From assembly GCF_021568705.1 (NCBI RefSeq), contig NZ_JAKGTH010000006.1, positions 558,001 to 622,000 on the forward strand: a stretch of DNA of 64,000 nucleotides, given 5' to 3'. Under the pieces are notes generated by a model, which saw nothing but the letters and a program-made list of their open reading frames with translations, was not told the origin of the DNA and did no database searches. Position 1 is the stretch's first letter; the number at the start of each line of letters is the position of its first letter. Origin of the DNA: Gillisia lutea (GTDB lineage: Bacteria > Bacteroidota > Bacteroidia > Flavobacteriales > Flavobacteriaceae). A program made the position numbers and the translations under genes. Shown here one piece after another: positions 1 to 64,000 of this stretch.

Positions 1-493
1 CAACAATTCCTGCATTGTTAGGAAGTGTTACTTTATTGATATCGGCATTAGCTATTCCCTGATATTTAGGCGGAGTCATTTTATATTTTGCCGGTAGATT
101 CACCCATAGCTGCACCATTTGGAAATCTCCTCCGGCTTTGCTGAACTCCTCCTCGTGGTATTCTTTATGTAAGATCCCCGAAGCTGCCGTCATCCACTGC
201 ACGTCACCTTGTGCAATCACACCACTATTCCCAGCACTATCATGATGCGCAATTTTACCCTGATACGCTAAGGTCACAGTTTCAAATCCGCGATGAGGAT
301 GCACACCAACCCCTCGCGCTTGTGTAGTTGGTGAAAAATAATGTTTAGAGTTATAATCCATCATTATAAATGGACTCATTCTTTCCATATCTAAGTGATA
401 TCCTCCCGGAATAAAGTTATGCACTCTAAATCCGTCGCCCACCATATGCGGGGCAGGTGGAGAAACAACTAATTCTATCTTCTTTGTTGCCAT
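1..493 (-). CDS. Pirin family protein (partial, C-terminus outside window)
   Basis: The first 164 residues are in the window; the gene runs off the left edge. Pirins are bicupin proteins with one metal (usually Fe) in the N-terminal cupin; some act as quercetin dioxygenases or redox-sensing regulators. The metal-site pattern is visible as HPH at residues 65-67 and HKE at 109-111, matching the His-His-His-Glu set of the family. The ATG is the complement of 491-493. It lies 74 bp downstream of a Crp/Fnr regulator on the same strand, so that regulator may control it (inference). Substrate and role in this organism cannot be told from sequence. Confidence 0.93.
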   Translation of the reverse strand, partial: MATKKIELVVSPPAPHMVGDGFRVHNFIPGGYHLDMERMSPFIMMDYNSKHYFSPTTQARGVGVHPHRGFETVTLAYQGKIAHHDSAGNSGVIAQGDVQWMTAASGILHKEYHEEEFSKAGGDFQMVQLWVNLPAKYKMTPPKYQGIANADINKVTLPNNAGIV

Positions 494-567
494 TTTTTAT
501 AGATTTTTAATTTACACTATAAAATTAAGCAGCTTTCTAAAGAATTACATTGATGTATGATAAGAAG

Positions 568-1167
568 TTATTTTGAATTCGGTTTAAAGTTACGACGTGC
601 TAGTTCTTTTCGTACCCTGCTTAAACTTTCTGGGGTTATTCCTAAGTAGGAAGCTATCATCCACAGCGGCACTCGCAATAAAAGGTCTGGATAGAGCTCA
701 ATGAAATGCATATAGCGCTTTTCTGCGCTGGCACTTATAAGTAAATTTATTCTGGTTTGTAAATGCCGAATATGGTTGTGCAGTAAGCGTTCATTTTCCA
801 TCCTGAAAGAAGGACTTATTTCAGAGATTTTTGACACAAAATCCTTTTCTAAATAGATGATTTCGGCATCTTCTATAACATCTATATAAAGTTGTGAAGG
901 TGCATCGAAGTAGGCACTGCTTCTATCGCTTATTATCCACTTTTCTGGTGCAAACTGTATAATGTGCTCCTTACCGTTTTCATCAAGAGTATAGGCTCTT
1001 AAAAGCCCTGTTTCAACAAAAAAGGAATGTGTACAAACCTGGTTTTCTTTTAGCAATAACTTTCCTTTCTCTACTTTTTCGCATTTCAATCCCATACCAA
1101 TTTGCTCGAATTGAACATCGGTAATATCAGTATTTGTTTGAAGAAAATTCTTAAAGTTTTCCAGCAT
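568..1167 (-). CDS. Crp/Fnr family transcriptional regulator
   Basis: This 199-residue protein has a cyclic-nucleotide-binding-type beta-barrel at about residues 25-115 and a helix-turn-helix at about 167-189 (IASYLGITPESLSRVRKEL). This is the usual layout of the many Bacteroidetes Crp/Fnr regulators. No Fnr-type cysteine cluster is seen, so an oxygen-sensing Fe-S centre is not supported, and the effector is unknown. It is the fourth gene of a tightly packed minus-strand run, 10 bp after the YciI-like lipoprotein and 74 bp before the pirin gene. Confidence 0.9.
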   Translation of the reverse strand: MLENFKNFLQTNTDITDVQFEQIGMGLKCEKVEKGKLLLKENQVCTHSFFVETGLLRAYTLDENGKEHIIQFAPEKWIISDRSSAYFDAPSQLYIDVIEDAEIIYLEKDFVSKISEISPSFRMENERLLHNHIRHLQTRINLLISASAEKRYMHFIELYPDLLLRVPLWMIASYLGITPESLSRVRKELARRNFKPNSK

Positions 1168-1177
1168 GAAATAAAGC

Positions 1178-1666
1178 TTATTTCAGTTTACTACCTTTTG
1201 CCGCCCACCAGGGGTGAACTTCAACTTTAAGACGACCGGCTTTTACCATAGGATCAAGTTTTGCCAAACTATCGGCCATTTTCATTGTAGGAGTGTTGTA
1301 CACCACTATGCCCCTTATTTCTCCATCATCCCCAAATGGACCAATCAGGCTTGCATATCCTTCATCGGCCATTCTCCCTAAATGCTCCAAATGCTGTTTT
1401 TGTAACTGCGCAGTTTGTAGAGAATCCTGAGTTCTGTTTTCACCACTTTTCAGGAAAACTATATAATACTCCTGCATTAAATAGGTAGTATCCTCCTCTT
1501 TATAGGTAAAAGTTTGATGCCCATTAGCATTTAAATCTGCAACCTGTTGCTCTAAAGTAGGCTGTTCTTCTAAATCAGGTATTTCTAATTCTTTAACTTC
1601 TTCTTTTTTCTGCTGGCATGAACTAAGGCTTATAAGCACGCTTATTCCTAAAATTATTCTTTTCAT
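1178..1666 (-). CDS. YciI-like domain lipoprotein
   Basis: I chose the ATG at 1666 rather than an upstream TTG at 1693, because the ATG begins a standard lipoprotein signal: MKRI, a hydrophobic stretch, then lipobox LSSC with Cys17. The mature part carries a YCII-like domain (EYYIVFLKSGENRT through VEVHPWW), a small ferredoxin-like fold whose enzymatic role is mostly unknown. The charged linker after the lipid anchor is rich in Glu. The CYTH gene ends 23 bp upstream on the same strand. Function unknown; envelope location inferred from the lipobox. Confidence 0.8.
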   Translation of the reverse strand: MKRIILGISVLISLSSCQQKKEEVKELEIPDLEEQPTLEQQVADLNANGHQTFTYKEEDTTYLMQEYYIVFLKSGENRTQDSLQTAQLQKQHLEHLGRMADEGYASLIGPFGDDGEIRGIVVYNTPTMKMADSLAKLDPMVKAGRLKVEVHPWWAAKGSKLK

Positions 1667-1689
1667 CTGCTGATTTTTATTATAAAGTA

Positions 1690-2169
1690 TCAATTCCCTT
1701 CTTTCCAGTTCTTATAGGGATTGCTGCTTAATTGAGAATTATAATAACGAACATCCCCCGTTACCTCTTTCCCCAACCATTCCGGTTTCTCAAAACTATC
1801 TTCTTCAGAAGTCAGTTCAATTTCGGCAAGCATTAGTCCTTCATTTTCTCCAATGAATTCATCTATCTCAAAAGTAAATTTTCCGGCCTTCACCAAATAA
1901 CGGACTTTTTCAATCTTACCAGGTTCGCATAACAGCAAGAGTTGTTCAGCTTCATCAACAGCAATCTCTTTCTCCCATTCAAACCTGCTCATCCCGCTTT
2001 GTGAAGAACTGCCTTTTATTGTTAAATAGGCTTTGTCTCCATTTATTCTAATGCGTACACTTCTATCTTTATCGGTATTTAAATACCCCTGAAGAATTCG
2101 GGTATTTTGAAATGCTTCTTTTTTAAATGCGTCAGATTGCACTAAGAATTTACGTTCTATTTCTATCAT
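1690..2169 (-). CDS. CYTH domain protein (triphosphate-binding)
   Basis: The 159-residue protein opens with the CYTH signature EIERKFL at residues 3-9, followed by alternating charged residues on predicted beta-strands (RSVRIRINGDKAYLTIKG, and an EFIGENEGLMLAEIEL strand). CYTH enzymes form a tunnel that binds triphosphates and metal. Known members are inorganic triphosphatases, class IV adenylate cyclases and thiamine triphosphatases. For short bacterial single-domain members triphosphatase activity is the most likely, but cyclase activity is not excluded. Its ATG overlaps the stop of the upstream oxidoreductase by one base (TAATG), indicating translational coupling. Confidence 0.9.
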   Translation of the reverse strand: MIEIERKFLVQSDAFKKEAFQNTRILQGYLNTDKDRSVRIRINGDKAYLTIKGSSSQSGMSRFEWEKEIAVDEAEQLLLLCEPGKIEKVRYLVKAGKFTFEIDEFIGENEGLMLAEIELTSEEDSFEKPEWLGKEVTGDVRYYNSQLSSNPYKNWKEGN

Positions 2170-2825
2170 TAGGCTGAAGCTATTTGCTGAATCTCATCAG
2201 ATTCGATTAAAATTTTTGAATATCCAGAATTAGCACAAATGTGCATTGCTTGTGCTATAGTTTCCGGAGGTATCGACCTATATTTTTTTAAAGAACCAAT
2301 TAATAAATAGTTGACTATTTTCATGCTCTGCTTGGCTAGATTCTCAAAGAAACGCTTCTCTGCCCTATCGCCAGCAATTAAGGAAGGCTGAAAAATATAG
2401 GTGCGTGAGATACCTTGTTCCAAAACTGCATGCTGCATTTCCCCTTTTACTTTATTATAAAAAACCTTGCTATTGGCATTGGCCCCTAAAGCAGAGATTA
2501 CCAAAAAAGTCTCAATTTTATTTTCTCTGCATAGTTTGGCAGCACTTACCGGAATACCATAATCGATCTTGTGATACAAGTCTTTATTGGGTGTCTGGCT
2601 CTTAGTGGTTCCTATGCAGCAAAAAACTTCATCAGCCCTAAAAAAATCTTTATACTGTTGAAGTTGCAAAACGTCTATAAGATGCTCCTCTATCTTTTCA
2701 TTTTGAATATTAACTGAAGATCGGGAAAACAAGATGATCTTGTTATATTTAGGATCATCAAGCAATCGGTTAAGTAAAGCTCTTCCAGTAAGGCCAGTAG
2801 CTCCCAATATAATAGCTGATTTCAT
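2169..2825 (-). CDS. NAD(P)-binding Rossmann oxidoreductase (atypical SDR, TIP30-like)
   Basis: The 218-residue protein begins with a Rossmann nucleotide-binding motif, ILGATGLTGRALL, at about residues 6-18, and resembles the atypical short-chain dehydrogenases of the NmrA/HTATIP2 group. The segment VFCCIGTTKSQ and a TYIFQPSLIAGDR region fit that group. The classical YxxxK pair is not obvious. Substrate unknown. It is the first gene of a five-gene minus-strand run and is divergent from dinB across about 110 bp. Confidence 0.85.
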   Translation of the reverse strand: MKSAIILGATGLTGRALLNRLLDDPKYNKIILFSRSSVNIQNEKIEEHLIDVLQLQQYKDFFRADEVFCCIGTTKSQTPNKDLYHKIDYGIPVSAAKLCRENKIETFLVISALGANANSKVFYNKVKGEMQHAVLEQGISRTYIFQPSLIAGDRAEKRFFENLAKQSMKIVNYLLIGSLKKYRSIPPETIAQAMHICANSGYSKILIESDEIQQIASA

Positions 2826-2938
2826 AATCTTTAAGGATATATGCTCTCAAAGATAAAACTTTGAGCTTACTTATTGAGCTATAGATATTTTGTGATTTCT
2901 GAAAGCTCGAAAAATTTCTGTTTCCTTAAATTTGACTT

Positions 2939-4039
2939 GTGGAAGTTGGCAATATAAATCGGAAAATAATCCATGTCGACATGGATGCCTTTTATGCATC
3001 TGTAGAGCAATTGGATAATCCCGACCTGCGAGGAAAACCTATTGCTGTAGGTGGTAATGAAGAGCGAGGTGTGGTGGCTGCTGCAAGTTATGAAGCGCGA
3101 AAATTTGGAGTGCGTAGCGCTATGAGCAGTATGGTTGCAAAAAGAAATTGCCCGGAGCTCATTTTTGTGAAACCTCGTTTTGACCGATATATAGAGATTT
3201 CTAATCAAATTAGAGAAATATTTCTGGAATACACTAATCTGGTGGAGCCACTCTCTTTGGATGAAGCTTACCTGGATGTCACCGAAAATAAAAAAGGGAA
3301 CCCCAGTGCCACAATGATCGCACAGGAAATTCGGCAAAAAATAAAAGAAAAGACTGGCCTGAATGCTTCTGCAGGTATTTCCCTCAATAAATTTATTGCT
3401 AAAGTTGCCAGCGACATCAATAAACCAAATGGTCAAAAAACAGTACCCCCGGAAGAAGTAGAAGAATTCTTAGAGAAATTGGAGATCAGGAAATTTCATG
3501 GTGTAGGAAAGGTGACTGCCGAGAAAATGTTTCAGCTCGGCATATTTAAAGGTATACAGCTAAAACAGAAATCGGAAGAGTTCTTAACAGAGCATTTTGG
3601 AAAGAGTGGTTCTCATTATTATAATGTTGTTCGCGGAGTGCATACCAGTGAAGTAAAACCTAATCGTATTCGAAAGTCATTAGGAGCAGAGAGAACTTTT
3701 AATGAAAATATTTCGTCTGAGATCTTCATGCTGGAACGCCTTGAAAATATAGCCGAAGAAATAGAGCGCCGCTTAAAAAAGAGCAAGGTTGCGGGAAAAA
3801 CTGTCACCTTAAAGATAAAATATAGTGATTTCACGTTGCATACACGCAGCAAGACACTTCCCTATTTTATTGCCAATAAAGAAGTGATTTTAGATACAGC
3901 AAAAGAACTGCTTTATCAAGAAAAGATGAAAAATTCGGTGCGACTTTTAGGGATCTCACTTTCAAATTTGAATACTGATAAAAATGTCAAGGAAACACAT
4001 AAGAAGGAAATTGCTATGCAGTTAAAATTTGAATTTTAA
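2939..4039 (+). CDS. dinB: DNA polymerase IV (Y-family translesion polymerase)
   Basis: This Y-family polymerase bypasses DNA lesions without proofreading. The catalytic carboxylates are in place: Asp14 in KIIHVDMDAFYASVEQ and Asp108-Glu109 in LSLDEAYLD. The C-terminus QLKFEF matches the sliding-clamp-binding tail of Pol IV. The start is GTG at 2939, because an in-frame stop lies just upstream and the next ATG (codon 15) would remove the first catalytic Asp. No LexA box was recognised upstream. A shared hairpin separates it from the convergent pyk. Confidence 0.96.
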   Translation: MEVGNINRKIIHVDMDAFYASVEQLDNPDLRGKPIAVGGNEERGVVAAASYEARKFGVRSAMSSMVAKRNCPELIFVKPRFDRYIEISNQIREIFLEYTNLVEPLSLDEAYLDVTENKKGNPSATMIAQEIRQKIKEKTGLNASAGISLNKFIAKVASDINKPNGQKTVPPEEVEEFLEKLEIRKFHGVGKVTAEKMFQLGIFKGIQLKQKSEEFLTEHFGKSGSHYYNVVRGVHTSEVKPNRIRKSLGAERTFNENISSEIFMLERLENIAEEIERRLKKSKVAGKTVTLKIKYSDFTLHTRSKTLPYFIANKEVILDTAKELLYQEKMKNSVRLLGISLSNLNTDKNVKETHKKEIAMQLKFEF

Positions 4040-4043
4040 TGTA

Positions 4044-4076
4044 TAAAAAAACCTCTACATTATGCAGAGGTTTTTT
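4044..4076. terminator. Bidirectional terminator between dinB and pyk
   Basis: An A-run, the stem ACCTCT/AGAGGT and a T-run form a hairpin that has a U-tract in both reading directions. It sits between the convergent stops of dinB and pyk and can serve both. Confidence 0.85.
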
Positions 4077-4098
4077 ATAATGAGAAACAATTAATTGT

Positions 4099-5529
4099 CT
4101 ACTCTATTTCAGAAACACGAAGCGTGTTCACCATTCCTTTATCCATAATTGGCATAGCTGCTAAGTTAATAAGGAAATCACCTTCAGCCACATAACCATT
4201 GTCTTTAGCAATGTTATTCACATCTTCGATAGTTTGATCTGTACTTGAAAAACTGTCATAAAAGAAAGCTTTTACACCCCATAATAAACTTAGCTGAGAT
4301 AAAATTCTCTTATTAGAAGTAAACACCAAAATATTTGATTCAGGTCTCCAAGCCGAGATCTGGAATGCAGTATACCCGCTATTTGTTAAAGTACAAATAG
4401 CTTTCGCTTTTATTTCATTCGCCATAATAGCAGCATGATAGCAAACTGCTTTTGTAATATATCGTTTAGTACGAACATGCGGTGGATCATGCGGCACTTT
4501 AATTAATGGAGAATTTTCTACACTTTGAATAATTTGTGACATCTTCTCAATTACCTGAACCGGGTAATTTCCTACAGAAGTCTCTCCACTAAGCATCACA
4601 GCATCTGCTCCATCCATTACAGAGTTTGCTACGTCATTCACTTCTGCTCTGGTAGGGGTAAGACTCGTGATCATGGTTTCCATCATTTGCGTTGCAATAA
4701 TCACCGGAATTCTGGCTTTTTTGGCAACTAAAACCAGTTGTTTCTGAATTAAAGGAACTTCTTGGGCAGGAATTTCCACACCAAGATCACCGCGAGCAAC
4801 CATCAACCCATCACAATAGGCTACAATTTTATCGATATTCTTAACTCCTTCAGGCTTTTCAATTTTGGAAATGATAGGAATTTTGTGTTCACTGTGTTCT
4901 TTGATCAAACTTTGAAGTTCCATCAAATCTTCGGCGTGGCGCACAAACGAAAGTGCAATCCAGTCCACCTCCAACTCACACGCGAAAATGGCATCTTTAA
5001 TATCCTTTTCGGTAAGTGCCGGAAGTGAGATATTTGTATTAGGTAAATTAACTCCTTTTTTAGATTTAAGAGGACCTCCCTGAATTACTTTGGCTACAAC
5101 TTCGTCCTTCTTATTGGTGCTCACTATCTCGAACATCAATTTACCATCATCCAAAAGTACACGTTCACCAGGCTGAACATCCCTAGGAAACTGATCGTAG
5201 TTCATATAAACCCTAGAAGCTGTTCCTTCAAATTCTTTTCCTGTAGCAAATGTGATAACATCACCCGGGTTTACCACAACCTCTTCTTTCATCTTCCCAA
5301 CTCTAAGTTTTGGGCCTTGTAAATCGGCTAGTATCGCTGCACCAAATCCAAATTCTTCGTTTAATGAACGTATCATGGCTACACGTTCTCTTACATCTTC
5401 ATAATCGGCATGGGAAAAATTGATTCTAAACACGTTAACGCCTGCTTCTAGCATATCTTTTAAAACAGATTTCTCACTGGTAGCAGGGCCTAAAGTGGCT
5501 ACAATCTTCGTTCTTTTGTTTGTTGGCAT
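4099..5529 (-). CDS. pyk: Pyruvate kinase
   Basis: It converts phosphoenolpyruvate and ADP to pyruvate and ATP in lower glycolysis. The 476 residues cover the TIM barrel with Arg35, Asn37, Ser39 and His40 (FRINFSH), the B domain, the catalytic Lys222/Glu224 signature (ISKIEKPEG), the ARGDLGVEIP loop and TQMMETM, then a C-terminal regulatory domain. The length is normal for the compact bacterial form. It directly follows the IPExxxVDY gene with a one-base overlap, so it probably belongs to the acpP-fabF-rnc transcript. Confidence 0.97.
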   Translation of the reverse strand: MPTNKRTKIVATLGPATSEKSVLKDMLEAGVNVFRINFSHADYEDVRERVAMIRSLNEEFGFGAAILADLQGPKLRVGKMKEEVVVNPGDVITFATGKEFEGTASRVYMNYDQFPRDVQPGERVLLDDGKLMFEIVSTNKKDEVVAKVIQGGPLKSKKGVNLPNTNISLPALTEKDIKDAIFACELEVDWIALSFVRHAEDLMELQSLIKEHSEHKIPIISKIEKPEGVKNIDKIVAYCDGLMVARGDLGVEIPAQEVPLIQKQLVLVAKKARIPVIIATQMMETMITSLTPTRAEVNDVANSVMDGADAVMLSGETSVGNYPVQVIEKMSQIIQSVENSPLIKVPHDPPHVRTKRYITKAVCYHAAIMANEIKAKAICTLTNSGYTAFQISAWRPESNILVFTSNKRILSQLSLLWGVKAFFYDSFSSTDQTIEDVNNIAKDNGYVAEGDFLINLAAMPIMDKGMVNTLRVSEIE

Positions 5530-6014
5530 TAGTCTAAAATTAAATTATTTTTTGATTTCAGTTGTTTTGGGTCAACTGTGTATGTTGTAATTATATTAGG
5601 AATAAGTGCTATCTGATTTAATAATTTTTGCAACCTAAGATCATCTATATCCTCTTCTATTTTCAAAAAGTAATCTACATCTCTATATTCTGGTATCAAA
5701 TACGTGCTATGAGAAGTAATTTCCTCTTCAATAAATAAAGAACCGGAACTAATCACTTTCTTTACAGGTCCCTTATATTTATTTTTTATTAAATAACAGC
5801 TCCTATATTTAGCTGGTTCTTTAAAAACATATAACGGATATAAGGCTTGAATACTCCCATGATTAAAGTCTACATCACAACGGGCTCGTTTCAAGCAAAG
5901 ATTTAGATGTTTATTAATAAAATAAGCCATTTTATATTCCTTGACAGAACTATGAATGGCAAACAAATGATACTCGTCTTCCACATCATCCATCATCAAC
6001 TTGTGGGATAGCAT
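5529..6014 (-). CDS. IPExxxVDY family protein
   Basis: The 161-residue protein contains the family signature IPEYRDVDY at residues 107-115. This family is recognised by name in Bacteroidetes but has no assigned function. No signal peptide or membrane segment is visible; it looks cytoplasmic, mixed alpha/beta, with a charged C-terminus. It lies between rnc and pyk on the same strand, sharing one base with the pyk start. That coupling suggests coordinated expression with pyruvate kinase but says nothing firm about mechanism. Confidence 0.85.
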   Translation of the reverse strand: MLSHKLMMDDVEDEYHLFAIHSSVKEYKMAYFINKHLNLCLKRARCDVDFNHGSIQALYPLYVFKEPAKYRSCYLIKNKYKGPVKKVISSGSLFIEEEITSHSTYLIPEYRDVDYFLKIEEDIDDLRLQKLLNQIALIPNIITTYTVDPKQLKSKNNLILD

Positions 6015-6122
6015 ATTCTTAATCTTTAATGCTAAAGATATAATAAGAATGCCAATTTATAGGATATTTGAGAGGATTTTTGGGATATTTCTACGAAAAC
6101 GTTATAGTGCAATTGCCCGATA

Positions 6123-6860
6123 TTATTCGATATCTATCTTATCTTGAAGTGCATAATATGCCCTTTTCGAAGCCTGCTCTTCAGCCTTCTTCTTCGATGT
6201 TGCTCGCGCCTTTGCAACCACCCTGTCGTCTATTCGCAATTTAACAGCAAAATGCTTTACTTCTTCATTTCCAGAATCCTCATAAACCTCGTAGTTGAAG
6301 GTTTTCTTTGTTTTTTGACACCATTCAATTAAAAGGCTTTTATAACTTATTACCTTACCTTCCAATTGTTCGATATCTACATAAGGATTGATCACTCTTT
6401 CGTAAACGAATTTCTTGGCATACTTATACCCTCTATCGCCATAAATAGCCCCAATAAGAGCTTCGAAGAGGTTTCCATGAATGTTAGCTCCAAACTGATC
6501 TTTGGGAATATTCGTTTGAACAAATTCGATTAAGTTTAAATCCTTACCTAATTCATTTAAATGCTTACGACTAACAATTTTTGAACGCATTTTAGTGAGA
6601 TAGCCCTCATTTCCACCGGGAACAGTTTTAAAGAGGTAAGCAGCAATTATCGCGCTTAGCATAGCATCTCCCAAGAATTCCATCCTTTCAAAATTTACAG
6701 CATTCCCAAGCTTATCCTTCTGGTTTAGCGACCTGTGAGTAAATGCTTTTTGATAATGGGAAATATCTTTAGGCTTAAATCCTAAAATCTTTTGCAGGGC
6801 AATAAAAAAATTCCCGTCTTTAGAAGAACGGGAATTTAATATGTTTCGAATAACACTCAT
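6123..6860 (-). CDS. rnc: Ribonuclease III
   Basis: The 245-residue double-strand-specific endoribonuclease processes rRNA precursors and structured RNAs. The RNase III signature ERMEFLGDA spans residues 58-66, with catalytic Glu61 and Asp65; a second catalytic Glu133 lies in FEALIGAIYGD. A double-stranded-RNA-binding domain fills about 175-245. Six bp separate it from fabF upstream, the common acpP-fabF-rnc order. An N-terminal extension of about 25 residues precedes the nuclease domain. Confidence 0.97.
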   Translation of the reverse strand: MSVIRNILNSRSSKDGNFFIALQKILGFKPKDISHYQKAFTHRSLNQKDKLGNAVNFERMEFLGDAMLSAIIAAYLFKTVPGGNEGYLTKMRSKIVSRKHLNELGKDLNLIEFVQTNIPKDQFGANIHGNLFEALIGAIYGDRGYKYAKKFVYERVINPYVDIEQLEGKVISYKSLLIEWCQKTKKTFNYEVYEDSGNEEVKHFAVKLRIDDRVVAKARATSKKKAEEQASKRAYYALQDKIDIE

Positions 6861-6866
6861 ATCAGC

Positions 6867-8120
6867 TTATTCGTCTAATTTTTTAAATACTACACAGGCG
6901 TTATGACCTCCAAAACCGAAAGTATTACTCATAACTACGTTCACATCACGCTTTTGTGCTTTGTTAAGTGTAAGGTTTAATTCAGAATCTATATTTTCAT
7001 CAAAATGCTCATGATTGATGGTAGGAGGAACTATTCCGTGCTGCATAGACAATATCGCAGATATTGCTTCTACGGCTCCCGCTGCCCCTAACAAGTGACC
7101 TGTCATGGATTTTGTTGAGTTGATATTAATATTTTTAGCATGGTCTCCAAATACTTTTCCAATGGCTTTTAATTCTGCCACATCTCCCAAAGGAGTAGAA
7201 GTTCCATGTGTATTAATAGCATCTATATCTTCGGGTTTCAACCCTGCATTTTGTAAACAATTCTGCATAACGGCAACCACTCCGGTTCCTTCAGGGTGTG
7301 GGGCTGTCATGTGATATGCATCAGATGATAATCCACCGCCAATGAATTCTGCGTAAATTTTGGCTCCGCGTGCTTTTGCGTGCTCATATTCTTCCAGTAC
7401 TAGCGCTCCAGCTCCTTCCCCTAATACAAACCCATCTCGGGTTGCATCAAAAGGTCTGGATGCCGTTTCCGGACTCTCATTTCTAGTAGATAAAGCATGC
7501 ATGGCATTAAAACCACCCATACCGGCTTTCGTAACCGCCGCTTCCGATCCTCCTGAAATAATTACATCGCTGTATCCCAAACGAATATTATTTAAGGCAT
7601 CAAACATAGCGTTAGCTGCAGAAGCACAAGCAGAAACAGTAGTGTAATTTGCTCCCATAAACCCATGACGAATGGAGATATTACCAGGGGCAATATCTGC
7701 GATCATCTTAGGAATAAAGAACGGATTGAAACGCGGTGTTCCGTCTCCTTCAGAAAAATTGATTACCTCATCCTGAAAGGTCTCTAAACCACCTATTCCT
7801 GCTCCCCAAATTACGCCTACACGATTTTTATCCACAACATCAAGGTCTATCCCCGAGTCCTTTATCGCTTCATCTGAAGCAACTATGGCATATTGTGCAA
7901 ATCTATCTAGTTTTCTTGCTTCCTTACGGTCAAAGAAATCAAGAGCATTAAAATTTTTGAGCTCACAAGCGAATTTAGTTTTGAATTTTTCGGCATCGAA
8001 ATAGGTAATAGGAGCGCATCCGCTTTTACCGGCTACCAATGCTTCCCAATATTCTTCAATATTGTTTCCAATTGGCGTAAGGGCTCCTAAGCCTGTAACT
8101 ACAACTCGCTTTAACTCCAT
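6867..8120 (-). CDS. fabF: 3-oxoacyl-ACP synthase II
   Basis: This condensing enzyme elongates acyl-ACP with malonyl-ACP in type II fatty-acid synthesis. The Cys-His-His triad is visible: Cys165 in VSACASAANAM, His305 in NTHGTSTPLGD and His342 in SMTGHLLGAAGA. The length of 417 residues is standard. It follows acpP by 16 bp and precedes rnc by 6 bp, so the three are almost certainly cotranscribed. Confidence 0.97.
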   Translation of the reverse strand: MELKRVVVTGLGALTPIGNNIEEYWEALVAGKSGCAPITYFDAEKFKTKFACELKNFNALDFFDRKEARKLDRFAQYAIVASDEAIKDSGIDLDVVDKNRVGVIWGAGIGGLETFQDEVINFSEGDGTPRFNPFFIPKMIADIAPGNISIRHGFMGANYTTVSACASAANAMFDALNNIRLGYSDVIISGGSEAAVTKAGMGGFNAMHALSTRNESPETASRPFDATRDGFVLGEGAGALVLEEYEHAKARGAKIYAEFIGGGLSSDAYHMTAPHPEGTGVVAVMQNCLQNAGLKPEDIDAINTHGTSTPLGDVAELKAIGKVFGDHAKNININSTKSMTGHLLGAAGAVEAISAILSMQHGIVPPTINHEHFDENIDSELNLTLNKAQKRDVNVVMSNTFGFGGHNACVVFKKLDE

Positions 8121-8136
8121 ATAGTACTACTCTTTT

Positions 8137-8370
8137 TTATTTTGCGTTTTCGATATAAGAAACTGCCTGACCAACTGTGGCAATGTTTTCTGCTTGGTCA
8201 TCCGGAATTTGAATATCAAATTCTTTTTCGAATTCCATGATCAATTCCACAGTGTCTAATGAATCAGCGCCCAAGTCGTTGGTGAAGCTTGCTTCGTTAA
8301 CAACTTCATTTTCGTCAACTCCCAATTTGTCAACGATAATCGCTTTTACTCTTGATGCAATGTCTGACAT
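8137..8370 (-). CDS. acpP: Acyl carrier protein
   Basis: The 77-residue acidic protein carries fatty-acyl intermediates on a phosphopantetheine arm attached to Ser37 in the [11 protein letters not shown] motif. It is the first gene of acpP-fabF-rnc and is divergent from purN across 146 bp. A TATTTTTG -7-like element lies 30-37 bp upstream on this strand (8400-8407), without a good -33 partner. Confidence 0.98.
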
Positions 8371-8399
8371 AATATTCTATTTTAATTTTGATTAGGTGG

Positions 8400-8407
8400 C
8401 AAAAATA
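8400..8407 (-). promoter_or_regulatory. Candidate -7 element for acpP
   Basis: Reading the minus strand gives TATTTTTG, which fits the Bacteroidetes TAnnTTTG consensus and would give a leader of about 25 nt. The -33 TTTG is not clearly present at the expected distance, so this is only a candidate. Confidence 0.35.
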
Positions 8408-8516
8408 AAAAACTTTATTTTAAAACCGGTTTTTACTTTAAAAATGTGAAGGTAATTTACGGAAATTTCATTTAAACCCTTTATTTTTACCCTTAATTAT
8501 TGTTAACACAAATCAA

Positions 8517-9119
8517 TTGACTTCAGCTAAACGCACATACACAAAGAAAGTAATAATATTTGCATCGGGTTCTGGCACCAATGCAGAAAATATCATTCGG
8601 CACTTCCAAAAAACTGATTTTGCTGATGTAATTGCTGTTTTTTCCAATAAAGCATCGGCTAAAGTGCTAAAACGAGCCCACGATCTGGACGTAAAAGCGC
8701 TATGTTTCGACAGAGAAGCATTTTTTAAAACCAATGATGTCCTTAATATTTTAAAAGATCTAAAACCTGATCTTATTGTGCTAGCCGGATTTTTATGGTT
8801 ATTTCCATCAAAGATCATACAGGCATTTCCTAATAAAGTGATCAACCTTCACCCTGCACTTTTGCCAAAATATGGGGGAAAAGGAATGTTTGGAGAGCAT
8901 GTACATAAGGCAGTGATTGCCAATAATGAACAAGAGACAGGTATTACCATACATTATGTGAATGAGCATTATGATGAGGGGAAAATAATTTTCCAGGCTA
9001 CCGTTCCGGTTAATGCTACTGAAACCCCAGAGAGTTTGGCTTCAAAAATCCATGAACTGGAATATGAACACTTTCCTAAAGTAATTCAAAACCTTTTAGA
9101 GTCGCCTGTAAGTGAGTAA
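8517..9119 (+). CDS. purN: Phosphoribosylglycinamide formyltransferase
   Basis: It transfers a formyl group from 10-formyl-THF to GAR, step three of purine synthesis. The catalytic Asn110, His112 (INLHPALLPKYGG) and Asp153 (HYDEGKIIF) are present, and the SGSGTNAENI phosphate loop lies at 18-26. The 200-residue length is normal. The best start is TTG at 8517, since no in-frame ATG precedes the first beta-strand. It overlaps rnhA by 8 bp. Confidence 0.93.
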   Translation: MTSAKRTYTKKVIIFASGSGTNAENIIRHFQKTDFADVIAVFSNKASAKVLKRAHDLDVKALCFDREAFFKTNDVLNILKDLKPDLIVLAGFLWLFPSKIIQAFPNKVINLHPALLPKYGGKGMFGEHVHKAVIANNEQETGITIHYVNEHYDEGKIIFQATVPVNATETPESLASKIHELEYEHFPKVIQNLLESPVSE

Positions 9120-9585
9120 TCCCGATGTGCACATTTATACCGATGGTGCCGCTAGAGGAAACCCAGGTCCTGGTGGTTATGGTATAGTGATGGAATGGGT
9201 TGGTAAACCTTATAGAAAAGAATTCTCTAAAGGCTTCAAGCACACCACCAATAATAGAATGGAGCTGTTGGCTGTTATAGATGCTTTAAAGAAACTTAAA
9301 AACCCGGGCACTTCGGTTCTCGTTTTCACCGATTCTAAATATGTAGTAGATTCAGTAGAAAAGAAATGGGTTTTAGGTTGGGAAAAAAAAGGATTTAAAG
9401 ACAGAAAAAATGCCGATCTATGGAAAGATTTTTTGGTGGAATATCGAAAACATCAGGTAAAATTCAAATGGATAAAAGGTCACAATAACCATGTCCAGAA
9501 CGAACGTTGCGATGTTCTTGCCGTAGCTGCATCTAAACAACCCAGACTTCTTATAGATAAAGGATTTGAAGAGTCATCTCTTTAG
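9112..9585 (+). CDS. rnhA: Ribonuclease HI
   Basis: It cleaves the RNA strand of RNA-DNA hybrids. The DEDD active site is complete: Asp11 (IYTDGAARGN), Glu51 (NNRMELLAV), Asp74 (VFTDSKYVV) and Asp134 (NERCDVLA). At 157 residues it is a single-domain bacterial enzyme without an N-terminal hybrid-binding module. The start is GTG at 9112, inside the end of purN, indicating coupled translation. Confidence 0.96.
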   Translation: MSNPDVHIYTDGAARGNPGPGGYGIVMEWVGKPYRKEFSKGFKHTTNNRMELLAVIDALKKLKNPGTSVLVFTDSKYVVDSVEKKWVLGWEKKGFKDRKNADLWKDFLVEYRKHQVKFKWIKGHNNHVQNERCDVLAVAASKQPRLLIDKGFEESSL

Positions 9586-9641
9586 AACTTCCCAAAAATT
9601 TTAAAAATTCCATTTTGCTTAATACCTTCTAAAACAAAGCG

Positions 9642-9649
9642 TATATTTG
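9642..9649 (+). promoter_or_regulatory. Candidate -7 element for the pfkB-like gene
   Basis: TATATTTG fits TAnnTTTG and lies 23 bp before the ATG. The nearest TTTG upstream (9614-9617) is 24 nt away, longer than the usual spacing, so the -33 assignment is uncertain. Confidence 0.4.
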
Positions 9650-9672
9650 CAGCAGAAATTTGAAATTAAGTT

Positions 9673-10611
9673 ATGAGTAAATTATTGATAGTAGGCACAG
9701 TAGCCTTCGATGCAATTGAAACCCCATTTGGTAAAACCGATAAAATATTAGGAGGTGCCGCCACCTATATTGGCCTGTCTGCTTCTCAGTTCGATGTTGA
9801 CAGTGCTATAGTTTCGGTTGTGGGAGAGGATTTCCCGGAAGAACATCTAAACTTATTAACCGGCAACAACATCAATATTGATGGACTGGAAATTGTAAAA
9901 GGAGGGAAAACTTTCTTTTGGAGTGGAAAATATCACAACGACCTTAACACAAGAGATACGCTGGACACTCAATTAAATGTTCTTGCAGATTTTAATCCTG
10001 TAGTTCCTGCAGCATATAAAGATGCCGAAATTGTAATGTTGGGAAATTTACACCCTCTTGTACAATTAAGCGTGTTGGAACAAATTACCAGCCCTAAGTT
10101 AGTAGTACTTGACACTATGAACTTTTGGATGGATAATGCTTGGGACGATCTTATGAAAGTAATTTCAAAAGTAGATGTTATCACTATTAATGATGAAGAA
10201 GCAAGACAGTTAACTGGAGAGCATTCTTTAGTGAGAGCTGCCAGAAAGATTGAAAAATTAGGCCCTAAATATGTAGTAATTAAAAAAGGGGAACATGGAG
10301 CACTACTGTTTCATAACGATCAAATTTTCTTTGCTCCTGCTTTACCTCTTGAAGAAGTATTCGATCCTACCGGAGCTGGAGATACATTTGCAGGAGGATT
10401 TACAGGATATATTGCTAAATCCAATGACATTTCTTTTGAGAATATGAAAAACGCTGTTATTTACGGTTCTACATTAGCTTCTTTTTGCGTAGAAAAGTTT
10501 GGCACAGAGCGCATGACTGGCTTAAACAAAAATGAAATCAATTCCAGATTGAAAGAGTTTAAAGACTTAACTCAGTTTGATATAGAATTAACACCAACTA
10601 CTGCCCTGTAA
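9673..10611 (+). CDS. PfkB family carbohydrate/nucleoside kinase
   Basis: The 312-residue ribokinase-type kinase opens with LLIVGTVAFDAIE and a GGAATYIGL substrate loop. Near the C-terminus is the signature DPTGAGDTFAGGF, where Asp231 begins the anion-hole motif and Asp237 is the catalytic base. The family phosphorylates sugars or nucleosides; the true substrate (ribose, adenosine, fructose) cannot be read from the sequence. It is followed by a good terminator, and then by a purF-like gene, an adjacency that suggests a link to PRPP or nucleotide metabolism (inference). Confidence 0.92.
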   Translation: MSKLLIVGTVAFDAIETPFGKTDKILGGAATYIGLSASQFDVDSAIVSVVGEDFPEEHLNLLTGNNINIDGLEIVKGGKTFFWSGKYHNDLNTRDTLDTQLNVLADFNPVVPAAYKDAEIVMLGNLHPLVQLSVLEQITSPKLVVLDTMNFWMDNAWDDLMKVISKVDVITINDEEARQLTGEHSLVRAARKIEKLGPKYVVIKKGEHGALLFHNDQIFFAPALPLEEVFDPTGAGDTFAGGFTGYIAKSNDISFENMKNAVIYGSTLASFCVEKFGTERMTGLNKNEINSRLKEFKDLTQFDIELTPTTAL

Positions 10612-10627
10612 TTACAGGGCTTTTTTT
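10603..10627 (+). terminator. Rho-independent terminator overlapping the pfkB-like stop codon
   Basis: The stem GCCCTGT/ACAGGGC with an AATT loop is followed by seven T. The TAA stop codon (10609-10611) lies inside the hairpin. Confidence 0.88.
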
Positions 10628-10671
10628 GTTCCTTATTTTTTAACCCTATTTGATACCCGAAAGGAATTGTT

Positions 10672-12570
10672 ATGAGTGACGCTTTAAAACACGAGTGCGG
10701 AATTGCACAAATTCGACTTTTAAAACCCTTAGAATATTATAAAGAAAAGTATGGTACCGCTTTTTATGGTGTAAATAAAATGTATCTCTTAATGGAGAAG
10801 CAGCACAATCGCGGGCAAGATGGCGCAGGCTTTGCCAGTATAAAACTTAATACCCAGCCGGGAGAACGTTATATTAGCAGGGTACGCTCCAATGCAGCAC
10901 AACCTATTCAGGATATCTTTGCGCAAATTAACGAACGCATTAATACCGAAATTCAAGAGAACCCCGAGTATGCCAATGATGTAGCTTTACAAAAAAAGAA
11001 CATCCCGTATTTGGGAGAGCTGTTTTTAGGTCACGTGCGATATGGAACTTTTGGAAAAAACAGCATAGAGAGCGTTCATCCTTTTTTACGTCAGAATAAC
11101 TGGATGCATCGTAACCTGATAGTTGCCGGAAACTTTAACATGACCAATGTTTTTCAACTTTTCGATAATTTAGTTGAATTAGGACAACACCCCAAAGAGC
11201 GAGCAGATACTGTTACGGTAATGGAAAAGATTGGCCACTTCTTAGATTCGGAAGTGAGAAAACTTTACAAGAAACTTAAAAATGAAGGCTATTCAAAAGT
11301 AGAAGCTTCACCAATAATAGCAGACAGATTAAATGTTGCTAAAATTCTTCGGAAATCAGCTAAAAACTGGGATGGGGGATATGCCATGGCTGGTTTGTTA
11401 GGTCATGGAGATTCTTTCGTTCTTAGAGATCCTGCTGGAATTCGTCCCGCTTATTACTATAAAGATGATGAAGTTGTAGTAGTTGCTTCGGAACGTCCTG
11501 TAATTCAAACGGTTTTTAATGTAGATTTCGATGATGTTAAAGAGTTGGAGCCGGGACACGCAATAATCACCAAGAAAAACGGAGATGTTTCCATCAAAGA
11601 GATCTTAGAGCCATTAGAGCGCAAAGCCTGTTCTTTTGAAAGAATCTATTTTTCACGAGGCAGCGACGCCGAGATCTACAAAGAAAGAAAAATGCTTGGG
11701 CGTTTATTGATGCCTGAAGTGCTAAAATCTATAGATCACGATACGTTGAACACCGTTTTCTCATACATACCAAATACGGCCGAAACTTCTTTCTACGGAA
11801 TGGTGGAAGCAGCACAGGACGAACTGAACCTTCAGAAAAACCAGGCCATTTTAAATGAGAAAGAAAATCTTACCGATGATCGTCTCCAAGAAATCCTCTC
11901 TCATAGATTAAGAACAGAAAAAATAGCTATTAAAGATGTTAAACTTCGCACCTTTATCACTGAAGACAGTAGCCGTGACGATCTAGTAGCACATGTTTAC
12001 GATATAACCTACGGGGTAGTGAAACCTGAAGATAACCTTGTTATTATTGATGATAGCATTGTGCGTGGGACCACTCTTAAGAAGAGTATCATTAAAATGA
12101 TGGATAGGCTAAATCCCAAACAATTAGTGGTAGTTTCTTCAGCACCTCAAATTAGATATCCAGACTGTTATGGTATAGATATGGCCAGACTAGAAGATTT
12201 AGTTGCTTTTAGAGCGACCTTAGAGCTTTTAAAAGAGACCGATCAATACCACATAATTGAAGATATCTATAAAAAATGTAAGGTTCAATTAGACCACGCA
12301 GATAAAGATGTTCAAAATTTCGTAAAAGAAATGTATGCGCCTTTTACCGATCAGCAGATTTCAGATAAAATAGCAGAGTTATTAAGTGAGAAAGACGTAA
12401 AAACCAAAGTGAAAATAATTTACCAAAGTGTTGAAAACCTTCATAAGGCCTGCCCTAAAAATTTAGGAGATTGGTACTTCACAGGAGATTATCCAACCTT
12501 TGGTGGAAACAGGGTGGTAAACAAAGCTTTTATCAACTTCTATGAAGGAAGTAAGGACAGAGCTTACTAA
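10672..12570 (+). CDS. PurF-like amidophosphoribosyltransferase, long Bacteroidetes form
   Basis: The N-terminal class II glutamine amidotransferase domain has Cys9 in HECGIA and the QHNRGQDGAG and LGHVRYGTFG motifs; removal of eight residues would expose Cys as the N-terminal nucleophile. A C-terminal phosphoribosyltransferase domain carries the PRPP motif VIIDDSIVRGTT at about 455-467. At 632 residues it is well over 100 longer than the E. coli PurF type, with extra segments between and after the domains. It may make phosphoribosylamine or be a paralogue with another role; the PfkB neighbour is suggestive only. I leave the symbol blank because a second, shorter PurF may exist elsewhere. Confidence 0.88.
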   Translation: MSDALKHECGIAQIRLLKPLEYYKEKYGTAFYGVNKMYLLMEKQHNRGQDGAGFASIKLNTQPGERYISRVRSNAAQPIQDIFAQINERINTEIQENPEYANDVALQKKNIPYLGELFLGHVRYGTFGKNSIESVHPFLRQNNWMHRNLIVAGNFNMTNVFQLFDNLVELGQHPKERADTVTVMEKIGHFLDSEVRKLYKKLKNEGYSKVEASPIIADRLNVAKILRKSAKNWDGGYAMAGLLGHGDSFVLRDPAGIRPAYYYKDDEVVVVASERPVIQTVFNVDFDDVKELEPGHAIITKKNGDVSIKEILEPLERKACSFERIYFSRGSDAEIYKERKMLGRLLMPEVLKSIDHDTLNTVFSYIPNTAETSFYGMVEAAQDELNLQKNQAILNEKENLTDDRLQEILSHRLRTEKIAIKDVKLRTFITEDSSRDDLVAHVYDITYGVVKPEDNLVIIDDSIVRGTTLKKSIIKMMDRLNPKQLVVVSSAPQIRYPDCYGIDMARLEDLVAFRATLELLKETDQYHIIEDIYKKCKVQLDHADKDVQNFVKEMYAPFTDQQISDKIAELLSEKDVKTKVKIIYQSVENLHKACPKNLGDWYFTGDYPTFGGNRVVNKAFINFYEGSKDRAY

Positions 12571-12722
12571 TTTCTCTTACATATCATTTTCAAAACCCTG
12601 CAAGAATTGTATTTTAACTAATTTCCATGTAGTTTGTCTAAAAGTGTTTGGAGCAGCTCTTTTAATTTCTATATTAGCAGAGCCATAGCATAAGTAGGTT
12701 AAGTTCATGGTAGATTTGGGGC

Positions 12723-12757
12723 AAAAAAAGGTGGATTCTTAATCCGCCTTTTTTTAT
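12723..12757 (+). terminator. Terminator downstream of the purF-like gene
   Basis: An A-rich left arm and GGTGGATT pair with AATCCGCC (one G-T wobble), followed by a run of T. Both arms extend into A/T runs, so it can work in either direction. Confidence 0.85.
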
Positions 12758-12772
12758 ATCTAATTAAAAAAT

Positions 12773-12810
12773 AAAAAAGCTTGCCAGAACAATATCTGGC
12801 AAGCTTTTTT
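12773..12810. terminator. Strong bidirectional terminator at the end of sod
   Basis: A perfect 16-bp stem (arms 12773-12788 and 12795-12810) encloses a 6-nt loop, with A and T runs on the outer arms. It lies 25 bp after the sod stop on the minus strand and most likely terminates sod. Confidence 0.9.
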
Positions 12811-12834
12811 ATTTAATTGCTATATTGAAATAGC

Positions 12835-13443
12835 CTATTTCTCTTTAGAAAATCTAGCAGAAACCTCTTCCCAGTCAATCACATTAAAAAATGCATTGAT
12901 ATAGTCTGGTCTTCTATTTTGATAGTGTAGGTAGTATGCATGTTCCCAAACATCTATTCCTAAGATTGGAGTTCCACCACAACCAACACCTGGCATCAAA
13001 GGATTGTCCTGATTTGGGGTAGAACAAATTTCTACTTTTCCTCCTTCATGTACACAAAGCCATGCCCATCCCGATCCAAATTGTCCGGCAGCTGCTTTTG
13101 AAAACTCATCTTTAAATGCATCAAAAGATCCAAAGGCAGTATCGATGGCTTTAGCAAGATCTCCTTCTGGTTTTCCTCCACCATTTGGAGACATTATTTC
13201 CCAATATAACTTGTGGTTATAATATCCACCACCGTTATTTCTAACAGCAGTATTCGATTTATCTAAATTTTGAAGAATGTTCTCTATAGTCTTACCTTCA
13301 TTCTCGGTTCCTTTTATAGCATCATTAAGTTTGCTTGTGTAACCTGCATGATGTTTACCATGGTGAATTTCCATAGTTTTTGCATCTATATAAGGTTCTA
13401 GTGCATCAAAGGCGTATTTTAATTGTGGTAATTCAAAAGCCAT
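12835..13443 (-). CDS. sodA: Superoxide dismutase, Mn-type (Fe/Mn family)
   Basis: It dismutates superoxide to peroxide and oxygen. Metal ligands are His27 (MEIHHGKHH), His77 (NHKLYW), Asp164 and His168 ([11 protein letters not shown]). A Gly occupies the position where Fe-SODs carry their active-site Gln, and Gln145 ([10 protein letters not shown]) sits where Mn-SODs have theirs; this points to the manganese form, though cambialistic use is possible. At 202 residues with no signal peptide it is cytoplasmic. A -7 box 38-45 bp upstream and a strong terminator make it a likely single-gene unit. Confidence 0.95.
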
Positions 13444-13480
13444 AATTATATATTTTTTTAAATTATTTAATCATTTGTCC

Positions 13481-13511
13481 CAAATTTAGCTATAAAGACC
13501 TTTATTAAAAA
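13481..13511 (-). promoter_or_regulatory. Candidate sod promoter
   Basis: On the minus strand TAAATTTG (13481-13488) fits the Bacteroidetes -7 box. The -33 position about 19 nt upstream is only TTTT-like. The leader would be about 33 nt. Confidence 0.45.
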
Positions 13512-13614
13512 TATTTTTGTGTTATAAAATACTTAAAGATTGTAGTCTCTCACAGGATATTTTAATCTTTGTAAGTCTAGGCTTATTCTTTAAGCTCCAT
13601 TTATTCATTTCATT

Positions 13615-16600
13615 TTGAGAAACCAAAATACATTTACTGTTTACAATGCTTCAGCCGGCTCGGGAAAAACCTTCACCCTGGTAAAGGAATATTTACTATT
13701 ACTTTTAAAGAGCACGAAGAAAGATGCCTATCGTAATATTCTAGCAATAACTTTCACCAATAAAGCTGTTGCTGAAATGAAATCGAGGGTAATAGCTGCG
13801 CTTAATGCACTGGCAACTACTCCTTGCCCCCAAAATTCTTTTGCCCTGATGGATACGCTTAAAGCTGAAACAGGTTTTTCAGAAATGGAGATTCAGCAAA
13901 AGTCAAAGGATATTCTTAAAAGCATCTTACATAACTATGCTGCTTTTGATATTTCGACTATCGACAGATTTACCCATAAAATCATTAGAACTTTTGCCAA
14001 AGACCTTGGCATACCCGTTAATTTTGAAGTAGAGCTGAACACCGAGTTTGTTCTGCAGGAAGCGGTAGACAGAGTTATTAACAGGGCGGGAGAAGACAAG
14101 AAGCTCACCAAAGTACTTTTAGCATACACCCTTTCAAAAATAGATGATGACAAAAGTTGGGATATTACTGCAGATCTATTTTCATTTTCAAGGTTACTCA
14201 TACAAGAAAATCACCAACAGTACATTAAATTACTGTCAGGAAAAACTTTAAATAATTTTGAAGAATTTTCACAATCTGTAAAGACCGAAATCAGAGCTAC
14301 CGAGGCTATACTAGACGAAATTTCGACACAGTTTTTCTCTCTTTGCAAAACTGAAGGACTAGAAAAAGCACATTTTTCAAGAGGCTTTGTCTATTCATAT
14401 TTTAAAAAGTTAAGTGATAAAAATTACAAAGTAAGCTGGGGTGCACAGTGGCAGGAAAATATCGATACCGCGGCATTATACTCCAAAACAGTTCCCGCCT
14501 CAAAACAGGATAGTCTGGACCAAAATCAGGATTATATTTCTAGCCTTTTTAAGACATCCCGCTCTGCTATATTCAAAAGAGAATTTTTAAAAGAAGTCGC
14601 CAATAATATTACCCCATTATCTTTATTAAGTGAGATATCGGCAGAAATTCAGCATATAAAAACCGAACGAGCTTTGGTGCTCATATCAGATTTCAATCCC
14701 ACAATTGCGAAAGAAATTAATAATCAGCCAGCACCATTTATTTATGAACGTTTAGGCGAACGTTATAAAAATTATTTTATAGATGAATTCCAAGACACTT
14801 CAGAAATGCAATGGCAAAACATGATCCCGCTAGTAGATCACGCCTTGTCTACCGAGCAAGTTAATAATGAAACTTCGAGCCTTACTCTTGTTGGGGATGC
14901 CAAACAATCAATTTACAGATTTCGCGGGGGTAAAGCCGAACAGTTTATAGACTTATACGGCTCAGGAAACCCATTCAATGTTGAGAAAAACATCGTCAAT
15001 CTCCCAAGTAATCATAGAAGCGCCAGAAACATTGTAGAATTCAATAATTCATTCTTTAAATATGTTGCCGGGAAATTTGACAATCCTACTTACAAAACTC
15101 TTTTCGAAAATAGCTCTCAAGAAGTCATTAAAGATTTCGATGGCTATGTGAACATCTCTTTTCTAGAAACTCAAAACAAGGAGGAGGAAATGCAGGTTCA
15201 TCCTGAAAAAGTCTTGGAAATAATACATAGCAAGGGATTAAAAAGAGGTGATATATGTGTGCTTACAAGGACTAAGAAGGAAAGTTTTGCAGTGGCAAAT
15301 TATTTAAGTGAACAGGGAGTTGCAATAGTTTCATCTGAATCTTTATTGATCTCAAATTCTCCGGAAGTCAATTTCGTAAATGCCATTTTTCAGTTTTCAT
15401 TAAGTCCGGAAGATAAAAACATCAGATGGGAGCTATTGAATTATTTAATTGAAAGATTGGAAATAGCTGATCCTCACAAAATCCTATTATCCAACTTACA
15501 CCTTCCATATAATGAGTTTTTTGACTGGTTAAATGAGATTGAAATAAATTTTGACCTTGAAAAACTTCAGGTACTATCATTATATGAAGCGGCTGAATAT
15601 ATAATAAACTCCTTTTATCTTATTGAAACCTCCAATGCCTATTTACAATTCTATCTAGACTTCATTTTTGAACACACCAATAACAATTATGGGGGGATTC
15701 CTGAGTTCCTAGAGATCTGGGATCAAAAGAAGTCAAAACTCAGTATTCTAGCTCCAAAAACACAAGATGCTGTTCAAATAATGACCATCCATAAATCGAA
15801 AGGTTTAGAATTCCCGGTCGTGATCTATCCATTTGCCAATTCAAAAATTAAAGATGTTAGCAGGGAGAAAGTGTGGGTGCCTATGCCTGATGGTTTGGGT
15901 AATATTCCCGTAGGATATTTAAAAGCTTCCCAAAATATGCTTAATTGGGGCGAGGCAGCTTCCAATATCTATCTCGACCTGCTCGCACAAAATGAGTTTG
16001 ATAGCATGAATGTTTTGTATGTAGCATTTACACGAGCATCACAACAGTTATACATTCTTTCAAATCTGGATACGGATTCAAAAGGAAATTTTTATGAAGA
16101 TAAAGTCTCTGGACTTCTGACAGGTTATTTGAAATGGAAAAATCTTTGGGAGGAGTCTAAAACCTTTTATGAGATAGGAGAAAACCTTCATCTGGGGTTG
16201 CAAGCTGAAACAAGCAACTCAATAAAACCGAGTAAGAACATTTCATCTTTCACCCAAAATTCAGCAGTAAAAATTGTCACTAAAGCTGGGAGTCTTTGGG
16301 GATCGGAACAGGAAAAGGCCATTGAGAACGGAATCCTTGTTCACGATTTATTGGCAGAGATTGATACTCCTGAAGATATGCCAAAAGCCCTTGAAAAATA
16401 TTCAAAGCTGAAGAAACTATCCGATTCCAAGACTAAGGAGTTAAAAGAATTGATTCTCCAAGTGCTCACGCATCCAGAGCTGAATGATTACTTTACTACC
16501 AACTATTCAATTTATCGTGAGAAAGATATCATTAGTCCAACCGGAGAGATTTTAAGACCCGACAGACTAAATTTTCAACAGAAGAAAGTAGTAATACTTG

Positions 16601-16740
16601 ATTACAAAACCGGAAGCTCCAGCAACTCCCATATAACGCAAATGAATGGCTATGCCCAGATACTTTCTGAAATGGGTTTCGAAATATCTAAAAAAATCCT
16701 CATTTATATTAATAACAAGGTGAACATCCAATTTGTTTAA
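13615..16740 (+). CDS. AddA/RecB-like UvrD-family helicase with C-terminal PD-(D/E)XK nuclease
   Basis: The 1041-residue protein has Walker A ASAGSGKTFTL at about 11-21, Walker B FIDEFQDTSEMQW at about 387-399, then GDAKQSIYRFRGG and IMTIHKSKGLEFPVV (later helicase motifs). The C-terminus has the RecB-type nuclease core: an HDLLAEI helix, RPDRLNF and VVILDYKTG. It fits the AddA subunit of the double-strand-break resection complex; the AddB-like partner lies 3 kb downstream, beyond kbl and ompA. The start is TTG at 13615, as there is no ATG before the Walker A strand. It ends 30 bp before kbl. Confidence 0.9.
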   Translation: MRNQNTFTVYNASAGSGKTFTLVKEYLLLLLKSTKKDAYRNILAITFTNKAVAEMKSRVIAALNALATTPCPQNSFALMDTLKAETGFSEMEIQQKSKDILKSILHNYAAFDISTIDRFTHKIIRTFAKDLGIPVNFEVELNTEFVLQEAVDRVINRAGEDKKLTKVLLAYTLSKIDDDKSWDITADLFSFSRLLIQENHQQYIKLLSGKTLNNFEEFSQSVKTEIRATEAILDEISTQFFSLCKTEGLEKAHFSRGFVYSYFKKLSDKNYKVSWGAQWQENIDTAALYSKTVPASKQDSLDQNQDYISSLFKTSRSAIFKREFLKEVANNITPLSLLSEISAEIQHIKTERALVLISDFNPTIAKEINNQPAPFIYERLGERYKNYFIDEFQDTSEMQWQNMIPLVDHALSTEQVNNETSSLTLVGDAKQSIYRFRGGKAEQFIDLYGSGNPFNVEKNIVNLPSNHRSARNIVEFNNSFFKYVAGKFDNPTYKTLFENSSQEVIKDFDGYVNISFLETQNKEEEMQVHPEKVLEIIHSKGLKRGDICVLTRTKKESFAVANYLSEQGVAIVSSESLLISNSPEVNFVNAIFQFSLSPEDKNIRWELLNYLIERLEIADPHKILLSNLHLPYNEFFDWLNEIEINFDLEKLQVLSLYEAAEYIINSFYLIETSNAYLQFYLDFIFEHTNNNYGGIPEFLEIWDQKKSKLSILAPKTQDAVQIMTIHKSKGLEFPVVIYPFANSKIKDVSREKVWVPMPDGLGNIPVGYLKASQNMLNWGEAASNIYLDLLAQNEFDSMNVLYVAFTRASQQLYILSNLDTDSKGNFYEDKVSGLLTGYLKWKNLWEESKTFYEIGENLHLGLQAETSNSIKPSKNISSFTQNSAVKIVTKAGSLWGSEQEKAIENGILVHDLLAEIDTPEDMPKALEKYSKLKKLSDSKTKELKELILQVLTHPELNDYFTTNYSIYREKDIISPTGEILRPDRLNFQQKKVVILDYKTGSSSNSHITQMNGYAQILSEMGFEISKKILIYINNKVNIQFV

Positions 16741-16770
16741 AAGATGTTTAATTTTGTAAAAAACTGAAAC

Positions 16771-17964
16771 ATGTACGGAAAAATAAAAGCACATTTAGAA
16801 AAAGAAATTGAAGAAATTAAAGAAAACGGTCTTTATAAAAAAGAGCGTATTATAACGTCCCCACAGGGCGCAGCAATAAAAATTTCTACAGGCGAAGAGG
16901 TTTTTAACTTCTGTGCAAATAATTACTTAGGCCTGTCTTCTCATCCGGAAGTAATACAAGCCGCCAAAGATGCCATGGACACTCATGGGTTTGGAATGTC
17001 TAGTGTAAGGTTTATCTGCGGAACTCAAGACATTCATAAAGAATTAGAAGCGAAGGTTGCCGATTTCTATGGCACTGAAGATACTATTTTATATGCTGCC
17101 TGTTTTGACGCCAACGGGGGGATTTTCGAGCCACTATTAAGTGATAAAGATGCTATTATCTCCGATTCTTTAAATCATGCATCTATTATTGATGGAGTAA
17201 GATTATGTAAAGCTGCTAGATATAGATATGAAAATGGAAACATGGACGATCTGGAAAAGCAACTTATAGCTGCCAATGAAAATGGAAATAGATTCAAATT
17301 AATTGTTACAGATGGTGTTTTCTCTATGGATGGGCTTGTTGCTCCTTTAGATAAAATTTGCGATCTGGCCGATAAGTATGACGCCCTTGTTATGGTTGAT
17401 GAATGCCATGCTACCGGATTTATAGGAAAAACAGGGATTGGAACCCTTGAGGAAAAAGGAGTACTTGGTCGAGTAGACATTATAACCGGAACTTTTGGTA
17501 AAGCGCTTGGTGGAGCCATGGGAGGGTACACCACAGGTAAAAAAGAAATCATAGATCTTTTAAGACAACGTTCAAGACCTTATTTATTCTCAAATTCATT
17601 AGCCCCAGCAATTGTAGGTGCATCTATTAAGGTTTTTGAAATGCTTAAAGACGATACATCTTTGAGAGATAAACTGGAAGAAAACACTAAATATTTCAAA
17701 AAAGAAATTAAAGCCGCTGGCTTTGATATTATTGATGGTGATTCTGCTATTGTGCCAGTAATGTTATATGACGCTAAACTATCTCAGCAAATGGCAGATA
17801 AATTACTTGAAGAAGGTATTTACGTGATTGGCTTCTTCTACCCTGTTGTACCAAAAGAAAAAGCCCGAATTAGAGTTCAACTTTCTGCTGCACATAGCAA
17901 AGCGCATTTAGATAAAGCTGTAGCCGCTTTTACAAAGGTAGGAAAAGAATTGGGGGTTATTTAA
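16771..17964 (+). CDS. kbl: Glycine C-acetyltransferase (2-amino-3-ketobutyrate CoA ligase)
   Basis: This PLP enzyme cleaves 2-amino-3-oxobutyrate with CoA to glycine and acetyl-CoA in threonine breakdown. The PLP lysine is Lys244 in [25 protein letters not shown] and [10 protein letters not shown] are typical of the alpha-oxoamine synthase family. The length of 397 is standard. A TAATTTTG box (16749-16756) lies 14 bp before the ATG, so it may have its own promoter at the end of the helicase gene. Threonine dehydrogenase is not adjacent. Confidence 0.93.
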
Positions 17965-18136
17965 AAATCCGAACTTGTTAAAATATTCAAAAATTAATAA
18001 ATAATTAGAATAGTTTTAATGAATTTGTAATTTCGAACCTTGTTCTAGTAGTCGCTAATTTTTAGGTCATTACCCTTTAACGCCACATATAATAAGGGTT
18101 TCAAGCTCTAATTAAGAAAACTTTATTATTTTAAAC

Positions 18137-18167
18137 TTTGTTAATATCGAATTAGCACATACTTTTG
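18137..18167 (+). promoter_or_regulatory. Bacteroidetes-type promoter of ompA
   Basis: TTTG at 18137-18140, a 19-nt spacer, then TACTTTTG at 18160-18167 is an exact match to the -33 TTTG / -7 TAnnTTTG consensus. The predicted leader is about 30 nt. This is the clearest promoter in the window and fits an abundant outer-membrane protein. Confidence 0.85.
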
Positions 18168-18200
18168 TTTCAATTAACACTTATAACTAAATAAACGAAT

Positions 18201-19580
18201 ATGAAACATCTTAGCAGATTTTTATTAGCATCCTTAGCTATCTTGAGCTTTTCTAGCATTCAAGCGCAGGATGAGAATAACCCTTGGGCCATTGGAGTTG
18301 GTACCAACGTTGTCGATTTTTACCCAACAGGTGAAGACGCTCCCGCAGGAGGTTGGTTTGACCAATACTTTAACGGAGACCACTGGAATGTTATACCAGC
18401 CGTATCCAGACTATCTGTAGGTAGATATATTGGAGAAGGTTTCGTTTTTGAGGCTGCTGGTTCAATCAATCAATTAGATAAATTTGGAGATGAGAGCTTA
18501 GATAAGCTGTCATACTATGCAGTTGATGGTTCTGTTAACTACAGCTTAAGAGCGCTTTTAAATGATGGATGGTTTGACCCACAACTTGGTGTTGGTGGTG
18601 GTTACACTTGGGTTGATAGTGAAGGTTTCGGAACTTTAAACGGTACCGCTGGTTTCAATATCTGGTTTACAGATAATATTGCTTTAAATGTACAGTCAAC
18701 TTACAAGCATGCATTTCAGGATGAGAATAACCCTCATTTCCAACATGCAGCTGGTATTAAATTCGTTTTCGGAGGTAAAGATACTGACGGAGATGGAGTA
18801 TATGACAAAAATGACGAATGTCCTGAAACTCCAGGTTTAGTTGAGTTTAACGGATGTCCTGATACCGATGGTGATGGAATTGAAGACCGAAAAGATGCAT
18901 GTCCTGAGGTAGCTGGTTTAGCTGAATTTGATGGATGTCCTGATACCGATGGTGACGGAATTGCTGATCCTCAAGATGAATGTCCAAATGAAGCAGGAAC
19001 TGCTGAAATGAATGGATGTCCTGATGCTGACGGAGATGGTGTAAAAGATAGCGCTGATGATTGTCCGAATGAGGCTGGTCCTGCTGCTAACAACGGATGT
19101 CCTTACCAAGACAAAGATGGTGATGGTGTTCTTGATAAAGATGACCAATGTCCAGAAGTTGCAGGAACTGCTGCTAACAACGGATGTCCAGAGCCAACTG
19201 CCGAAGCTATCTCTGAATTGAACGAGTATTCTAAAACTGTATTGTTCGACTTGAATAAAGCAACAATTCGTCCAGAATCTGCAGAAGCATTGAAAGCTGT
19301 GTCTGATATCATGAATGAATATCCTGCTACTGTATTCCACATTGAAGGACATACTGATAGTCAAGGAAGTGATAAATACAACTTGAATCTTTCAAAAGAG
19401 CGTGCTGCTTCAGTGAAAGAATTCTTAACCGCTAACGGAGTTCCTGCTAACAGATTAACTTCTGAAGGTTATGGAGAGTCTAGACCAATTGCAACTAACA
19501 AAACTGCAAAAGGAAGACAAGACAACAGACGTGTTGAGATTTCTTTAGACAAGGACAAAGAAATGAAAGACAAAGAATAA
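18201..19580 (+). CDS. OmpA family outer-membrane protein with TSP3 repeats
   Basis: A signal peptide (residues 1 to about 22, ending SSIQAQ) precedes an N-terminal beta-barrel-like region to about 190. Five Asp-rich thrombospondin type 3 calcium-binding repeats (DxDGDGxxDxxDxCP) follow at about 194-330. The C-terminal OmpA peptidoglycan-binding domain has [14 protein letters not shown] and [18 protein letters not shown] with the Asp and the following Arg that bind diaminopimelate. It anchors the outer membrane to the wall. It is monocistronic, with a consensus promoter before it and a terminator after it. Confidence 0.95.
18780..19190 (+). repeat. In-gene tandem repeat coding five TSP3 units
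   Basis: Units of about 81-87 bp each encode DxDGDGxxDxxDxCP followed by a GCP ending. This is a coding repeat under protein constraint, not a CRISPR or satellite. Confidence 0.85.
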
Positions 19581-19620
19581 TTAGTATATCTAATGTAGAT
19601 AAAACTAAAAGTTTACATAA

Positions 19621-19650
19621 AAACGCTCCGATAACTCGGGGCGTTTTTTA
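19621..19650 (+). terminator. Terminator after ompA
   Basis: AAACGCTCCG pairs with CGGGGCGTTT (one wobble) around a 6-nt loop and is followed by a T-run. Confidence 0.88.
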
Positions 19651-19660
19651 TTTTTATGCC

Positions 19661-22417
19661 ATGACATCTTTCCTCTCCCACATTATAAAAGAATTGCTGG
19701 ATAAGCATTCCAATATCTCTAATTTCAATTTTGTTCTCCCGAGTAAAAGAGCGGGTTCTTTTTTAAAAAAGGAGATTTCAAATTTTCTAGATCAACCGGT
19801 ATTTTCACCTAATATAATTAGCATTGAAGAATTTGCTGAATCAGTTTCGGGATTAGAAACAATAGATTCCATTACAACGTTATTTGAATTTTACGAAGTA
19901 TATAAAACTGCATCTCCAAAAGAGGATCTGGAAGATTTCGACAATTTTAGTACCTGGGCACAAACACTCATACACGACTTTAATGAGATTGACAGATATC
20001 TCATAGATCCTAATTCCATTTTTAATTATTTATCAGAGATCCAGGATATCAACCACTGGTATCTACAGGAAGAAAAGACAGATCTGGTAAAAAATTATCT
20101 GAAATTTTGGAAAAAATTACCCGCATATTATGCATCATTAAAAACAAATTTACTGGAAAAACACCAGGCCTATCAAGGGCTTGTATATAGAGAGGCATCT
20201 GAAAAGATAGAAGAATTTGCTTTAAACTCAGGTGCTAATTATATCTTCATTGGCTTTAATGCGCTTAATGCAGCAGAACAGTTAATCATTCAGAAAATGC
20301 TGGATCATGGAGCGCAGATCTTCTGGGATATCGATGAGGTCCATTTTCATGATCAGAATCATGATGCCTCCTTATTTATTAGAGATTACGCCGCTTCCTG
20401 GCCATATTATAAAACAAATACATTTAATCATATATCATCAAATTATGCAAAGGAGAAAAATATAGAACTGATAGGGATTCCCAAAAATGTAGGTCAGGCA
20501 AAATATGTAGGTGAGATTCTTTCAAATTTACCTGCTCAGGATTTAAGCAAAACAGCATTAGTACTGGGGGATGAAACATTATTACTCCCTATGTTGAATT
20601 CGTTACCTGAAAACATTTCGGCACTGAATATTACTATGGGATATCCTTTAAAATACAGTCCATTTTCCTCTTTATTTGATAAATTATTTGAATTATCTAA
20701 AATTGAAAATGATCAATTCTACTATAAAGATGTTATAAGTATTCTAAGTAATTCTGCTGTAAAGAAAGCTACACAACACCAATCAGATAAAGTTATCTCG
20801 ATTATTAGAAAAGAAAATTTACTCTACTTATCAAAAGCTCAAATTCTAAGTTTTATCAATGAAAGTGATACAAGTATATTCCAGATTTGCTTTTCTGAAA
20901 AAGCTATTTCTCCCATACAACTTGTAAAAAATCTGCTCGAACTTGTTATCGGTCTTAAAGAGTATTTCAAAGAGGACGGGAATGCTTTAAGTCTTGAATT
21001 TTTATTTCATTATCATGAAGTTTTTGAGCACCTGGAGGAACTGTTAAATTCATTCACTCATATTAAGTCTATCACTTCCCTACATCATTTTTATAAAGAG
21101 TTAAGCAGTTCTCAAACCTTGGATTTTCAAGGGAAACCATTTCAAGGACTTCAACTTATGGGAATGTTAGAATCACGTGTGCTCGATTTTGAGACCATAA
21201 TATTAACCTCTGTGAATGAAGGAACATTACCTGCCGGTAAAAGCAATAATTCATTTATACCTTATGAATTAAAAAAGACTTTCAACCTTCCCACCTATAA
21301 AGAAAAAGACGCCGTTTACACCTATCACTTTTATCACCTATTGCAAAGGGCTAAAAAGGTGTATTTGTTACATGACACCGATACCGAAAGTCAAATGGGT
21401 GGTGAAAAAAGCCGATTTCTTCTTCAGCTGGAAGTGGAAAAACAAGCGCTTCATAACATTCATAATTCGGTAGTTGTCCCAGAGGTGCCGAAAATTGAAA
21501 ACTCTTTGCAAAGTATTCCTAAAACTCCCGAAATAATGGAGAGGTTGAAAGAATTGGCTAAAAGAGGTTTTTCTCCATCTGCGCTTACTACTTATATTAG
21601 AAATCCGTTAGATTTCTATAAACAATATATTTTAAGCATCAGGGATAAAGATGAAGTAGAAGAAACCGTGGCTCATAATACTTTAGGTACTGTGGTTCAT
21701 GCAACTTTGGAAGCTTTTTACATGCCTTTAAAAGGAAGAACACTTGAGCTCGCACAACTGGAGGAATTTAAAAAGCAGATTGCCTTAGAGGTCACTGCCC
21801 AGTTTCAAAAGGAATATAGTAAGGTTCCACTTTCTAAAGGAAAGAACTTATTGATTTTAGAAGTGGTAAAGCGTTATGTTTCCAATTTTCTGAATATGGA
21901 AATGGAAGAAATAAAATCTGGAAACATCATTAGAATATTGGAAATAGAATCAAATCTAACGGCTGAAATTAATATTCCTGAATTAAATTTCCCTGTAATC
22001 ATTCGAGGAAATGTTGACAGGGTAGATGAAGCAAATGGTATTTTAAGAATTATAGATTATAAGACAGGGAAAGTAATGCAAAACCAATTAGAGATACTAG
22101 ATTGGGATGAGCTTACTACCGATTATGACAAGTACGCAAAACCGTTCCAGGTTTTGATGTATGCCACAATGCTCCTTAAAAACAAGGAAGTCACCTCCCC
22201 GGTAGAAGCTGGAGTGATCTCTTTTAAGAATTTAAAACCAGGATTTTTAAAATTTGCTAAAAAAGATAAACCCAGGGATAAGGACAAAGACTCTATTATT
22301 AGCGCTGAAACTTTAGAAAATTTTCAGCAGCAGTTAAAAGCTTTAATTCTGGAAATATGCAATCCAGACGTCCCTTTTGTTGAAAAAGAAATAAAATCAA
22401 ATTATGGAAATTACTAA
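19661..22417 (+). CDS. AddB-like PD-(D/E)XK nuclease protein
   Basis: The 918-residue protein has an N-terminal FVLPSKRAGSFLKKE strand in place of a working Walker A, as expected of AddB-type inactive helicase domains. The C-terminal nuclease core is RGNVDRVDEAN, RIIDYKTGKV and a downstream QVLMYATML helix. Only one Cys is visible near the C-terminus (EICNPDVPF), so the AddB iron-sulphur cluster is not supported. It is the likely partner of the AddA-like protein at 13615. The next gene starts 14 bp before its stop. Confidence 0.85.
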   Translation: MTSFLSHIIKELLDKHSNISNFNFVLPSKRAGSFLKKEISNFLDQPVFSPNIISIEEFAESVSGLETIDSITTLFEFYEVYKTASPKEDLEDFDNFSTWAQTLIHDFNEIDRYLIDPNSIFNYLSEIQDINHWYLQEEKTDLVKNYLKFWKKLPAYYASLKTNLLEKHQAYQGLVYREASEKIEEFALNSGANYIFIGFNALNAAEQLIIQKMLDHGAQIFWDIDEVHFHDQNHDASLFIRDYAASWPYYKTNTFNHISSNYAKEKNIELIGIPKNVGQAKYVGEILSNLPAQDLSKTALVLGDETLLLPMLNSLPENISALNITMGYPLKYSPFSSLFDKLFELSKIENDQFYYKDVISILSNSAVKKATQHQSDKVISIIRKENLLYLSKAQILSFINESDTSIFQICFSEKAISPIQLVKNLLELVIGLKEYFKEDGNALSLEFLFHYHEVFEHLEELLNSFTHIKSITSLHHFYKELSSSQTLDFQGKPFQGLQLMGMLESRVLDFETIILTSVNEGTLPAGKSNNSFIPYELKKTFNLPTYKEKDAVYTYHFYHLLQRAKKVYLLHDTDTESQMGGEKSRFLLQLEVEKQALHNIHNSVVVPEVPKIENSLQSIPKTPEIMERLKELAKRGFSPSALTTYIRNPLDFYKQYILSIRDKDEVEETVAHNTLGTVVHATLEAFYMPLKGRTLELAQLEEFKKQIALEVTAQFQKEYSKVPLSKGKNLLILEVVKRYVSNFLNMEMEEIKSGNIIRILEIESNLTAEINIPELNFPVIIRGNVDRVDEANGILRIIDYKTGKVMQNQLEILDWDELTTDYDKYAKPFQVLMYATMLLKNKEVTSPVEAGVISFKNLKPGFLKFAKKDKPRDKDKDSIISAETLENFQQQLKALILEICNPDVPFVEKEIKSNYGNY

Positions 22418-23288
22418 GATTAAAAATATTGAAGTTAAAGGAAATACTAAGAAACCTATTCTAACCGACCTCGTATTTTCTTCGGAAGAAAAACCTAAAC
22501 CCGTCGTTATATTTTGTCATGGCTATAAAGGCTTTAAAGATTGGGGTGTATGGGATATGATGGCAAAAACCTTTGCTGAAAAAGGGTTTTTCTTTCTTAA
22601 GTTCAACTTTTCTCACAATGGAACAACTTTAGATAATCCAACCGAATTTATGGATATTGAAGCTTTCGGCGATAACAATTATACACAGGAATTAGATGAC
22701 ATTCAATATATAATCGATTGGCTCATGATGCCCGATTTTGAATATGCGCAACATCTTGATTATTCAAACCTCAATTTGATTGGCCATTCCAGGGGTGGAG
22801 GAATTGCAACTATTAAAGCTGCTGAAGAAGCTCGCATCAGCAAACTTATTACTTTATCTGCCGTATCCGATTTTGCTTCCCGTTTTCCGGAAGAAGAAGT
22901 ATTGGAAAAATGGAAAGAAAAAGGGGTGAGCTATATTGTAAACACAAGAACGAAGCAGCAATTACCACATCATTTTCAATTCTACACAAATTTTAAAGAA
23001 AATGAAGAAAGGCTTACCATTTCAAGAGCTACTCAAGCTTTAAAAATACCTCATCTTATTGTTCATGGAAGTAAGGATACAAGTGTTTCCATTGCCGATT
23101 CCGGAAAATATTTTGAGTGGAGCCCGTTCCCGGAGTTATTATTAGTAGAAGGGGCCGATCATGTTTATGGAGCCTCACATCCTTGGGAAGCAAATGAACT
23201 ACCTAATGATCTACAATATATCCTGGAAAAATCTTTTGATTTTTTAATCTCATCGAATGAAGAACTAATGGCCAACAGAAAGGGGTAA
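22404..23288 (+). CDS. Alpha/beta hydrolase
   Basis: The 294-residue protein has the oxyanion region VIFCHGYKGFKDWG and a nucleophile elbow GHSRGGG with Ser129. An acid follows in VHGSKDTSVS and a His in EGADHVYGASHPW, completing a triad. No signal peptide is visible. The closest general group is the dienelactone hydrolase/acyl-peptidase type serine hydrolases; the substrate is unknown. It starts inside the end of the AddB-like gene, so it is probably cotranscribed, though no functional link to recombination is evident. Confidence 0.88.
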   Translation: MEITKIKNIEVKGNTKKPILTDLVFSSEEKPKPVVIFCHGYKGFKDWGVWDMMAKTFAEKGFFFLKFNFSHNGTTLDNPTEFMDIEAFGDNNYTQELDDIQYIIDWLMMPDFEYAQHLDYSNLNLIGHSRGGGIATIKAAEEARISKLITLSAVSDFASRFPEEEVLEKWKEKGVSYIVNTRTKQQLPHHFQFYTNFKENEERLTISRATQALKIPHLIVHGSKDTSVSIADSGKYFEWSPFPELLLVEGADHVYGASHPWEANELPNDLQYILEKSFDFLISSNEELMANRKG

Positions 23289-23328
23289 AACGAATAAGTA
23301 TAGGATAAAACAGCTTCTTAGAAATTAG

Positions 23329-23359
23329 TTTTACCAAGTTGATTTTTTGTTTATCTTTG
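23329..23359 (+). promoter_or_regulatory. Candidate tRNA-Ala promoter
   Basis: TATCTTTG at 23352-23359 ends 11 bp before the tRNA. A TTTT at the -33 position (23329-23332) with a 19-nt spacer is a near match to TTTG. Confidence 0.6.
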
Positions 23360-23370
23360 AAGCCAATCCC

Positions 23371-23444
23371 GGGGGATTAGCTCAGCTGGCTAGAGCGTTT
23401 GGCTGGCAGCCAAAAGGTCATCGGTTCGACTCCGATATTCTCCA
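23371..23444 (+). tRNA. tRNA-Ala (GGC anticodon)
   Basis: All four arms fold: acceptor GGGGGAT/ATTCTCC with the G3-U70 wobble that identifies alanine tRNAs, D stem GCTC/GAGC, anticodon stem TTTGG/CCAAA with loop CTGGCAG (anticodon GGC), and T stem ATCGG/CCGAT with TTCGACT loop. The discriminator is A, and CCA is not encoded. Confidence 0.97.
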
Positions 23445-23445
23445 C

Positions 23446-23475
23446 AAAACCATCCTTTTTAGGGTGGTTTTTTTA
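23446..23475 (+). terminator. Terminator after tRNA-Ala
   Basis: AAAACCATCCT pairs with AGGGTGGTTTT around a short T loop and runs into a T-tract. Confidence 0.85.
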
Positions 23476-23551
23476 TTTTAAAAAGATCTCATTCGGCAGA
23501 AATATTGCCAATAAGGTCAAATTACTATCTTTAGACTTCCAAATTCTTTAG

Positions 23552-24880
23552 GTGCAAACTTCCATCAGTTTTAAAAACATCAATCGTCTAGCCATCCCCG
23601 CAATTATTGCAGGAATTGCAGAACCGCTTATTTCATTAACCGATATCGCAGTAATAGGAAATGTGGATAAAAATCCTATTGAATCACTGGCGGCAGCTGG
23701 CATTGTAGGTTCTTTTCTATCTGCAATTATCTGGATAGTTGCTCAAACCAAAACAGCTATTTCGGCAATAGTTTCAAGACATTTAGGAGCTAATCACCTT
23801 CATGCCGTAAAAACCCTTATCCCACAGGCTATCTTTTTTAATTTAGCTTTTAGCCTGGTAATATATGCCACCACAGCTTTTTTTGCGCATAGTATTTTTA
23901 GTGCTTATAATGCAGAAGGTTTAATCCTACAGTATTCTGAAGATTATTATCAAATACGCGCCTTAGGATTCCCTCTCACTTTGGTAACTTTTGCAATTTT
24001 TGGGGTATTTAGAGGTTTACAAAACACCTTATGGGCCATGAAATGCAGCCTAACAGGTGCTCTGGTTAATGTAGGTCTGGATTATTTATTGGTATATGGT
24101 GTAGAGGGCTATATCCCCGCCATGCATTTAAAGGGGGCTGCTTACGCCAGCTTAGCAGCACAGGCAGTAATGCTTATTATGGCTCTTTGGTTTTTCTTTA
24201 AAAAAACACCATTCAACTTAAAATTGAGTTTCAATATCAACCCTCGATTAAAGGGGCTCTTATTAATGGCTGCAAATCTATTTGTGCGCACTGCAGCATT
24301 AAATTTTGCCATCTATCTGGCAAATGCCTATGCCACAGGATATGGTAAAAATCATATTGCAGCACAAAGTATCCTTATGAATATATGGTTGTTCTTTTCA
24401 TTTTTCATTGATGGTTATGCAAATGCCGGAAATGCAATTGGCGGGAAATTATTAGGTGCGAAAGATTATAAAAGTTTGTGGCAGTTAAGTAAAAAGATCA
24501 GTAAATATTCTGTTATCATTGCGCTTATTTTAATGGCTGTGTGCACCTTATTTTACAATCAAATTGGCTTGCTTTTTAACAAAGAACAAAGTGTGCTAGT
24601 GTTATTCTATTCTGTTTTCTGGATAGTGCTATTAATGCAGCCTATCAATGCCATCGCTTTTATGTTCGATGGGATATTTAAAGGTTTAGGCGAAGCAAAA
24701 TATCTTAGAAACTTATTATTGGGGGCGACTTTTCTGGGCTTTGTTCCTACCCTGCTCCTTACCGATTACTTCGGTTTAAAACTACATGCTATCTGGATAG
24801 CTTTCTTTGTCTGGATGATTATTCGAAGTAGTGCTTTAGTAATCCAGTTCCGACGGAAATATCTTCATAAAGATTTGTGA
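23552..24880 (+). CDS. MATE family efflux transporter (DinF-like)
   Basis: The 442-residue protein has about twelve hydrophobic segments in two halves. It begins with the MATE-typical sequence RLAIPAIIAGIAEPLISLTD, which includes the conserved polar residues of helix 1. Such transporters export organic cations or drugs in exchange for Na+ or H+. The start is GTG at 23552; no in-frame ATG occurs before the first helix. Substrate unknown. It ends 63 bp before the enoyl-CoA hydratase gene, which has its own promoter-like box. Confidence 0.92.
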   Translation: MQTSISFKNINRLAIPAIIAGIAEPLISLTDIAVIGNVDKNPIESLAAAGIVGSFLSAIIWIVAQTKTAISAIVSRHLGANHLHAVKTLIPQAIFFNLAFSLVIYATTAFFAHSIFSAYNAEGLILQYSEDYYQIRALGFPLTLVTFAIFGVFRGLQNTLWAMKCSLTGALVNVGLDYLLVYGVEGYIPAMHLKGAAYASLAAQAVMLIMALWFFFKKTPFNLKLSFNINPRLKGLLLMAANLFVRTAALNFAIYLANAYATGYGKNHIAAQSILMNIWLFFSFFIDGYANAGNAIGGKLLGAKDYKSLWQLSKKISKYSVIIALILMAVCTLFYNQIGLLFNKEQSVLVLFYSVFWIVLLMQPINAIAFMFDGIFKGLGEAKYLRNLLLGATFLGFVPTLLLTDYFGLKLHAIWIAFFVWMIIRSSALVIQFRRKYLHKDL

Positions 24881-24894
24881 AGAAGGTCTCTTAA

Positions 24895-24927
24895 ATTGGT
24901 AAATCTGCGACAGTTCTTTTACATTTG
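24895..24927 (+). promoter_or_regulatory. Candidate promoter of the enoyl-CoA hydratase gene
   Basis: TACATTTG at 24920-24927 matches the -7 box; ATTG at 24895-24898 is a partial -33 with a 21-nt spacer. It lies 16 bp before the ATG at 24944 and argues against an upstream TTG start at 24896. Confidence 0.6.
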
Positions 24928-24943
24928 GATAAATTCAGCAATC

Positions 24944-25711
24944 ATGAGCACCACCAGAGAGAACGGTAGTTTATATACTCACACCGAAAATAAAATAGCC
25001 ACTATAGAATTCGGACATCCCGCAAGCAATTCCTTTCCTTCAGAATTACTGGACCGACTTCAGAAAGAATTTCAGAAATTATCAGAAGATGACAATGTAA
25101 ATGTAATCGTATTAAAGTCGGAAGGTGAAAAAGCGTTTTGCGCTGGCGCCTCGTTCGATGAACTTGTAGCAATTGATTCTCTGGAAGAGGGAAAAAAATT
25201 CTTTTCCGGGTTTGCGAATGTGATCAATGCCATGAGAAATTGTAAGAAATTAATCGTGGGTAGAATTCAGGGAAAAACTGTGGGCGGCGGAGTAGGTTTA
25301 GCTGCTGCATGCGATTATGCCATGGCTACAGAAGCTGCTTCCATTAAATTATCCGAATTAAGCATAGGAATTGGTCCTTTTGTTATTGCTCCTTCTGTAG
25401 AACGTAAAATTGGTGGAGCAGCGCTAGCCAATCTAAGTCTGGCTGCTCACGAATGGCAAAATGCCTATTGGGCAAAAGAAAAGGGCTTATATGCTAAAGT
25501 ATTCGAAACTATTAAAGAACTTGATAAAGAAGTGGAGATCTTAACCGAAAAATTAGCCTCCTATAATCCTCAAGCCCTGATAGAGATGAAAAAAATCTTT
25601 TGGGAGGGCACCGATAACTGGACAGAACTATTACAGGAAAGAGCCGCTATTTCGGGCGAATTGGTATTATCAACCTTTACAAAGAATGCCTTGGCTAAAT
25701 TCAAGAAGTAG
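24944..25711 (+). CDS. Enoyl-CoA hydratase/isomerase family protein
   Basis: The 255-residue crotonase-fold protein has the oxyanion-hole segments EKAFCAGASFDEL and GKTVGGGVGLAAACDYAMA. In standard hydratases two Glu residues act; here the second region reads LSELSIGIGPFVIAP, where the Glu in SELSIG fits only partly, so the exact reaction (hydratase, isomerase or lyase, for example in phenylacetate or beta-oxidation routes) is open. I took ATG 24944 because a -7 promoter box lies between it and the alternative TTG at 24896. Confidence 0.88.
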   Translation: MSTTRENGSLYTHTENKIATIEFGHPASNSFPSELLDRLQKEFQKLSEDDNVNVIVLKSEGEKAFCAGASFDELVAIDSLEEGKKFFSGFANVINAMRNCKKLIVGRIQGKTVGGGVGLAAACDYAMATEAASIKLSELSIGIGPFVIAPSVERKIGGAALANLSLAAHEWQNAYWAKEKGLYAKVFETIKELDKEVEILTEKLASYNPQALIEMKKIFWEGTDNWTELLQERAAISGELVLSTFTKNALAKFKK

Positions 25712-25749
25712 AAGAATTAGGCTTTTAAACGTTATATAAAATATAAATT

Positions 25750-25914
25750 ATGCCATTACAAATTGGAATTCCAAAAGACCAGCAACCTAGACCTGAACAG
25801 GAATGGGGATTTACTATCTGGGAGTTTATAATAGAGAATAAATGGTATTTAGCGGGTATATTATTGCTCCTCGCCATTTTCTTCTATGCCAGAAATTATA
25901 TGAAAAACCACTGA
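25750..25914 (+). CDS. Small membrane protein, 54 residues
   Basis: An ATG-started frame encodes a Pro/Gln-rich N-terminus (MPLQIGIPKDQQPRPEQEWG), a short amphipathic stretch, then one membrane helix at about 34-48 (LAGILLLLAIFFYA) and a basic tail. It starts 38 bp after the enoyl-CoA hydratase stop and ends 2 bp before the next small gene. Family not recognised. Tight spacing on the same strand and a single clean transmembrane segment in each support two real small genes. Confidence 0.6.
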   Translation: MPLQIGIPKDQQPRPEQEWGFTIWEFIIENKWYLAGILLLLAIFFYARNYMKNH

Positions 25915-25916
25915 TT

Positions 25917-26048
25917 ATGATTCAAAACGATGTTCCCGTAAGCGAGGAAACCTATACTATATTCAGTTTTTTAAGCGGCATGGGATTCTGGCTTCTTGTT
26001 GCCATTGCACTAATAGTGATAGTTCTTTATAAAAAATTCAAGAAATAA
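25917..26048 (+). CDS. Small membrane protein, 43 residues
   Basis: The ATG at 25917 gives MIQNDVPVSEETYTIFSF, then a membrane helix FWLLVAIALIVIVLY and a lysine-rich cytoplasmic end KKFKK. I prefer this start to an upstream in-frame ATG at 25842, which lies inside the preceding small gene in another frame. It abuts the convergent oxygenase gene (stop-to-stop, no gap). Function unknown; it may act with its 54-residue neighbour. Confidence 0.6.
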   Translation: MIQNDVPVSEETYTIFSFLSGMGFWLLVAIALIVIVLYKKFKK

Positions 26049-26699
26049 TTAGCGGGTTTTCAACCAGCCGGTAATACTGAGTCGAGTTGTTTTAACAGGT
26101 TTCACCTCATGTTCCAGTAACTGACTTTCAAAAATAACGACTCTCCCGGGAAATGGATAAATGGTCTTTGCCACCTCTACTCCATGCTCTTCTTTATAGA
26201 TCACCAGTTCCCCGCCATTTTCAGGCTTCCAGTCTTCATCATTTAAATAACATACCAAGGATAGCTTCCTTCTGTCATCATTCTGAAACGTGTCCAGATG
26301 TCTTTTGTAAAAAGTACCTTCAGGATATAGGGCATAGTGGAATTCCTTTTGAAGGATTCCTAAAAAACAGGTTTTATTCAAATATTCCACAAAAGAATTG
26401 ATCTTAGAAAAAAATCGTTTTTCAGCCTCAAAAGCATTGGCTTCATTTATCCATAGAATAAAATCTCCGCGTACCGCCTTTTCAATGGTCTCATTCAGCT
26501 TATTTCCAATAGCTGCCTTTTTAAAACAATCTTCTTCATATTGCTCTAACAAATTTTCGCGAAGCTGCGCCACTTCTTCCAGGTCAAAGAAATTCTCTAC
26601 AATACAATACTGATTTTCAAGGAGATCAGAAATGATCTTCTCGTATAGCGGATTTTCCCTAAACTCCAGTTGCTCAAACAATTCCACAGCTTCATTCAT
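26049..26699 (-). CDS. 2OG-Fe(II) oxygenase (prolyl 4-hydroxylase-like)
   Basis: The 216-residue double-stranded beta-helix enzyme has the iron triad His134-x-Asp136 (YKRHLDTFQND) and His197 (LLEHEVKPV), with Arg206 (TTRLSITGW) placed to bind 2-oxoglutarate. The middle segment SLVCYLNDEDWKPENGGELV matches the prolyl 4-hydroxylase-like group. It would hydroxylate a protein or small molecule using O2 and 2-oxoglutarate; the target is unknown. It is a single minus-strand gene, divergent from queD. Confidence 0.9.
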   Translation of the reverse strand: MNEAVELFEQLEFRENPLYEKIISDLLENQYCIVENFFDLEEVAQLRENLLEQYEEDCFKKAAIGNKLNETIEKAVRGDFILWINEANAFEAEKRFFSKINSFVEYLNKTCFLGILQKEFHYALYPEGTFYKRHLDTFQNDDRRKLSLVCYLNDEDWKPENGGELVIYKEEHGVEVAKTIYPFPGRVVIFESQLLEHEVKPVKTTRLSITGWLKTR

Positions 26700-26778
26700 A
26701 ATTTAAATTTTAAAAAGCCTGCAAATATACATTAGGAAGCCTTTGGTTGTATCTTAAATTTAGGCGATAAAAAACTAT

Positions 26779-26786
26779 TATCTTTG
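26779..26786 (+). promoter_or_regulatory. Candidate -7 element for queD
   Basis: TATCTTTG fits TAnnTTTG and lies 16 bp before the ATG, giving a leader of about 13 nt. No TTTG is found at the usual -33 distance. Confidence 0.45.
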
Positions 26787-26802
26787 CTGCAAATATGAAG
26801 TT

Positions 26803-27255
26803 ATGAGTAAAATTAGGATCACCAAGCAATTCTCCTTTGAAACTGGCCATGCGCTTTATGGATATGATGGGAAATGCAAGAACGTACACGGACATAGTTA
26901 CAAGCTTAGTGTAACAGTTATTGGAACTCCTATTACCGATACCACCAATGTAAAATACGGGATGGTTATCGATTTTGGCGATCTTAAACGCATTGTAAAG
27001 TCGGAAATCGTAGATAAGTTCGATCACGCCACCGTTTTCAATAAGAACACACCTCATGTAGAACTTGCTGCCGAGCTTCAGCAAAGAGATCATAACGTGA
27101 TCTTGGTAAATTACCAACCAACCAGTGAGAACATGGTGATAGATTTTTCTGAAAAGATAAAAAAGAACTTGCCACCACACATCCAGTTACATTCCTTAAA
27201 ACTTCAGGAAACAGATACTTCTTTTGCCGAGTGGTATGCCTGTGACAACCAGTAG
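26803..27255 (+). CDS. queD: 6-carboxytetrahydropterin synthase (QueD/PTPS family)
   Basis: The 150-residue enzyme of the tunnelling fold would convert dihydroneopterin triphosphate to 6-carboxytetrahydropterin in queuosine/7-deazaguanine synthesis. Zinc ligands His16, His29 and His31 and catalytic Cys25 are seen in KCKNVHGHSYK, the CxxxHGH form typical of QueD. The VDKFDHATVFN segment holds the other catalytic residues. A role in tetrahydrobiopterin synthesis is less likely. Its TAG stop overlaps the first base of a structured repeat element. Confidence 0.92.
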   Translation: MSKIRITKQFSFETGHALYGYDGKCKNVHGHSYKLSVTVIGTPITDTTNVKYGMVIDFGDLKRIVKSEIVDKFDHATVFNKNTPHVELAAELQQRDHNVILVNYQPTSENMVIDFSEKIKKNLPPHIQLHSLKLQETDTSFAEWYACDNQ

Positions 27256-27344
27256 GGCGCAACCCACCCGAAAAGACCGGGCGGGTCGGGCTGTTCGCTA
27301 TATCCCCGATAAAAATCGGGGGATGCCGCTGCCATCCCTTGCGC
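27255..27344 (+). repeat. Structured dispersed element, copy 1
   Basis: Ninety bp, more GC-rich than its surroundings, lie directly after queD. The ends GCGCAA/TTGCGC form an outer stem. Inside are a hairpin closed by ACC/GGT with arms CACCCG/CGGGCG, the conserved block TCGGGCTGTTCGCT, and a second hairpin ATCCCCGAT/ATCGGGGGAT, then CCGCTGCCATCCCT. A second copy with the same layout but different stem bases is at 41634-41730 on the minus strand. It looks like a flavobacterial RNA or REP-like family; the Rfam Flavo-1 motif is a candidate identity that I cannot check. Confidence 0.75.
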
Positions 27345-27403
27345 AAGATTTCCTTTTATAAAAAGCCTCAATTTTAAGTATCTTTAAACGAATTCAATTA
27401 GTA

Positions 27404-28162
27404 ATGAACATTCCTCAGGGCAAAAAAATATATTTTTCAAGCGATAATCACTTGGGAGCTCCCACTCAGGAAGCAAGCAAATTGCGTGAAAAAAAGTTTG
27501 TGCAATGGCTGGATGAAGTAAAACAAGATGCTGCTGCTATATTTTTATTGGGAGATCTTTTCGATTTTTGGTTCGAGTACAAACATGTAGTGCCAAAAGG
27601 GTTTGTTAGAACTTTAGGGAAATTAGCCGAGATTAGAGACAGTGGAATTCCCATCTATTTCTTTGTAGGTAACCACGACCTTTGGATGAACGACTATTTT
27701 GAAAAAGAATTAAATATTCCCGTCTTCCACGAACCAAAGGAATTTGAATTTAATGGAAAAAAATTATTGGTGGGTCATGGCGATGGTCTGGGGCCGGGCG
27801 ATATTGGTTATAAGCGAATGAAAAAGGTTTTTACCAACCCTCTTTCAAAATGGTTATATGGCTGGTTACACCCCGATATTGGTGTGCCATTGGCGCAGTA
27901 TTTTTCGGTAAAGAATAAAGCTATTTCCGGCGAGGAAGATGTAAAGTTTCTGGGGGAAGAGAAAGAATGGCTCATACAATATTGTAGACGCCGACTTGAA
28001 ACACAACATTTCGATTATTTTGTTTTCGGCCATAGACACTTACCTCTGGAAATAGACCTGAATGGAAGCGCTACCTATGTTAATTTAGGAGACTGGATAA
28101 ATTATTATACCTATGGGGAATTTTACGGAGAGAAGCTGCAGCTTAAAGAATATAAGATCTAG
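27404..28162 (+). CDS. lpxH: UDP-2,3-diacylglucosamine diphosphatase
   Basis: The 252-residue calcineurin-like phosphoesterase hydrolyses UDP-2,3-diacylglucosamine to lipid X in lipid A synthesis. All metal-binding motifs are present: SSDNHLG (Asp14, His16), LLGDLFDFWFEY (Asp51), VGNHDLW (Asn90, His91), VGHGDGLGPGD and FGHRHLPLE. The motif pattern is that of LpxH rather than LpxI or LpxG. It is peripheral at the inner membrane. It overlaps the convergent downstream gene by 4 bp at the stops. Confidence 0.93.
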   Translation: MNIPQGKKIYFSSDNHLGAPTQEASKLREKKFVQWLDEVKQDAAAIFLLGDLFDFWFEYKHVVPKGFVRTLGKLAEIRDSGIPIYFFVGNHDLWMNDYFEKELNIPVFHEPKEFEFNGKKLLVGHGDGLGPGDIGYKRMKKVFTNPLSKWLYGWLHPDIGVPLAQYFSVKNKAISGEEDVKFLGEEKEWLIQYCRRRLETQHFDYFVFGHRHLPLEIDLNGSATYVNLGDWINYYTYGEFYGEKLQLKEYKI

Positions 28163-28515
28163 TTTTTACTGATATCTTTCAAGTAGCTGTCTAATTCTAA
28201 ATGAAACAGCGTTCCTTCTATAAGATCGGCTATTTCACCTAACTCCGTTTCACTTACCACAAAGTCCATTTTCTGTAAGGGAGATTTCAACAAGATACTT
28301 CTACATTCTCCTGGGTTTTTGCATTTAGAACAGGCTTTTTTAGGTTTTGCTGCGCTAATATTCCGAGAGAAATCCTTTACCTCATCTTCTAATAAATAGA
28401 ATCCCATATCCCGAAAAACAAGTTGGATCCTACCCATATTTTTTCTTTGAACACTCTCTTTCCATCTAAAAGCTATTCCAAAATTATTGTGGTAAATTAC
28501 CTGTACATCATCCAT
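28159..28515 (-). CDS. Conserved small protein with a C-x2-C-x5-C motif
   Basis: The 118-residue protein is of unrecognised function. The first half reads as beta-strands (VQVIYHNNFGIAFRW, IQLVFRDMGFYLL). A central motif CSKCKNPGEC has three closely spaced cysteines that could bind metal. The C-terminal half is acidic and helical. No signal or membrane segment. It is the last gene of the recJ-side minus-strand block, 87 bp after recJ, and overlaps the lpxH end by 4 bp. Confidence 0.75.
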   Translation of the reverse strand: MDDVQVIYHNNFGIAFRWKESVQRKNMGRIQLVFRDMGFYLLEDEVKDFSRNISAAKPKKACSKCKNPGECRSILLKSPLQKMDFVVSETELGEIADLIEGTLFHLELDSYLKDISKN

Positions 28516-28602
28516 CTTTGAATCGGTTTCTTCAAAGATAAAATTATTATTTAAAACGAATCTAAATAATAAGATTTTTTAGATCTTAAATAAAAATAAT
28601 CC

Positions 28603-30297
28603 TTATAGGCTGATATCCTTAAGTCTTAACTGTAAAGACACATTTCCCTGCCATTCATTTTCATCTATCGCATATACCGCTTTTACCCTTTGGGAGTTGG
28701 CAAGTAGCTCACATTTCTGTCCCAGATTAAAGCCAATTGCATTTATGGCAAAATCTGAATTCCCTTGTTGTAATCGGCATTTTAAATGATCGGCTTCTGC
28801 TCCAACACATTTTGCGTAGCCGGTATCTTTCAAATTTTGGGTAAGAAAGGAAGGAGACATATTTCCGGGGCCATGTGGGGCAAATTGCTTTAAAATCCTG
28901 TGAAACTTGGGTGTGATATCTTCCAATTCTATCTCGGCATCTATCAATATCTCGGGGGTTAAAAGGTTTTTATCAATACTACCTGAGACCACCTCTTCAA
29001 ACTTGCGTTTAAAATCTTCATATTGAGTTTCCGCCAGCGTGAGTCCGGCAGCATATTTATGTCCGCCAAATTGCTCGATATGTTCTTTGCAGGCCTCCAA
29101 AGCATCATATACATCAAAGCCTTTTACCGATCTTGCCGAAGCTGCCAACTTCTCTCCGCTTTTGGTAAACACCAAGGTGGGTCTATAGTAAGTTTCAGTT
29201 AATCGGGAAGCCACGATGCCTATAACCCCTTTATGCCAATCTTCCTGATATACAACGGTAGTAAAACGTTCTTGCTCCTTTAGGATTTCTATTTGAGAAA
29301 GTGCCTCCACTGTAATAGCCTTATCAGCATTCCTCCTATCAGAATTGAAAATCTCAATTTCAGAAGCGAAGAGTTTGGCGGTCTCTTCATTATCTTCCAC
29401 TAAAAGATTTACCGCATGTAACCCATGCTTCATTCTCCCTGCAGCATTTATCCTTGGAGCTATTATAAACACCACATCGGTAATGGTAAGTATCTCTTTC
29501 TTTACCTGCTCCAGAATAGCCTTGAAACCTGTTCGTGGAGCCGTGTTAATAACATGCAGCCCGTGATATGCTAAAATTCTATTCTCCCCGGTTATAGGCA
29601 CAATATCTGCACCAATTGCTGTAGCCACAAGATCTAAGTAAGGCAGTAAAATATCTATAGGGTCTCCATTCTTTTGAACCCAAGCCTGTAATAATTTAAA
29701 ACCTACCCCGCAACCGCACAGTTCTTTATAAGGATACTCACAGTCTTCTCTTTTAGGATCCAACACCGCAACAGCATTGGGTATTTCTGCTCCTGGGCGG
29801 TGATGATCACAAATAATGAAATCTACATTTTTGCTTGAGGCATACGCCACTTTTTCAATAGCCTTTATTCCACAATCTAAAGCAATGATGAGGCTGATAT
29901 CGTTATCGGCTGCAAAATCGATCCCTTTATAAGAAACTCCATAACCTTCATCATACCTGTCCGGGATATAAGTGGCAACATTAGGGTAGAAACTCTTCAA
30001 GAAAGAAGACATTAAAGCTACGCTCGTGGTACCATCTACATCATAATCGCCATAAACCATAATATTCTCCTCGCGCTCCACAGCTAAGGCTATTCTGTTC
30101 ACTGCAGCTTCCATATCCTTCATAAGAAATGGATCGTGCAAGTCGTCTAATGAGGGACGAAAGAACTTTTTTGCTTCCTCAAAGGTCTCTATTCCTCGCT
30201 GTACCAAAAGTGATGCAATTGGGGTTTCAACTCCCAGATCAGAAGCTAATTTAGCCACGGTAAGGGAATCGGGTTTAGGTTTAAGCGTCCACCGCAT
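28603..30297 (-). CDS. recJ: Single-stranded-DNA-specific exonuclease RecJ
   Basis: The 564-residue 5'-3' ssDNA exonuclease belongs to the DHH superfamily and acts in recombination and mismatch repair. DHH-domain motifs are visible: VYGDYDVDGTTS, IALDCGIK, ICDHHRPGAEIP and VLDPKREDCEYPY. The DHHA1 part has QFGGHKYAAGLTL. An OB-like domain ends the protein. The length is typical. A TAAATTTG box on the minus strand (30350-30357) lies about 50 bp upstream, so it may be transcribed separately from rsmI. Confidence 0.96.
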   Translation of the reverse strand: MRWTLKPKPDSLTVAKLASDLGVETPIASLLVQRGIETFEEAKKFFRPSLDDLHDPFLMKDMEAAVNRIALAVEREENIMVYGDYDVDGTTSVALMSSFLKSFYPNVATYIPDRYDEGYGVSYKGIDFAADNDISLIIALDCGIKAIEKVAYASSKNVDFIICDHHRPGAEIPNAVAVLDPKREDCEYPYKELCGCGVGFKLLQAWVQKNGDPIDILLPYLDLVATAIGADIVPITGENRILAYHGLHVINTAPRTGFKAILEQVKKEILTITDVVFIIAPRINAAGRMKHGLHAVNLLVEDNEETAKLFASEIEIFNSDRRNADKAITVEALSQIEILKEQERFTTVVYQEDWHKGVIGIVASRLTETYYRPTLVFTKSGEKLAASARSVKGFDVYDALEACKEHIEQFGGHKYAAGLTLAETQYEDFKRKFEEVVSGSIDKNLLTPEILIDAEIELEDITPKFHRILKQFAPHGPGNMSPSFLTQNLKDTGYAKCVGAEADHLKCRLQQGNSDFAINAIGFNLGQKCELLANSQRVKAVYAIDENEWQGNVSLQLRLKDISL

Positions 30298-30416
30298 AGT
30301 TCTGTAAAGTTTAAATGAAGATGACTGTAATTCCGGAAAAAACAGATCTCAAATTTAATATAATTAAACCTTCCTCCTATTTTAATTAGCCACTTTTTAG
30401 CAGCTGAATTCACGAA

Positions 30417-30458
30417 AAATGAAAAGAGGAAATTCGAACCATCGTCCAACTTCCTCTT
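30417..30458 (-). terminator. Probable terminator after rsmI
   Basis: AAGAGGAA and TTCCTCTT form an 8-bp stem around a 19-nt loop; on the minus strand it is followed by TTTTCATTTTT. It lies 25 bp after the rsmI stop. The long loop lowers confidence. Confidence 0.5.
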
Positions 30459-30482
30459 ATTATTTTATTAGGCTGAAAATGC

Positions 30483-31154
30483 TTATTTTTTACCGCTCAC
30501 TACTACTACAATCTCCCCTCTGGGAGGATTTTTAGTGTAGTACTCTAAGACTTCTGCTACGGTTCCTCGTATGGTTTCTTCATGCATTTTAGTGATTTCT
30601 CGGGAGACAGAAATTTGCCTGTCTGCTCCAAAATATTCAATAAACTGACCTAAGGATTTTAAAAGCTTATGGGGGGATTCATAAAAAATGATTGTTCGGG
30701 TTTCTTCCGCCAACAACTTCAGGCGGGTTTGTCTTCCCTTTTTCACAGGAAGGAAGCCTTCAAAAACAAATTTATCGTTTGGAAACCCGCTGTTCACTAA
30801 AGCGGGAACAAAGGCCGTGGCGCCAGGCAGACAATCTACATCAACGCCTGCTTCTACGCAGGCTCGTGTAAGTAAAAATCCGGGGTCGCTGATTGCAGGA
30901 GTCCCTGCATCGCTTATAAGGGCGAAGGTTTCCCCATTCTGAATACGTCTTACAATGTTTTCCACCGTTTTATGCTCGTTGTGCATATGATGGCTTAACA
31001 TGGGAGTGGTGATCTCAAAATGCTTTAAAAGCTTCCCGCTATTTCGAGTGTCTTCCGCTAATATAAAATCTACTTCCTTCAAAACCCGAATTGCTCGTAA
31101 AGTGATATCTTCTAAATTACCTATAGGAGTAGGAACCAAATATAATTTTGCCAT
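30483..31154 (-). CDS. rsmI: 16S rRNA (cytidine1402-2'-O)-methyltransferase
   Basis: The 223-residue SAM-dependent enzyme of the tetrapyrrole-methylase fold methylates C1402 in the ribosomal decoding centre. Signature segments are LYLVPTPIGNLEDITLRA at the N-terminus, LAEDTRNSGKLLKHF, ISDAGTPAISDPG and FYESPHKL. At 223 residues it lacks the C-terminal extension of E. coli RsmI (about 286), as is common in Bacteroidetes. It lies 22 bp after the conserved unknown gene on the same strand. Confidence 0.95.
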   Translation of the reverse strand: MAKLYLVPTPIGNLEDITLRAIRVLKEVDFILAEDTRNSGKLLKHFEITTPMLSHHMHNEHKTVENIVRRIQNGETFALISDAGTPAISDPGFLLTRACVEAGVDVDCLPGATAFVPALVNSGFPNDKFVFEGFLPVKKGRQTRLKLLAEETRTIIFYESPHKLLKSLGQFIEYFGADRQISVSREITKMHEETIRGTVAEVLEYYTKNPPRGEIVVVVSGKK

Positions 31155-31176
31155 TAATTATCTTTTATGCAATATT

Positions 31177-32010
31177 TTAGCGATCGAACTTATTTTCTAC
31201 CAGCTCCATAAAACGCTGCTCATATTCCTCTTTTCCCATCCAGTTCTTGTAATCAGGTTTCACCACTAAGTGAATAAACTTATTGGCTTCTTCTAAGGAA
31301 TGGAAAGTGTTTAACTGAGAAACAACTCTATTGTAATCCCCCGTATTACCGTCGAAAAGATGTTTAATAAAAGCCAGTCTATCATTCAAACCTATATTGA
31401 TTCCTTTTTTTAATCGGTCGTTTAAAGATTTTGGCTTCTCCTTTTCCTGCTTTTTAAGTGGTTCAAAATTGGGTAAATTATCATAATCCACCCCAATATC
31501 TCTAAAATCGTTCTTTTTATAATCAGATGGATTTTCAGGAAACTTCATCTCTCCATTTCTAGAGAAGATGGTATCTACCATAGCATCTACCTTCTCTGTT
31601 TCAGGTGGCATTTGGGCAACTATATCCTTTATTTTCTCTGTATTAGGTTCGGTGATCTCTGTTTCATTGTATTCGGTGCCATCGGGAAGATATTCATCTT
31701 TTTCTTCCACTACTGGCTGGGAAGCTTGTTTAGCCTGTTCATCCATATCTACTTCTTCCTGTTTAGGAGCTTCGGCTACAATCGGTACCGGCACTTCTTT
31801 TTGCTTCTCCTCCACTCTTTCAACTTTATTCTCCACTTTAGAAGCAGGTGTGGAAAATGCTGCTAAATTTTCTTCAGTAAAAGCTAATACAGTAAGTTTC
31901 TCATAAAGTTCTCTTGCTTGTTCCTTAAGACTGCTCAATGAATTTCCTTCGGTATCTAAAAGTATTTTATTTGCCAGTTTTTTTAATTCTGCATTCAATT
32001 TATTTTTCAT
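31177..32010 (-). CDS. Conserved Bacteroidetes protein of unknown function
   Basis: The 277-residue protein has three parts: a helical N-terminus (about 1-55), a long acidic low-complexity linker rich in Glu, Val and Pro (about 60-140), and a compact conserved C-terminal domain (about 205-277) containing GLNDRLAFIKHLFDGN, YNRVVSQLNTF and KPDYKNWMGKEEYE. No catalytic motif, signal or membrane segment is visible. The C-terminal part looks familiar from other Bacteroidetes, where it is unnamed. It precedes rsmI by 22 bp and is divergent from tdk. Confidence 0.8.
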   Translation of the reverse strand: MKNKLNAELKKLANKILLDTEGNSLSSLKEQARELYEKLTVLAFTEENLAAFSTPASKVENKVERVEEKQKEVPVPIVAEAPKQEEVDMDEQAKQASQPVVEEKDEYLPDGTEYNETEITEPNTEKIKDIVAQMPPETEKVDAMVDTIFSRNGEMKFPENPSDYKKNDFRDIGVDYDNLPNFEPLKKQEKEKPKSLNDRLKKGINIGLNDRLAFIKHLFDGNTGDYNRVVSQLNTFHSLEEANKFIHLVVKPDYKNWMGKEEYEQRFMELVENKFDR

Positions 32011-32215
32011 CTCGGGTGGTATTTAGGTTTAAGAGATAGGCTACCGGTATCATTGCAAAAATTTTACCATTCCCGGAGAGCCGGACTTTATAATTCTTTA
32101 CACTTGGTTCACAAATTTAAAGAACCTGCACTCATAGCGGGTTGTATTTTTAATAAATTTGTGTCAACTTTATGCGGAATAGGGATATTTCCTTTTCTGC
32201 ATTGAAAATTACAAA

Positions 32216-32854
32216 ATGTTTCTCGAAAATACAGTAAATCACAAAGAGCAATTTGGTTGGATTGAAGTAATATGTGGATCGATGTTCTCCGGAAAAACCG
32301 AAGAACTTATCCGCCGACTCAAGCGCGCTAAATTTGCAAAACAAAAGGTGGAGATCTTTAAACCCGCCATAGATAAACGCTACCATGAAGAGATGGTAGT
32401 GTCGCACGATTCCAATGAAATTAGATCGACTCCCGTACCTTCTGCCTCAAATATTCGCTTATTAGCAGATGGTTGTGATGTAGTAGGAATAGATGAAGCC
32501 CAGTTTTTTGATGATGAGATCGTTACGGTTTGTAACGATCTTGCAAATAGAGGAATTCGAGTTATCGTGGCCGGATTGGATATGGATTTTAAAGGAAATC
32601 CCTTTGGACCGATGCCTAATTTAATGGCTACAGCCGAGTATGTTACTAAGGTACATGCAGTTTGCACTAGAACAGGTAACCTAGCACAATTCAGCTACAG
32701 AAAAGCTGTAAATGACGATCTGGTTTTTTTAGGAGAAACCGAAGAATACGAACCTCTTAGCAGGGCTGCATATTATAAAGCCATGCTTAAAGAACGTGTG
32801 AAATATTACCCTGTAAATGATGCTGAAACTGTTGATCCTAAACTAAACGATTAA
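32216..32854 (+). CDS. tdk: Thymidine kinase (type II)
   Basis: It phosphorylates thymidine to dTMP in salvage. Walker [15 protein letters not shown] is at about 22-35 and the catalytic Glu is in VGIDEAQFF. The substrate lasso reads [16 protein letters not shown]: the first Cys is kept, but the other zinc-binding Cys/His residues of the classical family are missing, so the structural zinc is probably lost here. The 212-residue length is normal. The stop overlaps the alr start (TAATG). Confidence 0.93.
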
Positions 32855-33963
32855 TGCCCATAGCCCACGAAACCCTTCTAGAAATTAATTTAGAAGCCTT
32901 AGCCCATAACTATCATTATTTAAGGTCTAAATTAGATACGGACATAAAAATGATGGGGGTTGTAAAAGCTTATGCCTATGGCGGAGAAGCTGTTACCATT
33001 TCAAAAAAATTAAGTGAGCTGGGAATAGATGCTTTTGCTGTTGCCTACACTTCGGAAGGTATTGCCTTGAGAGAAGCCGGGATAGAGAAACCTATTCTGG
33101 TACTGCATCCGCAATCCGTCAATTTTGAAAGCATTGTAGAGAACTGCCTAGAGCCGAGTATTTATAGTGTTTTTGTTTTAAAGGAATTTATAAAAACTGC
33201 CGAAAAATTGGGTTTGAAAGACTACCCTTTCCATCTAAAACTGAACACAGGGCTAAACCGATTGGGCTTTATAGAACCGGAATTAGAAACAATATTTGAA
33301 GTCCTTAAAAATACGGAGGCCGTGAAACTAAAAGGAGTTTTCTCTCACCTTGCAGCAAGTGAAGATTGGAAAGAACGTCAATTCACTCTTCAGCAAATTG
33401 GAAAATTCAGGAAGATGTCCTTTCAGATCATTGAAAACCTAGGCTATAAACCTTTACTACATTTAAGTAATACCGCTGGAATATTTAATTATCCGGAGGC
33501 TGCATTTGATATGGTTAGAAGCGGAATAGGGCTTTACGGTTTTGCAAACGACCAAAAAAATGATCCCTTCTTAAAACCCATTGCAACCTTAAAGACCATT
33601 ATTTCACAAATCCATGAATTATCTGAAGGCGAATCGGTAGGGTATAACCGTGCTTTTACCGCCACAGGCAATATGCGAATGGCCACTCTGCCTATAGGCC
33701 ATGCCGATGGTATTAACCGAAAATATGGCAATCAGAGAGCCGGGGTATATATTGATGGCCAATACGCACCTATAATTGGTAATGTGTGCATGGATATGAT
33801 CATGATAGATATTACAGGAATTGATTGTAACGAAGGTGATGAAGTTATAATTTTCGGAGGGCCGCAACCAGCCACAAAATTTGCTGAAAAAGGAAATACA
33901 ATCTCTTATGAACTAATTACCGGAATCTCGCAACGTGTTAAAAGAGTGGTGATTGAAAAGTAA
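32854..33963 (+). CDS. alr: Alanine racemase
   Basis: The PLP enzyme makes D-alanine for peptidoglycan. The PLP lysine is Lys38 in VVKAYAYGG and the second catalytic base is Tyr264 in SVGYNRAF. The C-terminal IGNVCMDMIMID stretch is typical. At 369 residues it is a free-standing enzyme, whereas some Bacteroidetes carry a MurF-Alr fusion. It is translationally coupled to tdk by a one-base overlap. Confidence 0.95.
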   Translation: MPIAHETLLEINLEALAHNYHYLRSKLDTDIKMMGVVKAYAYGGEAVTISKKLSELGIDAFAVAYTSEGIALREAGIEKPILVLHPQSVNFESIVENCLEPSIYSVFVLKEFIKTAEKLGLKDYPFHLKLNTGLNRLGFIEPELETIFEVLKNTEAVKLKGVFSHLAASEDWKERQFTLQQIGKFRKMSFQIIENLGYKPLLHLSNTAGIFNYPEAAFDMVRSGIGLYGFANDQKNDPFLKPIATLKTIISQIHELSEGESVGYNRAFTATGNMRMATLPIGHADGINRKYGNQRAGVYIDGQYAPIIGNVCMDMIMIDITGIDCNEGDEVIIFGGPQPATKFAEKGNTISYELITGISQRVKRVVIEK

Positions 33964-34037
33964 TTTTTTAATAATTTTATGATTTCATTAACATTTTTAT
34001 GTAAATTCGCCAGTACTAACTAATTAATTTAATTATT

Positions 34038-34463
34038 ATGGGATTCTTTAAAGACTTCAAATCATTTTTAATGAAGGGTGATATCGTCGCTCTTGCTACT
34101 GCGGTAGTAATTGGCGCAGCCTTTAACAAAATTGTTTCTTCTGTGGTTGCAGATATTATTATGCCTATTATTGGTGTTTTAACAGGAGGCACCGATTTTT
34201 CTCAAAAATTCATTTCCCTGGATGGGCAGTCATACCCAACCCTAGAAGCAGCACAAGAAGCGGAAGCTGCAATTATTACTTATGGAAATGTAATTCAGGC
34301 AATCATCTATTTTATAATTGTAGGACTTTTCATCTTCATATTACTTCGTTCTTATGAAAAAACTAAGAAAAAAGAGGAGGAAGCTCCGGCCGCACCAGCA
34401 GGTCCTACTCAGGAAGAATTATTGATGGAAATTAGAGATGAGCTTAAAAAGCAAAATCCTTAA
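34038..34463 (+). CDS. mscL: Large-conductance mechanosensitive channel
   Basis: The 141-residue inner-membrane protein opens on membrane tension to release solutes during hypo-osmotic shock. The N-terminal [20 protein letters not shown] helix, pore-lining segment [18 protein letters not shown] and second transmembrane helix [16 protein letters not shown] match MscL, followed by a charged Pro/Ala linker and a C-terminal amphipathic helix ([14 protein letters not shown]). It is a standard-length single gene. Confidence 0.96.
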
Positions 34464-34475
34464 AACATATTGTAT

Positions 34476-34727
34476 ATGAAGAATATTTACAGTTTTTACG
34501 TTGCTATCTTATTGCCATTAGGGCTTCTAGTTTCCCTATTGCGACTTGAACTAATTTCATCTACCTATTTTGTTATATTACTGCTTTCCTATTCTTTTTT
34601 ATATAGGCCATTTATTGATGGAAGCAGACTGGTAGAAAAGAATATAATTTCAAAAAAAGATCGTTGGAAACTAATTAACCCGGCCTGTAGAAGTCAACAT
34701 TTTAAAGAGCTGTATATTTTAAAATAA
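34476..34727 (+). CDS. Small membrane protein, 83 residues
   Basis: Two hydrophobic segments (about 6-21, YVAILLPLGLLVSLL, and about 28-42, YFVILLLSYSFLY) are followed by a charged soluble tail (SRLVEKNIISKKDRWKL). I chose ATG 34476 over the TTG two codons upstream. It begins 12 bp after mscL and ends before a strong terminator, so it is likely cotranscribed with mscL. Family not recognised. Confidence 0.65.
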   Translation: MKNIYSFYVAILLPLGLLVSLLRLELISSTYFVILLLSYSFLYRPFIDGSRLVEKNIISKKDRWKLINPACRSQHFKELYILK

Positions 34728-34765
34728 ACGTTAGCGCACCGCTACATTTACATATTTCAATCCTA

Positions 34766-34797
34766 AACCCCGTCTTAAAGACGGGGTTCTTTTTTTA
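34766..34797 (+). terminator. Terminator after mscL and the small membrane protein
   Basis: AACCCCGTC pairs perfectly with GACGGGGTT around TTAAA and is followed by a T-run. Confidence 0.9.
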
Positions 34798-34855
34798 CAA
34801 AAATTACAATTGTGTTCAATTTCAAATATCAAGGTTAAAATAATTTCTTCAACCG

Positions 34856-34885
34856 CTTGATTTTATTGTTTCTATAATACATTTG
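34856..34885 (+). promoter_or_regulatory. Candidate asd promoter
   Basis: CTTG at 34856-34859 and TACATTTG at 34878-34885, 18 nt apart, approximate the Bacteroidetes consensus. The leader to asd would be about 70 nt. Confidence 0.6.
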
Positions 34886-34959
34886 TAACTCAAGGATTTT
34901 AAGTAGATTAAACTTTAATTAGACAAACCCTCTCAAATAAGAGTGAAATAAGTGTTTTT

Positions 34960-35949
34960 ATGAAAATAGCAGTAGTAGGCGCTACAGGTATGGTAGGCCA
35001 AGTAATTTTAAAAGTATTAGAAGAAAGAAATTTTCCCGTTACAGAATTGTATCCTGTAGCTTCTCAAAAATCTGTTGGTAATACCATCTCATTTAAAGAT
35101 AAATCATATAAAGTAATAGCACTTCAGGATGCAGTAAATTTGAAGCCTGATCTTGCTTTATTCTCTGCAGGAGGAGACACTTCCTTAGAATGGGCTCCTA
35201 AATTTGCAGAAGTTGGTACTACCGTGGTAGATAATTCTTCAGCATGGAGAATGGATGCCACTAAAAAACTGGTGATCCCTGAAATTAATGCGGCAGAACT
35301 TACACAAACCGATAAGATTATTGCCAATCCTAACTGCTCCACCATCCAAATGCTTATGGCGCTTAAACCTTTGCATGATGCCTACGGAATTAAACGAGTG
35401 GTGGTCTCTACATACCAATCTATCACCGGAACCGGTGTAAAAGCGGTGGCTCAGCTGGAAAATGAATATAAGGCTGAAAAAGGAGAAATGGCTTATCCTT
35501 ATCCAATTCACCGAAATGCCATTCCGCACTGCGACGTTTTTATGGACAACGGCTACACCAAGGAAGAGATGAAATTGGTTAATGAAACTAAGAAAATACT
35601 AGGAGATGAAACTATAAATGTTTCGGCTACCGCTATTCGAATTCCTGTGGTTGGCGGGCATAGCGAATCTGTGAATATCGAATTTAATAAGGATTTCGAG
35701 GAAAGTGATGTTCGCAAATTGCTAAGTGAGTTTCCGGGAGTGACCGTACAGGATAATCCTGATGTAAACAGCTATCCTATGCCAATTTATGCAGAAGGAA
35801 AAGACGATGTATTTGTTGGTAGAATAAGAAGAGATTACTCTCAGCCAAACACCTTAAATATGTGGATAGTGGCAGATAATCTTCGAAAAGGAGCTGCTAC
35901 CAACGCTGTTCAAATTGCTGAATATCTGGTAGAGAATAAATTGGTATAA
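34960..35949 (+). CDS. asd: Aspartate-semialdehyde dehydrogenase
   Basis: It reduces aspartyl phosphate to aspartate semialdehyde for lysine/diaminopimelate, threonine and methionine synthesis. The NADP motif VVGATGMVGQVILK opens the protein, the catalytic Cys126 is in NPNCSTIQM, and RIPVVGGHSES holds the catalytic His region. The length of 329 is normal. It stands alone between a terminator and the prolyl oligopeptidase gene. Confidence 0.96.
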   Translation: MKIAVVGATGMVGQVILKVLEERNFPVTELYPVASQKSVGNTISFKDKSYKVIALQDAVNLKPDLALFSAGGDTSLEWAPKFAEVGTTVVDNSSAWRMDATKKLVIPEINAAELTQTDKIIANPNCSTIQMLMALKPLHDAYGIKRVVVSTYQSITGTGVKAVAQLENEYKAEKGEMAYPYPIHRNAIPHCDVFMDNGYTKEEMKLVNETKKILGDETINVSATAIRIPVVGGHSESVNIEFNKDFEESDVRKLLSEFPGVTVQDNPDVNSYPMPIYAEGKDDVFVGRIRRDYSQPNTLNMWIVADNLRKGAATNAVQIAEYLVENKLV

Positions 35950-36035
35950 GTTCATTTCACAGGGAAGTACCTGAATAAATGTAACTTACAAGTAATTTCT
36001 GATACTAATATGTATCACTAAAGCCATATACATTT

Positions 36036-38198
36036 ATGAAAAAAATATTAATAGGAAGCTTTATAGCCGCAAGTATGCTTTCCTGCGGACAAGATTCCAA
36101 AAAAGAAAAAGAAGAATTGGCATTCGAATATCCTGAAACCAAAAAAGTAGATACGGTTACCGATTATTTTGGAACCCAAGTGAAAGACCCTTATCGTTGG
36201 CTGGAAGATGATAGAAGTGAAGAGACTGAAAATTGGGTGAAATCTCAAAATGAGGTCACTTTCGACTATCTGAAAAAGATTCCTTACAGAAAAGAGCTTA
36301 ACGACCGACTTACAAAACTTTGGAACTATGAGAAATTAGGTGCGCCATATACTGAAGGAGATTATATCTATTTCTATAAGAATGACGGACTTCAGGACCA
36401 ATATGTAGTATATCGTAAAAAGGGTGAAGACGCAGAAGCAGAAGTTTTTCTTGACCCTAATAAATTTAGTAAAGATGGAACCACCTCTTTAAGTGGCTTA
36501 AGTTTTTCTGAAGATGGTAAACTAGCGGCTTACAGTATTTCTGAAGGTGGAAGCGATTGGAGAAAAGTGATCGTTCTTAATGCTGAAACCAAAGAGGTGA
36601 TTGAAGATACCATTGTCGACGTAAAGTTCAGTGGGATTTCATGGAAAGAGAATGATGGTTTCTATTATTCAAGTTATGAAAAACCCAAAGGAAGTGAACT
36701 TTCAGCAAAAACAGATCAACACCGACTTTTTTACCATAAACTGGGAACAAAACAAAGTGAAGATAAGCTGATCTTTGGGGGAACTGAAGCCCAAAAACAC
36801 CGTTATGTGGGTGGTGGCGTCACTGAAGACAATCATTACCTATTCATTTCCGCAAGAAATTCAACCTCAGGAGGAAAGCTGTTCATGATGGATCTTACTA
36901 AACCCAATCCTAAACTGGTGACCATTCTTGATCATGAAGACACCGATTCTTATGTAATTGAAAATGATGGCAGCAAGCTCTATATAGTTACCAATATGGA
37001 TGCGCCAAATAAAAAGATTGTTACTGTAGATGCGTCTAATCCAACGCCGGAAAATTGGAAAGATTTTATTCCTGAAACAGAACATGTATTAAGCCCTTCC
37101 ACTGCAGGAGGATCATTTTTTACTGAATATATGGTAGATGCGGTTTCAAAAGTGAAACAATACGACTATAATGGGAAACTGATTCGTGAAGTAGAATTAC
37201 CTGGAGTTGGATCTGTAGGTGGTTTTGGCGCAAAGAAAGAAGAAAAAGTGCTTTATTATTCTTTTACAAATTATGTAACGCCGGGTAGCATCTATAAATA
37301 TGATATCGCCAAAGGAACTTCAGAATTATACAACAAGCCTGCTATCGACTTTAATCCGGAAGATTACGAGAGCAAGCAGGTATTCTATACTTCTAAAGAT
37401 GGAACAAAGGTACCAATGATTATTACCCACAAAAAAGGTTTAAAATTGAATGGTAAGAATCCAACTATCCTTTACGGGTATGGAGGTTTCAATATTTCTT
37501 TAACTCCGTCCTTCAGTATAGCGAATGCTGTCTGGATGGAGCAAGGTGGTGTATATGCCGTTCCAAATTTGCGTGGTGGTGGAGAATACGGAAAAGAATG
37601 GCATGATGCAGGAATAAAAATGAAGAAGCAGAATGTCTTTGACGATTTTATTGCTGCAGCTGAATTTTTGATCAAAGACAAATATACTTCCAGCGATTAC
37701 CTTGCAATTCGAGGGGGATCTAACGGCGGACTTTTAGTAGGAGCAACCATGACCCAGCGTCCTGAATTAATGAAAGTCGCTCTACCCGCAGTAGGAGTTA
37801 TGGATATGCTTAGATATCACACTTTTACCGCAGGAGCAGGATGGGCTTACGATTATGGAACTTCTGAAGACAGCAAGGAAATGTTCGATTATCTATATGG
37901 CTATTCACCCGTTCAAAATGTAAAAGAAGACGTAAAATATCCAGCAACCTTAGTTACCACTGGAGATCATGACGATAGAGTGGTGCCTGCTCATTCTTTT
38001 AAATTCACTGCAGAACTTCAGGAAAAACAAGCCGGTACGAATCCGGTTATGATCAGAATTGAGACAAAAGCGGGACATGGCGCGGGTAAACCTACTGCTA
38101 TGATCATCGAAGAATACGCTGATATCTTTGCGTTTACCTTATATAATATGGGCTATGATGTATTACCAGAAAAAGTAAGCGAAAAAGTAAAAGGTTAA
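36036..38198 (+). CDS. Prolyl oligopeptidase family lipoprotein (S9A)
   Basis: The 720-residue serine peptidase cleaves after proline in short peptides. A lipoprotein signal ends in SMLSC (Cys17), so it is probably anchored in the envelope. A beta-propeller occupies about 90-420, and the C-terminal alpha/beta hydrolase has Ser562 ([11 protein letters not shown]), the Asp pair 646-647 (GDHDDRVVP) and His681 (KAGHGAGKP). The [18 protein letters not shown] opening is typical of S9A. It is probably scavenging peptides in the periplasm (inference). Confidence 0.95.
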
Positions 38199-38220
38199 AA
38201 ATTATTTCAATACTTTATAG

Positions 38221-38247
38221 AGCCTCTAAGCTATATGTTTAGAGGCT
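38221..38247 (+). terminator. Weak terminator after the prolyl oligopeptidase gene
   Basis: A 9-bp perfect stem AGCCTCTAA/TTAGAGGCT lies 22 bp after the stop, but the following sequence is only TTATAATTT, so termination may be partial and run on into the ABC gene. Confidence 0.5.
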
Positions 38248-38268
38248 TTATAATTTCAAAATAGCTGC

Positions 38269-39243
38269 ATGTTACAAGTAAAAAATATAGATTTTTCATA
38301 CCACACCTCACCGGTACTGCAAAACATTTCCTTTCAGGTTAACAAAGGTGAACACGTCTCGCTTATTGGAGCAAGTGGCTGTGGAAAAAGCACTTTATTA
38401 CAACTTATTTACGGTCTGCATCATACCGATGGGCGAATTTATTGGAATGACATTGAATTACTGGGGCCGAATTTCAATTTGGTACCGGGAGAAGATTTTA
38501 TTAAATACTTGGCTCAGGATTTCGACCTAATGCCGCCTTTAAGTGTGGCAGATAATGTGGGAAAATACCTAAGCAATATGTATCCAAAGAAAAAGAAACA
38601 GCGCATTCAGGAATTATTGGAAGTAGTAGAAATGCACGATCTTGCTGGTGTTAAGGCAAAGAATTTAAGCGGCGGACAGCAGCAAAGGGTTGCGCTGGCT
38701 CGTGCTCTGGCTAAACAACCGGAGTTGCTTCTTTTGGATGAACCTTTCAGTCATATCGATCATTTTCGAAAGAATAATTTAAGAAGACGGGTATATAAAT
38801 ATTTGAAAGAACAGAATATTACCTGCATTACAGCTACCCACGACAGTACCGATGCGCTTTCTTTTGCCGACAAGAGTATTATTATGAAAAATGGCAAAAT
38901 TCATGCTCAGGGCAAGCCAAAAGATATTTATACTATGCCACCAAACAAATACGTTGCATCCTTGTTTGGGGACATTAACGAGATCACCATTAATAAGCTG
39001 ATAGAAGGTGAAAAAAGCAAAAAACGCGTATTGCTCTATCCGCATGAAATAAATGCGGTAGAAAACTCCGAAATAAGCGTGAAAGTGTTGCAGTCTTTCT
39101 TTACAGGGAAAGAGTTTCTGATAAAAGCTGATTTGAAAGGAACAGAAATATTATTTGAACATAAAACCGATTTAAAAAAGACTGAAACCGTATTTGTGGA
39201 GATCCCAAAACAACTGATACTTTCTCGATTAAAGAAAAAGTAA
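38269..39243 (+). CDS. ABC transporter ATP-binding protein without a nearby permease
   Basis: The 324-residue ATPase has Walker A GASGCGKSTLL (about 37-47), the signature LSGGQQQRVALARAL, Walker B LLLLDEPFSHID and the H-loop ITATHDSTDA. A C-terminal domain of about 90 residues resembles the TOBE-type regulatory domain of the CysA/PotA/FbpC importer group. No permease or binding protein is next to it. It could serve a distant importer; the substrate is unknown. Confidence 0.88.
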   Translation: MLQVKNIDFSYHTSPVLQNISFQVNKGEHVSLIGASGCGKSTLLQLIYGLHHTDGRIYWNDIELLGPNFNLVPGEDFIKYLAQDFDLMPPLSVADNVGKYLSNMYPKKKKQRIQELLEVVEMHDLAGVKAKNLSGGQQQRVALARALAKQPELLLLDEPFSHIDHFRKNNLRRRVYKYLKEQNITCITATHDSTDALSFADKSIIMKNGKIHAQGKPKDIYTMPPNKYVASLFGDINEITINKLIEGEKSKKRVLLYPHEINAVENSEISVKVLQSFFTGKEFLIKADLKGTEILFEHKTDLKKTETVFVEIPKQLILSRLKKK

Positions 39244-39245
39244 CT

Positions 39246-39695
39246 CTAATTAACTTCTTTAATAATGAAAGTCTTCCCGTTAAAACTGAAGTTATCTGCC
39301 TCAGCTTTTCCAAGCAAGATCTGGGCAATAGGAGAATTAGCACCTATAGCGTAATATTTTCCATCTTCACACGTAAGTTCCCCAGCAGGGATGGATATAA
39401 AATAATTTGCACCCGTAGTCTTTACTACACTTCCCAGCTGAATAGTAGTAGAATTAGAACTATTTTCCACTCTATGTAAGGTCTCCTTCAGCTTTCTAAA
39501 ATTCTGAAGTTGAGCAGAAAGTTTATTGAACTCTAAATTGATCATCTCCCTCCCGGTTTCATACTTATCCCCGGCACTGCTTTTCGTATCATTTTCTAGA
39601 GCCAGTTGCAAATCGTTAACAGCAACAGTGATCCTCTCAATTCTGGAATCAACGTATTCTTTACAAGAATCTAATAGCAGGAATCTGGTGTTCAA
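39246..39695 (-). CDS. GreA/GreB C-terminal-like protein
   Basis: The 149-residue protein has an N-terminal helical hairpin with SSAGDKYETGREMIN, resembling the acidic-tip region of Gre factors. Its C-terminal FKBP-like domain (GSVVKTTGANYFISIPAG, then ANSPIAQILLGKAEAD) resembles that of GreA/GreB/Rnk, which bind the RNA polymerase secondary channel. Similar flavobacterial proteins are, as I recall, sometimes labelled 3-oxoacyl-ACP synthase, which nothing here supports. The only reasonable start is TTG at 39695, 12 bp after mtgA. An RNA-polymerase role is inferred. Confidence 0.7.
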   Translation of the reverse strand: MNTRFLLLDSCKEYVDSRIERITVAVNDLQLALENDTKSSAGDKYETGREMINLEFNKLSAQLQNFRKLKETLHRVENSSNSTTIQLGSVVKTTGANYFISIPAGELTCEDGKYYAIGANSPIAQILLGKAEADNFSFNGKTFIIKEVN

Positions 39696-39707
39696 GAGAT
39701 GAAATTT

Positions 39708-40376
39708 TTATTTAAAACTAAAGGTACCTATATTCTGCATCTGTCGAACGATCCATGATTTTCTGCCCTGAATATAACTACTGGCAGGATTTGCGCGATA
39801 TACTCGCGGATTGGGTAAAATAGCGGCAATTGCTGCCGACTCATAGGCCGATAGTTTTGAAGCCGGCTTTCTAAACCAGGCCTGAGATGCTGCCTCGGCT
39901 CCGTAAATACCTTTCCCCATCTCAATACTGTTCAAATACACCTCGAGAATACGCTCCTTGCCCCAGATAACTTCTATTAAAAACGTAAAATATACTTCTA
40001 AACCTTTTCTAAGCCAGGTACGTTGAGGCCACAAAAAGACATTTTTGGCCGTTTGCTGTGAGATAGTACTAGCCCCTCGCACTCGTTTTCCCTTCTTATT
40101 ATTTTCTATAGCTTTTTCAATAGCTTTCATATCAAAGCCCGAATGCTCTAAAAAATTCTGATCCTCACTCGCTATCACTGCCATTTGTAAATGCTTTGAA
40201 ATCTCTTCCATAGGCACCCAATCATGGTGAATGGGCTCCTCTGGATTTTCAAAATAGCGAATCGCCATTAAAGGTGTGAATGGCACGGGCACCCATTTAA
40301 AGACCACCACCAAGAAGATAGATAGGGCAAAAAACCACAATATCAATTTCATAAAAAACCGTAATATTCTTCTCAT
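39708..40376 (-). CDS. mtgA: Monofunctional biosynthetic peptidoglycan transglycosylase
   Basis: The 222-residue GT51 enzyme polymerises lipid II glycan chains. An N-terminal membrane anchor (ILWFFALSIFLVVVF) is followed by the GT51 motifs: ASEDQNFLEHSGFD with the catalytic Glu, RGASTISQQTAKNVFLWPQR and EVYLNSIEMGKGIYGAEAAS. I chose ATG 40376 over the TTG at 40400 because it begins the basic/hydrophobic anchor directly. It follows the DAO-type oxidoreductase by 71 bp. Confidence 0.95.
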   Translation of the reverse strand: MRRILRFFMKLILWFFALSIFLVVVFKWVPVPFTPLMAIRYFENPEEPIHHDWVPMEEISKHLQMAVIASEDQNFLEHSGFDMKAIEKAIENNKKGKRVRGASTISQQTAKNVFLWPQRTWLRKGLEVYFTFLIEVIWGKERILEVYLNSIEMGKGIYGAEAASQAWFRKPASKLSAYESAAIAAILPNPRVYRANPASSYIQGRKSWIVRQMQNIGTFSFK

Positions 40377-40447
40377 GGTTTTATTTTTAAAAGCTTGCAA
40401 TAGTATAATTAATATCTGAAGTTTTAAGCTGCGGGGTGATAGATTTT

Positions 40448-41560
40448 TTAAATAAGATCTGCCAGCTCTTTTCCTACTAAGCTTCCTATGGCAACCCCCA
40501 TTCCCCCCAGTCTAACTCCACAATACACATTTTCTGAAAGCTGCTTGAGAATAGGTTTCTTTTGTGCACCAACTCCCATTACACCACTCCACCTGTGTGC
40601 AATTTCGAAATCCTGGTCTGGGAGGATGGTATTTTTAAGCAATTCTTCCAGTTTATTTTGAATAACTGCTGTTTGCTCCATGACAGTGGTTTCTTCAGTC
40701 TTAAAATCCAGGTTACGCCCGCCACCAAATAAAACACGATTGTCGATATTTCGGAAATAATAATAACCTTTATCAAGATGAAAAGTACCTTTTATTGGAA
40801 GATCTTTAATAGGCGTAGTTATTAATACTTGTGCTCTCGCAGGTTTTACTTCTGATATTCCCAGTTTTGCAGCAAAGCCGTTGGTGGCAATCAGTAATTT
40901 TTTTGTGGTGAACTGAAATTGCTCTGTCTTTACTTCCACCTCTCCATTTTTCTCTGTGAATTCCTCTACATTAATAGTGTTTAAAATCTTGACCCCGGCC
41001 CGCTGTACCTTATAAAGCAATGCCTCCATCATTTTCCCGGTATTTATCTGCCCTTCATATTTGTTGTACAACAAGTTTTGATTTATATTCTTAAAACCAA
41101 ACGTATTAGCCACTTCACTAAAAGCCTTCTCCTTAAAAATAGGAAATAATAGCTTATTTACCTCTTGCATTTTAGACAGACAATTTGAGAATAATACCTC
41201 ATCTTGCGGTAAAAAAACTTCGTAACCTCCCCAATGTTTATAATCTATGTCATCATCTCCTAAATTCTGTCGCAGAAGTTGTAGGCCGTCAAGCTTTTTC
41301 TGAATAAGTTCTACTACTTCTGACGGGGTATGAGAATTAAGATCGTCTACAATTTCTGATAGGCTTCCAAAACAGGCGAAACCGGCATTTTTAGTACTTG
41401 CTCCGTTAGGTAAGAAGCCTCTTTCCAGAACAAGGATCTTGGCTTTAGGAAAACGGGATTTAAGATGTAAAGCGGTGTTTAAACCCACTATACCACTTCC
41501 TACAATGGTAAAGTCTATATTTGACAACCAGGTTTGATATTCCCAATAAGAAAGGTTCAT
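40448..41560 (-). CDS. FAD-dependent oxidoreductase (DAO family)
   Basis: The 370-residue protein has the FAD dinucleotide motif FTIVGSGIVGLNTALHL at about 17-33 and an acidic end of the second strand in ILVLERG. GASTKNAGFACFGSLSE and a C-terminal GVRLGGMGVAIGSLVG match the D-amino-acid oxidase/glycine oxidase superfamily. It oxidises an amine or hydroxy acid; the substrate is not determinable. No signal peptide. It is the first gene of a minus-strand group with mtgA and the GreA-like gene. Confidence 0.88.
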   Translation of the reverse strand: MNLSYWEYQTWLSNIDFTIVGSGIVGLNTALHLKSRFPKAKILVLERGFLPNGASTKNAGFACFGSLSEIVDDLNSHTPSEVVELIQKKLDGLQLLRQNLGDDDIDYKHWGGYEVFLPQDEVLFSNCLSKMQEVNKLLFPIFKEKAFSEVANTFGFKNINQNLLYNKYEGQINTGKMMEALLYKVQRAGVKILNTINVEEFTEKNGEVEVKTEQFQFTTKKLLIATNGFAAKLGISEVKPARAQVLITTPIKDLPIKGTFHLDKGYYYFRNIDNRVLFGGGRNLDFKTEETTVMEQTAVIQNKLEELLKNTILPDQDFEIAHRWSGVMGVGAQKKPILKQLSENVYCGVRLGGMGVAIGSLVGKELADLI

Positions 41561-41633
41561 GTATTTTTTTTAGATATTGAAAATTACATAAACTTTTTGA
41601 GAAGATGATTGCTATCATTTCTAACCCAGATTT

Positions 41634-41730
41634 GCGTTAGGGTTAGCAGCGGTTAGCTTTTTGGGGATTTTCTCCCAAAAACTAAAAGCGCATAGCCCGA
41701 CCTCGCTATTTTTATAGCATGGTAACGCCC
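41634..41730 (-). repeat. Structured dispersed element, copy 2
   Basis: Reading the minus strand, the 97-nt element begins GGGCGTTACC and ends CCCTAACGC. The outer stem is GCGTTA/TAACGC; hairpin one is closed by ACC/GGT with arms GCTAT/ATAGC; the conserved block is TCGGGCTATGCGCT; hairpin two is TTTTTGGGA/TCCCCAAAAA; then CCGCTGCTAACCCT. It matches copy 1 (27255-27344) in layout and in the unpaired blocks, while all three stems differ in sequence. It follows the accC terminator. Confidence 0.75.
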
Positions 41731-41763
41731 AAAAAAAGCAAACCCCCGATCGCTCGAGGGTTT
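41731..41763 (-). terminator. Terminator after accC
   Basis: On the minus strand AAACCCTCGA and TCGGGGGTTT form a stem with one mismatch and a 4-nt loop, followed by a T-run (41737-41731). Confidence 0.82.
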
Positions 41764-41768
41764 TAGTT

Positions 41769-43121
41769 TTATTCTTCTACAATGGGATTCATTTCCCAAC
41801 TTTCCATGAATTTAGTGGTGTAATTACCATCTATATAATCTGGATGATCCATTAGCTGCCTGTGGAAAGGAATAGTAGTTTTCACACCTTCTATTACAAA
41901 CTCGTCTAAGGCACGTCTCATTTTGCTAATTGCTTCTTCTCTGGTTTGAGCAGTAGTAATTAGTTTGGCGATCATAGAATCGTAATTTGGAGGAATAGAA
42001 TATCCGCTATAAACGTGAGTATCTATTCTAACTCCGTGTCCACCGGGAGCATGCAAGTTGGTGATCTTCCCTGGGGATGGTCTAAATCCGTTATAAGGAT
42101 CTTCTGCATTAATTCTACATTCAATAGAGTGCAGTTTTGGGAAATAATTCTTCCCTGAAAGCGGAATTCCAGCCGCAACTAAAATTTGCTCTCGAATTAG
42201 ATCGTAATCTATAACTTGCTCTGTAATTGGATGTTCTACCTGGATACGAGTATTCATTTCCATGAAGTAGAAATTACGATGTTTATCTACCAAAAATTCT
42301 ACAGTCCCTGCTCCTTCATATTTTATGAATTCTGCCGCTTTTACAGCCGCATCTCCCATTTCTTTACGAAGCTTGTCGGTCATGAACGGAGAAGGAGTTT
42401 CTTCGGTAAGTTTTTGATGTCTTCTTTGAATAGAGCAATCTCTTTCTGAAAGATGACAGGCTTTCCCGGTACTATCTCCAACTACCTGGATCTCGATATG
42501 GCGAGGCTCTAAAATAAGCTTCTCCATATACATTCCATCGTTTCCAAAAGCTGCTGCTGCTTCCTGACGGGCAGAATCCCATGCTGCTTGCAACTGGTCT
42601 TCTTTCATTACAGCACGCATCCCTTTACCTCCACCACCGGCGGTAGCTTTAAGCATAACGGGGAATCCCATGTCTTTAGCCACCTGAAGACATTCTTTAT
42701 AATCTTTTAATATCCCCTCTGATCCCGGAATACACGGCACTCCTGCAGCTATCATAGTAGCTCTGGCAGAGGCTTTATCTCCCATTTTATCGATCATGCT
42801 CGGGCTTGCCCCAATGAATTTGATATTGTGTTCCTGACAAATTTTTGAAAATTTAGAATTTTCTGCAAGGAATCCATATCCAGGGTGAATAGCATCAGCA
42901 TTCGTTATTTCAGCTGCTGCTATAATATTTGAGATCTTTAAATATGATAAATTACTAGGGGCTGGACCAATACATACAGCTTCATCAGCAAACCTTACAT
43001 GAAGGCTTTCGGCATCGGCAGTAGAATAAACCGCAACGGTTTTAATTCCCATTTCTCGACACGTTCTTATAACGCGCAAAGCGATTTCCCCTCTATTGGC
43101 AATTAATATTTTTTTAAACAT
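41769..43121 (-). CDS. accC: Acetyl-CoA carboxylase, biotin carboxylase subunit
   Basis: It carboxylates the biotin on BCCP using ATP and bicarbonate, the first half of malonyl-CoA formation. The 450-residue ATP-grasp enzyme shows [17 protein letters not shown], the glycine loop [28 protein letters not shown], the [15 protein letters not shown] catalytic region and the C-terminal [13 protein letters not shown]. It follows accB by 54 bp and ends before a terminator. Confidence 0.97.
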
Positions 43122-43175
43122 ACCTTTATATTTTTTACTGAAACAGTAAAATTAATTTCTAGAAGAAATGTTCAG

Positions 43176-43670
43176 TTAAGATGGATCTACCAAAAATAAT
43201 GGCTGATCGAATTCTACCGGAGAAGAATCGTCTACCAATACTTTAACTATCTTTCCGGATACTTCACTTTCTATTTCATTGAACAACTTCATCGCTTCAA
43301 TGATACAAAGTACATCTCCTTCTTTAATAGTATCTCCAACCTCAACAAATACAGGTTTATCTGGAGATGGTTTACGGTATAATGTTCCAATGATAGGCGA
43401 TTTAACCGTAATATATTTCGAATTGTCTTCGGCAGGTGCTGCGCTTTCATTAGCTGGAGCCTCTGCTGCAGGTGTTGGAGCTTGTTGTGGGACGGCAGGT
43501 AATTGCTGTTGCATCTGACCTCCCATAGGGATGTGCTGTACATACGTAGTCTCCTTATCTTCAGATCCTGTCTTAATAGTAATCTTTATGTCGTCCATTT
43601 CAAGTTTAACCTCACTGGCACCAGACTTAGCTACAAACTTGATTAAATTCTGAATTTCTTTTAAATCCAT
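43176..43670 (-). CDS. accB: Acetyl-CoA carboxylase, biotin carboxyl carrier protein
   Basis: The 164-residue protein has an N-terminal helical part, a Pro/Ala/Gln-rich flexible linker (about 50-82) and a C-terminal biotinyl domain with the biotin lysine Lys128 in IIEAMKLFNEIE. The domain starts with the typical VKSPIIGTLYR strand. It sits between fabH (20 bp upstream) and accC, a common fatty-acid-initiation cluster. Confidence 0.97.
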   Translation of the reverse strand: MDLKEIQNLIKFVAKSGASEVKLEMDDIKITIKTGSEDKETTYVQHIPMGGQMQQQLPAVPQQAPTPAAEAPANESAAPAEDNSKYITVKSPIIGTLYRKPSPDKPVFVEVGDTIKEGDVLCIIEAMKLFNEIESEVSGKIVKVLVDDSSPVEFDQPLFLVDPS

Positions 43671-43690
43671 AATATTAGGGTGTTAGTTTA

Positions 43691-44686
43691 TTAAGAATTA
43701 TAAGCCCATTTAAGATAGATAGATCCCCAAGTGAATCCTCCTCCAAAAGTGGCGAAAATAATATTATCTCCTTTTTTAAGTTGTTTTTCGTAATCGCTTA
43801 GCAATAGGGGAAGTGTAGCAGAAGTGGTATTTCCATAGCGATGGATATTCATGAGTACCTTTTCTTCTTCCAGATTCATTCTATTAGCTGTTGCGCTAAC
43901 GATTCTTTTATTTGCCTGATGAGCTACAAGCCAATTGACATCGTTGTTGGTAAGATCGTTTTTCTTCATTATCTGTTCACTTACATCGGCCATGTTGGAA
44001 ACAGCGAATTTAAAAACGGTCTTCCCGTCTTGCTGTACATAATGACGTTTGTTAGTAACAGTTTCTTCAGAAGGCGGCATAAGCGAACCACCGGCTTCAA
44101 TCTTTAAAGAATGTCTTCCAATTCCATCACTTCTTAAAAGTTCATTTTGGAAGCCAAGCCCTTCATTATTAGGTTCAAATAGTACTGCACCGGCACCATC
44201 TCCAAAGATGATACAGGTAGTTCTATCAGAATAGTCTATAATAGAAGACATCTTATCGGCTCCTATTAACAACACTTTTTTGTATCTACCAGATTCAATA
44301 TAAGCGCTGGCGGTAGACATTCCATAAAGAAAACCGGAACATGCGGCCTGCAAATCGTAACCAAACGCGTTTACAGCACCTATTTCTGTTGCTACATAAA
44401 CAGCTGTTGCAGCCACAGGCATATCGGGTGTTACTGTTGCCAGTAGCACAAGGTCTATTTCTTCCGGGTTGATATTGGCTTTAGTAATAAGGTCTTGTGC
44501 GGCTTTAATAGCCATATAGGAAGTTCCCTTTTCAGGGTCCTTTAGGATTCGGCGCTCGTTAATTCCTGTTCGTGAAAGTATCCACTCATCATTGGTATCA
44601 ACCATTTTCTCCAACATCTTGTTGGTTAAAACGTCCTCAGGGACGTAGGCGCCTACAGCGGTAATAGCTGCGTTGATTTTATTCAT
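43691..44686 (-). CDS. fabH: 3-oxoacyl-ACP synthase III
   Basis: It condenses an acyl-CoA starter with malonyl-ACP to begin fatty-acid chains. The Cys116-His256-Asn286 triad is visible in DLQAACSGFLYG, VAHQANKRI and HRYGNTTSA. The length of 331 is normal. In flavobacteria branched starters are likely (knowledge of the group, not read here). plsX, which normally separates rpmF from fabH, is missing; a terminator after rpmF puts fabH-accB-accC in its own unit. Confidence 0.97.
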   Translation of the reverse strand: MNKINAAITAVGAYVPEDVLTNKMLEKMVDTNDEWILSRTGINERRILKDPEKGTSYMAIKAAQDLITKANINPEEIDLVLLATVTPDMPVAATAVYVATEIGAVNAFGYDLQAACSGFLYGMSTASAYIESGRYKKVLLIGADKMSSIIDYSDRTTCIIFGDGAGAVLFEPNNEGLGFQNELLRSDGIGRHSLKIEAGGSLMPPSEETVTNKRHYVQQDGKTVFKFAVSNMADVSEQIMKKNDLTNNDVNWLVAHQANKRIVSATANRMNLEEEKVLMNIHRYGNTTSATLPLLLSDYEKQLKKGDNIIFATFGGGFTWGSIYLKWAYNS

Positions 44687-44807
44687 AAAAATCGAATTTT
44701 ATATTCCAAATAAAGCCCGGTAAAAGCAATTTGAAATAAGAAAAGTACTAAAATTTCTTCGAACGGGGGCGCAAATTAAGGCCTTTTTAGGACTTAATCA
44801 ACTAAAA

Positions 44808-44834
44808 CAAAAAACTCTCACCAGGTGAGAGTTT
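44808..44834 (-). terminator. Terminator after rpmF
   Basis: AAACTCTCA and TGAGAGTTT form a perfect stem around CCAGG/CCTGG, and on the minus strand this is followed by TTTGTTTT. It separates yceD-rpmF from fabH. Confidence 0.85.
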
Positions 44835-44857
44835 GTATAACAGCAAAGCTCTGTATA

Positions 44858-45055
44858 TTAAGCTTCTACTTCTTCAGTGTTGTCAATTAACACTTGACCA
44901 CGGTAATATAATTTACCTTCATGCCAATGTGCTCTATGGTACAAATGCGCTTCTCCTGTAGTAGGATCTTTGGCAATTTGTGGAACAGAAGCCTTGTAAT
45001 GCGTTCTTCTCTTATCTCTTCTGGTTTTAGAGGTCTTTCTCTTAGGATGTGCCAT
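44858..45055 (-). CDS. rpmF: Large-subunit ribosomal protein bL32
   Basis: The 65-residue basic protein begins [20 protein letters not shown], the conserved start of bL32. No zinc-ribbon cysteines are present, so it is the Cys-free form. It follows the YceD gene by 9 bp, the usual pairing. Confidence 0.97.
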
Positions 45056-45064
45056 TGCTACGTA

Positions 45065-45616
45065 TTATTTATCGTTTAATAAGTTTTTTAATTTATTCCA
45101 CCGAGGGTCGATATTCTCCTCGTTTTCATTATCATCAATATCTTCTTCTGCCTGTTTAGGGCTTAACTCTTCTAATTTTTCGAGCATTTCAGACTCGAGT
45201 GTTCCATCTTCAACACCAGGATGAACCCTTTTGGAAGGAACCGACAATACGATCAACTCATACAGATATTGTGAAATATCTACCTGATACTCTCCATGAG
45301 GCAGTATCAACAATTCTTCATTATCGTCGTTGAATTCTTCACCAAACTTTATAACCAAAATCAACTCTCCTTCAATTGGAAGGTCGAAAGGCTCATCGGT
45401 AAGGTCGCAATTTACGTTTACTACTCCTGAAACTTCAAAAGTAAGCTCCATAAAAGTAGATTTTTTATCTAATGTCACTTTAGCCAGAAGCTTAGCGTCA
45501 TTAAATTCATCGTATTCAAAATGCTCAAAGAACTCTTTCCCTATTTGGTATTCAAACTCGTGCTTTCCGGTTTTTAATCCCACGAAAGGGATTGTAAACT
45601 CTGCAAATTTCCTCAT
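45065..45616 (-). CDS. YceD family protein (DUF177)
   Basis: The 183-residue protein has the DUF177 features: the N-terminal FTIPFVGLKTGKHEFEYQI and the central VNVNCDLTDEPFDLPIEG strand, then an acidic C-terminus. YceD is linked by conserved pairing with rpmF to 23S rRNA accumulation and ribosome assembly. I chose ATG 45616 over GTG 45637 because the family begins with the MRKFAEF-type segment. A TATCTTTG box lies 45-52 bp upstream. Confidence 0.9.
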   Translation of the reverse strand: MRKFAEFTIPFVGLKTGKHEFEYQIGKEFFEHFEYDEFNDAKLLAKVTLDKKSTFMELTFEVSGVVNVNCDLTDEPFDLPIEGELILVIKFGEEFNDDNEELLILPHGEYQVDISQYLYELIVLSVPSKRVHPGVEDGTLESEMLEKLEELSPKQAEEDIDDNENEENIDPRWNKLKNLLNDK

Positions 45617-45660
45617 AACATCATCGATTTCGAGCACTTGCCCTTCGGGAAAGGCAGGTG

Positions 45661-45668
45661 CAAAGATA
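45661..45668 (-). promoter_or_regulatory. Candidate -7 element for yceD-rpmF
   Basis: The minus strand reads TATCTTTG, an exact fit to TAnnTTTG, with a leader of about 40 nt to ATG 45616. No TTTG is at the expected -33 distance. Confidence 0.45.
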
Positions 45669-45711
45669 TAAAATATAATGAATTACAGGTTCTTTATAAA
45701 CAAATTTTTGT

Positions 45712-46758
45712 TTATATCTTTTTTCCTTGTTTTTTCAGGGGATTGCTGGTGAGTTTGGTAAACTCTGCCCTAGTATTATAAATTTCAATCGCTTTAAAAA
45801 CAGCTTCTTTAAACGAATTTATACTTGCGCAATTCTTTCCTGCTATTTCAAATGCAGTACCATGATCGGGCGAAGTTCGTACTTTGTTTAATCCAGCAGT
45901 ATAATTTACACCATGTCCAAAGGATAGGGTTTTAAACGGGATAAGCCCCTGATCGTGATAAGACGCAATAATTGCATCAAAATTCTGGTAACTCTTGGTC
46001 CCAAAAAAACTGTCGGCAGCATAGGGCCCATATACCAGATCTCCTTTTTCCCTGATCTTTTGAAGTGTTGGTTTCAAAATCGTTTCATCTTCCTGACCAA
46101 TTAATCCGCTATCCCCACTGTGTGGATTGATACCCAACACTGCAATTTTAGGTTTTGCTATTCTGAAATCCTGTTGCAGTGTTTTTTTTATGATGGATAT
46201 TTTCTTTTCTATCAATTCCGGAGTAATTACCTGAGTAATGTCTTTTAGCGGCACATGATCGGTAAGTAAACCAACTCTCAAGGTATCGGTAATCATAAGC
46301 ATTAGACTATCTCCTTTTAATTCTTTTGCCAAATAATCTGTATGCCCAGGGAATTTAAAAGAATCTGACTGAATAGTTTGCTTATTTATAGGTGCCGTTA
46401 CCAATACATCTATAGCATTGGTTTTTAGAGCAGCAGTTGCAGCTTCCAAAGACCTAAACGCATATTTTCCAATTTTCGGGTCTTCTTCTCCAAAATTAAT
46501 AAGAACATTTTCCTTCCAGACATTCACAACATTCACTTTTCCATCTATAGCTTGGGAAGCATCATCTATTCCTTGGAAATTTAAGGAAAGGTCAAAATGC
46601 TTCTTATAGAAATTCAAGGTTTTAACTGATGCAAAAATTACAGGAGTACAGAAATCCAACATCCGGGAATCTTCAAAGGTTTTAAGAACGATCTCGCCCC
46701 CAATACCATTTAGATCTCCAATGCTAATTCCTAATTTTATTTTTTCGTCAGACTTCAT
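45712..46758 (-). CDS. pdxA: 4-hydroxythreonine-4-phosphate dehydrogenase
   Basis: It oxidises 4-phosphohydroxythreonine in the DXP-dependent pyridoxal phosphate pathway. Metal-binding histidines are in FPGHTDYLAKEL, SYHDQGLIPFK and RTSPDHGTAFEIAG; ISIGDLNGIGGEI opens the nucleotide fold. The frame is open up to 46887, but that extension would overlap ribE and is not family-like; ATG 46758 gives the standard 348 residues. It is divergent from ribE across 60 bp. Confidence 0.95.
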   Translation of the reverse strand: MKSDEKIKLGISIGDLNGIGGEIVLKTFEDSRMLDFCTPVIFASVKTLNFYKKHFDLSLNFQGIDDASQAIDGKVNVVNVWKENVLINFGEEDPKIGKYAFRSLEAATAALKTNAIDVLVTAPINKQTIQSDSFKFPGHTDYLAKELKGDSLMLMITDTLRVGLLTDHVPLKDITQVITPELIEKKISIIKKTLQQDFRIAKPKIAVLGINPHSGDSGLIGQEDETILKPTLQKIREKGDLVYGPYAADSFFGTKSYQNFDAIIASYHDQGLIPFKTLSFGHGVNYTAGLNKVRTSPDHGTAFEIAGKNCASINSFKEAVFKAIEIYNTRAEFTKLTSNPLKKQGKKI

Positions 46759-46794
46759 AAATAATCCCCGTTTTTTATTTCTATTTTTACTCCA

Positions 46795-46802
46795 CAAATG
46801 TA
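46795..46802 (-). promoter_or_regulatory. Candidate -7 element for pdxA
   Basis: The minus strand reads TACATTTG, 37-44 bp before ATG 46758, supporting that start rather than one further upstream. The -33 element is not evident. Confidence 0.45.
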
Positions 46803-46818
46803 AGAATAATCTAGCAGC

Positions 46819-47406
46819 ATGTTTACGGGAATTATTGAAGAACTGGGAGAAGTTAAAGAATTGATTCGTGAGAATGAAAATCTTCACATAATAGTAGAAG
46901 CCAAAATGGCATCAGAACTAAAGGTAGATCAGAGTGTCTCCCACAATGGAGTGTGTCTTACCGTAGTAGCTGTTAATAACTCTACCTATACCGTTACTGC
47001 TATTAACGAGACCTTAGAGAAAACAAATCTGGGAAAACTTAAAGTTGGCACTGCTGTTAATTTGGAACGAGGAATGAAACTGGGCGCCAGACTTGATGGC
47101 CATATCGTTCAAGGTCATGTAGACCAAACCGGAGAATGCCTGAATATTAGTGAGGAAGGTGGAAGCTGGGTCTTTACATTTAAATATGATCCCTCTCAAA
47201 GCAATATCACTATAGAGAAAGGGTCTATAACAGTGAATGGTGTTAGTTTAACGGTGGTGAATTCTAAGAAGAATGAATTTAGTGTAGCAATAATCCCTTA
47301 CACTTATAATCACACCACTTTTAAACACCTTAAAAAAGGTGATGTTGTTAATTTAGAATTCGATGTTATTGGGAAATACGTAAAAAGACTACAAGAACTG
47401 TCTTAA
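46819..47406 (+). CDS. ribE: Riboflavin synthase, alpha subunit
   Basis: It dismutates two lumazine molecules to riboflavin. Two tandem lumazine-binding domains are seen: MFTGIIEELGEV to about residue 90, and DGHIVQGHVDQTGE to the end, each with a NGVCLTV / NGVSLTV strand. The length of 195 is normal. No FMN riboswitch was recognised in the short 60-bp upstream gap. It converges with the small PID-CTERM-like gene, with a 4-bp overlap. Confidence 0.96.
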   Translation: MFTGIIEELGEVKELIRENENLHIIVEAKMASELKVDQSVSHNGVCLTVVAVNNSTYTVTAINETLEKTNLGKLKVGTAVNLERGMKLGARLDGHIVQGHVDQTGECLNISEEGGSWVFTFKYDPSQSNITIEKGSITVNGVSLTVVNSKKNEFSVAIIPYTYNHTTFKHLKKGDVVNLEFDVIGKYVKRLQELS

Positions 47407-47624
47407 GCGGGTTTCTTATTTCTTAAAACATAAACCCCAAGTAACACACCTGCAATTATTAGCACAGGAATGTAATCATCTATTGGAAGGCCGGGAGGTG
47501 GTGGTATTCCCTGCTTTTGAGGGGTAGGAGGTTCTTGTTCTGCAACAGCAAGGCAGTTTCCACACATCATAAGCAAAAAAAACAGGGGGAATATATTTCG
47601 CAAAATGGTATACCTCATAGTCAT
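47403..47624 (-). CDS. PID-CTERM-like small sorted protein
   Basis: This 73-residue protein (ATG 47624; ATG 47618 also possible) has an N-terminal signal segment (IFPLFFLLMMCGNCLA), a short Pro-rich spacer, then the motif PPPPGLPIDD, a hydrophobic helix (IPVLIIAGVLLGVYVL) and a basic end RNKKPA. Motif, helix and basic tail together match the tripartite C-terminal sorting signals of the PEP-CTERM type; the PID variant is known from Bacteroidetes. Almost the whole protein is signal. A sorting enzyme is not in this window. Confidence 0.65.
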   Translation of the reverse strand: MTMRYTILRNIFPLFFLLMMCGNCLAVAEQEPPTPQKQGIPPPPGLPIDDYIPVLIIAGVLLGVYVLRNKKPA

Positions 47625-47812
47625 GCGCAATTTACTACAAATTTGAATCCAAAAAAGAGGATTTGAGAGATATTAACGTAAATATATGGAACTTGGTTTT
47701 AGATAAGGTATTAAATATCAGTATTTTCAATTAACAATTGATTCTAAGCTTATTATAAAATTCTTATTTATATATATACTTTCCAAAAAGTTTAAGTGGT
47801 ATTAAAAATTTT

Positions 47813-48781
47813 CTATTTCACCATACAAACCGAATTGATATTTCCATCACCATCATATTCCTTCACTGAATTATCCGGATCTAGCACCCATTGTCCATCT
47901 ACAATGAATTTATAATGATGCTTACCACCGTGTAGTTTTATGGTTCTGGTCCAGCCTGTTTCAGTCCTTTTCAATTTAATGGCATTACTAGACCAATTAC
48001 TGAACGAACCTGAAAGAACCACTTCTTTAGCATTTGAATGACCTGGAAGATAAAATTTAACCGACTTTTTAATGTTTATTGCAGAGTTATATCCATTAAA
48101 TTCGTTCCGTCTCTTATAAGGATTTGCTTTATCCTCTACCCAATTCCCGTCTATGATAAATTTATACTCGTAAATATCAGGGCGCAACTGCAAAGTAAGC
48201 GCCCAACCCGAATCGGTTTTTTTCATTTTAAACGCTTCTTCATTCCAACGATTAAAGGTTCCGCTTAAGATCACCTTTTTAGCATCGTGATGCCCCTTTA
48301 ATTCAAAATGAGCGTTTCCGTTCTCATCGGGGTGAGCTGTGAACATTTTCAAATTATAAACATTCAATCGGGATCCATCTCCATCAACAGCAGGAGTGAT
48401 GTTAGCATCCCTTCTGGAAGGTTCTGCCCAATAGGCATTATTGACCACAAATTTGAATTCCCAGGCAAACTCATCAGTAAAATCATCAATTTTTTTTCTG
48501 AGTTCATACCTGTTAGGTCCCACTTTTTTCATGACCCATTTCTTCTTTGACCAGCCATTGAAATTTCCCGAAACCACAACACTCTGAATAGCTAAGTCGT
48601 TAAAATCCCGCAGATCTCCCGAAATATCATCAGTTGCCTTTTCATATTCTCTGCTATCAAAAGAAAACACCACCTCATCCCCCTCTATTCTATAACCTTT
48701 ATATTCTTTATCCTGAGAAAAAGAGATAAGGGAGGCGAAGAGAGCTATGATGAAAATAATATGTTTTGTATTCAGTTTCAA
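47813..48781 (-). CDS. Secreted protein with three CBM48 (AMPK glycogen-binding-like) domains
   Basis: A signal peptide (1 to about 22, ending LISFSQ) precedes an N-terminal segment and three related domains at about 66-145, 165-240 and 247-322. Each has a GxFNxW-type motif (SGNFNGWS, SGTFNRWN, SGSFSNWS), a YEL/GW strand and a KFxxD/NxxW motif (FKFVVNNAYW, YKFIIDGNW, YKFIVDGQW). This fold binds alpha-glucans in glycogen- and starch-acting proteins, but no catalytic domain is attached. Its start overlaps the end of the retropepsin gene by 4 bp (ATGA), so the two are coupled. Confidence 0.85.
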   Translation of the reverse strand: MKLNTKHIIFIIALFASLISFSQDKEYKGYRIEGDEVVFSFDSREYEKATDDISGDLRDFNDLAIQSVVVSGNFNGWSKKKWVMKKVGPNRYELRKKIDDFTDEFAWEFKFVVNNAYWAEPSRRDANITPAVDGDGSRLNVYNLKMFTAHPDENGNAHFELKGHHDAKKVILSGTFNRWNEEAFKMKKTDSGWALTLQLRPDIYEYKFIIDGNWVEDKANPYKRRNEFNGYNSAINIKKSVKFYLPGHSNAKEVVLSGSFSNWSSNAIKLKRTETGWTRTIKLHGGKHHYKFIVDGQWVLDPDNSVKEYDGDGNINSVCMVK

Positions 48782-49740
48782 GGATTAAAATTTAAAGGAA
48801 AATCGATAAAATATAGCATTTTCTTTTGATAATTAATAATGGTTCTTTTTTGCGCAAAGAACTGATAGCCTAATATTCCATCTAAATGTGTGCCAAAAGC
48901 TTCCTGCATTCTACTGAGATTAGTAAGGATGGTGTTCATAGGACCAAAATATATGTTATCGGTCAATTTTATACCATAAAGTTTTCCTGCAAGCACTTCT
49001 GCTTTTTCACCACCTGATCCTACAAGAATGAGCTTTTTATTTGGTAAAAAGAATTTCAGGATCTTATTATTCCCATTTTTATTTATCTGGTTAAATTCGG
49101 CGCCACTATCCAATCCAAATTTCATTTTATTCCCGTCGATATAGGTATCTAGAATTATGGTATGTCTATTAAGCCTAAATGCTATACTATCGGTGATTTT
49201 TTCAAGATACACTTCTTTGTCCAGCTTCACCCCATTCTTATCAACCTTGCTAAGGGTTATCTGATTTAAATGAAGATCAATAAAAACCTCATATTCTTTA
49301 AGGATGTTATAACCGATAATCCCCAATAGATTCATTTTTTTCCTCTTTTCGATATGAGAAAGATCAATAACATCAGAAGTGGCGTTATTAATGCTAAAAT
49401 TTTTCAGAATAAATTCTTTTAAATTTCGCGTATATACTCCATCTATACTTCTTATCACTCCCGAAGTAGATGTGCTTTTTCGAGAGCTATAAAATCTTTG
49501 TGAAAAATGCACCTTGTTCAAAATAAGGCTTTCTGAACCGGTATCAATTATAAAATTCCCTTTTTTATCAAGCAGTTCTGCCTCAACTACAATTAAGTTA
49601 TCAATCAATTTAAAAGGAATTCTGGCGGTATATTCATTTAGAATTTCGGCTTTCGGAAAAACAAGACCTTCCTCGAATTCGGTAGCTTGAGAAGAAAAGC
49701 TTCCTAGTAAGATTAATATGATAAGTAAAGACTTCCTCAT
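48778..49740 (-). CDS. Exported aspartic protease with duplicated retropepsin-like halves
   Basis: A signal peptide (1 to about 19) precedes two similar halves. The first has FIIDTGSESLIL (Asp66) and later LLGIIGYNIL; the second has FGLDSGAEFNQI (Asp211) and later LDGILGYQFF. Each half thus holds a D-T/S-G active-site loop and the hydrophobic-hydrophobic-Gly element, giving a pepsin-like two-lobed enzyme in one chain. It would act in the periplasm or outside. Substrate unknown. It is coupled to the CBM48 gene downstream. Confidence 0.82.
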   Translation of the reverse strand: MRKSLLIILILLGSFSSQATEFEEGLVFPKAEILNEYTARIPFKLIDNLIVVEAELLDKKGNFIIDTGSESLILNKVHFSQRFYSSRKSTSTSGVIRSIDGVYTRNLKEFILKNFSINNATSDVIDLSHIEKRKKMNLLGIIGYNILKEYEVFIDLHLNQITLSKVDKNGVKLDKEVYLEKITDSIAFRLNRHTIILDTYIDGNKMKFGLDSGAEFNQINKNGNNKILKFFLPNKKLILVGSGGEKAEVLAGKLYGIKLTDNIYFGPMNTILTNLSRMQEAFGTHLDGILGYQFFAQKRTIINYQKKMLYFIDFPLNFNP

Positions 49741-49836
49741 ATATAATAGACCCTAAATTTAAACGGAAGTTACAGGAAGTTATTAATTTTTAACGGATTA
49801 GGAATTAGATTATTTCACCCCTCGCTAGCCCCTAAA

Positions 49837-49874
49837 ATAAAAAAATCCCTACAAACGTACTGTTTATAGGGATT
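49837..49874 (-). terminator. Terminator after tRNA-Met
   Basis: The minus strand shows AATCCCTATAAAC paired with GTTTGTAGGGATT (one mismatch), a 5-nt loop, and a T-run. Confidence 0.85.
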
Positions 49875-49889
49875 CATATGTGTATTCTG

Positions 49890-49963
49890 TGGTCCCACAT
49901 GGGCTCGAACCATGGACCCCCTGATTATGAGTCAGGTGCTCTAACCAGCTGAGCTATGGGACC
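49890..49963 (-). tRNA. tRNA-Met (CAT anticodon), probably elongator
   Basis: On the minus strand the acceptor GGTCCCA/TGGGACC, D stem GCTC/GAGC, anticodon stem CCTGA/TCAGG with loop CTCATAA, and T stem all pair; discriminator A; CCA not encoded. The body resembles elongator tRNA-Met. A CAT tRNA that is modified to read AUA (Ile2) cannot be fully excluded. It is not an initiator, because the first base pair is G-C. Confidence 0.93.
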
Positions 49964-50019
49964 TGTAACGGAGGGCAAATTTAGATAAATGCTTATTACG
50001 CACCAAATAAATTATTTAA

Positions 50020-50424
50020 TTATTTCGCAATTTCTTGACATAACTCTACCAACACGCCATTAGAACTCTTTGGGTGAAGAAATGCCACCAACTTATTATC
50101 GGCTCCTTTCTTAGGTTCGGCATTCAATAAAACAAAGCCTTCCCTCTGTAAACGAGACATTTCCGCATAAATGTCTTCAACATTAAAAGCTATATGATGT
50201 ATCCCTTCTCCACGTTTCTCTAAAAATTTCGCGATAGGACTGTCGGATCTGGTAGCTCCTAATAATTCTATTTTACTCTCTCCAACTTTAAAAAATGAGG
50301 TGTTTACTCCTTCACTTTCCACTTCTTCCATTTTATAACTCGCTGTTCCCAGCAAAGCTTCATAAGTTTTATTTGCTTCGGCAAGATCTTTTACCGCTAT
50401 TCCAATATGCTCAATATTTTTCAT
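50020..50424 (-). CDS. mce: Methylmalonyl-CoA epimerase
   Basis: The 134-residue vicinal-oxygen-chelate enzyme interconverts (R)- and (S)-methylmalonyl-CoA in propionate/succinate metabolism. Metal ligands are in IEHIGIAVKD (His), the ESKIELLGA strand (Glu), GIHHIAFNVED (His) and GVLVELCQ (Glu). The length is standard. Methylmalonyl-CoA mutase is not in the window. Confidence 0.93.
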   Translation of the reverse strand: MKNIEHIGIAVKDLAEANKTYEALLGTASYKMEEVESEGVNTSFFKVGESKIELLGATRSDSPIAKFLEKRGEGIHHIAFNVEDIYAEMSRLQREGFVLLNAEPKKGADNKLVAFLHPKSSNGVLVELCQEIAK

Positions 50425-50514
50425 TTAAACTGGTATTTGCTAATTTCACAATATCACAATTGCAATTACAATAAGTATTTCAGCTTATAAAAATACTATA
50501 ATCTTTAAATATGC

Positions 50515-50522
50515 TACTTTTG
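50515..50522 (+). promoter_or_regulatory. Candidate -7 element directly before rbfA
   Basis: TACTTTTG fits TAnnTTTG and ends 4 bp before the rbfA ATG, so a transcript from it would have almost no leader. No -33 TTTG is at the right distance. Confidence 0.45.
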
Positions 50523-50526
50523 CAAC

Positions 50527-50919
50527 ATGGAAACAAATAGACAAAAAAAAATAGGTGGGGTTTTACAAAAGGATTTAGCAGAAATCCTTCAAAACCACTT
50601 GAGAGATTCTGGGGTTACGGGTATTTTGATCTCAGTTTCTAAAGTTACCGTTACTACCGATCTTTCAATAGCAAAAGCATACCTTAGTATCTTCCCTTCT
50701 AAAAATGCTGCGGAAATATTAAAGGAGTTGAATCTTATTAAATCGAAGATAAAGCACGAAATGGCTCAGCGCACCAAAAATCAGTTGAGACGCATGCCAG
50801 ACATGGAATTCTTTATTGATGATTCTTTGGAATACATCGAGAACATCGATAAATCTATAAAAGGAGAAGAAAATCCTATTACTCAGCCAGATTTATTAGA
50901 TAAAAGGAAAAAATCCTAA
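50527..50919 (+). CDS. rbfA: Ribosome-binding factor A
   Basis: The 130-residue KH-type protein binds the 30S subunit late in assembly and in the cold. It starts with RQKKIGGVLQKDLAEIL, has the VTVTTDLSIAKAYLSIFP strand and ends the domain with RRMPDMEFFIDDSLEYIE, all family hallmarks. The following permease gene starts 1 bp after its stop, so the two are coupled. Confidence 0.96.
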   Translation: METNRQKKIGGVLQKDLAEILQNHLRDSGVTGILISVSKVTVTTDLSIAKAYLSIFPSKNAAEILKELNLIKSKIKHEMAQRTKNQLRRMPDMEFFIDDSLEYIENIDKSIKGEENPITQPDLLDKRKKS

Positions 50920-50920
50920 T

Positions 50921-52126
50921 TTGAATTTTTCCCTGTACATCGCCAAGCGGTACCTTTTTTCCAAAAGCAGTAATAATGCCATTAATATTATAACTGTTAT
51001 TGCGGCCATTGGTGTTTTTGCAGGGGCATTCTCCTTATTTATAGTATTATCGGGTTTTTCGGGGCTGAGAGATTTCAGCTTGTCTTTTTCAAATGAATTT
51101 GATCCCGATCTCAAAATCTTTCCGGCTATAGGAAAGACATTAGAATTTCCGGAGGAAAAAGAGGATAAAATCCTTAAGCTTCAAGGAGTTGATTCTTATT
51201 CAAAAGTCATTGAAGAAAGGGTATTCTTAGAATTCAATTCTAAAACACATACTGCCTTTATTAAAGGCGTAGATACTAATTATCAGAAGGTCAATAAAAT
51301 TGACAGTTCTTTGGTTTTTGGCACCTGGCTTAGTACTAACGATTATCAGGTAGTGATAGGAAATGGGATCTCCCGTCTGCTATCGCTTAGTCCTAACGAC
51401 TATAATAATTTACTGAATATTATGGTTCCTAAGCCTGGAAAGGGGCAAATCACCAATCCTACCGATGCTTTCAATAAAGAGAGTGTAGTGGTTACCGATA
51501 TTTATAGTGTTAATGAAGAACTGGACAGTAAATATGTTTTTACAACACTTCCTCTTGCAGCCGATCTTCTAGATATGAAATTAGGAGAAATCTCGGCTGT
51601 GGAAATAAAAACCACTCCGGAAACCGATATTGAGCTTTTAAAAACCGATCTAGAGAAGCTATTTGATACTCCTGTGGTAGTAAAAAACAGGGCACAACTA
51701 AATGAAACGCTTTACAAGATGTTAAATACCGAAAACCTCGCGGTATATCTTATTTTCACTTTGGTTTTAATAATTGCGCTCTTTAATGTTATTGGATCCA
51801 TTATCATGGTGATCTTAGATAAACGCGAGAACATACAAACCCTTAATAAACTTGGAGCCAATCCTAATTCTATTAGAAATATCTTCTTTTTCCAAGGTGC
51901 ACTTATGACGCTTGCAGGAGGGATTATAGGTTTATTGTGCGGCTTACTGGTAGTATATTTACAAATAAAATTCCAGCTGGTAATGATTACTCCCAATTTA
52001 CCTTACCCGGTAAAGATAAAACTTGAAAATATTCTCATCGTCTTACTTACTATCGGTATTTTAGGAATGTTAGCTTCTTATATAGCCGCTAGCAGAAGTA
52101 AAAAAGCGCTTACAGTTCAGGCTTAA
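50921..52126 (+). CDS. ABC transporter permease, LolC/LolE-MacB type
   Basis: The 401-residue inner-membrane protein has an N-terminal helix (INIITVIAAIGVFAGAFSLFIVLS), a large periplasmic domain (about 60-265) and a C-terminal FtsX-type domain with three helices (VYLIFTLVLIIALFNVIGSI, then ALMTLAGGIIGLLCGLLVVY, then the last). This is the LolC/E layout for lipoprotein release; the YIAKRYLF start also fits. The start is TTG at 50921. The ATPase partner is not adjacent. It overlaps dusB at the stops by 4 bp. Confidence 0.88.
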   Translation: MNFSLYIAKRYLFSKSSNNAINIITVIAAIGVFAGAFSLFIVLSGFSGLRDFSLSFSNEFDPDLKIFPAIGKTLEFPEEKEDKILKLQGVDSYSKVIEERVFLEFNSKTHTAFIKGVDTNYQKVNKIDSSLVFGTWLSTNDYQVVIGNGISRLLSLSPNDYNNLLNIMVPKPGKGQITNPTDAFNKESVVVTDIYSVNEELDSKYVFTTLPLAADLLDMKLGEISAVEIKTTPETDIELLKTDLEKLFDTPVVVKNRAQLNETLYKMLNTENLAVYLIFTLVLIIALFNVIGSIIMVILDKRENIQTLNKLGANPNSIRNIFFFQGALMTLAGGIIGLLCGLLVVYLQIKFQLVMITPNLPYPVKIKLENILIVLLTIGILGMLASYIAASRSKKALTVQA

Positions 52127-53115
52127 ACGAATTCGAAGCCGGCAAATTCCTTTTCAACTTCATCAAACGCTGCAAAAACATCAATCGAATCATCGCTAGT
52201 AACCATTTTTGCACGATACTCTTTAAAATGAGGAATGCCCTTGAAGTAATTGGTATAATGTCTACGGGTTTCAAAAACCCCTAATTTCTCCCCTTTCCAG
52301 TCGATAGCCATTTCTAGATGCCTTCTGGCAGCCTGCACGCGTTCTTCTAAAGTTGGTGGCGCTAGATGCTCTCCTGTTTCGAAATAATGCTTCACCTCTC
52401 TAAAAAACCAAGGGTAACCAATACTTGCGCGCCCGATCATCGCCCCATCCAATCCGAATTTATCTCGCATGAGCATGGCTTTTTCAGGAGTATCCACGTC
52501 GCCATTTCCAAAGATTGGAATATGCATACGTGGGTTGTTCTTTACATCGGCAATCGGCCCCCAATCGGCTTCTCCTTTATACATTTGTGCCCGGGTACGA
52601 CCATGAATTGCGATAGATTTTGCTCCTACATCCTGCAAGCGCTCGGCAACCTCCACAATTTTTATAGAATCATGATCCCAACCAAGTCGGGTTTTAACGG
52701 TAATAGGAAGGTTGGTATGCTTAACCATGGCTTCGGTAAGCGACACCATTAGGTCGATATCTTTCAGAATCCCTGCACCGGCACCTTTAGAAACCACTTT
52801 TTTAACAGGGCATCCAAAATTGATATCTATAATATCTGGTCTGGACTTTTCGACGATCTCTACAGATTGCAGCATAGATTCCAGATTGGCACCAAAGATC
52901 TGGATACCAACGGGACGTTCCTTTTCGTAGATATCCAACTTCATGACGCTTTTTGCCGCATCACGAATCAATCCTTCCGAGGAAATGAATTCGGTATATA
53001 CCACATCTGCCCCCTGTTCCTTGCATAAAGCACGAAAAGGTGGATCACTCACATCTTCCATGGGTGCTAAAAGCAACGGGAAGTCTCCTACATCTATATT
53101 TCCAATTTTTGCCAA
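52123..53115 (-). CDS. dusB: tRNA-dihydrouridine synthase
   Basis: The FMN enzyme reduces uridines in tRNA D-loops. The 330-residue TIM barrel shows LLAPMEDVSDPPFRALCKE, the catalytic Cys in DINFGCPVKKVVSKGAGAG, VKTRLGWDHDSI, IHGRTRAQMYKG and GNGDVDTPE. It is closest to the DusB group. A good -7 box with a near -33 lies upstream. Confidence 0.94.
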   Translation of the reverse strand: MAKIGNIDVGDFPLLLAPMEDVSDPPFRALCKEQGADVVYTEFISSEGLIRDAAKSVMKLDIYEKERPVGIQIFGANLESMLQSVEIVEKSRPDIIDINFGCPVKKVVSKGAGAGILKDIDLMVSLTEAMVKHTNLPITVKTRLGWDHDSIKIVEVAERLQDVGAKSIAIHGRTRAQMYKGEADWGPIADVKNNPRMHIPIFGNGDVDTPEKAMLMRDKFGLDGAMIGRASIGYPWFFREVKHYFETGEHLAPPTLEERVQAARRHLEMAIDWKGEKLGVFETRRHYTNYFKGIPHFKEYRAKMVTSDDSIDVFAAFDEVEKEFAGFEFV

Positions 53116-53135
53116 ATCCTCTGTTTTTCAGGTGG

Positions 53136-53166
53136 CAAAATTACTAAATAAATCCTTTGGTTGAAA
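53136..53166 (-). promoter_or_regulatory. Candidate dusB promoter
   Basis: On the minus strand TAATTTTG (53136-53143) fits the -7 box, and TTTC (53163-53166) 19 nt upstream is a three-of-four -33 match. The leader would be about 16 nt. Confidence 0.5.
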
Positions 53167-53191
53167 ATAAGAAGTGTAGAGCTTTAGCGAA

Positions 53192-55621
53192 CTATACTTT
53201 ATCCAAACGTTCGCTTTCTTCAGCATCGATGGCTCTGCTGTTATCATTTAGTTTAAAATTACCGAATTTATAGATTACACCAAATTTGAGCATTCTAGAT
53301 TCGGGCTTCGCGAAAAAGCCGTTATTCTGATTTAGATATTCCGATTTCAAGGGAATATTCATCGAATTGAAAGCATCTTCCAGGTTAATGGTGGCAGTAA
53401 GTCTGGAGTCGAAAAAGGTCTTTTTAAGTCCTACAGTTAACCCGTATTGAGGATCGTCGTATTTATATGATCCTGCAATAAAAGCAGGTAAATAAGTCCC
53501 AATAACTTCTGCAGAAAAACTATGATCTTTAGAAAGAGTGAAAGAGTTGTAAGCCTGAATATAGGTGCTCAAAACATCATTTTTCACCAATTCGCCTCCA
53601 CTTTCTAATGCCGGGAATTCATTTTCCATATAGAAGAAAGAGGCGTACGTGGAGATCATCCACCAATCTTTCAAATAGGAATAATAGGTGATATCAAAAC
53701 TGAACTGCTGTTCGTAATTCATATTCAAATTTACGGCTCTTAAATTCCTGTTCACATTATCCTGAAAAGGGATGAGGGCGATAGGGTTTTCTGCCCGGTC
53801 CCAATAAAGATCAAAGAACCAGGTGTTCTTATAATTATAATTTAAGCTGATCTTATTGGAAATGGAAGGCATAAGATCTGGATTTCCATCCTGAAAACTC
53901 TTCTCATTTATAAAATACCTGTACGTATTTAAGCTTTGGAAACTTGGTCTGGATATTCTTCTACTATAATTCAGTCCAAAAGAATGATCTTCTGCAGCTG
54001 CATAAGTAAGATAGAAAGTTGGAAAAAGTTCAAAGTAGTTCTGAGTGTTCACAGTTCCAAAAGTTCTAGAATCTCCCTGAACATTGGTGTATTCTCCACG
54101 AAGCCCCAGCTTCATGCCCCACTTTTCCCAATCTTTAGAAATACTGGCATAACCGGCGTAAATGTCTTCATCATACGAAAGATCATCAGAAAGTGCCGAA
54201 TTAAAACTGCTAATTCCATTATTTCTGCTGAAAAAATCCTGACCGCTCTCATTTCTTAAACCCGAATATTTCACACCAGTTTCAAAACTCGTAGACCCCA
54301 GCGGTGTAGTTATATCGATCTGCCCGGTGTAAATATCGCTGAACTGATAACCTTCTGTTGCAAATGTATTTTGATTTAGAAGATTCCCATCTGATAGAAA
54401 ATAATCAGTTCGAATATCCTGATTCATATCATCACTATAATCAATATAGTTTGCAACCGCCGAAAGCGTTCCATTCTCACCTAACTTGGTATTATAGGTG
54501 GCACTTAAAAGCACATTTTCAGTATCATTCTTAAGCTTACTGTTGGTTGTAAACAATGAATCTAAAGTATTTGTTGCGCTATATATCTCTGTTAAACCTT
54601 TTATATCTGAATCTTTCTTAGGAGTAAAAAGGAGATTTGCGCTAATACCTAACGAACTTGTTTCACTAAGTGTAAAATCCATAATGGTATTAAGACTATG
54701 TGAAGAACTTTCAGTATTTCTTTCAAAATCTGTAATCCACTGAGAGTCTACATCGTTATTTGAGTTCGGCTTGAAAAATTCAATATAGCTGTCATCATTC
54801 TTATAATCATCCCTTTGGTTATAATTATAGCTGGCGTAAAAGTTTAACCAGTTATTCTTGTAGTACTGACTTGTTCCTAGATTATATTTTGGAACGACCG
54901 CGATGGTATTTGAAGCATTAATGCTTCCTTTATAACCTATTGAGATATTCTTAGAAGTTGTTATATTTAAGATCACTCCGCCCTCAGCATCATACTTTGC
55001 CGGGGGATTGGTGATCACCTCAACAGTCTTTACATTTCCTGCTGAAAACCCTTCAAGCAGCTGCTGAAGTTCCTGTGAACTGAGATAAACCTTCCTGTCA
55101 TTAATATAAACCGTGGCTGGCCTGTTCTTTACTAGTAAATTTCCCTGGCTAACAATCACGCCGGGGGTTCTCTTCAATATATCGAAAGTGTTTCCTGTAG
55201 ATAATGTAGTATTTTCTACATTGAAGACCAACCTGTCTACCTTCCTGCTAATCTTTGGTCGCTGTGCATTCACCACAACTTCATCCAGGTCATTTTCAGA
55301 CTCTTGTAGAGTGATATTGTCTAAATCTTGGTTGCCACCGATATTTATCTTTTTCAGGTAATCTTCATAACCAACAAAACTTATTTGTAAAAGATACTTA
55401 CCATCAATAACATCTTCAATTATAAATTCACCATTTTCTTCAGAGACCGTTCCTTTATAAACAGTGGTAGAATCTTTTGCGTGAAGCAAAATGACATTCG
55501 CAAAAGCTACCGGATTCTTGTCTTTATCTATTATATTTCCATTCACGGTATTTTGTGAAAATACCTGCATGGATAGCAGCATTACCAAGCTGTAAAGGAG
55601 AGGGAAAGCAAGTTTGTTCAT
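53192..55621 (-). CDS. Outer-membrane beta-barrel receptor (TonB-dependent-like, carboxypeptidase-regulatory N-terminus)
   Basis: The 809-residue protein has a signal peptide (1 to about 22), a CarboxypepD-regulatory/CNA-B-like domain (about 24-100, NTVNGNIIDKDKNPVAFANV), a plug domain (about 120-225, FDILKRTPGVIVSQGNLLVK) and a barrel of roughly 22 strands to the end. This is the Bacteroidetes outer-membrane beta-barrel family, not the SusC type: no SusD partner is adjacent. The ligand is unknown. It lies 150 bp from the GH3 gene on the same strand with its own -7 box, so a link to murein salvage is only positional. Confidence 0.88.
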   Translation of the reverse strand: MNKLAFPLLYSLVMLLSMQVFSQNTVNGNIIDKDKNPVAFANVILLHAKDSTTVYKGTVSEENGEFIIEDVIDGKYLLQISFVGYEDYLKKINIGGNQDLDNITLQESENDLDEVVVNAQRPKISRKVDRLVFNVENTTLSTGNTFDILKRTPGVIVSQGNLLVKNRPATVYINDRKVYLSSQELQQLLEGFSAGNVKTVEVITNPPAKYDAEGGVILNITTSKNISIGYKGSINASNTIAVVPKYNLGTSQYYKNNWLNFYASYNYNQRDDYKNDDSYIEFFKPNSNNDVDSQWITDFERNTESSSHSLNTIMDFTLSETSSLGISANLLFTPKKDSDIKGLTEIYSATNTLDSLFTTNSKLKNDTENVLLSATYNTKLGENGTLSAVANYIDYSDDMNQDIRTDYFLSDGNLLNQNTFATEGYQFSDIYTGQIDITTPLGSTSFETGVKYSGLRNESGQDFFSRNNGISSFNSALSDDLSYDEDIYAGYASISKDWEKWGMKLGLRGEYTNVQGDSRTFGTVNTQNYFELFPTFYLTYAAAEDHSFGLNYSRRISRPSFQSLNTYRYFINEKSFQDGNPDLMPSISNKISLNYNYKNTWFFDLYWDRAENPIALIPFQDNVNRNLRAVNLNMNYEQQFSFDITYYSYLKDWWMISTYASFFYMENEFPALESGGELVKNDVLSTYIQAYNSFTLSKDHSFSAEVIGTYLPAFIAGSYKYDDPQYGLTVGLKKTFFDSRLTATINLEDAFNSMNIPLKSEYLNQNNGFFAKPESRMLKFGVIYKFGNFKLNDNSRAIDAEESERLDKV

Positions 55622-55667
55622 TAAAGAATATTAGGAGTTTCAAGGCTTATTAAGCTTTGTATTGAAA

Positions 55668-55698
55668 CAAATATACTATTTCTTTAAAAACCTCTAAA
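55668..55698 (-). promoter_or_regulatory. Candidate promoter of the beta-barrel receptor gene
   Basis: On the minus strand TATATTTG (55668-55675) fits the -7 box exactly, and TTTA (55695-55698) 19 nt upstream is a three-of-four -33. Confidence 0.5.
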
Positions 55699-55771
55699 TA
55701 ATTCCTAATTAATTTGAAAAAACTCTGATAACTCTAACATCTACATAAACCCTCATAATACTTATACAATC

Positions 55772-58720
55772 CTAATTTTTCATAGCATCATAAATTGCCT
55801 GTTGGATATTGGTTCGGGTGTTTAATGAATACAATCTTGTATTATCTCGTGTTGGCAAAACTCGGTTTGAAAGAAACAGGTACAATAAATCGGTTGCAGG
55901 GTCCATCCAAACCATAATTCCTGTAAAGCCAGTATGCCCATAACTTAGTTCACTTGCATCTTTAGCGGCATTTCCATTCTCGGTACGTTCTCCCAAAGAA
56001 GGCTTATCAAAACCTAAACCTCTTCTATTGTCATTTTCGGGAAACTGATACTTTGTAAATTCTTTTAAGGTTTCTTCTGAAATATACTGAACACCTCCAT
56101 ACGATCCTCCATTAAGATACATTTGCAGAAGTTTTGCCAGATCGTTTGCATTTGCAAAAAGACCGGCATTGGCTGAAACTCCACCCATCATAATCGCGCC
56201 TTCATCATGAACTGACCCGTGAATTGATTTTTTCCGAAAGAAAAAGTCGTTTTCAGTAGGTACAATCCGGTCTATTGAAAATTTATTGTTGGGTTTATAA
56301 GTAAGCGTAGTTGCTCCTAAAGGTGTATAAAAATTATCATCTACATAAGTTACAAAATCCTCTCCAGAGATCTTTTCCACAATCCCGGGAAGTAAATAGA
56401 ATACCAATCCCGAATATTCATATTTTTTAACCTCCTTAACAGGTGATTCCTTTATAGCCTTATATATTTTAGATTGATAATTCTTATGAAGCCATAAATT
56501 ACTGGCTACTTTCACAGGATATCGTGAGGAAGAATCCTTTTTAAACGTATGCCATTTATAGCTACCATTCTTTCTCAAAGTGTTTTTCCAGTAAGGAATC
56601 CAAGGCTGAAAACCCGCCTGATGTGCAAGTATCTGCCTAAATGGTACATTGGCTTTATTTGAATTCTTAAAATATGGTAAATAGGTATCGATCCCTGTTT
56701 CAAGATCAAATTTTCCTTCATCGTATAACTTCATTAAAGAAGGTAAAGCTGAAGAAACTTTGGTAACCGAGGCCAAATCATATATATCGGTGGTTTTTAC
56801 TTTTATAGTATCACTGTATTTATGATATCCATATGCCTTATTCAAAATTACTTTTTGATCTTTTGCTATAAATAACTGTCCGCCTGGAATCGCCTTTGCA
56901 TCCATAGCCTTTTGCATTAAAGAATCAACCTTTTGGTACAACAGTTCTGAATTTAACCCTGCATCTTCCGGTAAGGTATATTTAAAACGGAGTCCGCCTT
57001 TTACTTCTAAGCCTTCTCCACTCTTAAATTTTTCCCCTACACTCACAGGAAGTTTCCCATTTGCGCTAACTCCTCCAAAAATAAGCTGAGCAGCCAGATC
57101 TTCTGAATTTTCACTATCCTGATACGTTAATATTAAAGCCTCTGCATTTTCAATATCCTTTACATCATCCATCACATATGGATTCTTAAAGAAGGATGCT
57201 ATTGTTGTTTTACTTTTGATAAGTTCTGATAAGAATTCCTGAGCTTCCGAAGAAAGTTTTAAATCATTTCTTGGGTATGAGCTATGATCATGAACCCCTG
57301 CAATTACAAGGTTGTAATTATTAAGTTGCTCTTTTATTGCTGAAAGTTGCTCTGGAGTTACTTCATTAGGAACATTAAAATTATCTACTTGTGCATAAAG
57401 AGATAAAGATTTCTGAAACTTGCTTTCCTTTTTCTTACCAAATGAAATCGCCGCGATCTTTAAGGTATCAAGCTTTTGAAGCGGTAGAATTTGTTGCTCA
57501 TTTTTAAGAACAGTTAACGAAGCTTCGGTTAATCTTCTGTTCAGCAACTTAGCTTCCGGAGTATTTACATCTTCAATAATATTCTCTAAAGATGTGGGCT
57601 GATAATTATTTAATCCCACCCATTGTTTAAGCGCCAGTATTTTTCGGCAACGATTGTCAATATCGGCTTGGGTGATAAGGCCTTTTCTCATTGCTTTGCG
57701 CACTTCCTGTATAGCCTTTGGTACAGCCACTGTGAATTCCAATAATCCATTTCCTGCCAGAATAGCATCTTTATCTACAATTCCCGGAGCATTGTCTTTA
57801 GTAACACCTTTCATATTCATGGCATCGGTAACAATTAACCCCTTAAAGCCAAGTTCCTCTTTCAATAATCCCGAAATAATTGGTTTTGATAATGTAGAAG
57901 GAACGCCTGTAGAGTCTAATGCCGGTATGTCTAAATGTGCTACCATTACTCCGCCAATTCCTGCTTTAATAATTTCTCTGAAGGGATAAAGCTCTGTAGT
58001 ATCCAGCCTTTTTCTCGAATGATTTATTTGTGGGAGCGCATAATGAGAATCGGTATCGGTATCTCCATGACCAGGAAAATGCTTGGCTGTAGGTAACACC
58101 AAATTATCTTGCAACCCACGCATATAAGCAATTCCCTTTTTTGCAACATTGTATTTATTCTCACCAAAAGACCTGTAGTTAATAACAGGGTTATTGGCAT
58201 TGTTGTTTACATCTACTACAGGGGCAAAATTAAGATGAAGCCCTACTCTTTTAATTTGTCTGGCTACCTCAACTCCCATATCGTAAATTAGCGAATCTTC
58301 CTGCATGGCACCTAAGGCCATCTGAAATGGATAGCTGATAGTAGTATCCAATCTCATACCCAAACCCCATTCGGCATCTATAGCGCCTAATAATGGAACT
58401 TTTGAAGCAGCCTGATATTCGTTCATGAGCTTGGCTTGCCTAGCCGGCCCACCCTGAAAGAAGATTAAACCTCCTATTTTGTTTTCGGTAATTTGCTTTA
58501 AGATCTCTTTTCTATGTTCGTCATCCCTATTAGAGTAGGCTGCAATCATGATAAGCTGGGCAATACGTTCATTAGGTGTTAATGTAGCCATTACCGAGTC
58601 TACCCAAGTACTGTGCTCGTATTGTAAAAATTCAGGTGATTGAGCCTGAGTTTGCGCACTCACACTTGAACTAAGTAATAGACTTGTAAGAACAATACAA
58701 GCAGATTTTAAGATTTTCAT
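55772..58720 (-). CDS. NagZ-type GH3 beta-N-acetylglucosaminidase fused to a class C-like serine hydrolase
   Basis: The 982-residue exported protein has a signal peptide ending SSVSAQ (about 23). The GH3 barrel shows the NagZ loop KHFPGHGDTDTDSH (213-226, catalytic His226) and nucleophile Asp299 in IVTDAMNMKG. A GH3 C-terminal-like domain follows (about 400-580). The last 380 residues are a beta-lactamase-fold serine hydrolase with Ser651-x-x-Lys654 (SVTK) and Tyr769 (YSG). The GH3 part would remove GlcNAc from muropeptides in the periplasm; the serine hydrolase could be a peptidase or esterase. It follows the NagX-like gene by 35 bp. Confidence 0.92.
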   Translation of the reverse strand: MKILKSACIVLTSLLLSSSVSAQTQAQSPEFLQYEHSTWVDSVMATLTPNERIAQLIMIAAYSNRDDEHRKEILKQITENKIGGLIFFQGGPARQAKLMNEYQAASKVPLLGAIDAEWGLGMRLDTTISYPFQMALGAMQEDSLIYDMGVEVARQIKRVGLHLNFAPVVDVNNNANNPVINYRSFGENKYNVAKKGIAYMRGLQDNLVLPTAKHFPGHGDTDTDSHYALPQINHSRKRLDTTELYPFREIIKAGIGGVMVAHLDIPALDSTGVPSTLSKPIISGLLKEELGFKGLIVTDAMNMKGVTKDNAPGIVDKDAILAGNGLLEFTVAVPKAIQEVRKAMRKGLITQADIDNRCRKILALKQWVGLNNYQPTSLENIIEDVNTPEAKLLNRRLTEASLTVLKNEQQILPLQKLDTLKIAAISFGKKKESKFQKSLSLYAQVDNFNVPNEVTPEQLSAIKEQLNNYNLVIAGVHDHSSYPRNDLKLSSEAQEFLSELIKSKTTIASFFKNPYVMDDVKDIENAEALILTYQDSENSEDLAAQLIFGGVSANGKLPVSVGEKFKSGEGLEVKGGLRFKYTLPEDAGLNSELLYQKVDSLMQKAMDAKAIPGGQLFIAKDQKVILNKAYGYHKYSDTIKVKTTDIYDLASVTKVSSALPSLMKLYDEGKFDLETGIDTYLPYFKNSNKANVPFRQILAHQAGFQPWIPYWKNTLRKNGSYKWHTFKKDSSSRYPVKVASNLWLHKNYQSKIYKAIKESPVKEVKKYEYSGLVFYLLPGIVEKISGEDFVTYVDDNFYTPLGATTLTYKPNNKFSIDRIVPTENDFFFRKKSIHGSVHDEGAIMMGGVSANAGLFANANDLAKLLQMYLNGGSYGGVQYISEETLKEFTKYQFPENDNRRGLGFDKPSLGERTENGNAAKDASELSYGHTGFTGIMVWMDPATDLLYLFLSNRVLPTRDNTRLYSLNTRTNIQQAIYDAMKN

Positions 58721-58755
58721 ATTGAAAATTGATTTTAATTATTAGTGAAGCTTCT

Positions 58756-59883
58756 TCACACTTTTATATAAATATTCTTTTTATCCATGACATAGCCTAC
58801 CAGCCACATCAATAACATATAACAAACGGCAAAGGCCAAAGATGCATTGTAGGGCGTAAGGTGATTTAAAAATATATTATTGTAAAGCCATGTTTTTGAC
58901 GCAATTCCATCAATTCGTATAATATTCATCAACATGACCACTATCCCTGAAAGGGCGAAAATAAATAGCGGATTCTTTCCGAAGACCTCAAAGAAATACG
59001 TCCATCTCTTAAAGTTCCAAAGCTCAATTATACTTATTAAGGCAGCTATAATTACTAGATCCCATCCTACACTTAATAATACATACGAGCTCGTCCAGAT
59101 AGGTTTATTAATAGGAAAGAAAGGGTTCCAGATGTAGGCCACAATAATTAGTACTATCCCTGCCACTATAAGTTTCCACACTGTGGAGAATGTGTTCCCA
59201 GATTTTTGAATGAACATTCCTGTTATATACCCTGCAACTACATTTACCACCGCAGGCAAAGAACTTAATAAACCTTCAGGATCGAAGGTTACGCCGAAAC
59301 CTCTCCAAAGATTTTCCGGTCTAAATATGAGTAGGTCAAATTTTAAAGCAGCATTTCCAGTTAAACTATATGGCTCGGGATGTGTGCCAAAAACATACAT
59401 TATTAACCAATATCCTGATAAAATCCATAGACTCACTAGAGCAGCGCCCTTCAATTTAAGATAATGAATAAGTAAAGAGGCCAACAAATAACACACCGCG
59501 ATACGCTGTAAAACTCCCATAATGCGCATATTGACCAGATTCTTAAACACAAGGTCTCCTGCTTCATTTCTGTAAACAAAAGGAAAGGCACTTAGAAAGA
59601 GTCCGATTAAAAAGATGAGAGCACTACGCTTTAATACTTTTTGAAGAAAGGCTGTATGAGATTTGTTTTGATATTTTTTCAAACTAAAGCTCATAGCATT
59701 TCCAACTACAAATAAAAATGAGGGAAAAACAAGATCGGTAATTGTAAACCCATGCCAGGCGGCATGTTTAAAGGGTGCATAAATGGTCCCCCAACTTCCT
59801 GGTGTATTTACTAAAACCATCAAGGCAATGGTTAATCCTCTTAAAACATCTAAAGATAGATAGCGAGTAGATTTTATTGCCAT
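58756..59883 (-). CDS. NagX-like multispanning membrane protein (heparan-alpha-glucosaminide acetyltransferase-like)
   Basis: The 375-residue protein has about ten membrane helices. The opening RYLSLDVLRGLTIALMVLVN carries the Asp-x-x-Arg-Gly motif of the family, and a conserved His-Asp region is in WHGFTITDLVFPSFLFVVG. Relatives are the lysosomal acetyl-CoA:glucosamine acetyltransferase and bacterial NagX of GlcNAc loci. It may acetylate or transport amino sugars; which is not settled. It is first in the minus-strand pair with the GH3 fusion and divergent from the ROK regulator. Confidence 0.87.
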   Translation of the reverse strand: MAIKSTRYLSLDVLRGLTIALMVLVNTPGSWGTIYAPFKHAAWHGFTITDLVFPSFLFVVGNAMSFSLKKYQNKSHTAFLQKVLKRSALIFLIGLFLSAFPFVYRNEAGDLVFKNLVNMRIMGVLQRIAVCYLLASLLIHYLKLKGAALVSLWILSGYWLIMYVFGTHPEPYSLTGNAALKFDLLIFRPENLWRGFGVTFDPEGLLSSLPAVVNVVAGYITGMFIQKSGNTFSTVWKLIVAGIVLIIVAYIWNPFFPINKPIWTSSYVLLSVGWDLVIIAALISIIELWNFKRWTYFFEVFGKNPLFIFALSGIVVMLMNIIRIDGIASKTWLYNNIFLNHLTPYNASLAFAVCYMLLMWLVGYVMDKKNIYIKV

Positions 59884-60186
59884 AGTAGGGTTATATTAAG
59901 TTTTACAGCTTGTTAAATTTATTTTTCTTAATATAAATTTGCTTTATCTCCTTTAAAATCAACGTAGAGCTAAAGATTAATTAATAAAAAAGAAACTTTA
60001 TTTTTAAAATGAAAGTTTAAAAATATAAATTTTAAATAAATAATCAATCTTTTATAAAAAAATAGGTAAAGTCTTTTCAGAAAATTTTATTTTACATATT
60101 TTTAGAAAAAATTAACTTTTAGCGCGAAGTATGTTTTTAGCCCTAATAGTAAATGATATAACAATTATTCAACCGAAAGATTAAAT
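59884..60186. other. AT-rich divergent intergenic region
   Basis: These 303 bp between the NagX-like gene and the ROK regulator hold no convincing ORF. They are very AT-rich. A TAAATTTG box on the plus strand (59934-59941) could start a long-leader transcript toward the ROK gene. The region is the natural place for operators of the ROK protein, but I could not define a palindrome. Confidence 0.6.
59909..59941 (+). promoter_or_regulatory. Candidate promoter toward the ROK regulator
   Basis: CTTG (59909-59912) and TAAATTTG (59934-59941), with a 21-nt spacer, approximate the consensus. The leader would be about 240 nt, unusually long compared with other genes here. Confidence 0.35.
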
Positions 60187-61461
60187 ATGTCTCAAGTTTT
60201 ACCTGATTTCTTAATGAATAACGACCCGCCATCAGGGCTTAGTAATGTAGAACGCAAAAAATACTTACAGAAGATACGTATTATAAAACACCTTTATTTA
60301 AATGGTGCAAATACCAACGCAGACATATGTAACACTTTTAATGTAAGTCTGCCAACCTCCATGTCTTTGCTTAATCAATTGGTGGCAGATGGCATTGTTT
60401 CAAAACAAGGAAGAGGAGAATCTGTAGGAGGTAGAAAACCTGATCTTTTTGGATTGAAGAAAAACATCTTCTTTGTGCTGAGTATTCAGGTAGAGAAATT
60501 CAAAGTGAAATTAGCCATTTTAGATAATACGCATCAAATACTTCACGAAAAAACCGTTAAGACCAAAATATCTAAAGATTTTAAAAGTGTAGATGTCCTA
60601 TATAAATACGCTTCAGAATTAATAAAAACTTCTAAGATAGATACAGAAAAACTCTTGGGTATAGGAATTAGCATGCCTGGGCTGGTATCTTCGGAAGAAG
60701 GAAGAAACTTCACCTATTTTATTAGTGATGAAGAACCTGAATCACTTCAGAGTGCTTTAGAGAAAAAGTTCAAAAAACCGGTGGTTATCCTTAATGATGC
60801 GAAAAGTGCCTGTTTAGCAGAATGCCGATTCGGCCTTGCCAAGAACAAAAACAATGTTCTGGTAATTTCAATGGATTGGGGAATTGGACTTGGAATTATA
60901 ATGGGCGGTAAAATGCATACCGGTGCTTCTGGATTTGCGGGTGAGTTCGGGCATATTCCCATGGTGGAAGACGGATTGCTTTGTCACTGTGGAAAACGTG
61001 GATGCTTAGAAACCGTAGCCTCAGGATTTGCGCTCGTTGAAAAAGCAAAACAAGGAATAAGAAATGGCCAAAACTCCATTTTAAGCACTTTAGTGCATGA
61101 AGACTTAGATAAATTAGAGCCACAGGTAATAATTGAAGCTGCCAATAGAGGCGATCAATTTGCTATAAATGTACTCTCGGAAATAGGTATAAGCCTTGGG
61201 AAAGGTATTGCAATTCTAATTCAAATTTTCAATCCGGAATTAATCATCCTTGAAGGGAAAATTGCTGAAGCAAAGCAGTTCATTATAACACCTATCCAGC
61301 AATCTATAAATACTTATAGTATGATCCAGCTTAAAGAAAGAACAGAAATCTCCCTTTCAACATTGGGGAAAAACTCCAGTTTACTAGGTGCAACCGTTGC
61401 GGTTATGGATCATATTTTTAAAGGACAAATAGCAAGTGTAAAATCACAAATAGTTAAATAA
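60187..61461 (+). CDS. ROK family transcriptional regulator (NagC/XylR type)
   Basis: The 424-residue protein has an N-terminal winged helix (about 30-85, ADICNTFNVSLPTSMSLLNQ, with VGGRKPDLF at its end) and a ROK sugar-binding domain. The zinc motif CHCGKRGCLE and the preceding GEFGHIPM are intact. The DxGGT phosphate loop of ROK kinases is absent at the start of the ROK domain (FVLSIQVEKFKVKLAILD), so it is a regulator, not a kinase. GlcNAc- or GlcN-phosphate is a likely effector from context. It precedes nagB by 42 bp. Confidence 0.92.
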   Translation: MSQVLPDFLMNNDPPSGLSNVERKKYLQKIRIIKHLYLNGANTNADICNTFNVSLPTSMSLLNQLVADGIVSKQGRGESVGGRKPDLFGLKKNIFFVLSIQVEKFKVKLAILDNTHQILHEKTVKTKISKDFKSVDVLYKYASELIKTSKIDTEKLLGIGISMPGLVSSEEGRNFTYFISDEEPESLQSALEKKFKKPVVILNDAKSACLAECRFGLAKNKNNVLVISMDWGIGLGIIMGGKMHTGASGFAGEFGHIPMVEDGLLCHCGKRGCLETVASGFALVEKAKQGIRNGQNSILSTLVHEDLDKLEPQVIIEAANRGDQFAINVLSEIGISLGKGIAILIQIFNPELIILEGKIAEAKQFIITPIQQSINTYSMIQLKERTEISLSTLGKNSSLLGATVAVMDHIFKGQIASVKSQIVK

Positions 61462-61503
61462 CCCTACTTACTTAAACTATCAACAGAAGAATTTTGTTTT
61501 ATT

Positions 61504-63441
61504 ATGGCCAGATTAAATTTACTAGAAGAAACCCGATTTGAAAAGTTACCGGTTAGCGTATACGCAGATGAGCATATTGCCTCCAAAGCTGTTGCTGCCA
61601 GGATAGCTTCCCTAATAAAAAGAAAACAGGCCGCTGGAGAACAAGCGGTTCTAGGTTTAGCAACGGGTGCAACTCCCATTGAAGTGTATGCAGAACTTAT
61701 TCGCCTTCATAAGGAAGAAGGTTTAAGCTTCCAAAATGTTATTACCTTCAACTTAGATGAGTACTACCCTATGCAACCTGATGCCGTACAGAGTTATGTG
61801 CGATTTATGGATGAAAATCTTTTTAACCATATAGATATCAAGAGAGAAAATATTCATGTTCCAGATGGAACCTTGAAAAAAGAAGCAATTGCCGACTACT
61901 GCTTAGCCTATGAACAGCAAATTACAGAAGTAGGAGGATTAGACCTACAAGTACTAGGAATTGGTAGAACCGGGCATATTGGTTTCAACGAACCGGGATC
62001 TGCTCCAAATTCAGGAACCCGACTTGTAACTTTAGACGATCTTACCCGTAGAGATGCTTCCAGAGATTTTGGAGGGAAGGAAAATGTGCCTACCAAAGCC
62101 ATTACCATGGGAATTGGAACCATCTTTAAAGCACGGGAAATTATTTTAATGGCCTGGAGCAAGAAAAAAGCTCCCATTATTAAAAAAGCTGTAGAAGGAG
62201 AAATCTCAGGAAATGTTCCTGCAACTTATTTGCAACTTTCTGATAATGTAGAATTCATTCTTGACACTGAAGCGGCTTCAGAACTTACCAGGTTTGATAT
62301 TCCATGGTTGGTAAAAGACTGTATCTGGGATGAACAACTCATCAAAAAAGCGGTTATCTGGTTATCTTCAGAAGTAGACAAACCAATATTAAAGCTAACC
62401 GATGAAGATTACAACAATCACGGGATGGCGCAATTGGTTACCGAAAAAGGACCTGCTTACAATATAAACATTCAGGTTTTCAATAAATTACAGCACAGTA
62501 TTACAGGATGGCCGGGAGGAAAACCTAATTCTGATGACTCTCAACGACCTGAAAGAGCAGAGCCGGCTAAAAAACGCTCTCTCATCTTTTCTCCACATCC
62601 CGATGATGATGTAATTTCTATGGGGGGAACTTTTATTCGATTGGTAGATCAGGGACATGATGTACATGTGGCCTATCAAACATCTGGGAACACCGCTGTT
62701 TGGGATACCGATGTGCTTAGATATATGGAATTTGCAATAGATTTCGATAAAAGTATTGGAAAAGATACCAAGGAACTCACAGCTATTTATGAGAAAATGA
62801 GAGTGTTCCTGGAGAAAAAACAGCCTAACGAGATCGATCTCCCGGAAATTAGAAATGTGAAAGCATTTATCCGAAAATCGGAAGCAATTGCAGGAGCCAG
62901 ATATGCCGGACTTCAGGATGAGAATATCCATTTTATGGCGCTTCCATTCTATGAAACGGGGAAAACAGTTAAAAATCCGGTTACAGAAAAAGATGTGCAA
63001 TTAACCATGGAACTGCTTCAGCAAATAAAACCGCATCAAATATTTGCCGCGGGAGATTTTGCCGATCCTCATGGAACTCATATTGTTTGTTTCAGAATAA
63101 TTATTGAAGCCCTTACCAGACTCAGAAAAACCGAAGAATGGACAAAAGACTGCTGGTTATGGATGTATCGCGGAGCATGGCTCGAATTTGAAACTCATGA
63201 AATTGAAATGGCGGTGCCACTTTCTCCACAGGAAGTACAACGCAAGCGAAATGCAATTTTCCAACACCAGTCTCAAAAAGATAGACCAGTATTCCCTGGA
63301 GACGATGAGCGCGAATTCTGGGTAAGAGCGCAGGAAAGAAATCACGAGACTGCGGTGAATTATCACAACCTGGGTATGGCTAATTATGAAGCCATGGAAG
63401 CCTTTGTGCGCTGGAAATTTGATGAAAAAAATACCTTATAA
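61504..63441 (+). CDS. nagB: Glucosamine-6-phosphate deaminase fused to a PIG-L/LmbE deacetylase domain
   Basis: The 645-residue protein joins NagB (1 to about 270: LATGATPIEVY, TFNLDEYYPM with Asp85, GIGRTGHIGFNEPG with His158 and Glu163) to a zinc deacetylase (about 355-600: FSPHPDDDVISMGG at 363-376, and ADPHGTH with His523 and His526). NagB makes fructose-6-phosphate and ammonia; the second domain could deacetylate GlcNAc-6-phosphate first, replacing NagA. Thr156 occupies the position of E. coli Asp141. The fused layout recurs in Bacteroidetes. It is likely repressed by the upstream ROK protein. Confidence 0.93.
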   Translation: MARLNLLEETRFEKLPVSVYADEHIASKAVAARIASLIKRKQAAGEQAVLGLATGATPIEVYAELIRLHKEEGLSFQNVITFNLDEYYPMQPDAVQSYVRFMDENLFNHIDIKRENIHVPDGTLKKEAIADYCLAYEQQITEVGGLDLQVLGIGRTGHIGFNEPGSAPNSGTRLVTLDDLTRRDASRDFGGKENVPTKAITMGIGTIFKAREIILMAWSKKKAPIIKKAVEGEISGNVPATYLQLSDNVEFILDTEAASELTRFDIPWLVKDCIWDEQLIKKAVIWLSSEVDKPILKLTDEDYNNHGMAQLVTEKGPAYNINIQVFNKLQHSITGWPGGKPNSDDSQRPERAEPAKKRSLIFSPHPDDDVISMGGTFIRLVDQGHDVHVAYQTSGNTAVWDTDVLRYMEFAIDFDKSIGKDTKELTAIYEKMRVFLEKKQPNEIDLPEIRNVKAFIRKSEAIAGARYAGLQDENIHFMALPFYETGKTVKNPVTEKDVQLTMELLQQIKPHQIFAAGDFADPHGTHIVCFRIIIEALTRLRKTEEWTKDCWLWMYRGAWLEFETHEIEMAVPLSPQEVQRKRNAIFQHQSQKDRPVFPGDDEREFWVRAQERNHETAVNYHNLGMANYEAMEAFVRWKFDEKNTL

Positions 63442-63463
63442 GCTCACTTAATATATACATTAA

Positions 63464-64000
63464 ATGAAACATTTACCAAGTCTGGTTGCGATACTACTGC
63501 TTATTGCTCTTATTGCTTCCTGTTCATCTAATCCTTATTCTAAAACCAATAGGGTCTATAAAAAGCAAGCTAAGGAATACGGAAAACAGTTAAGTAAATT
63601 TCCCATAGAGCATAGTGAGAAAGAGGCTACCTTGAATTTTGGTGAATATGAAGTTGGTACCACCAATTTCAATTTAAGAAAGCCAAATTATGTTGTGATA
63701 CATCATACAGCGCAGGATTCGGTAGCCCAAACCTTGAAAACCTTTACTCTGGTGCGAACACAGGTAAGCTCGCATTATGTAATTGGAGATAATGGAGAGA
63801 TCTATCAAATGCTGAACGATTATTACAGAGCATGGCACGGAGGTTCCGGACAATGGGGAAATAATACCGATCTTAACTCTTCTTCCATAGGAATAGAATT
63901 AGACAACAATGGGTCGGAAGTGTTTTCTGAAGCGCAAATACAGAGTTTAATGCAACTGCTAAAAGTTTTAAAGGAAAAATATAATATCCCGGCAGCCAAT
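63464..64000 (+). CDS. N-acetylmuramoyl-L-alanine amidase lipoprotein (partial)
   Basis: The first 179 residues are present; the gene runs off the right edge. A lipoprotein signal (LLIALIASCSS, Cys about 20) is followed by an Amidase_2 domain: YVVIHHTAQDS with the zinc His, SSHYVIGDNGEIYQM, and HGGSGQWGNNTDLNSSSIGIEL. Enzymes of this type cut the lactyl-amide bond between MurNAc and the peptide. It starts 22 bp after nagB, so it is probably in the same transcript, supporting a murein-salvage role for the locus. Confidence 0.9.
   Translation, partial: MKHLPSLVAILLLIALIASCSSNPYSKTNRVYKKQAKEYGKQLSKFPIEHSEKEATLNFGEYEVGTTNFNLRKPNYVVIHHTAQDSVAQTLKTFTLVRTQVSSHYVIGDNGEIYQMLNDYYRAWHGGSGQWGNNTDLNSSSIGIELDNNGSEVFSEAQIQSLMQLLKVLKEKYNIPAAN

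Follow-up and report, generated by a model that had tools for sequence, protein, structure and literature searches.

The window, by which we mean the entire 64-kb stretch of Gillisia lutea DNA that was analyzed, contains two copies of a folded intergenic element. Strands are given for the element as it was read in the original prediction (the reader strand). Copy 1 lies at 27255..27344 on the plus strand, between a queD-like (PTPS) gene (26803..27255, plus strand; PF01242, E 8.2e-30) and a gene for a calcineurin-like, lpxH-like phosphoesterase (27404..28162, plus strand; PF00149). The TAG stop codon of the PF01242 gene occupies 27253-27255, and its last base is the first base of copy 1, exactly as the original prediction had placed it. 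Copy 2 lies at 41634..41730 on the minus strand, with accC, encoding biotin carboxylase (41769..43121, minus strand; PF02786, PF00289, PF02785), upstream and an FAD-dependent oxidoreductase gene (40448..41560, minus strand; PF01266) downstream. An intrinsic terminator of accC, recognized from the sequence, directly precedes copy 2 (41731..41764, minus strand; hairpin 41740-41764, T run 41731-41737) and is kept in orthologs of this site. At both copies, a promoter-like motif, identified by eye, apparently lies between the element and the next gene. No T run that would mark an intrinsic terminator follows the reader-strand 3′ ends, where the sequence reads AAGATTT after copy 1 and AAATCTG after copy 2.

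The two copies, the short blocks they share and all three pairs of differing stems were found in the sequence as first described. In copy 1, the outer stem P1 is formed by GCGCAA (27257..27262), whose pairing is also backed by P1 covariation, and TTGCGC (27339..27344). The P2 hairpin spans 27263..27285; its pairing was correctly recognized, although its arms are longer than originally given and read CCCACCCG/CGGGCGGG. The remaining core (27288..27338) consists of GGGCTGTTCGCT, the hairpin ATCCCCGAT...ATCGGGGGAT and CCGCTGCCATCCC, which form P3 and P4 and match the helix described in Rfam. In copy 2, all on the minus strand, P1 is formed by GCGTTA (41723..41728) and TAACGC (41634..41639), P2 is the hairpin CCATGCTAT...ATAGCGAGG (41701..41722), and the P3/P4 core with its hairpin TTAGTTTTTGGGA...TCCCCAAAAAGCTAA spans 41640..41698, as supported by the cmscan match and by ortholog comparison. 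A search with a model of the full unit (R1, see below) revealed no third copy in the window. Elsewhere in the window, at 18786-19192, five DGDG-type coding repeats of ~81 bases, resembling calcium-binding repeats, lie within one open reading frame (18201-19580).

Family membership and the full-length unit

The candidate name Flavo-1 proved correct. In a cmscan search, both copies scored above the RF01705 gathering cut-off of 42 bits and aligned over the full model (1-76), each on the strand opposite to the reader strand: copy 1 at 27349-27280 on the minus strand (44.6 bits) and copy 2 at 41619-41706 on the plus strand (47.5 bits). Four copies in the genome pass this threshold. Flavo-1 RNA was described by Weinberg et al. 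in 2010 (PMC2864571) and is listed in Rfam under the type Gene; sRNA. The window copies share with the family its inner helix, its pattern of internal loops and its taxon, and the expected helix, with internal loops that are conserved and a terminal hairpin that varies, was seen both in the cmscan alignments and in column counts over 122 copies. The Rfam model, however, with its 76 positions on the opposite strand, is limited to P3 and P4, whereas the full-length form, termed here type A, adds P1 and P2. A covariance model of the whole unit comprising P1, P2, P3 and P4 (R1) matched copy 1 at 27252-27347 (69.5 bits) and copy 2 at 41733-41631 (89.0 bits). Both window features are thus Flavo-1 members in their full-length form.

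A total of 125 raw copies were parsed, three of which were later dropped as spurious or truncated to leave 122. Type A, which accounts for 72 of the 125 raw copies, is a closed three-way junction of about 90-105 bases made up of the outer stem P1, the hairpin P2, the helix P3 and the hairpin P4. Its elements follow in the order T run, GG, P1, P2, TCGG, P3, P4 and the closing arm of P1, often with A's thereafter. P1 occurs as GCGTT../..AACGC, GCGCA/TGCGC, GCATG/CATGC, GGGTT/AACCC and other variants; P2 begins with CC and ends with GG and is otherwise almost any sequence; P3 contains invariant mismatches and carries P4, which is free in both sequence and length. Type B (42 of 125) lacks P2, has a short closing stem AGC/GCT, and is common in the Flavobacterium-like genomes of group g26 and in G028 and G036. 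While the family itself is known, we did not find a description of its full architecture, its orthologous retention or its indifference to strand in the literature searched.

Several copies contain or adjoin recurrent sequences. A TTCGTGCCTCAC-like sequence recurs in the P4 loops of L018, L032, L168, L169 and L174-L177, and in L018 it is present in the loops of both P2 and P4. Repeats of the type GTCATCCTGAGC...GTCGAAGGAT occur in or beside Flavo-1 at L014, in the spacers of copy 2 orthologs (L096, L098, L095, L100), and within the P4 loops of L031, L069 and L238. L053, L054 and L055 each carry a pair of Flavo-1 copies with the same orientation, separated by 224, 321 and 588 bases, respectively, which appear to be local duplications.

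Covariation and retention at gene junctions

The original prediction, which took the paired base changes between the two copies as a sign of selection on a folded strand, rested on there being covariation above background and further copies of the element. Both were found. In an alignment of 22 diverse type-A copies, themselves found partly by their pairing (A3), 99.2% of cells were paired as compared to 82% in shuffles, and 12 of 17 pairs showed changes on both sides as compared to 5.9 in shuffles, with neither figure reached by any of 500 shuffles. When the partners were slid by one to three columns, 35-44% of cells were paired. In a second alignment (A4; 51 hits drawn from five genomes within the genus, likewise found partly by pairing and fitted to the structure), 97.3% of cells were paired and 15 of 17 pairs changed on both sides. 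P1 offers a less biased test, because it lies outside the Rfam model. Sixty-nine copies were chosen by P3 orientation alone, and 60 of them have a perfect upstream partner for their own 3′ end; with the 3′ ends shuffled, the mean was 13.5 and the maximum 23. At the copy 2 site, three pairs changed on both sides among eight sequences, with a covariation score that was reached by 2 of 500 shuffles and exceeded by one of the slid pairings. This smaller change at a single site is to be expected with only eight sequences. The evidence for covariation, which extends to all stems, is therefore strong across the family and only moderate at a single site.

A protein dimer that reads double-stranded DNA would be expected to have a site with symmetric arms. 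Across 122 copies, the invariant or nearly invariant positions of the P3 helix are mostly those left unpaired, and mismatches that read C.T on the reader strand and hence G.A on the Rfam strand are present in 122 of 122 copies at several positions. That the two arms differ in the same way at every mismatch speaks for recognition of a folded strand and against a plain double-stranded dimer site. The signs as to which strand folds are conflicting. With RNA parameters, 94 of 122 copies fold better on the strand with the G.A mismatches, which is the Rfam strand, and with DNA parameters 105 of 122 do so; the reader strand, in turn, is favored by a T.G wobble conserved at the base of P4.

R1 detected 10 copies in this genome (G000), and 14 of the 16 genomes examined from the genus carry one or more. 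In a comparison with four other species, nine of the ten copies proved to occupy the same gene junction in at least one of them, and two did so in all five genomes. Over 12 sites, orthologous elements have a pairwise mean identity of 0.81 as compared to 0.64 for the adjoining spacers; at a few of the orthologous sites, the 5′ spacer is conserved as well as the element. From TCGGGCT to its 3′ end, copy 1 is identical in 54-59 of 59 bases in seven relatives, in which the 3′ spacer gives about 30-35 matches with many gaps and is mostly unalignable, with an identity of about 75-81% for the flanking genes. Some stems, in contrast, are exchanged: orthologs of copy 1 have other paired sequences in place of its P2 hairpin, and orthologs of copy 2 have another paired sequence in place of its P4, with P1 changed from GCGTT/AACGC to GGGTT/AACCC in six of them. 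Copy 1 is absent from G001, G003, G010, G011 and G013, and copy 2 from G001, G003, G010 and G013. The conservation of the elements above that of their spacers shows constraint, though not its purpose.

Distribution and dispersal

Matches to RF01705 were found in 140 of 396 genomes of class Bacteroidia, as befits a mainly Bacteroidetes family, and in none of 14 named control genomes. A blastn search of plasmids and phages with one type-B sequence as the query, which is a weak test, gave no match. Complete chromosomes carry up to 30 copies on both strands, and no replichore bias was detected in three of them. Copy number varies widely, and many genomes have no copy at all, so that any function must be dispensable.

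In some genomes, near-identical copies lie in unrelated flanks. One example is G018, in which ten copies are 95% identical and their 5′ flanks are no more alike (0.33) than shuffled sequence (0.31). The 3′ flanks are somewhat more alike (0.46), owing to a 3′ extension that some of the copies share. Near-identical copies in unlike 5′ flanks are a mark of past spreading. Among Flavobacterium-like genomes, both presence and absence of the element were observed at one site, with intergenic drift blurring the junctions; transposition is accordingly inferred from the copies, since a search for clean empty sites yielded none with a precise junction. Two candidate features of such a process were considered and rejected. 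Terminators were considered as a fixed target, but 28 of 118 copies have one no more than 20 nt from their 5′ end as compared to 13 of 118 on the mirrored side, which is a tendency only. The inverted pair of copies at L057 was considered as an autonomous version enclosing a gene, but the gene it flanks is truA-like, as judged from its sequence, and not a mobility gene.

Readings of the element

Flavo-1 has been in Rfam since 2010 without a function, listed among widespread small RNAs. The present analysis traces its full outline and shows that it is independent of gene orientation and that its fold has long been retained at fixed positions. Flavo-1 copies resemble dispersed DNA repeats more than they do typical RNA genes, and our best reading, given about even confidence, is that of a REP-like intergenic repeat that is recognized in folded, single-stranded form and that, once mobile, is now fixed in place by selection on the fold. 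A putative protein acting in trans would recognize the folded single strand as an extruded hairpin, as single-stranded DNA or as read-through RNA, and a putative mobility enzyme would have spread the element in trans. The analysis identified neither a protein partner nor a mobility enzyme, the latter sought chiefly as Y1_Tnp. Within this genus, Flavo-1 would no longer be moving and would be kept in place because its fold acts locally. By analogy to REP elements, the local role would most likely be that of a boundary between transcription units, through DNA topology, protein binding or protection of 3′ ends. According to background given in PMC6006769, gyrase, IHF and Pol I bind to REP elements, which also influence the ends of mRNAs. 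The position of both window copies between a gene end and the promoter-like motif noted by eye fits a boundary role. An unexplained "RNA family" thereby becomes a set of testable questions concerning the strand or molecule that folds, the protein that reads it and the agent that moves it.

The main rival is that Flavo-1 is what its Rfam label says, a transcribed RNA acting as a small RNA, a cis-acting leader or a 3′-UTR element, which we consider possible but rather less than probable. The G.A internal loops of the better-folding Rfam strand are RNA-like, and some copies on the sense strand precede a start codon by ~10 bases, an arrangement that would suit an RNA role. In Flavobacterium psychrophilum, several 5′ transcribed regions coincide with Flavo-1, but the elements there are found indistinctly in sense or antisense, and many lie outside transcripts; the picture is ambiguous, and the study drew no conclusion (PMC9723704). 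The copies analyzed here are similarly unbiased with respect to genes, with neighbor contexts of ++ (41), -- (30), +- (16) and -+ (17) and no difference between sense and antisense (p = 0.24). Neither a constant orientation nor a constant class of neighbor gene, as would be expected for a cis-regulatory RNA, was seen, and protein families common to the neighbors of different copies came only from orthologous sites. At copy 2, the accC terminator that precedes the element also speaks against a transcribed RNA.

A second rival holds that the copies are inert remnants of an old MITE, in which pairing was kept since dead copies had little time to decay. Such remnants would be consistent with the near-identical dispersed copies of some genomes and with the foreign repeats inside some hairpin loops. 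This reading is already disfavored, and we think it improbable: elements outlast spacers at orthologous sites, stems change on both sides, and the core of copy 1 is identical in G000 and G007 despite flanking genes that are only about 76-79% identical.

The original prediction also raised the possibility of a linked transposase of the TnpA_REP type, and a REP/REPIN-type element moved by TnpA_REP (RAYT) would share much with Flavo-1. Like REP, BIME and REPIN sequences, Flavo-1 copies are dispersed intergenic imperfect palindromes with conserved mismatches, and in both cases 3′ ends of genes are possible locations. TnpA_REP genes of the Bacteroidetes subclass 2.6 are described as having atypical secondary structures on their flanks (PMC6006769). 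PF01797 (Y1_Tnp) was searched in 40 relatives and in the 396 genomes of the class, and among the latter it was present in 29 of 34 high-copy genomes as compared to 239 of 362 others (p = 0.02, with no correction for ancestry). There are, however, 0 PF01797 matches in G000 and none in G018, G020, G025 and G017, which carry 5-24 copies, and five high-copy genomes from the class-wide sample also lack the family. When 20 Y1_Tnp loci of relatives were searched with both the Rfam set and R1, 0 of 20 were flanked by Flavo-1, although only two of them looked RAYT-like. Flavo-1 is also larger than REP, BIME and REPIN sequences (about 80-105 bases), it shows no lagging-strand bias, and the GT[AG]G foot is not conserved, with copy 1 reading GTAG (27252-27255), its orthologs TTAG or CTAG, and copy 2 TTTTTGGGCG. 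Movement by TnpA_REP is accordingly unlikely, and the linked transposase is not supported. At one of the searched loci (L039, 1944-1988), a sub-threshold match to Acido-Lenti-1 (35.5 bits, cut-off 37) lies beside a Y1_Tnp gene and perhaps represents an IS200/IS605 end.

Loci in G036 alone hint at Flavo-1 as a landing or boundary site for gene cassettes, a reading we consider very doubtful. In this genome, intact copies lie between core-gene terminators and a ~290-bp leader that fronts single genes, several of them defense-like; six of the seven copies are followed by this ~290-bp repeat and then by a different accessory gene each, and a RhuM-family gene lies behind the seventh. The stretch has 26 matches in G036, some of them partial, which are sometimes ~1 kb apart in the same direction, and the accessory genes that it fronts (at L179-L183, L207, L208 and L334-L352) are inserted after core genes. 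Several genes behind the repeat look like defense genes: STAND NTPases, an OLD/Gabija-like ATPase and a UvrD-like helicase for which PADLOC gave a match. This arrangement looks cassette-like, but most of the ~290-bp repeats have no intact Flavo-1, nothing similar was seen in G000 or the other genomes examined, where the homology between copies mostly ends with the element. A pattern scan of genome contigs for the G036 leader gave no match, and no integron integrase (TIGR02249) scored over the cut-off in 12 genomes including G000.

The attC consensus is RYYYAAC...GTTRRRY, with the inverse core at the 5′ end and the core at the 3′ end. Like attC sites, Flavo-1 copies fold into imperfect hairpins in which the loops are free and the unpaired bases conserved; unlike them, they have an outer stem of the form GTTA...TAAC with the opposite polarity, and no cassette array or integron integrase accompanies them here. 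Neither window copy has RYYYAAC at its 5′ end and GTTRRRY at its 3′ end. It is most improbable that Flavo-1 is, rather than an RNA gene, a folded-strand DNA site marking the joins between accessory genes and the chromosome, with lone copies, those of the window included, as empty sites.

In G036, Flavo-1 is also found interrupted or truncated within P4 by other sequence (L336, L337 and L351). At L351 (about 1323-1480, reversed strand), about 110 bp of other sequence separates two Flavo-1 halves.
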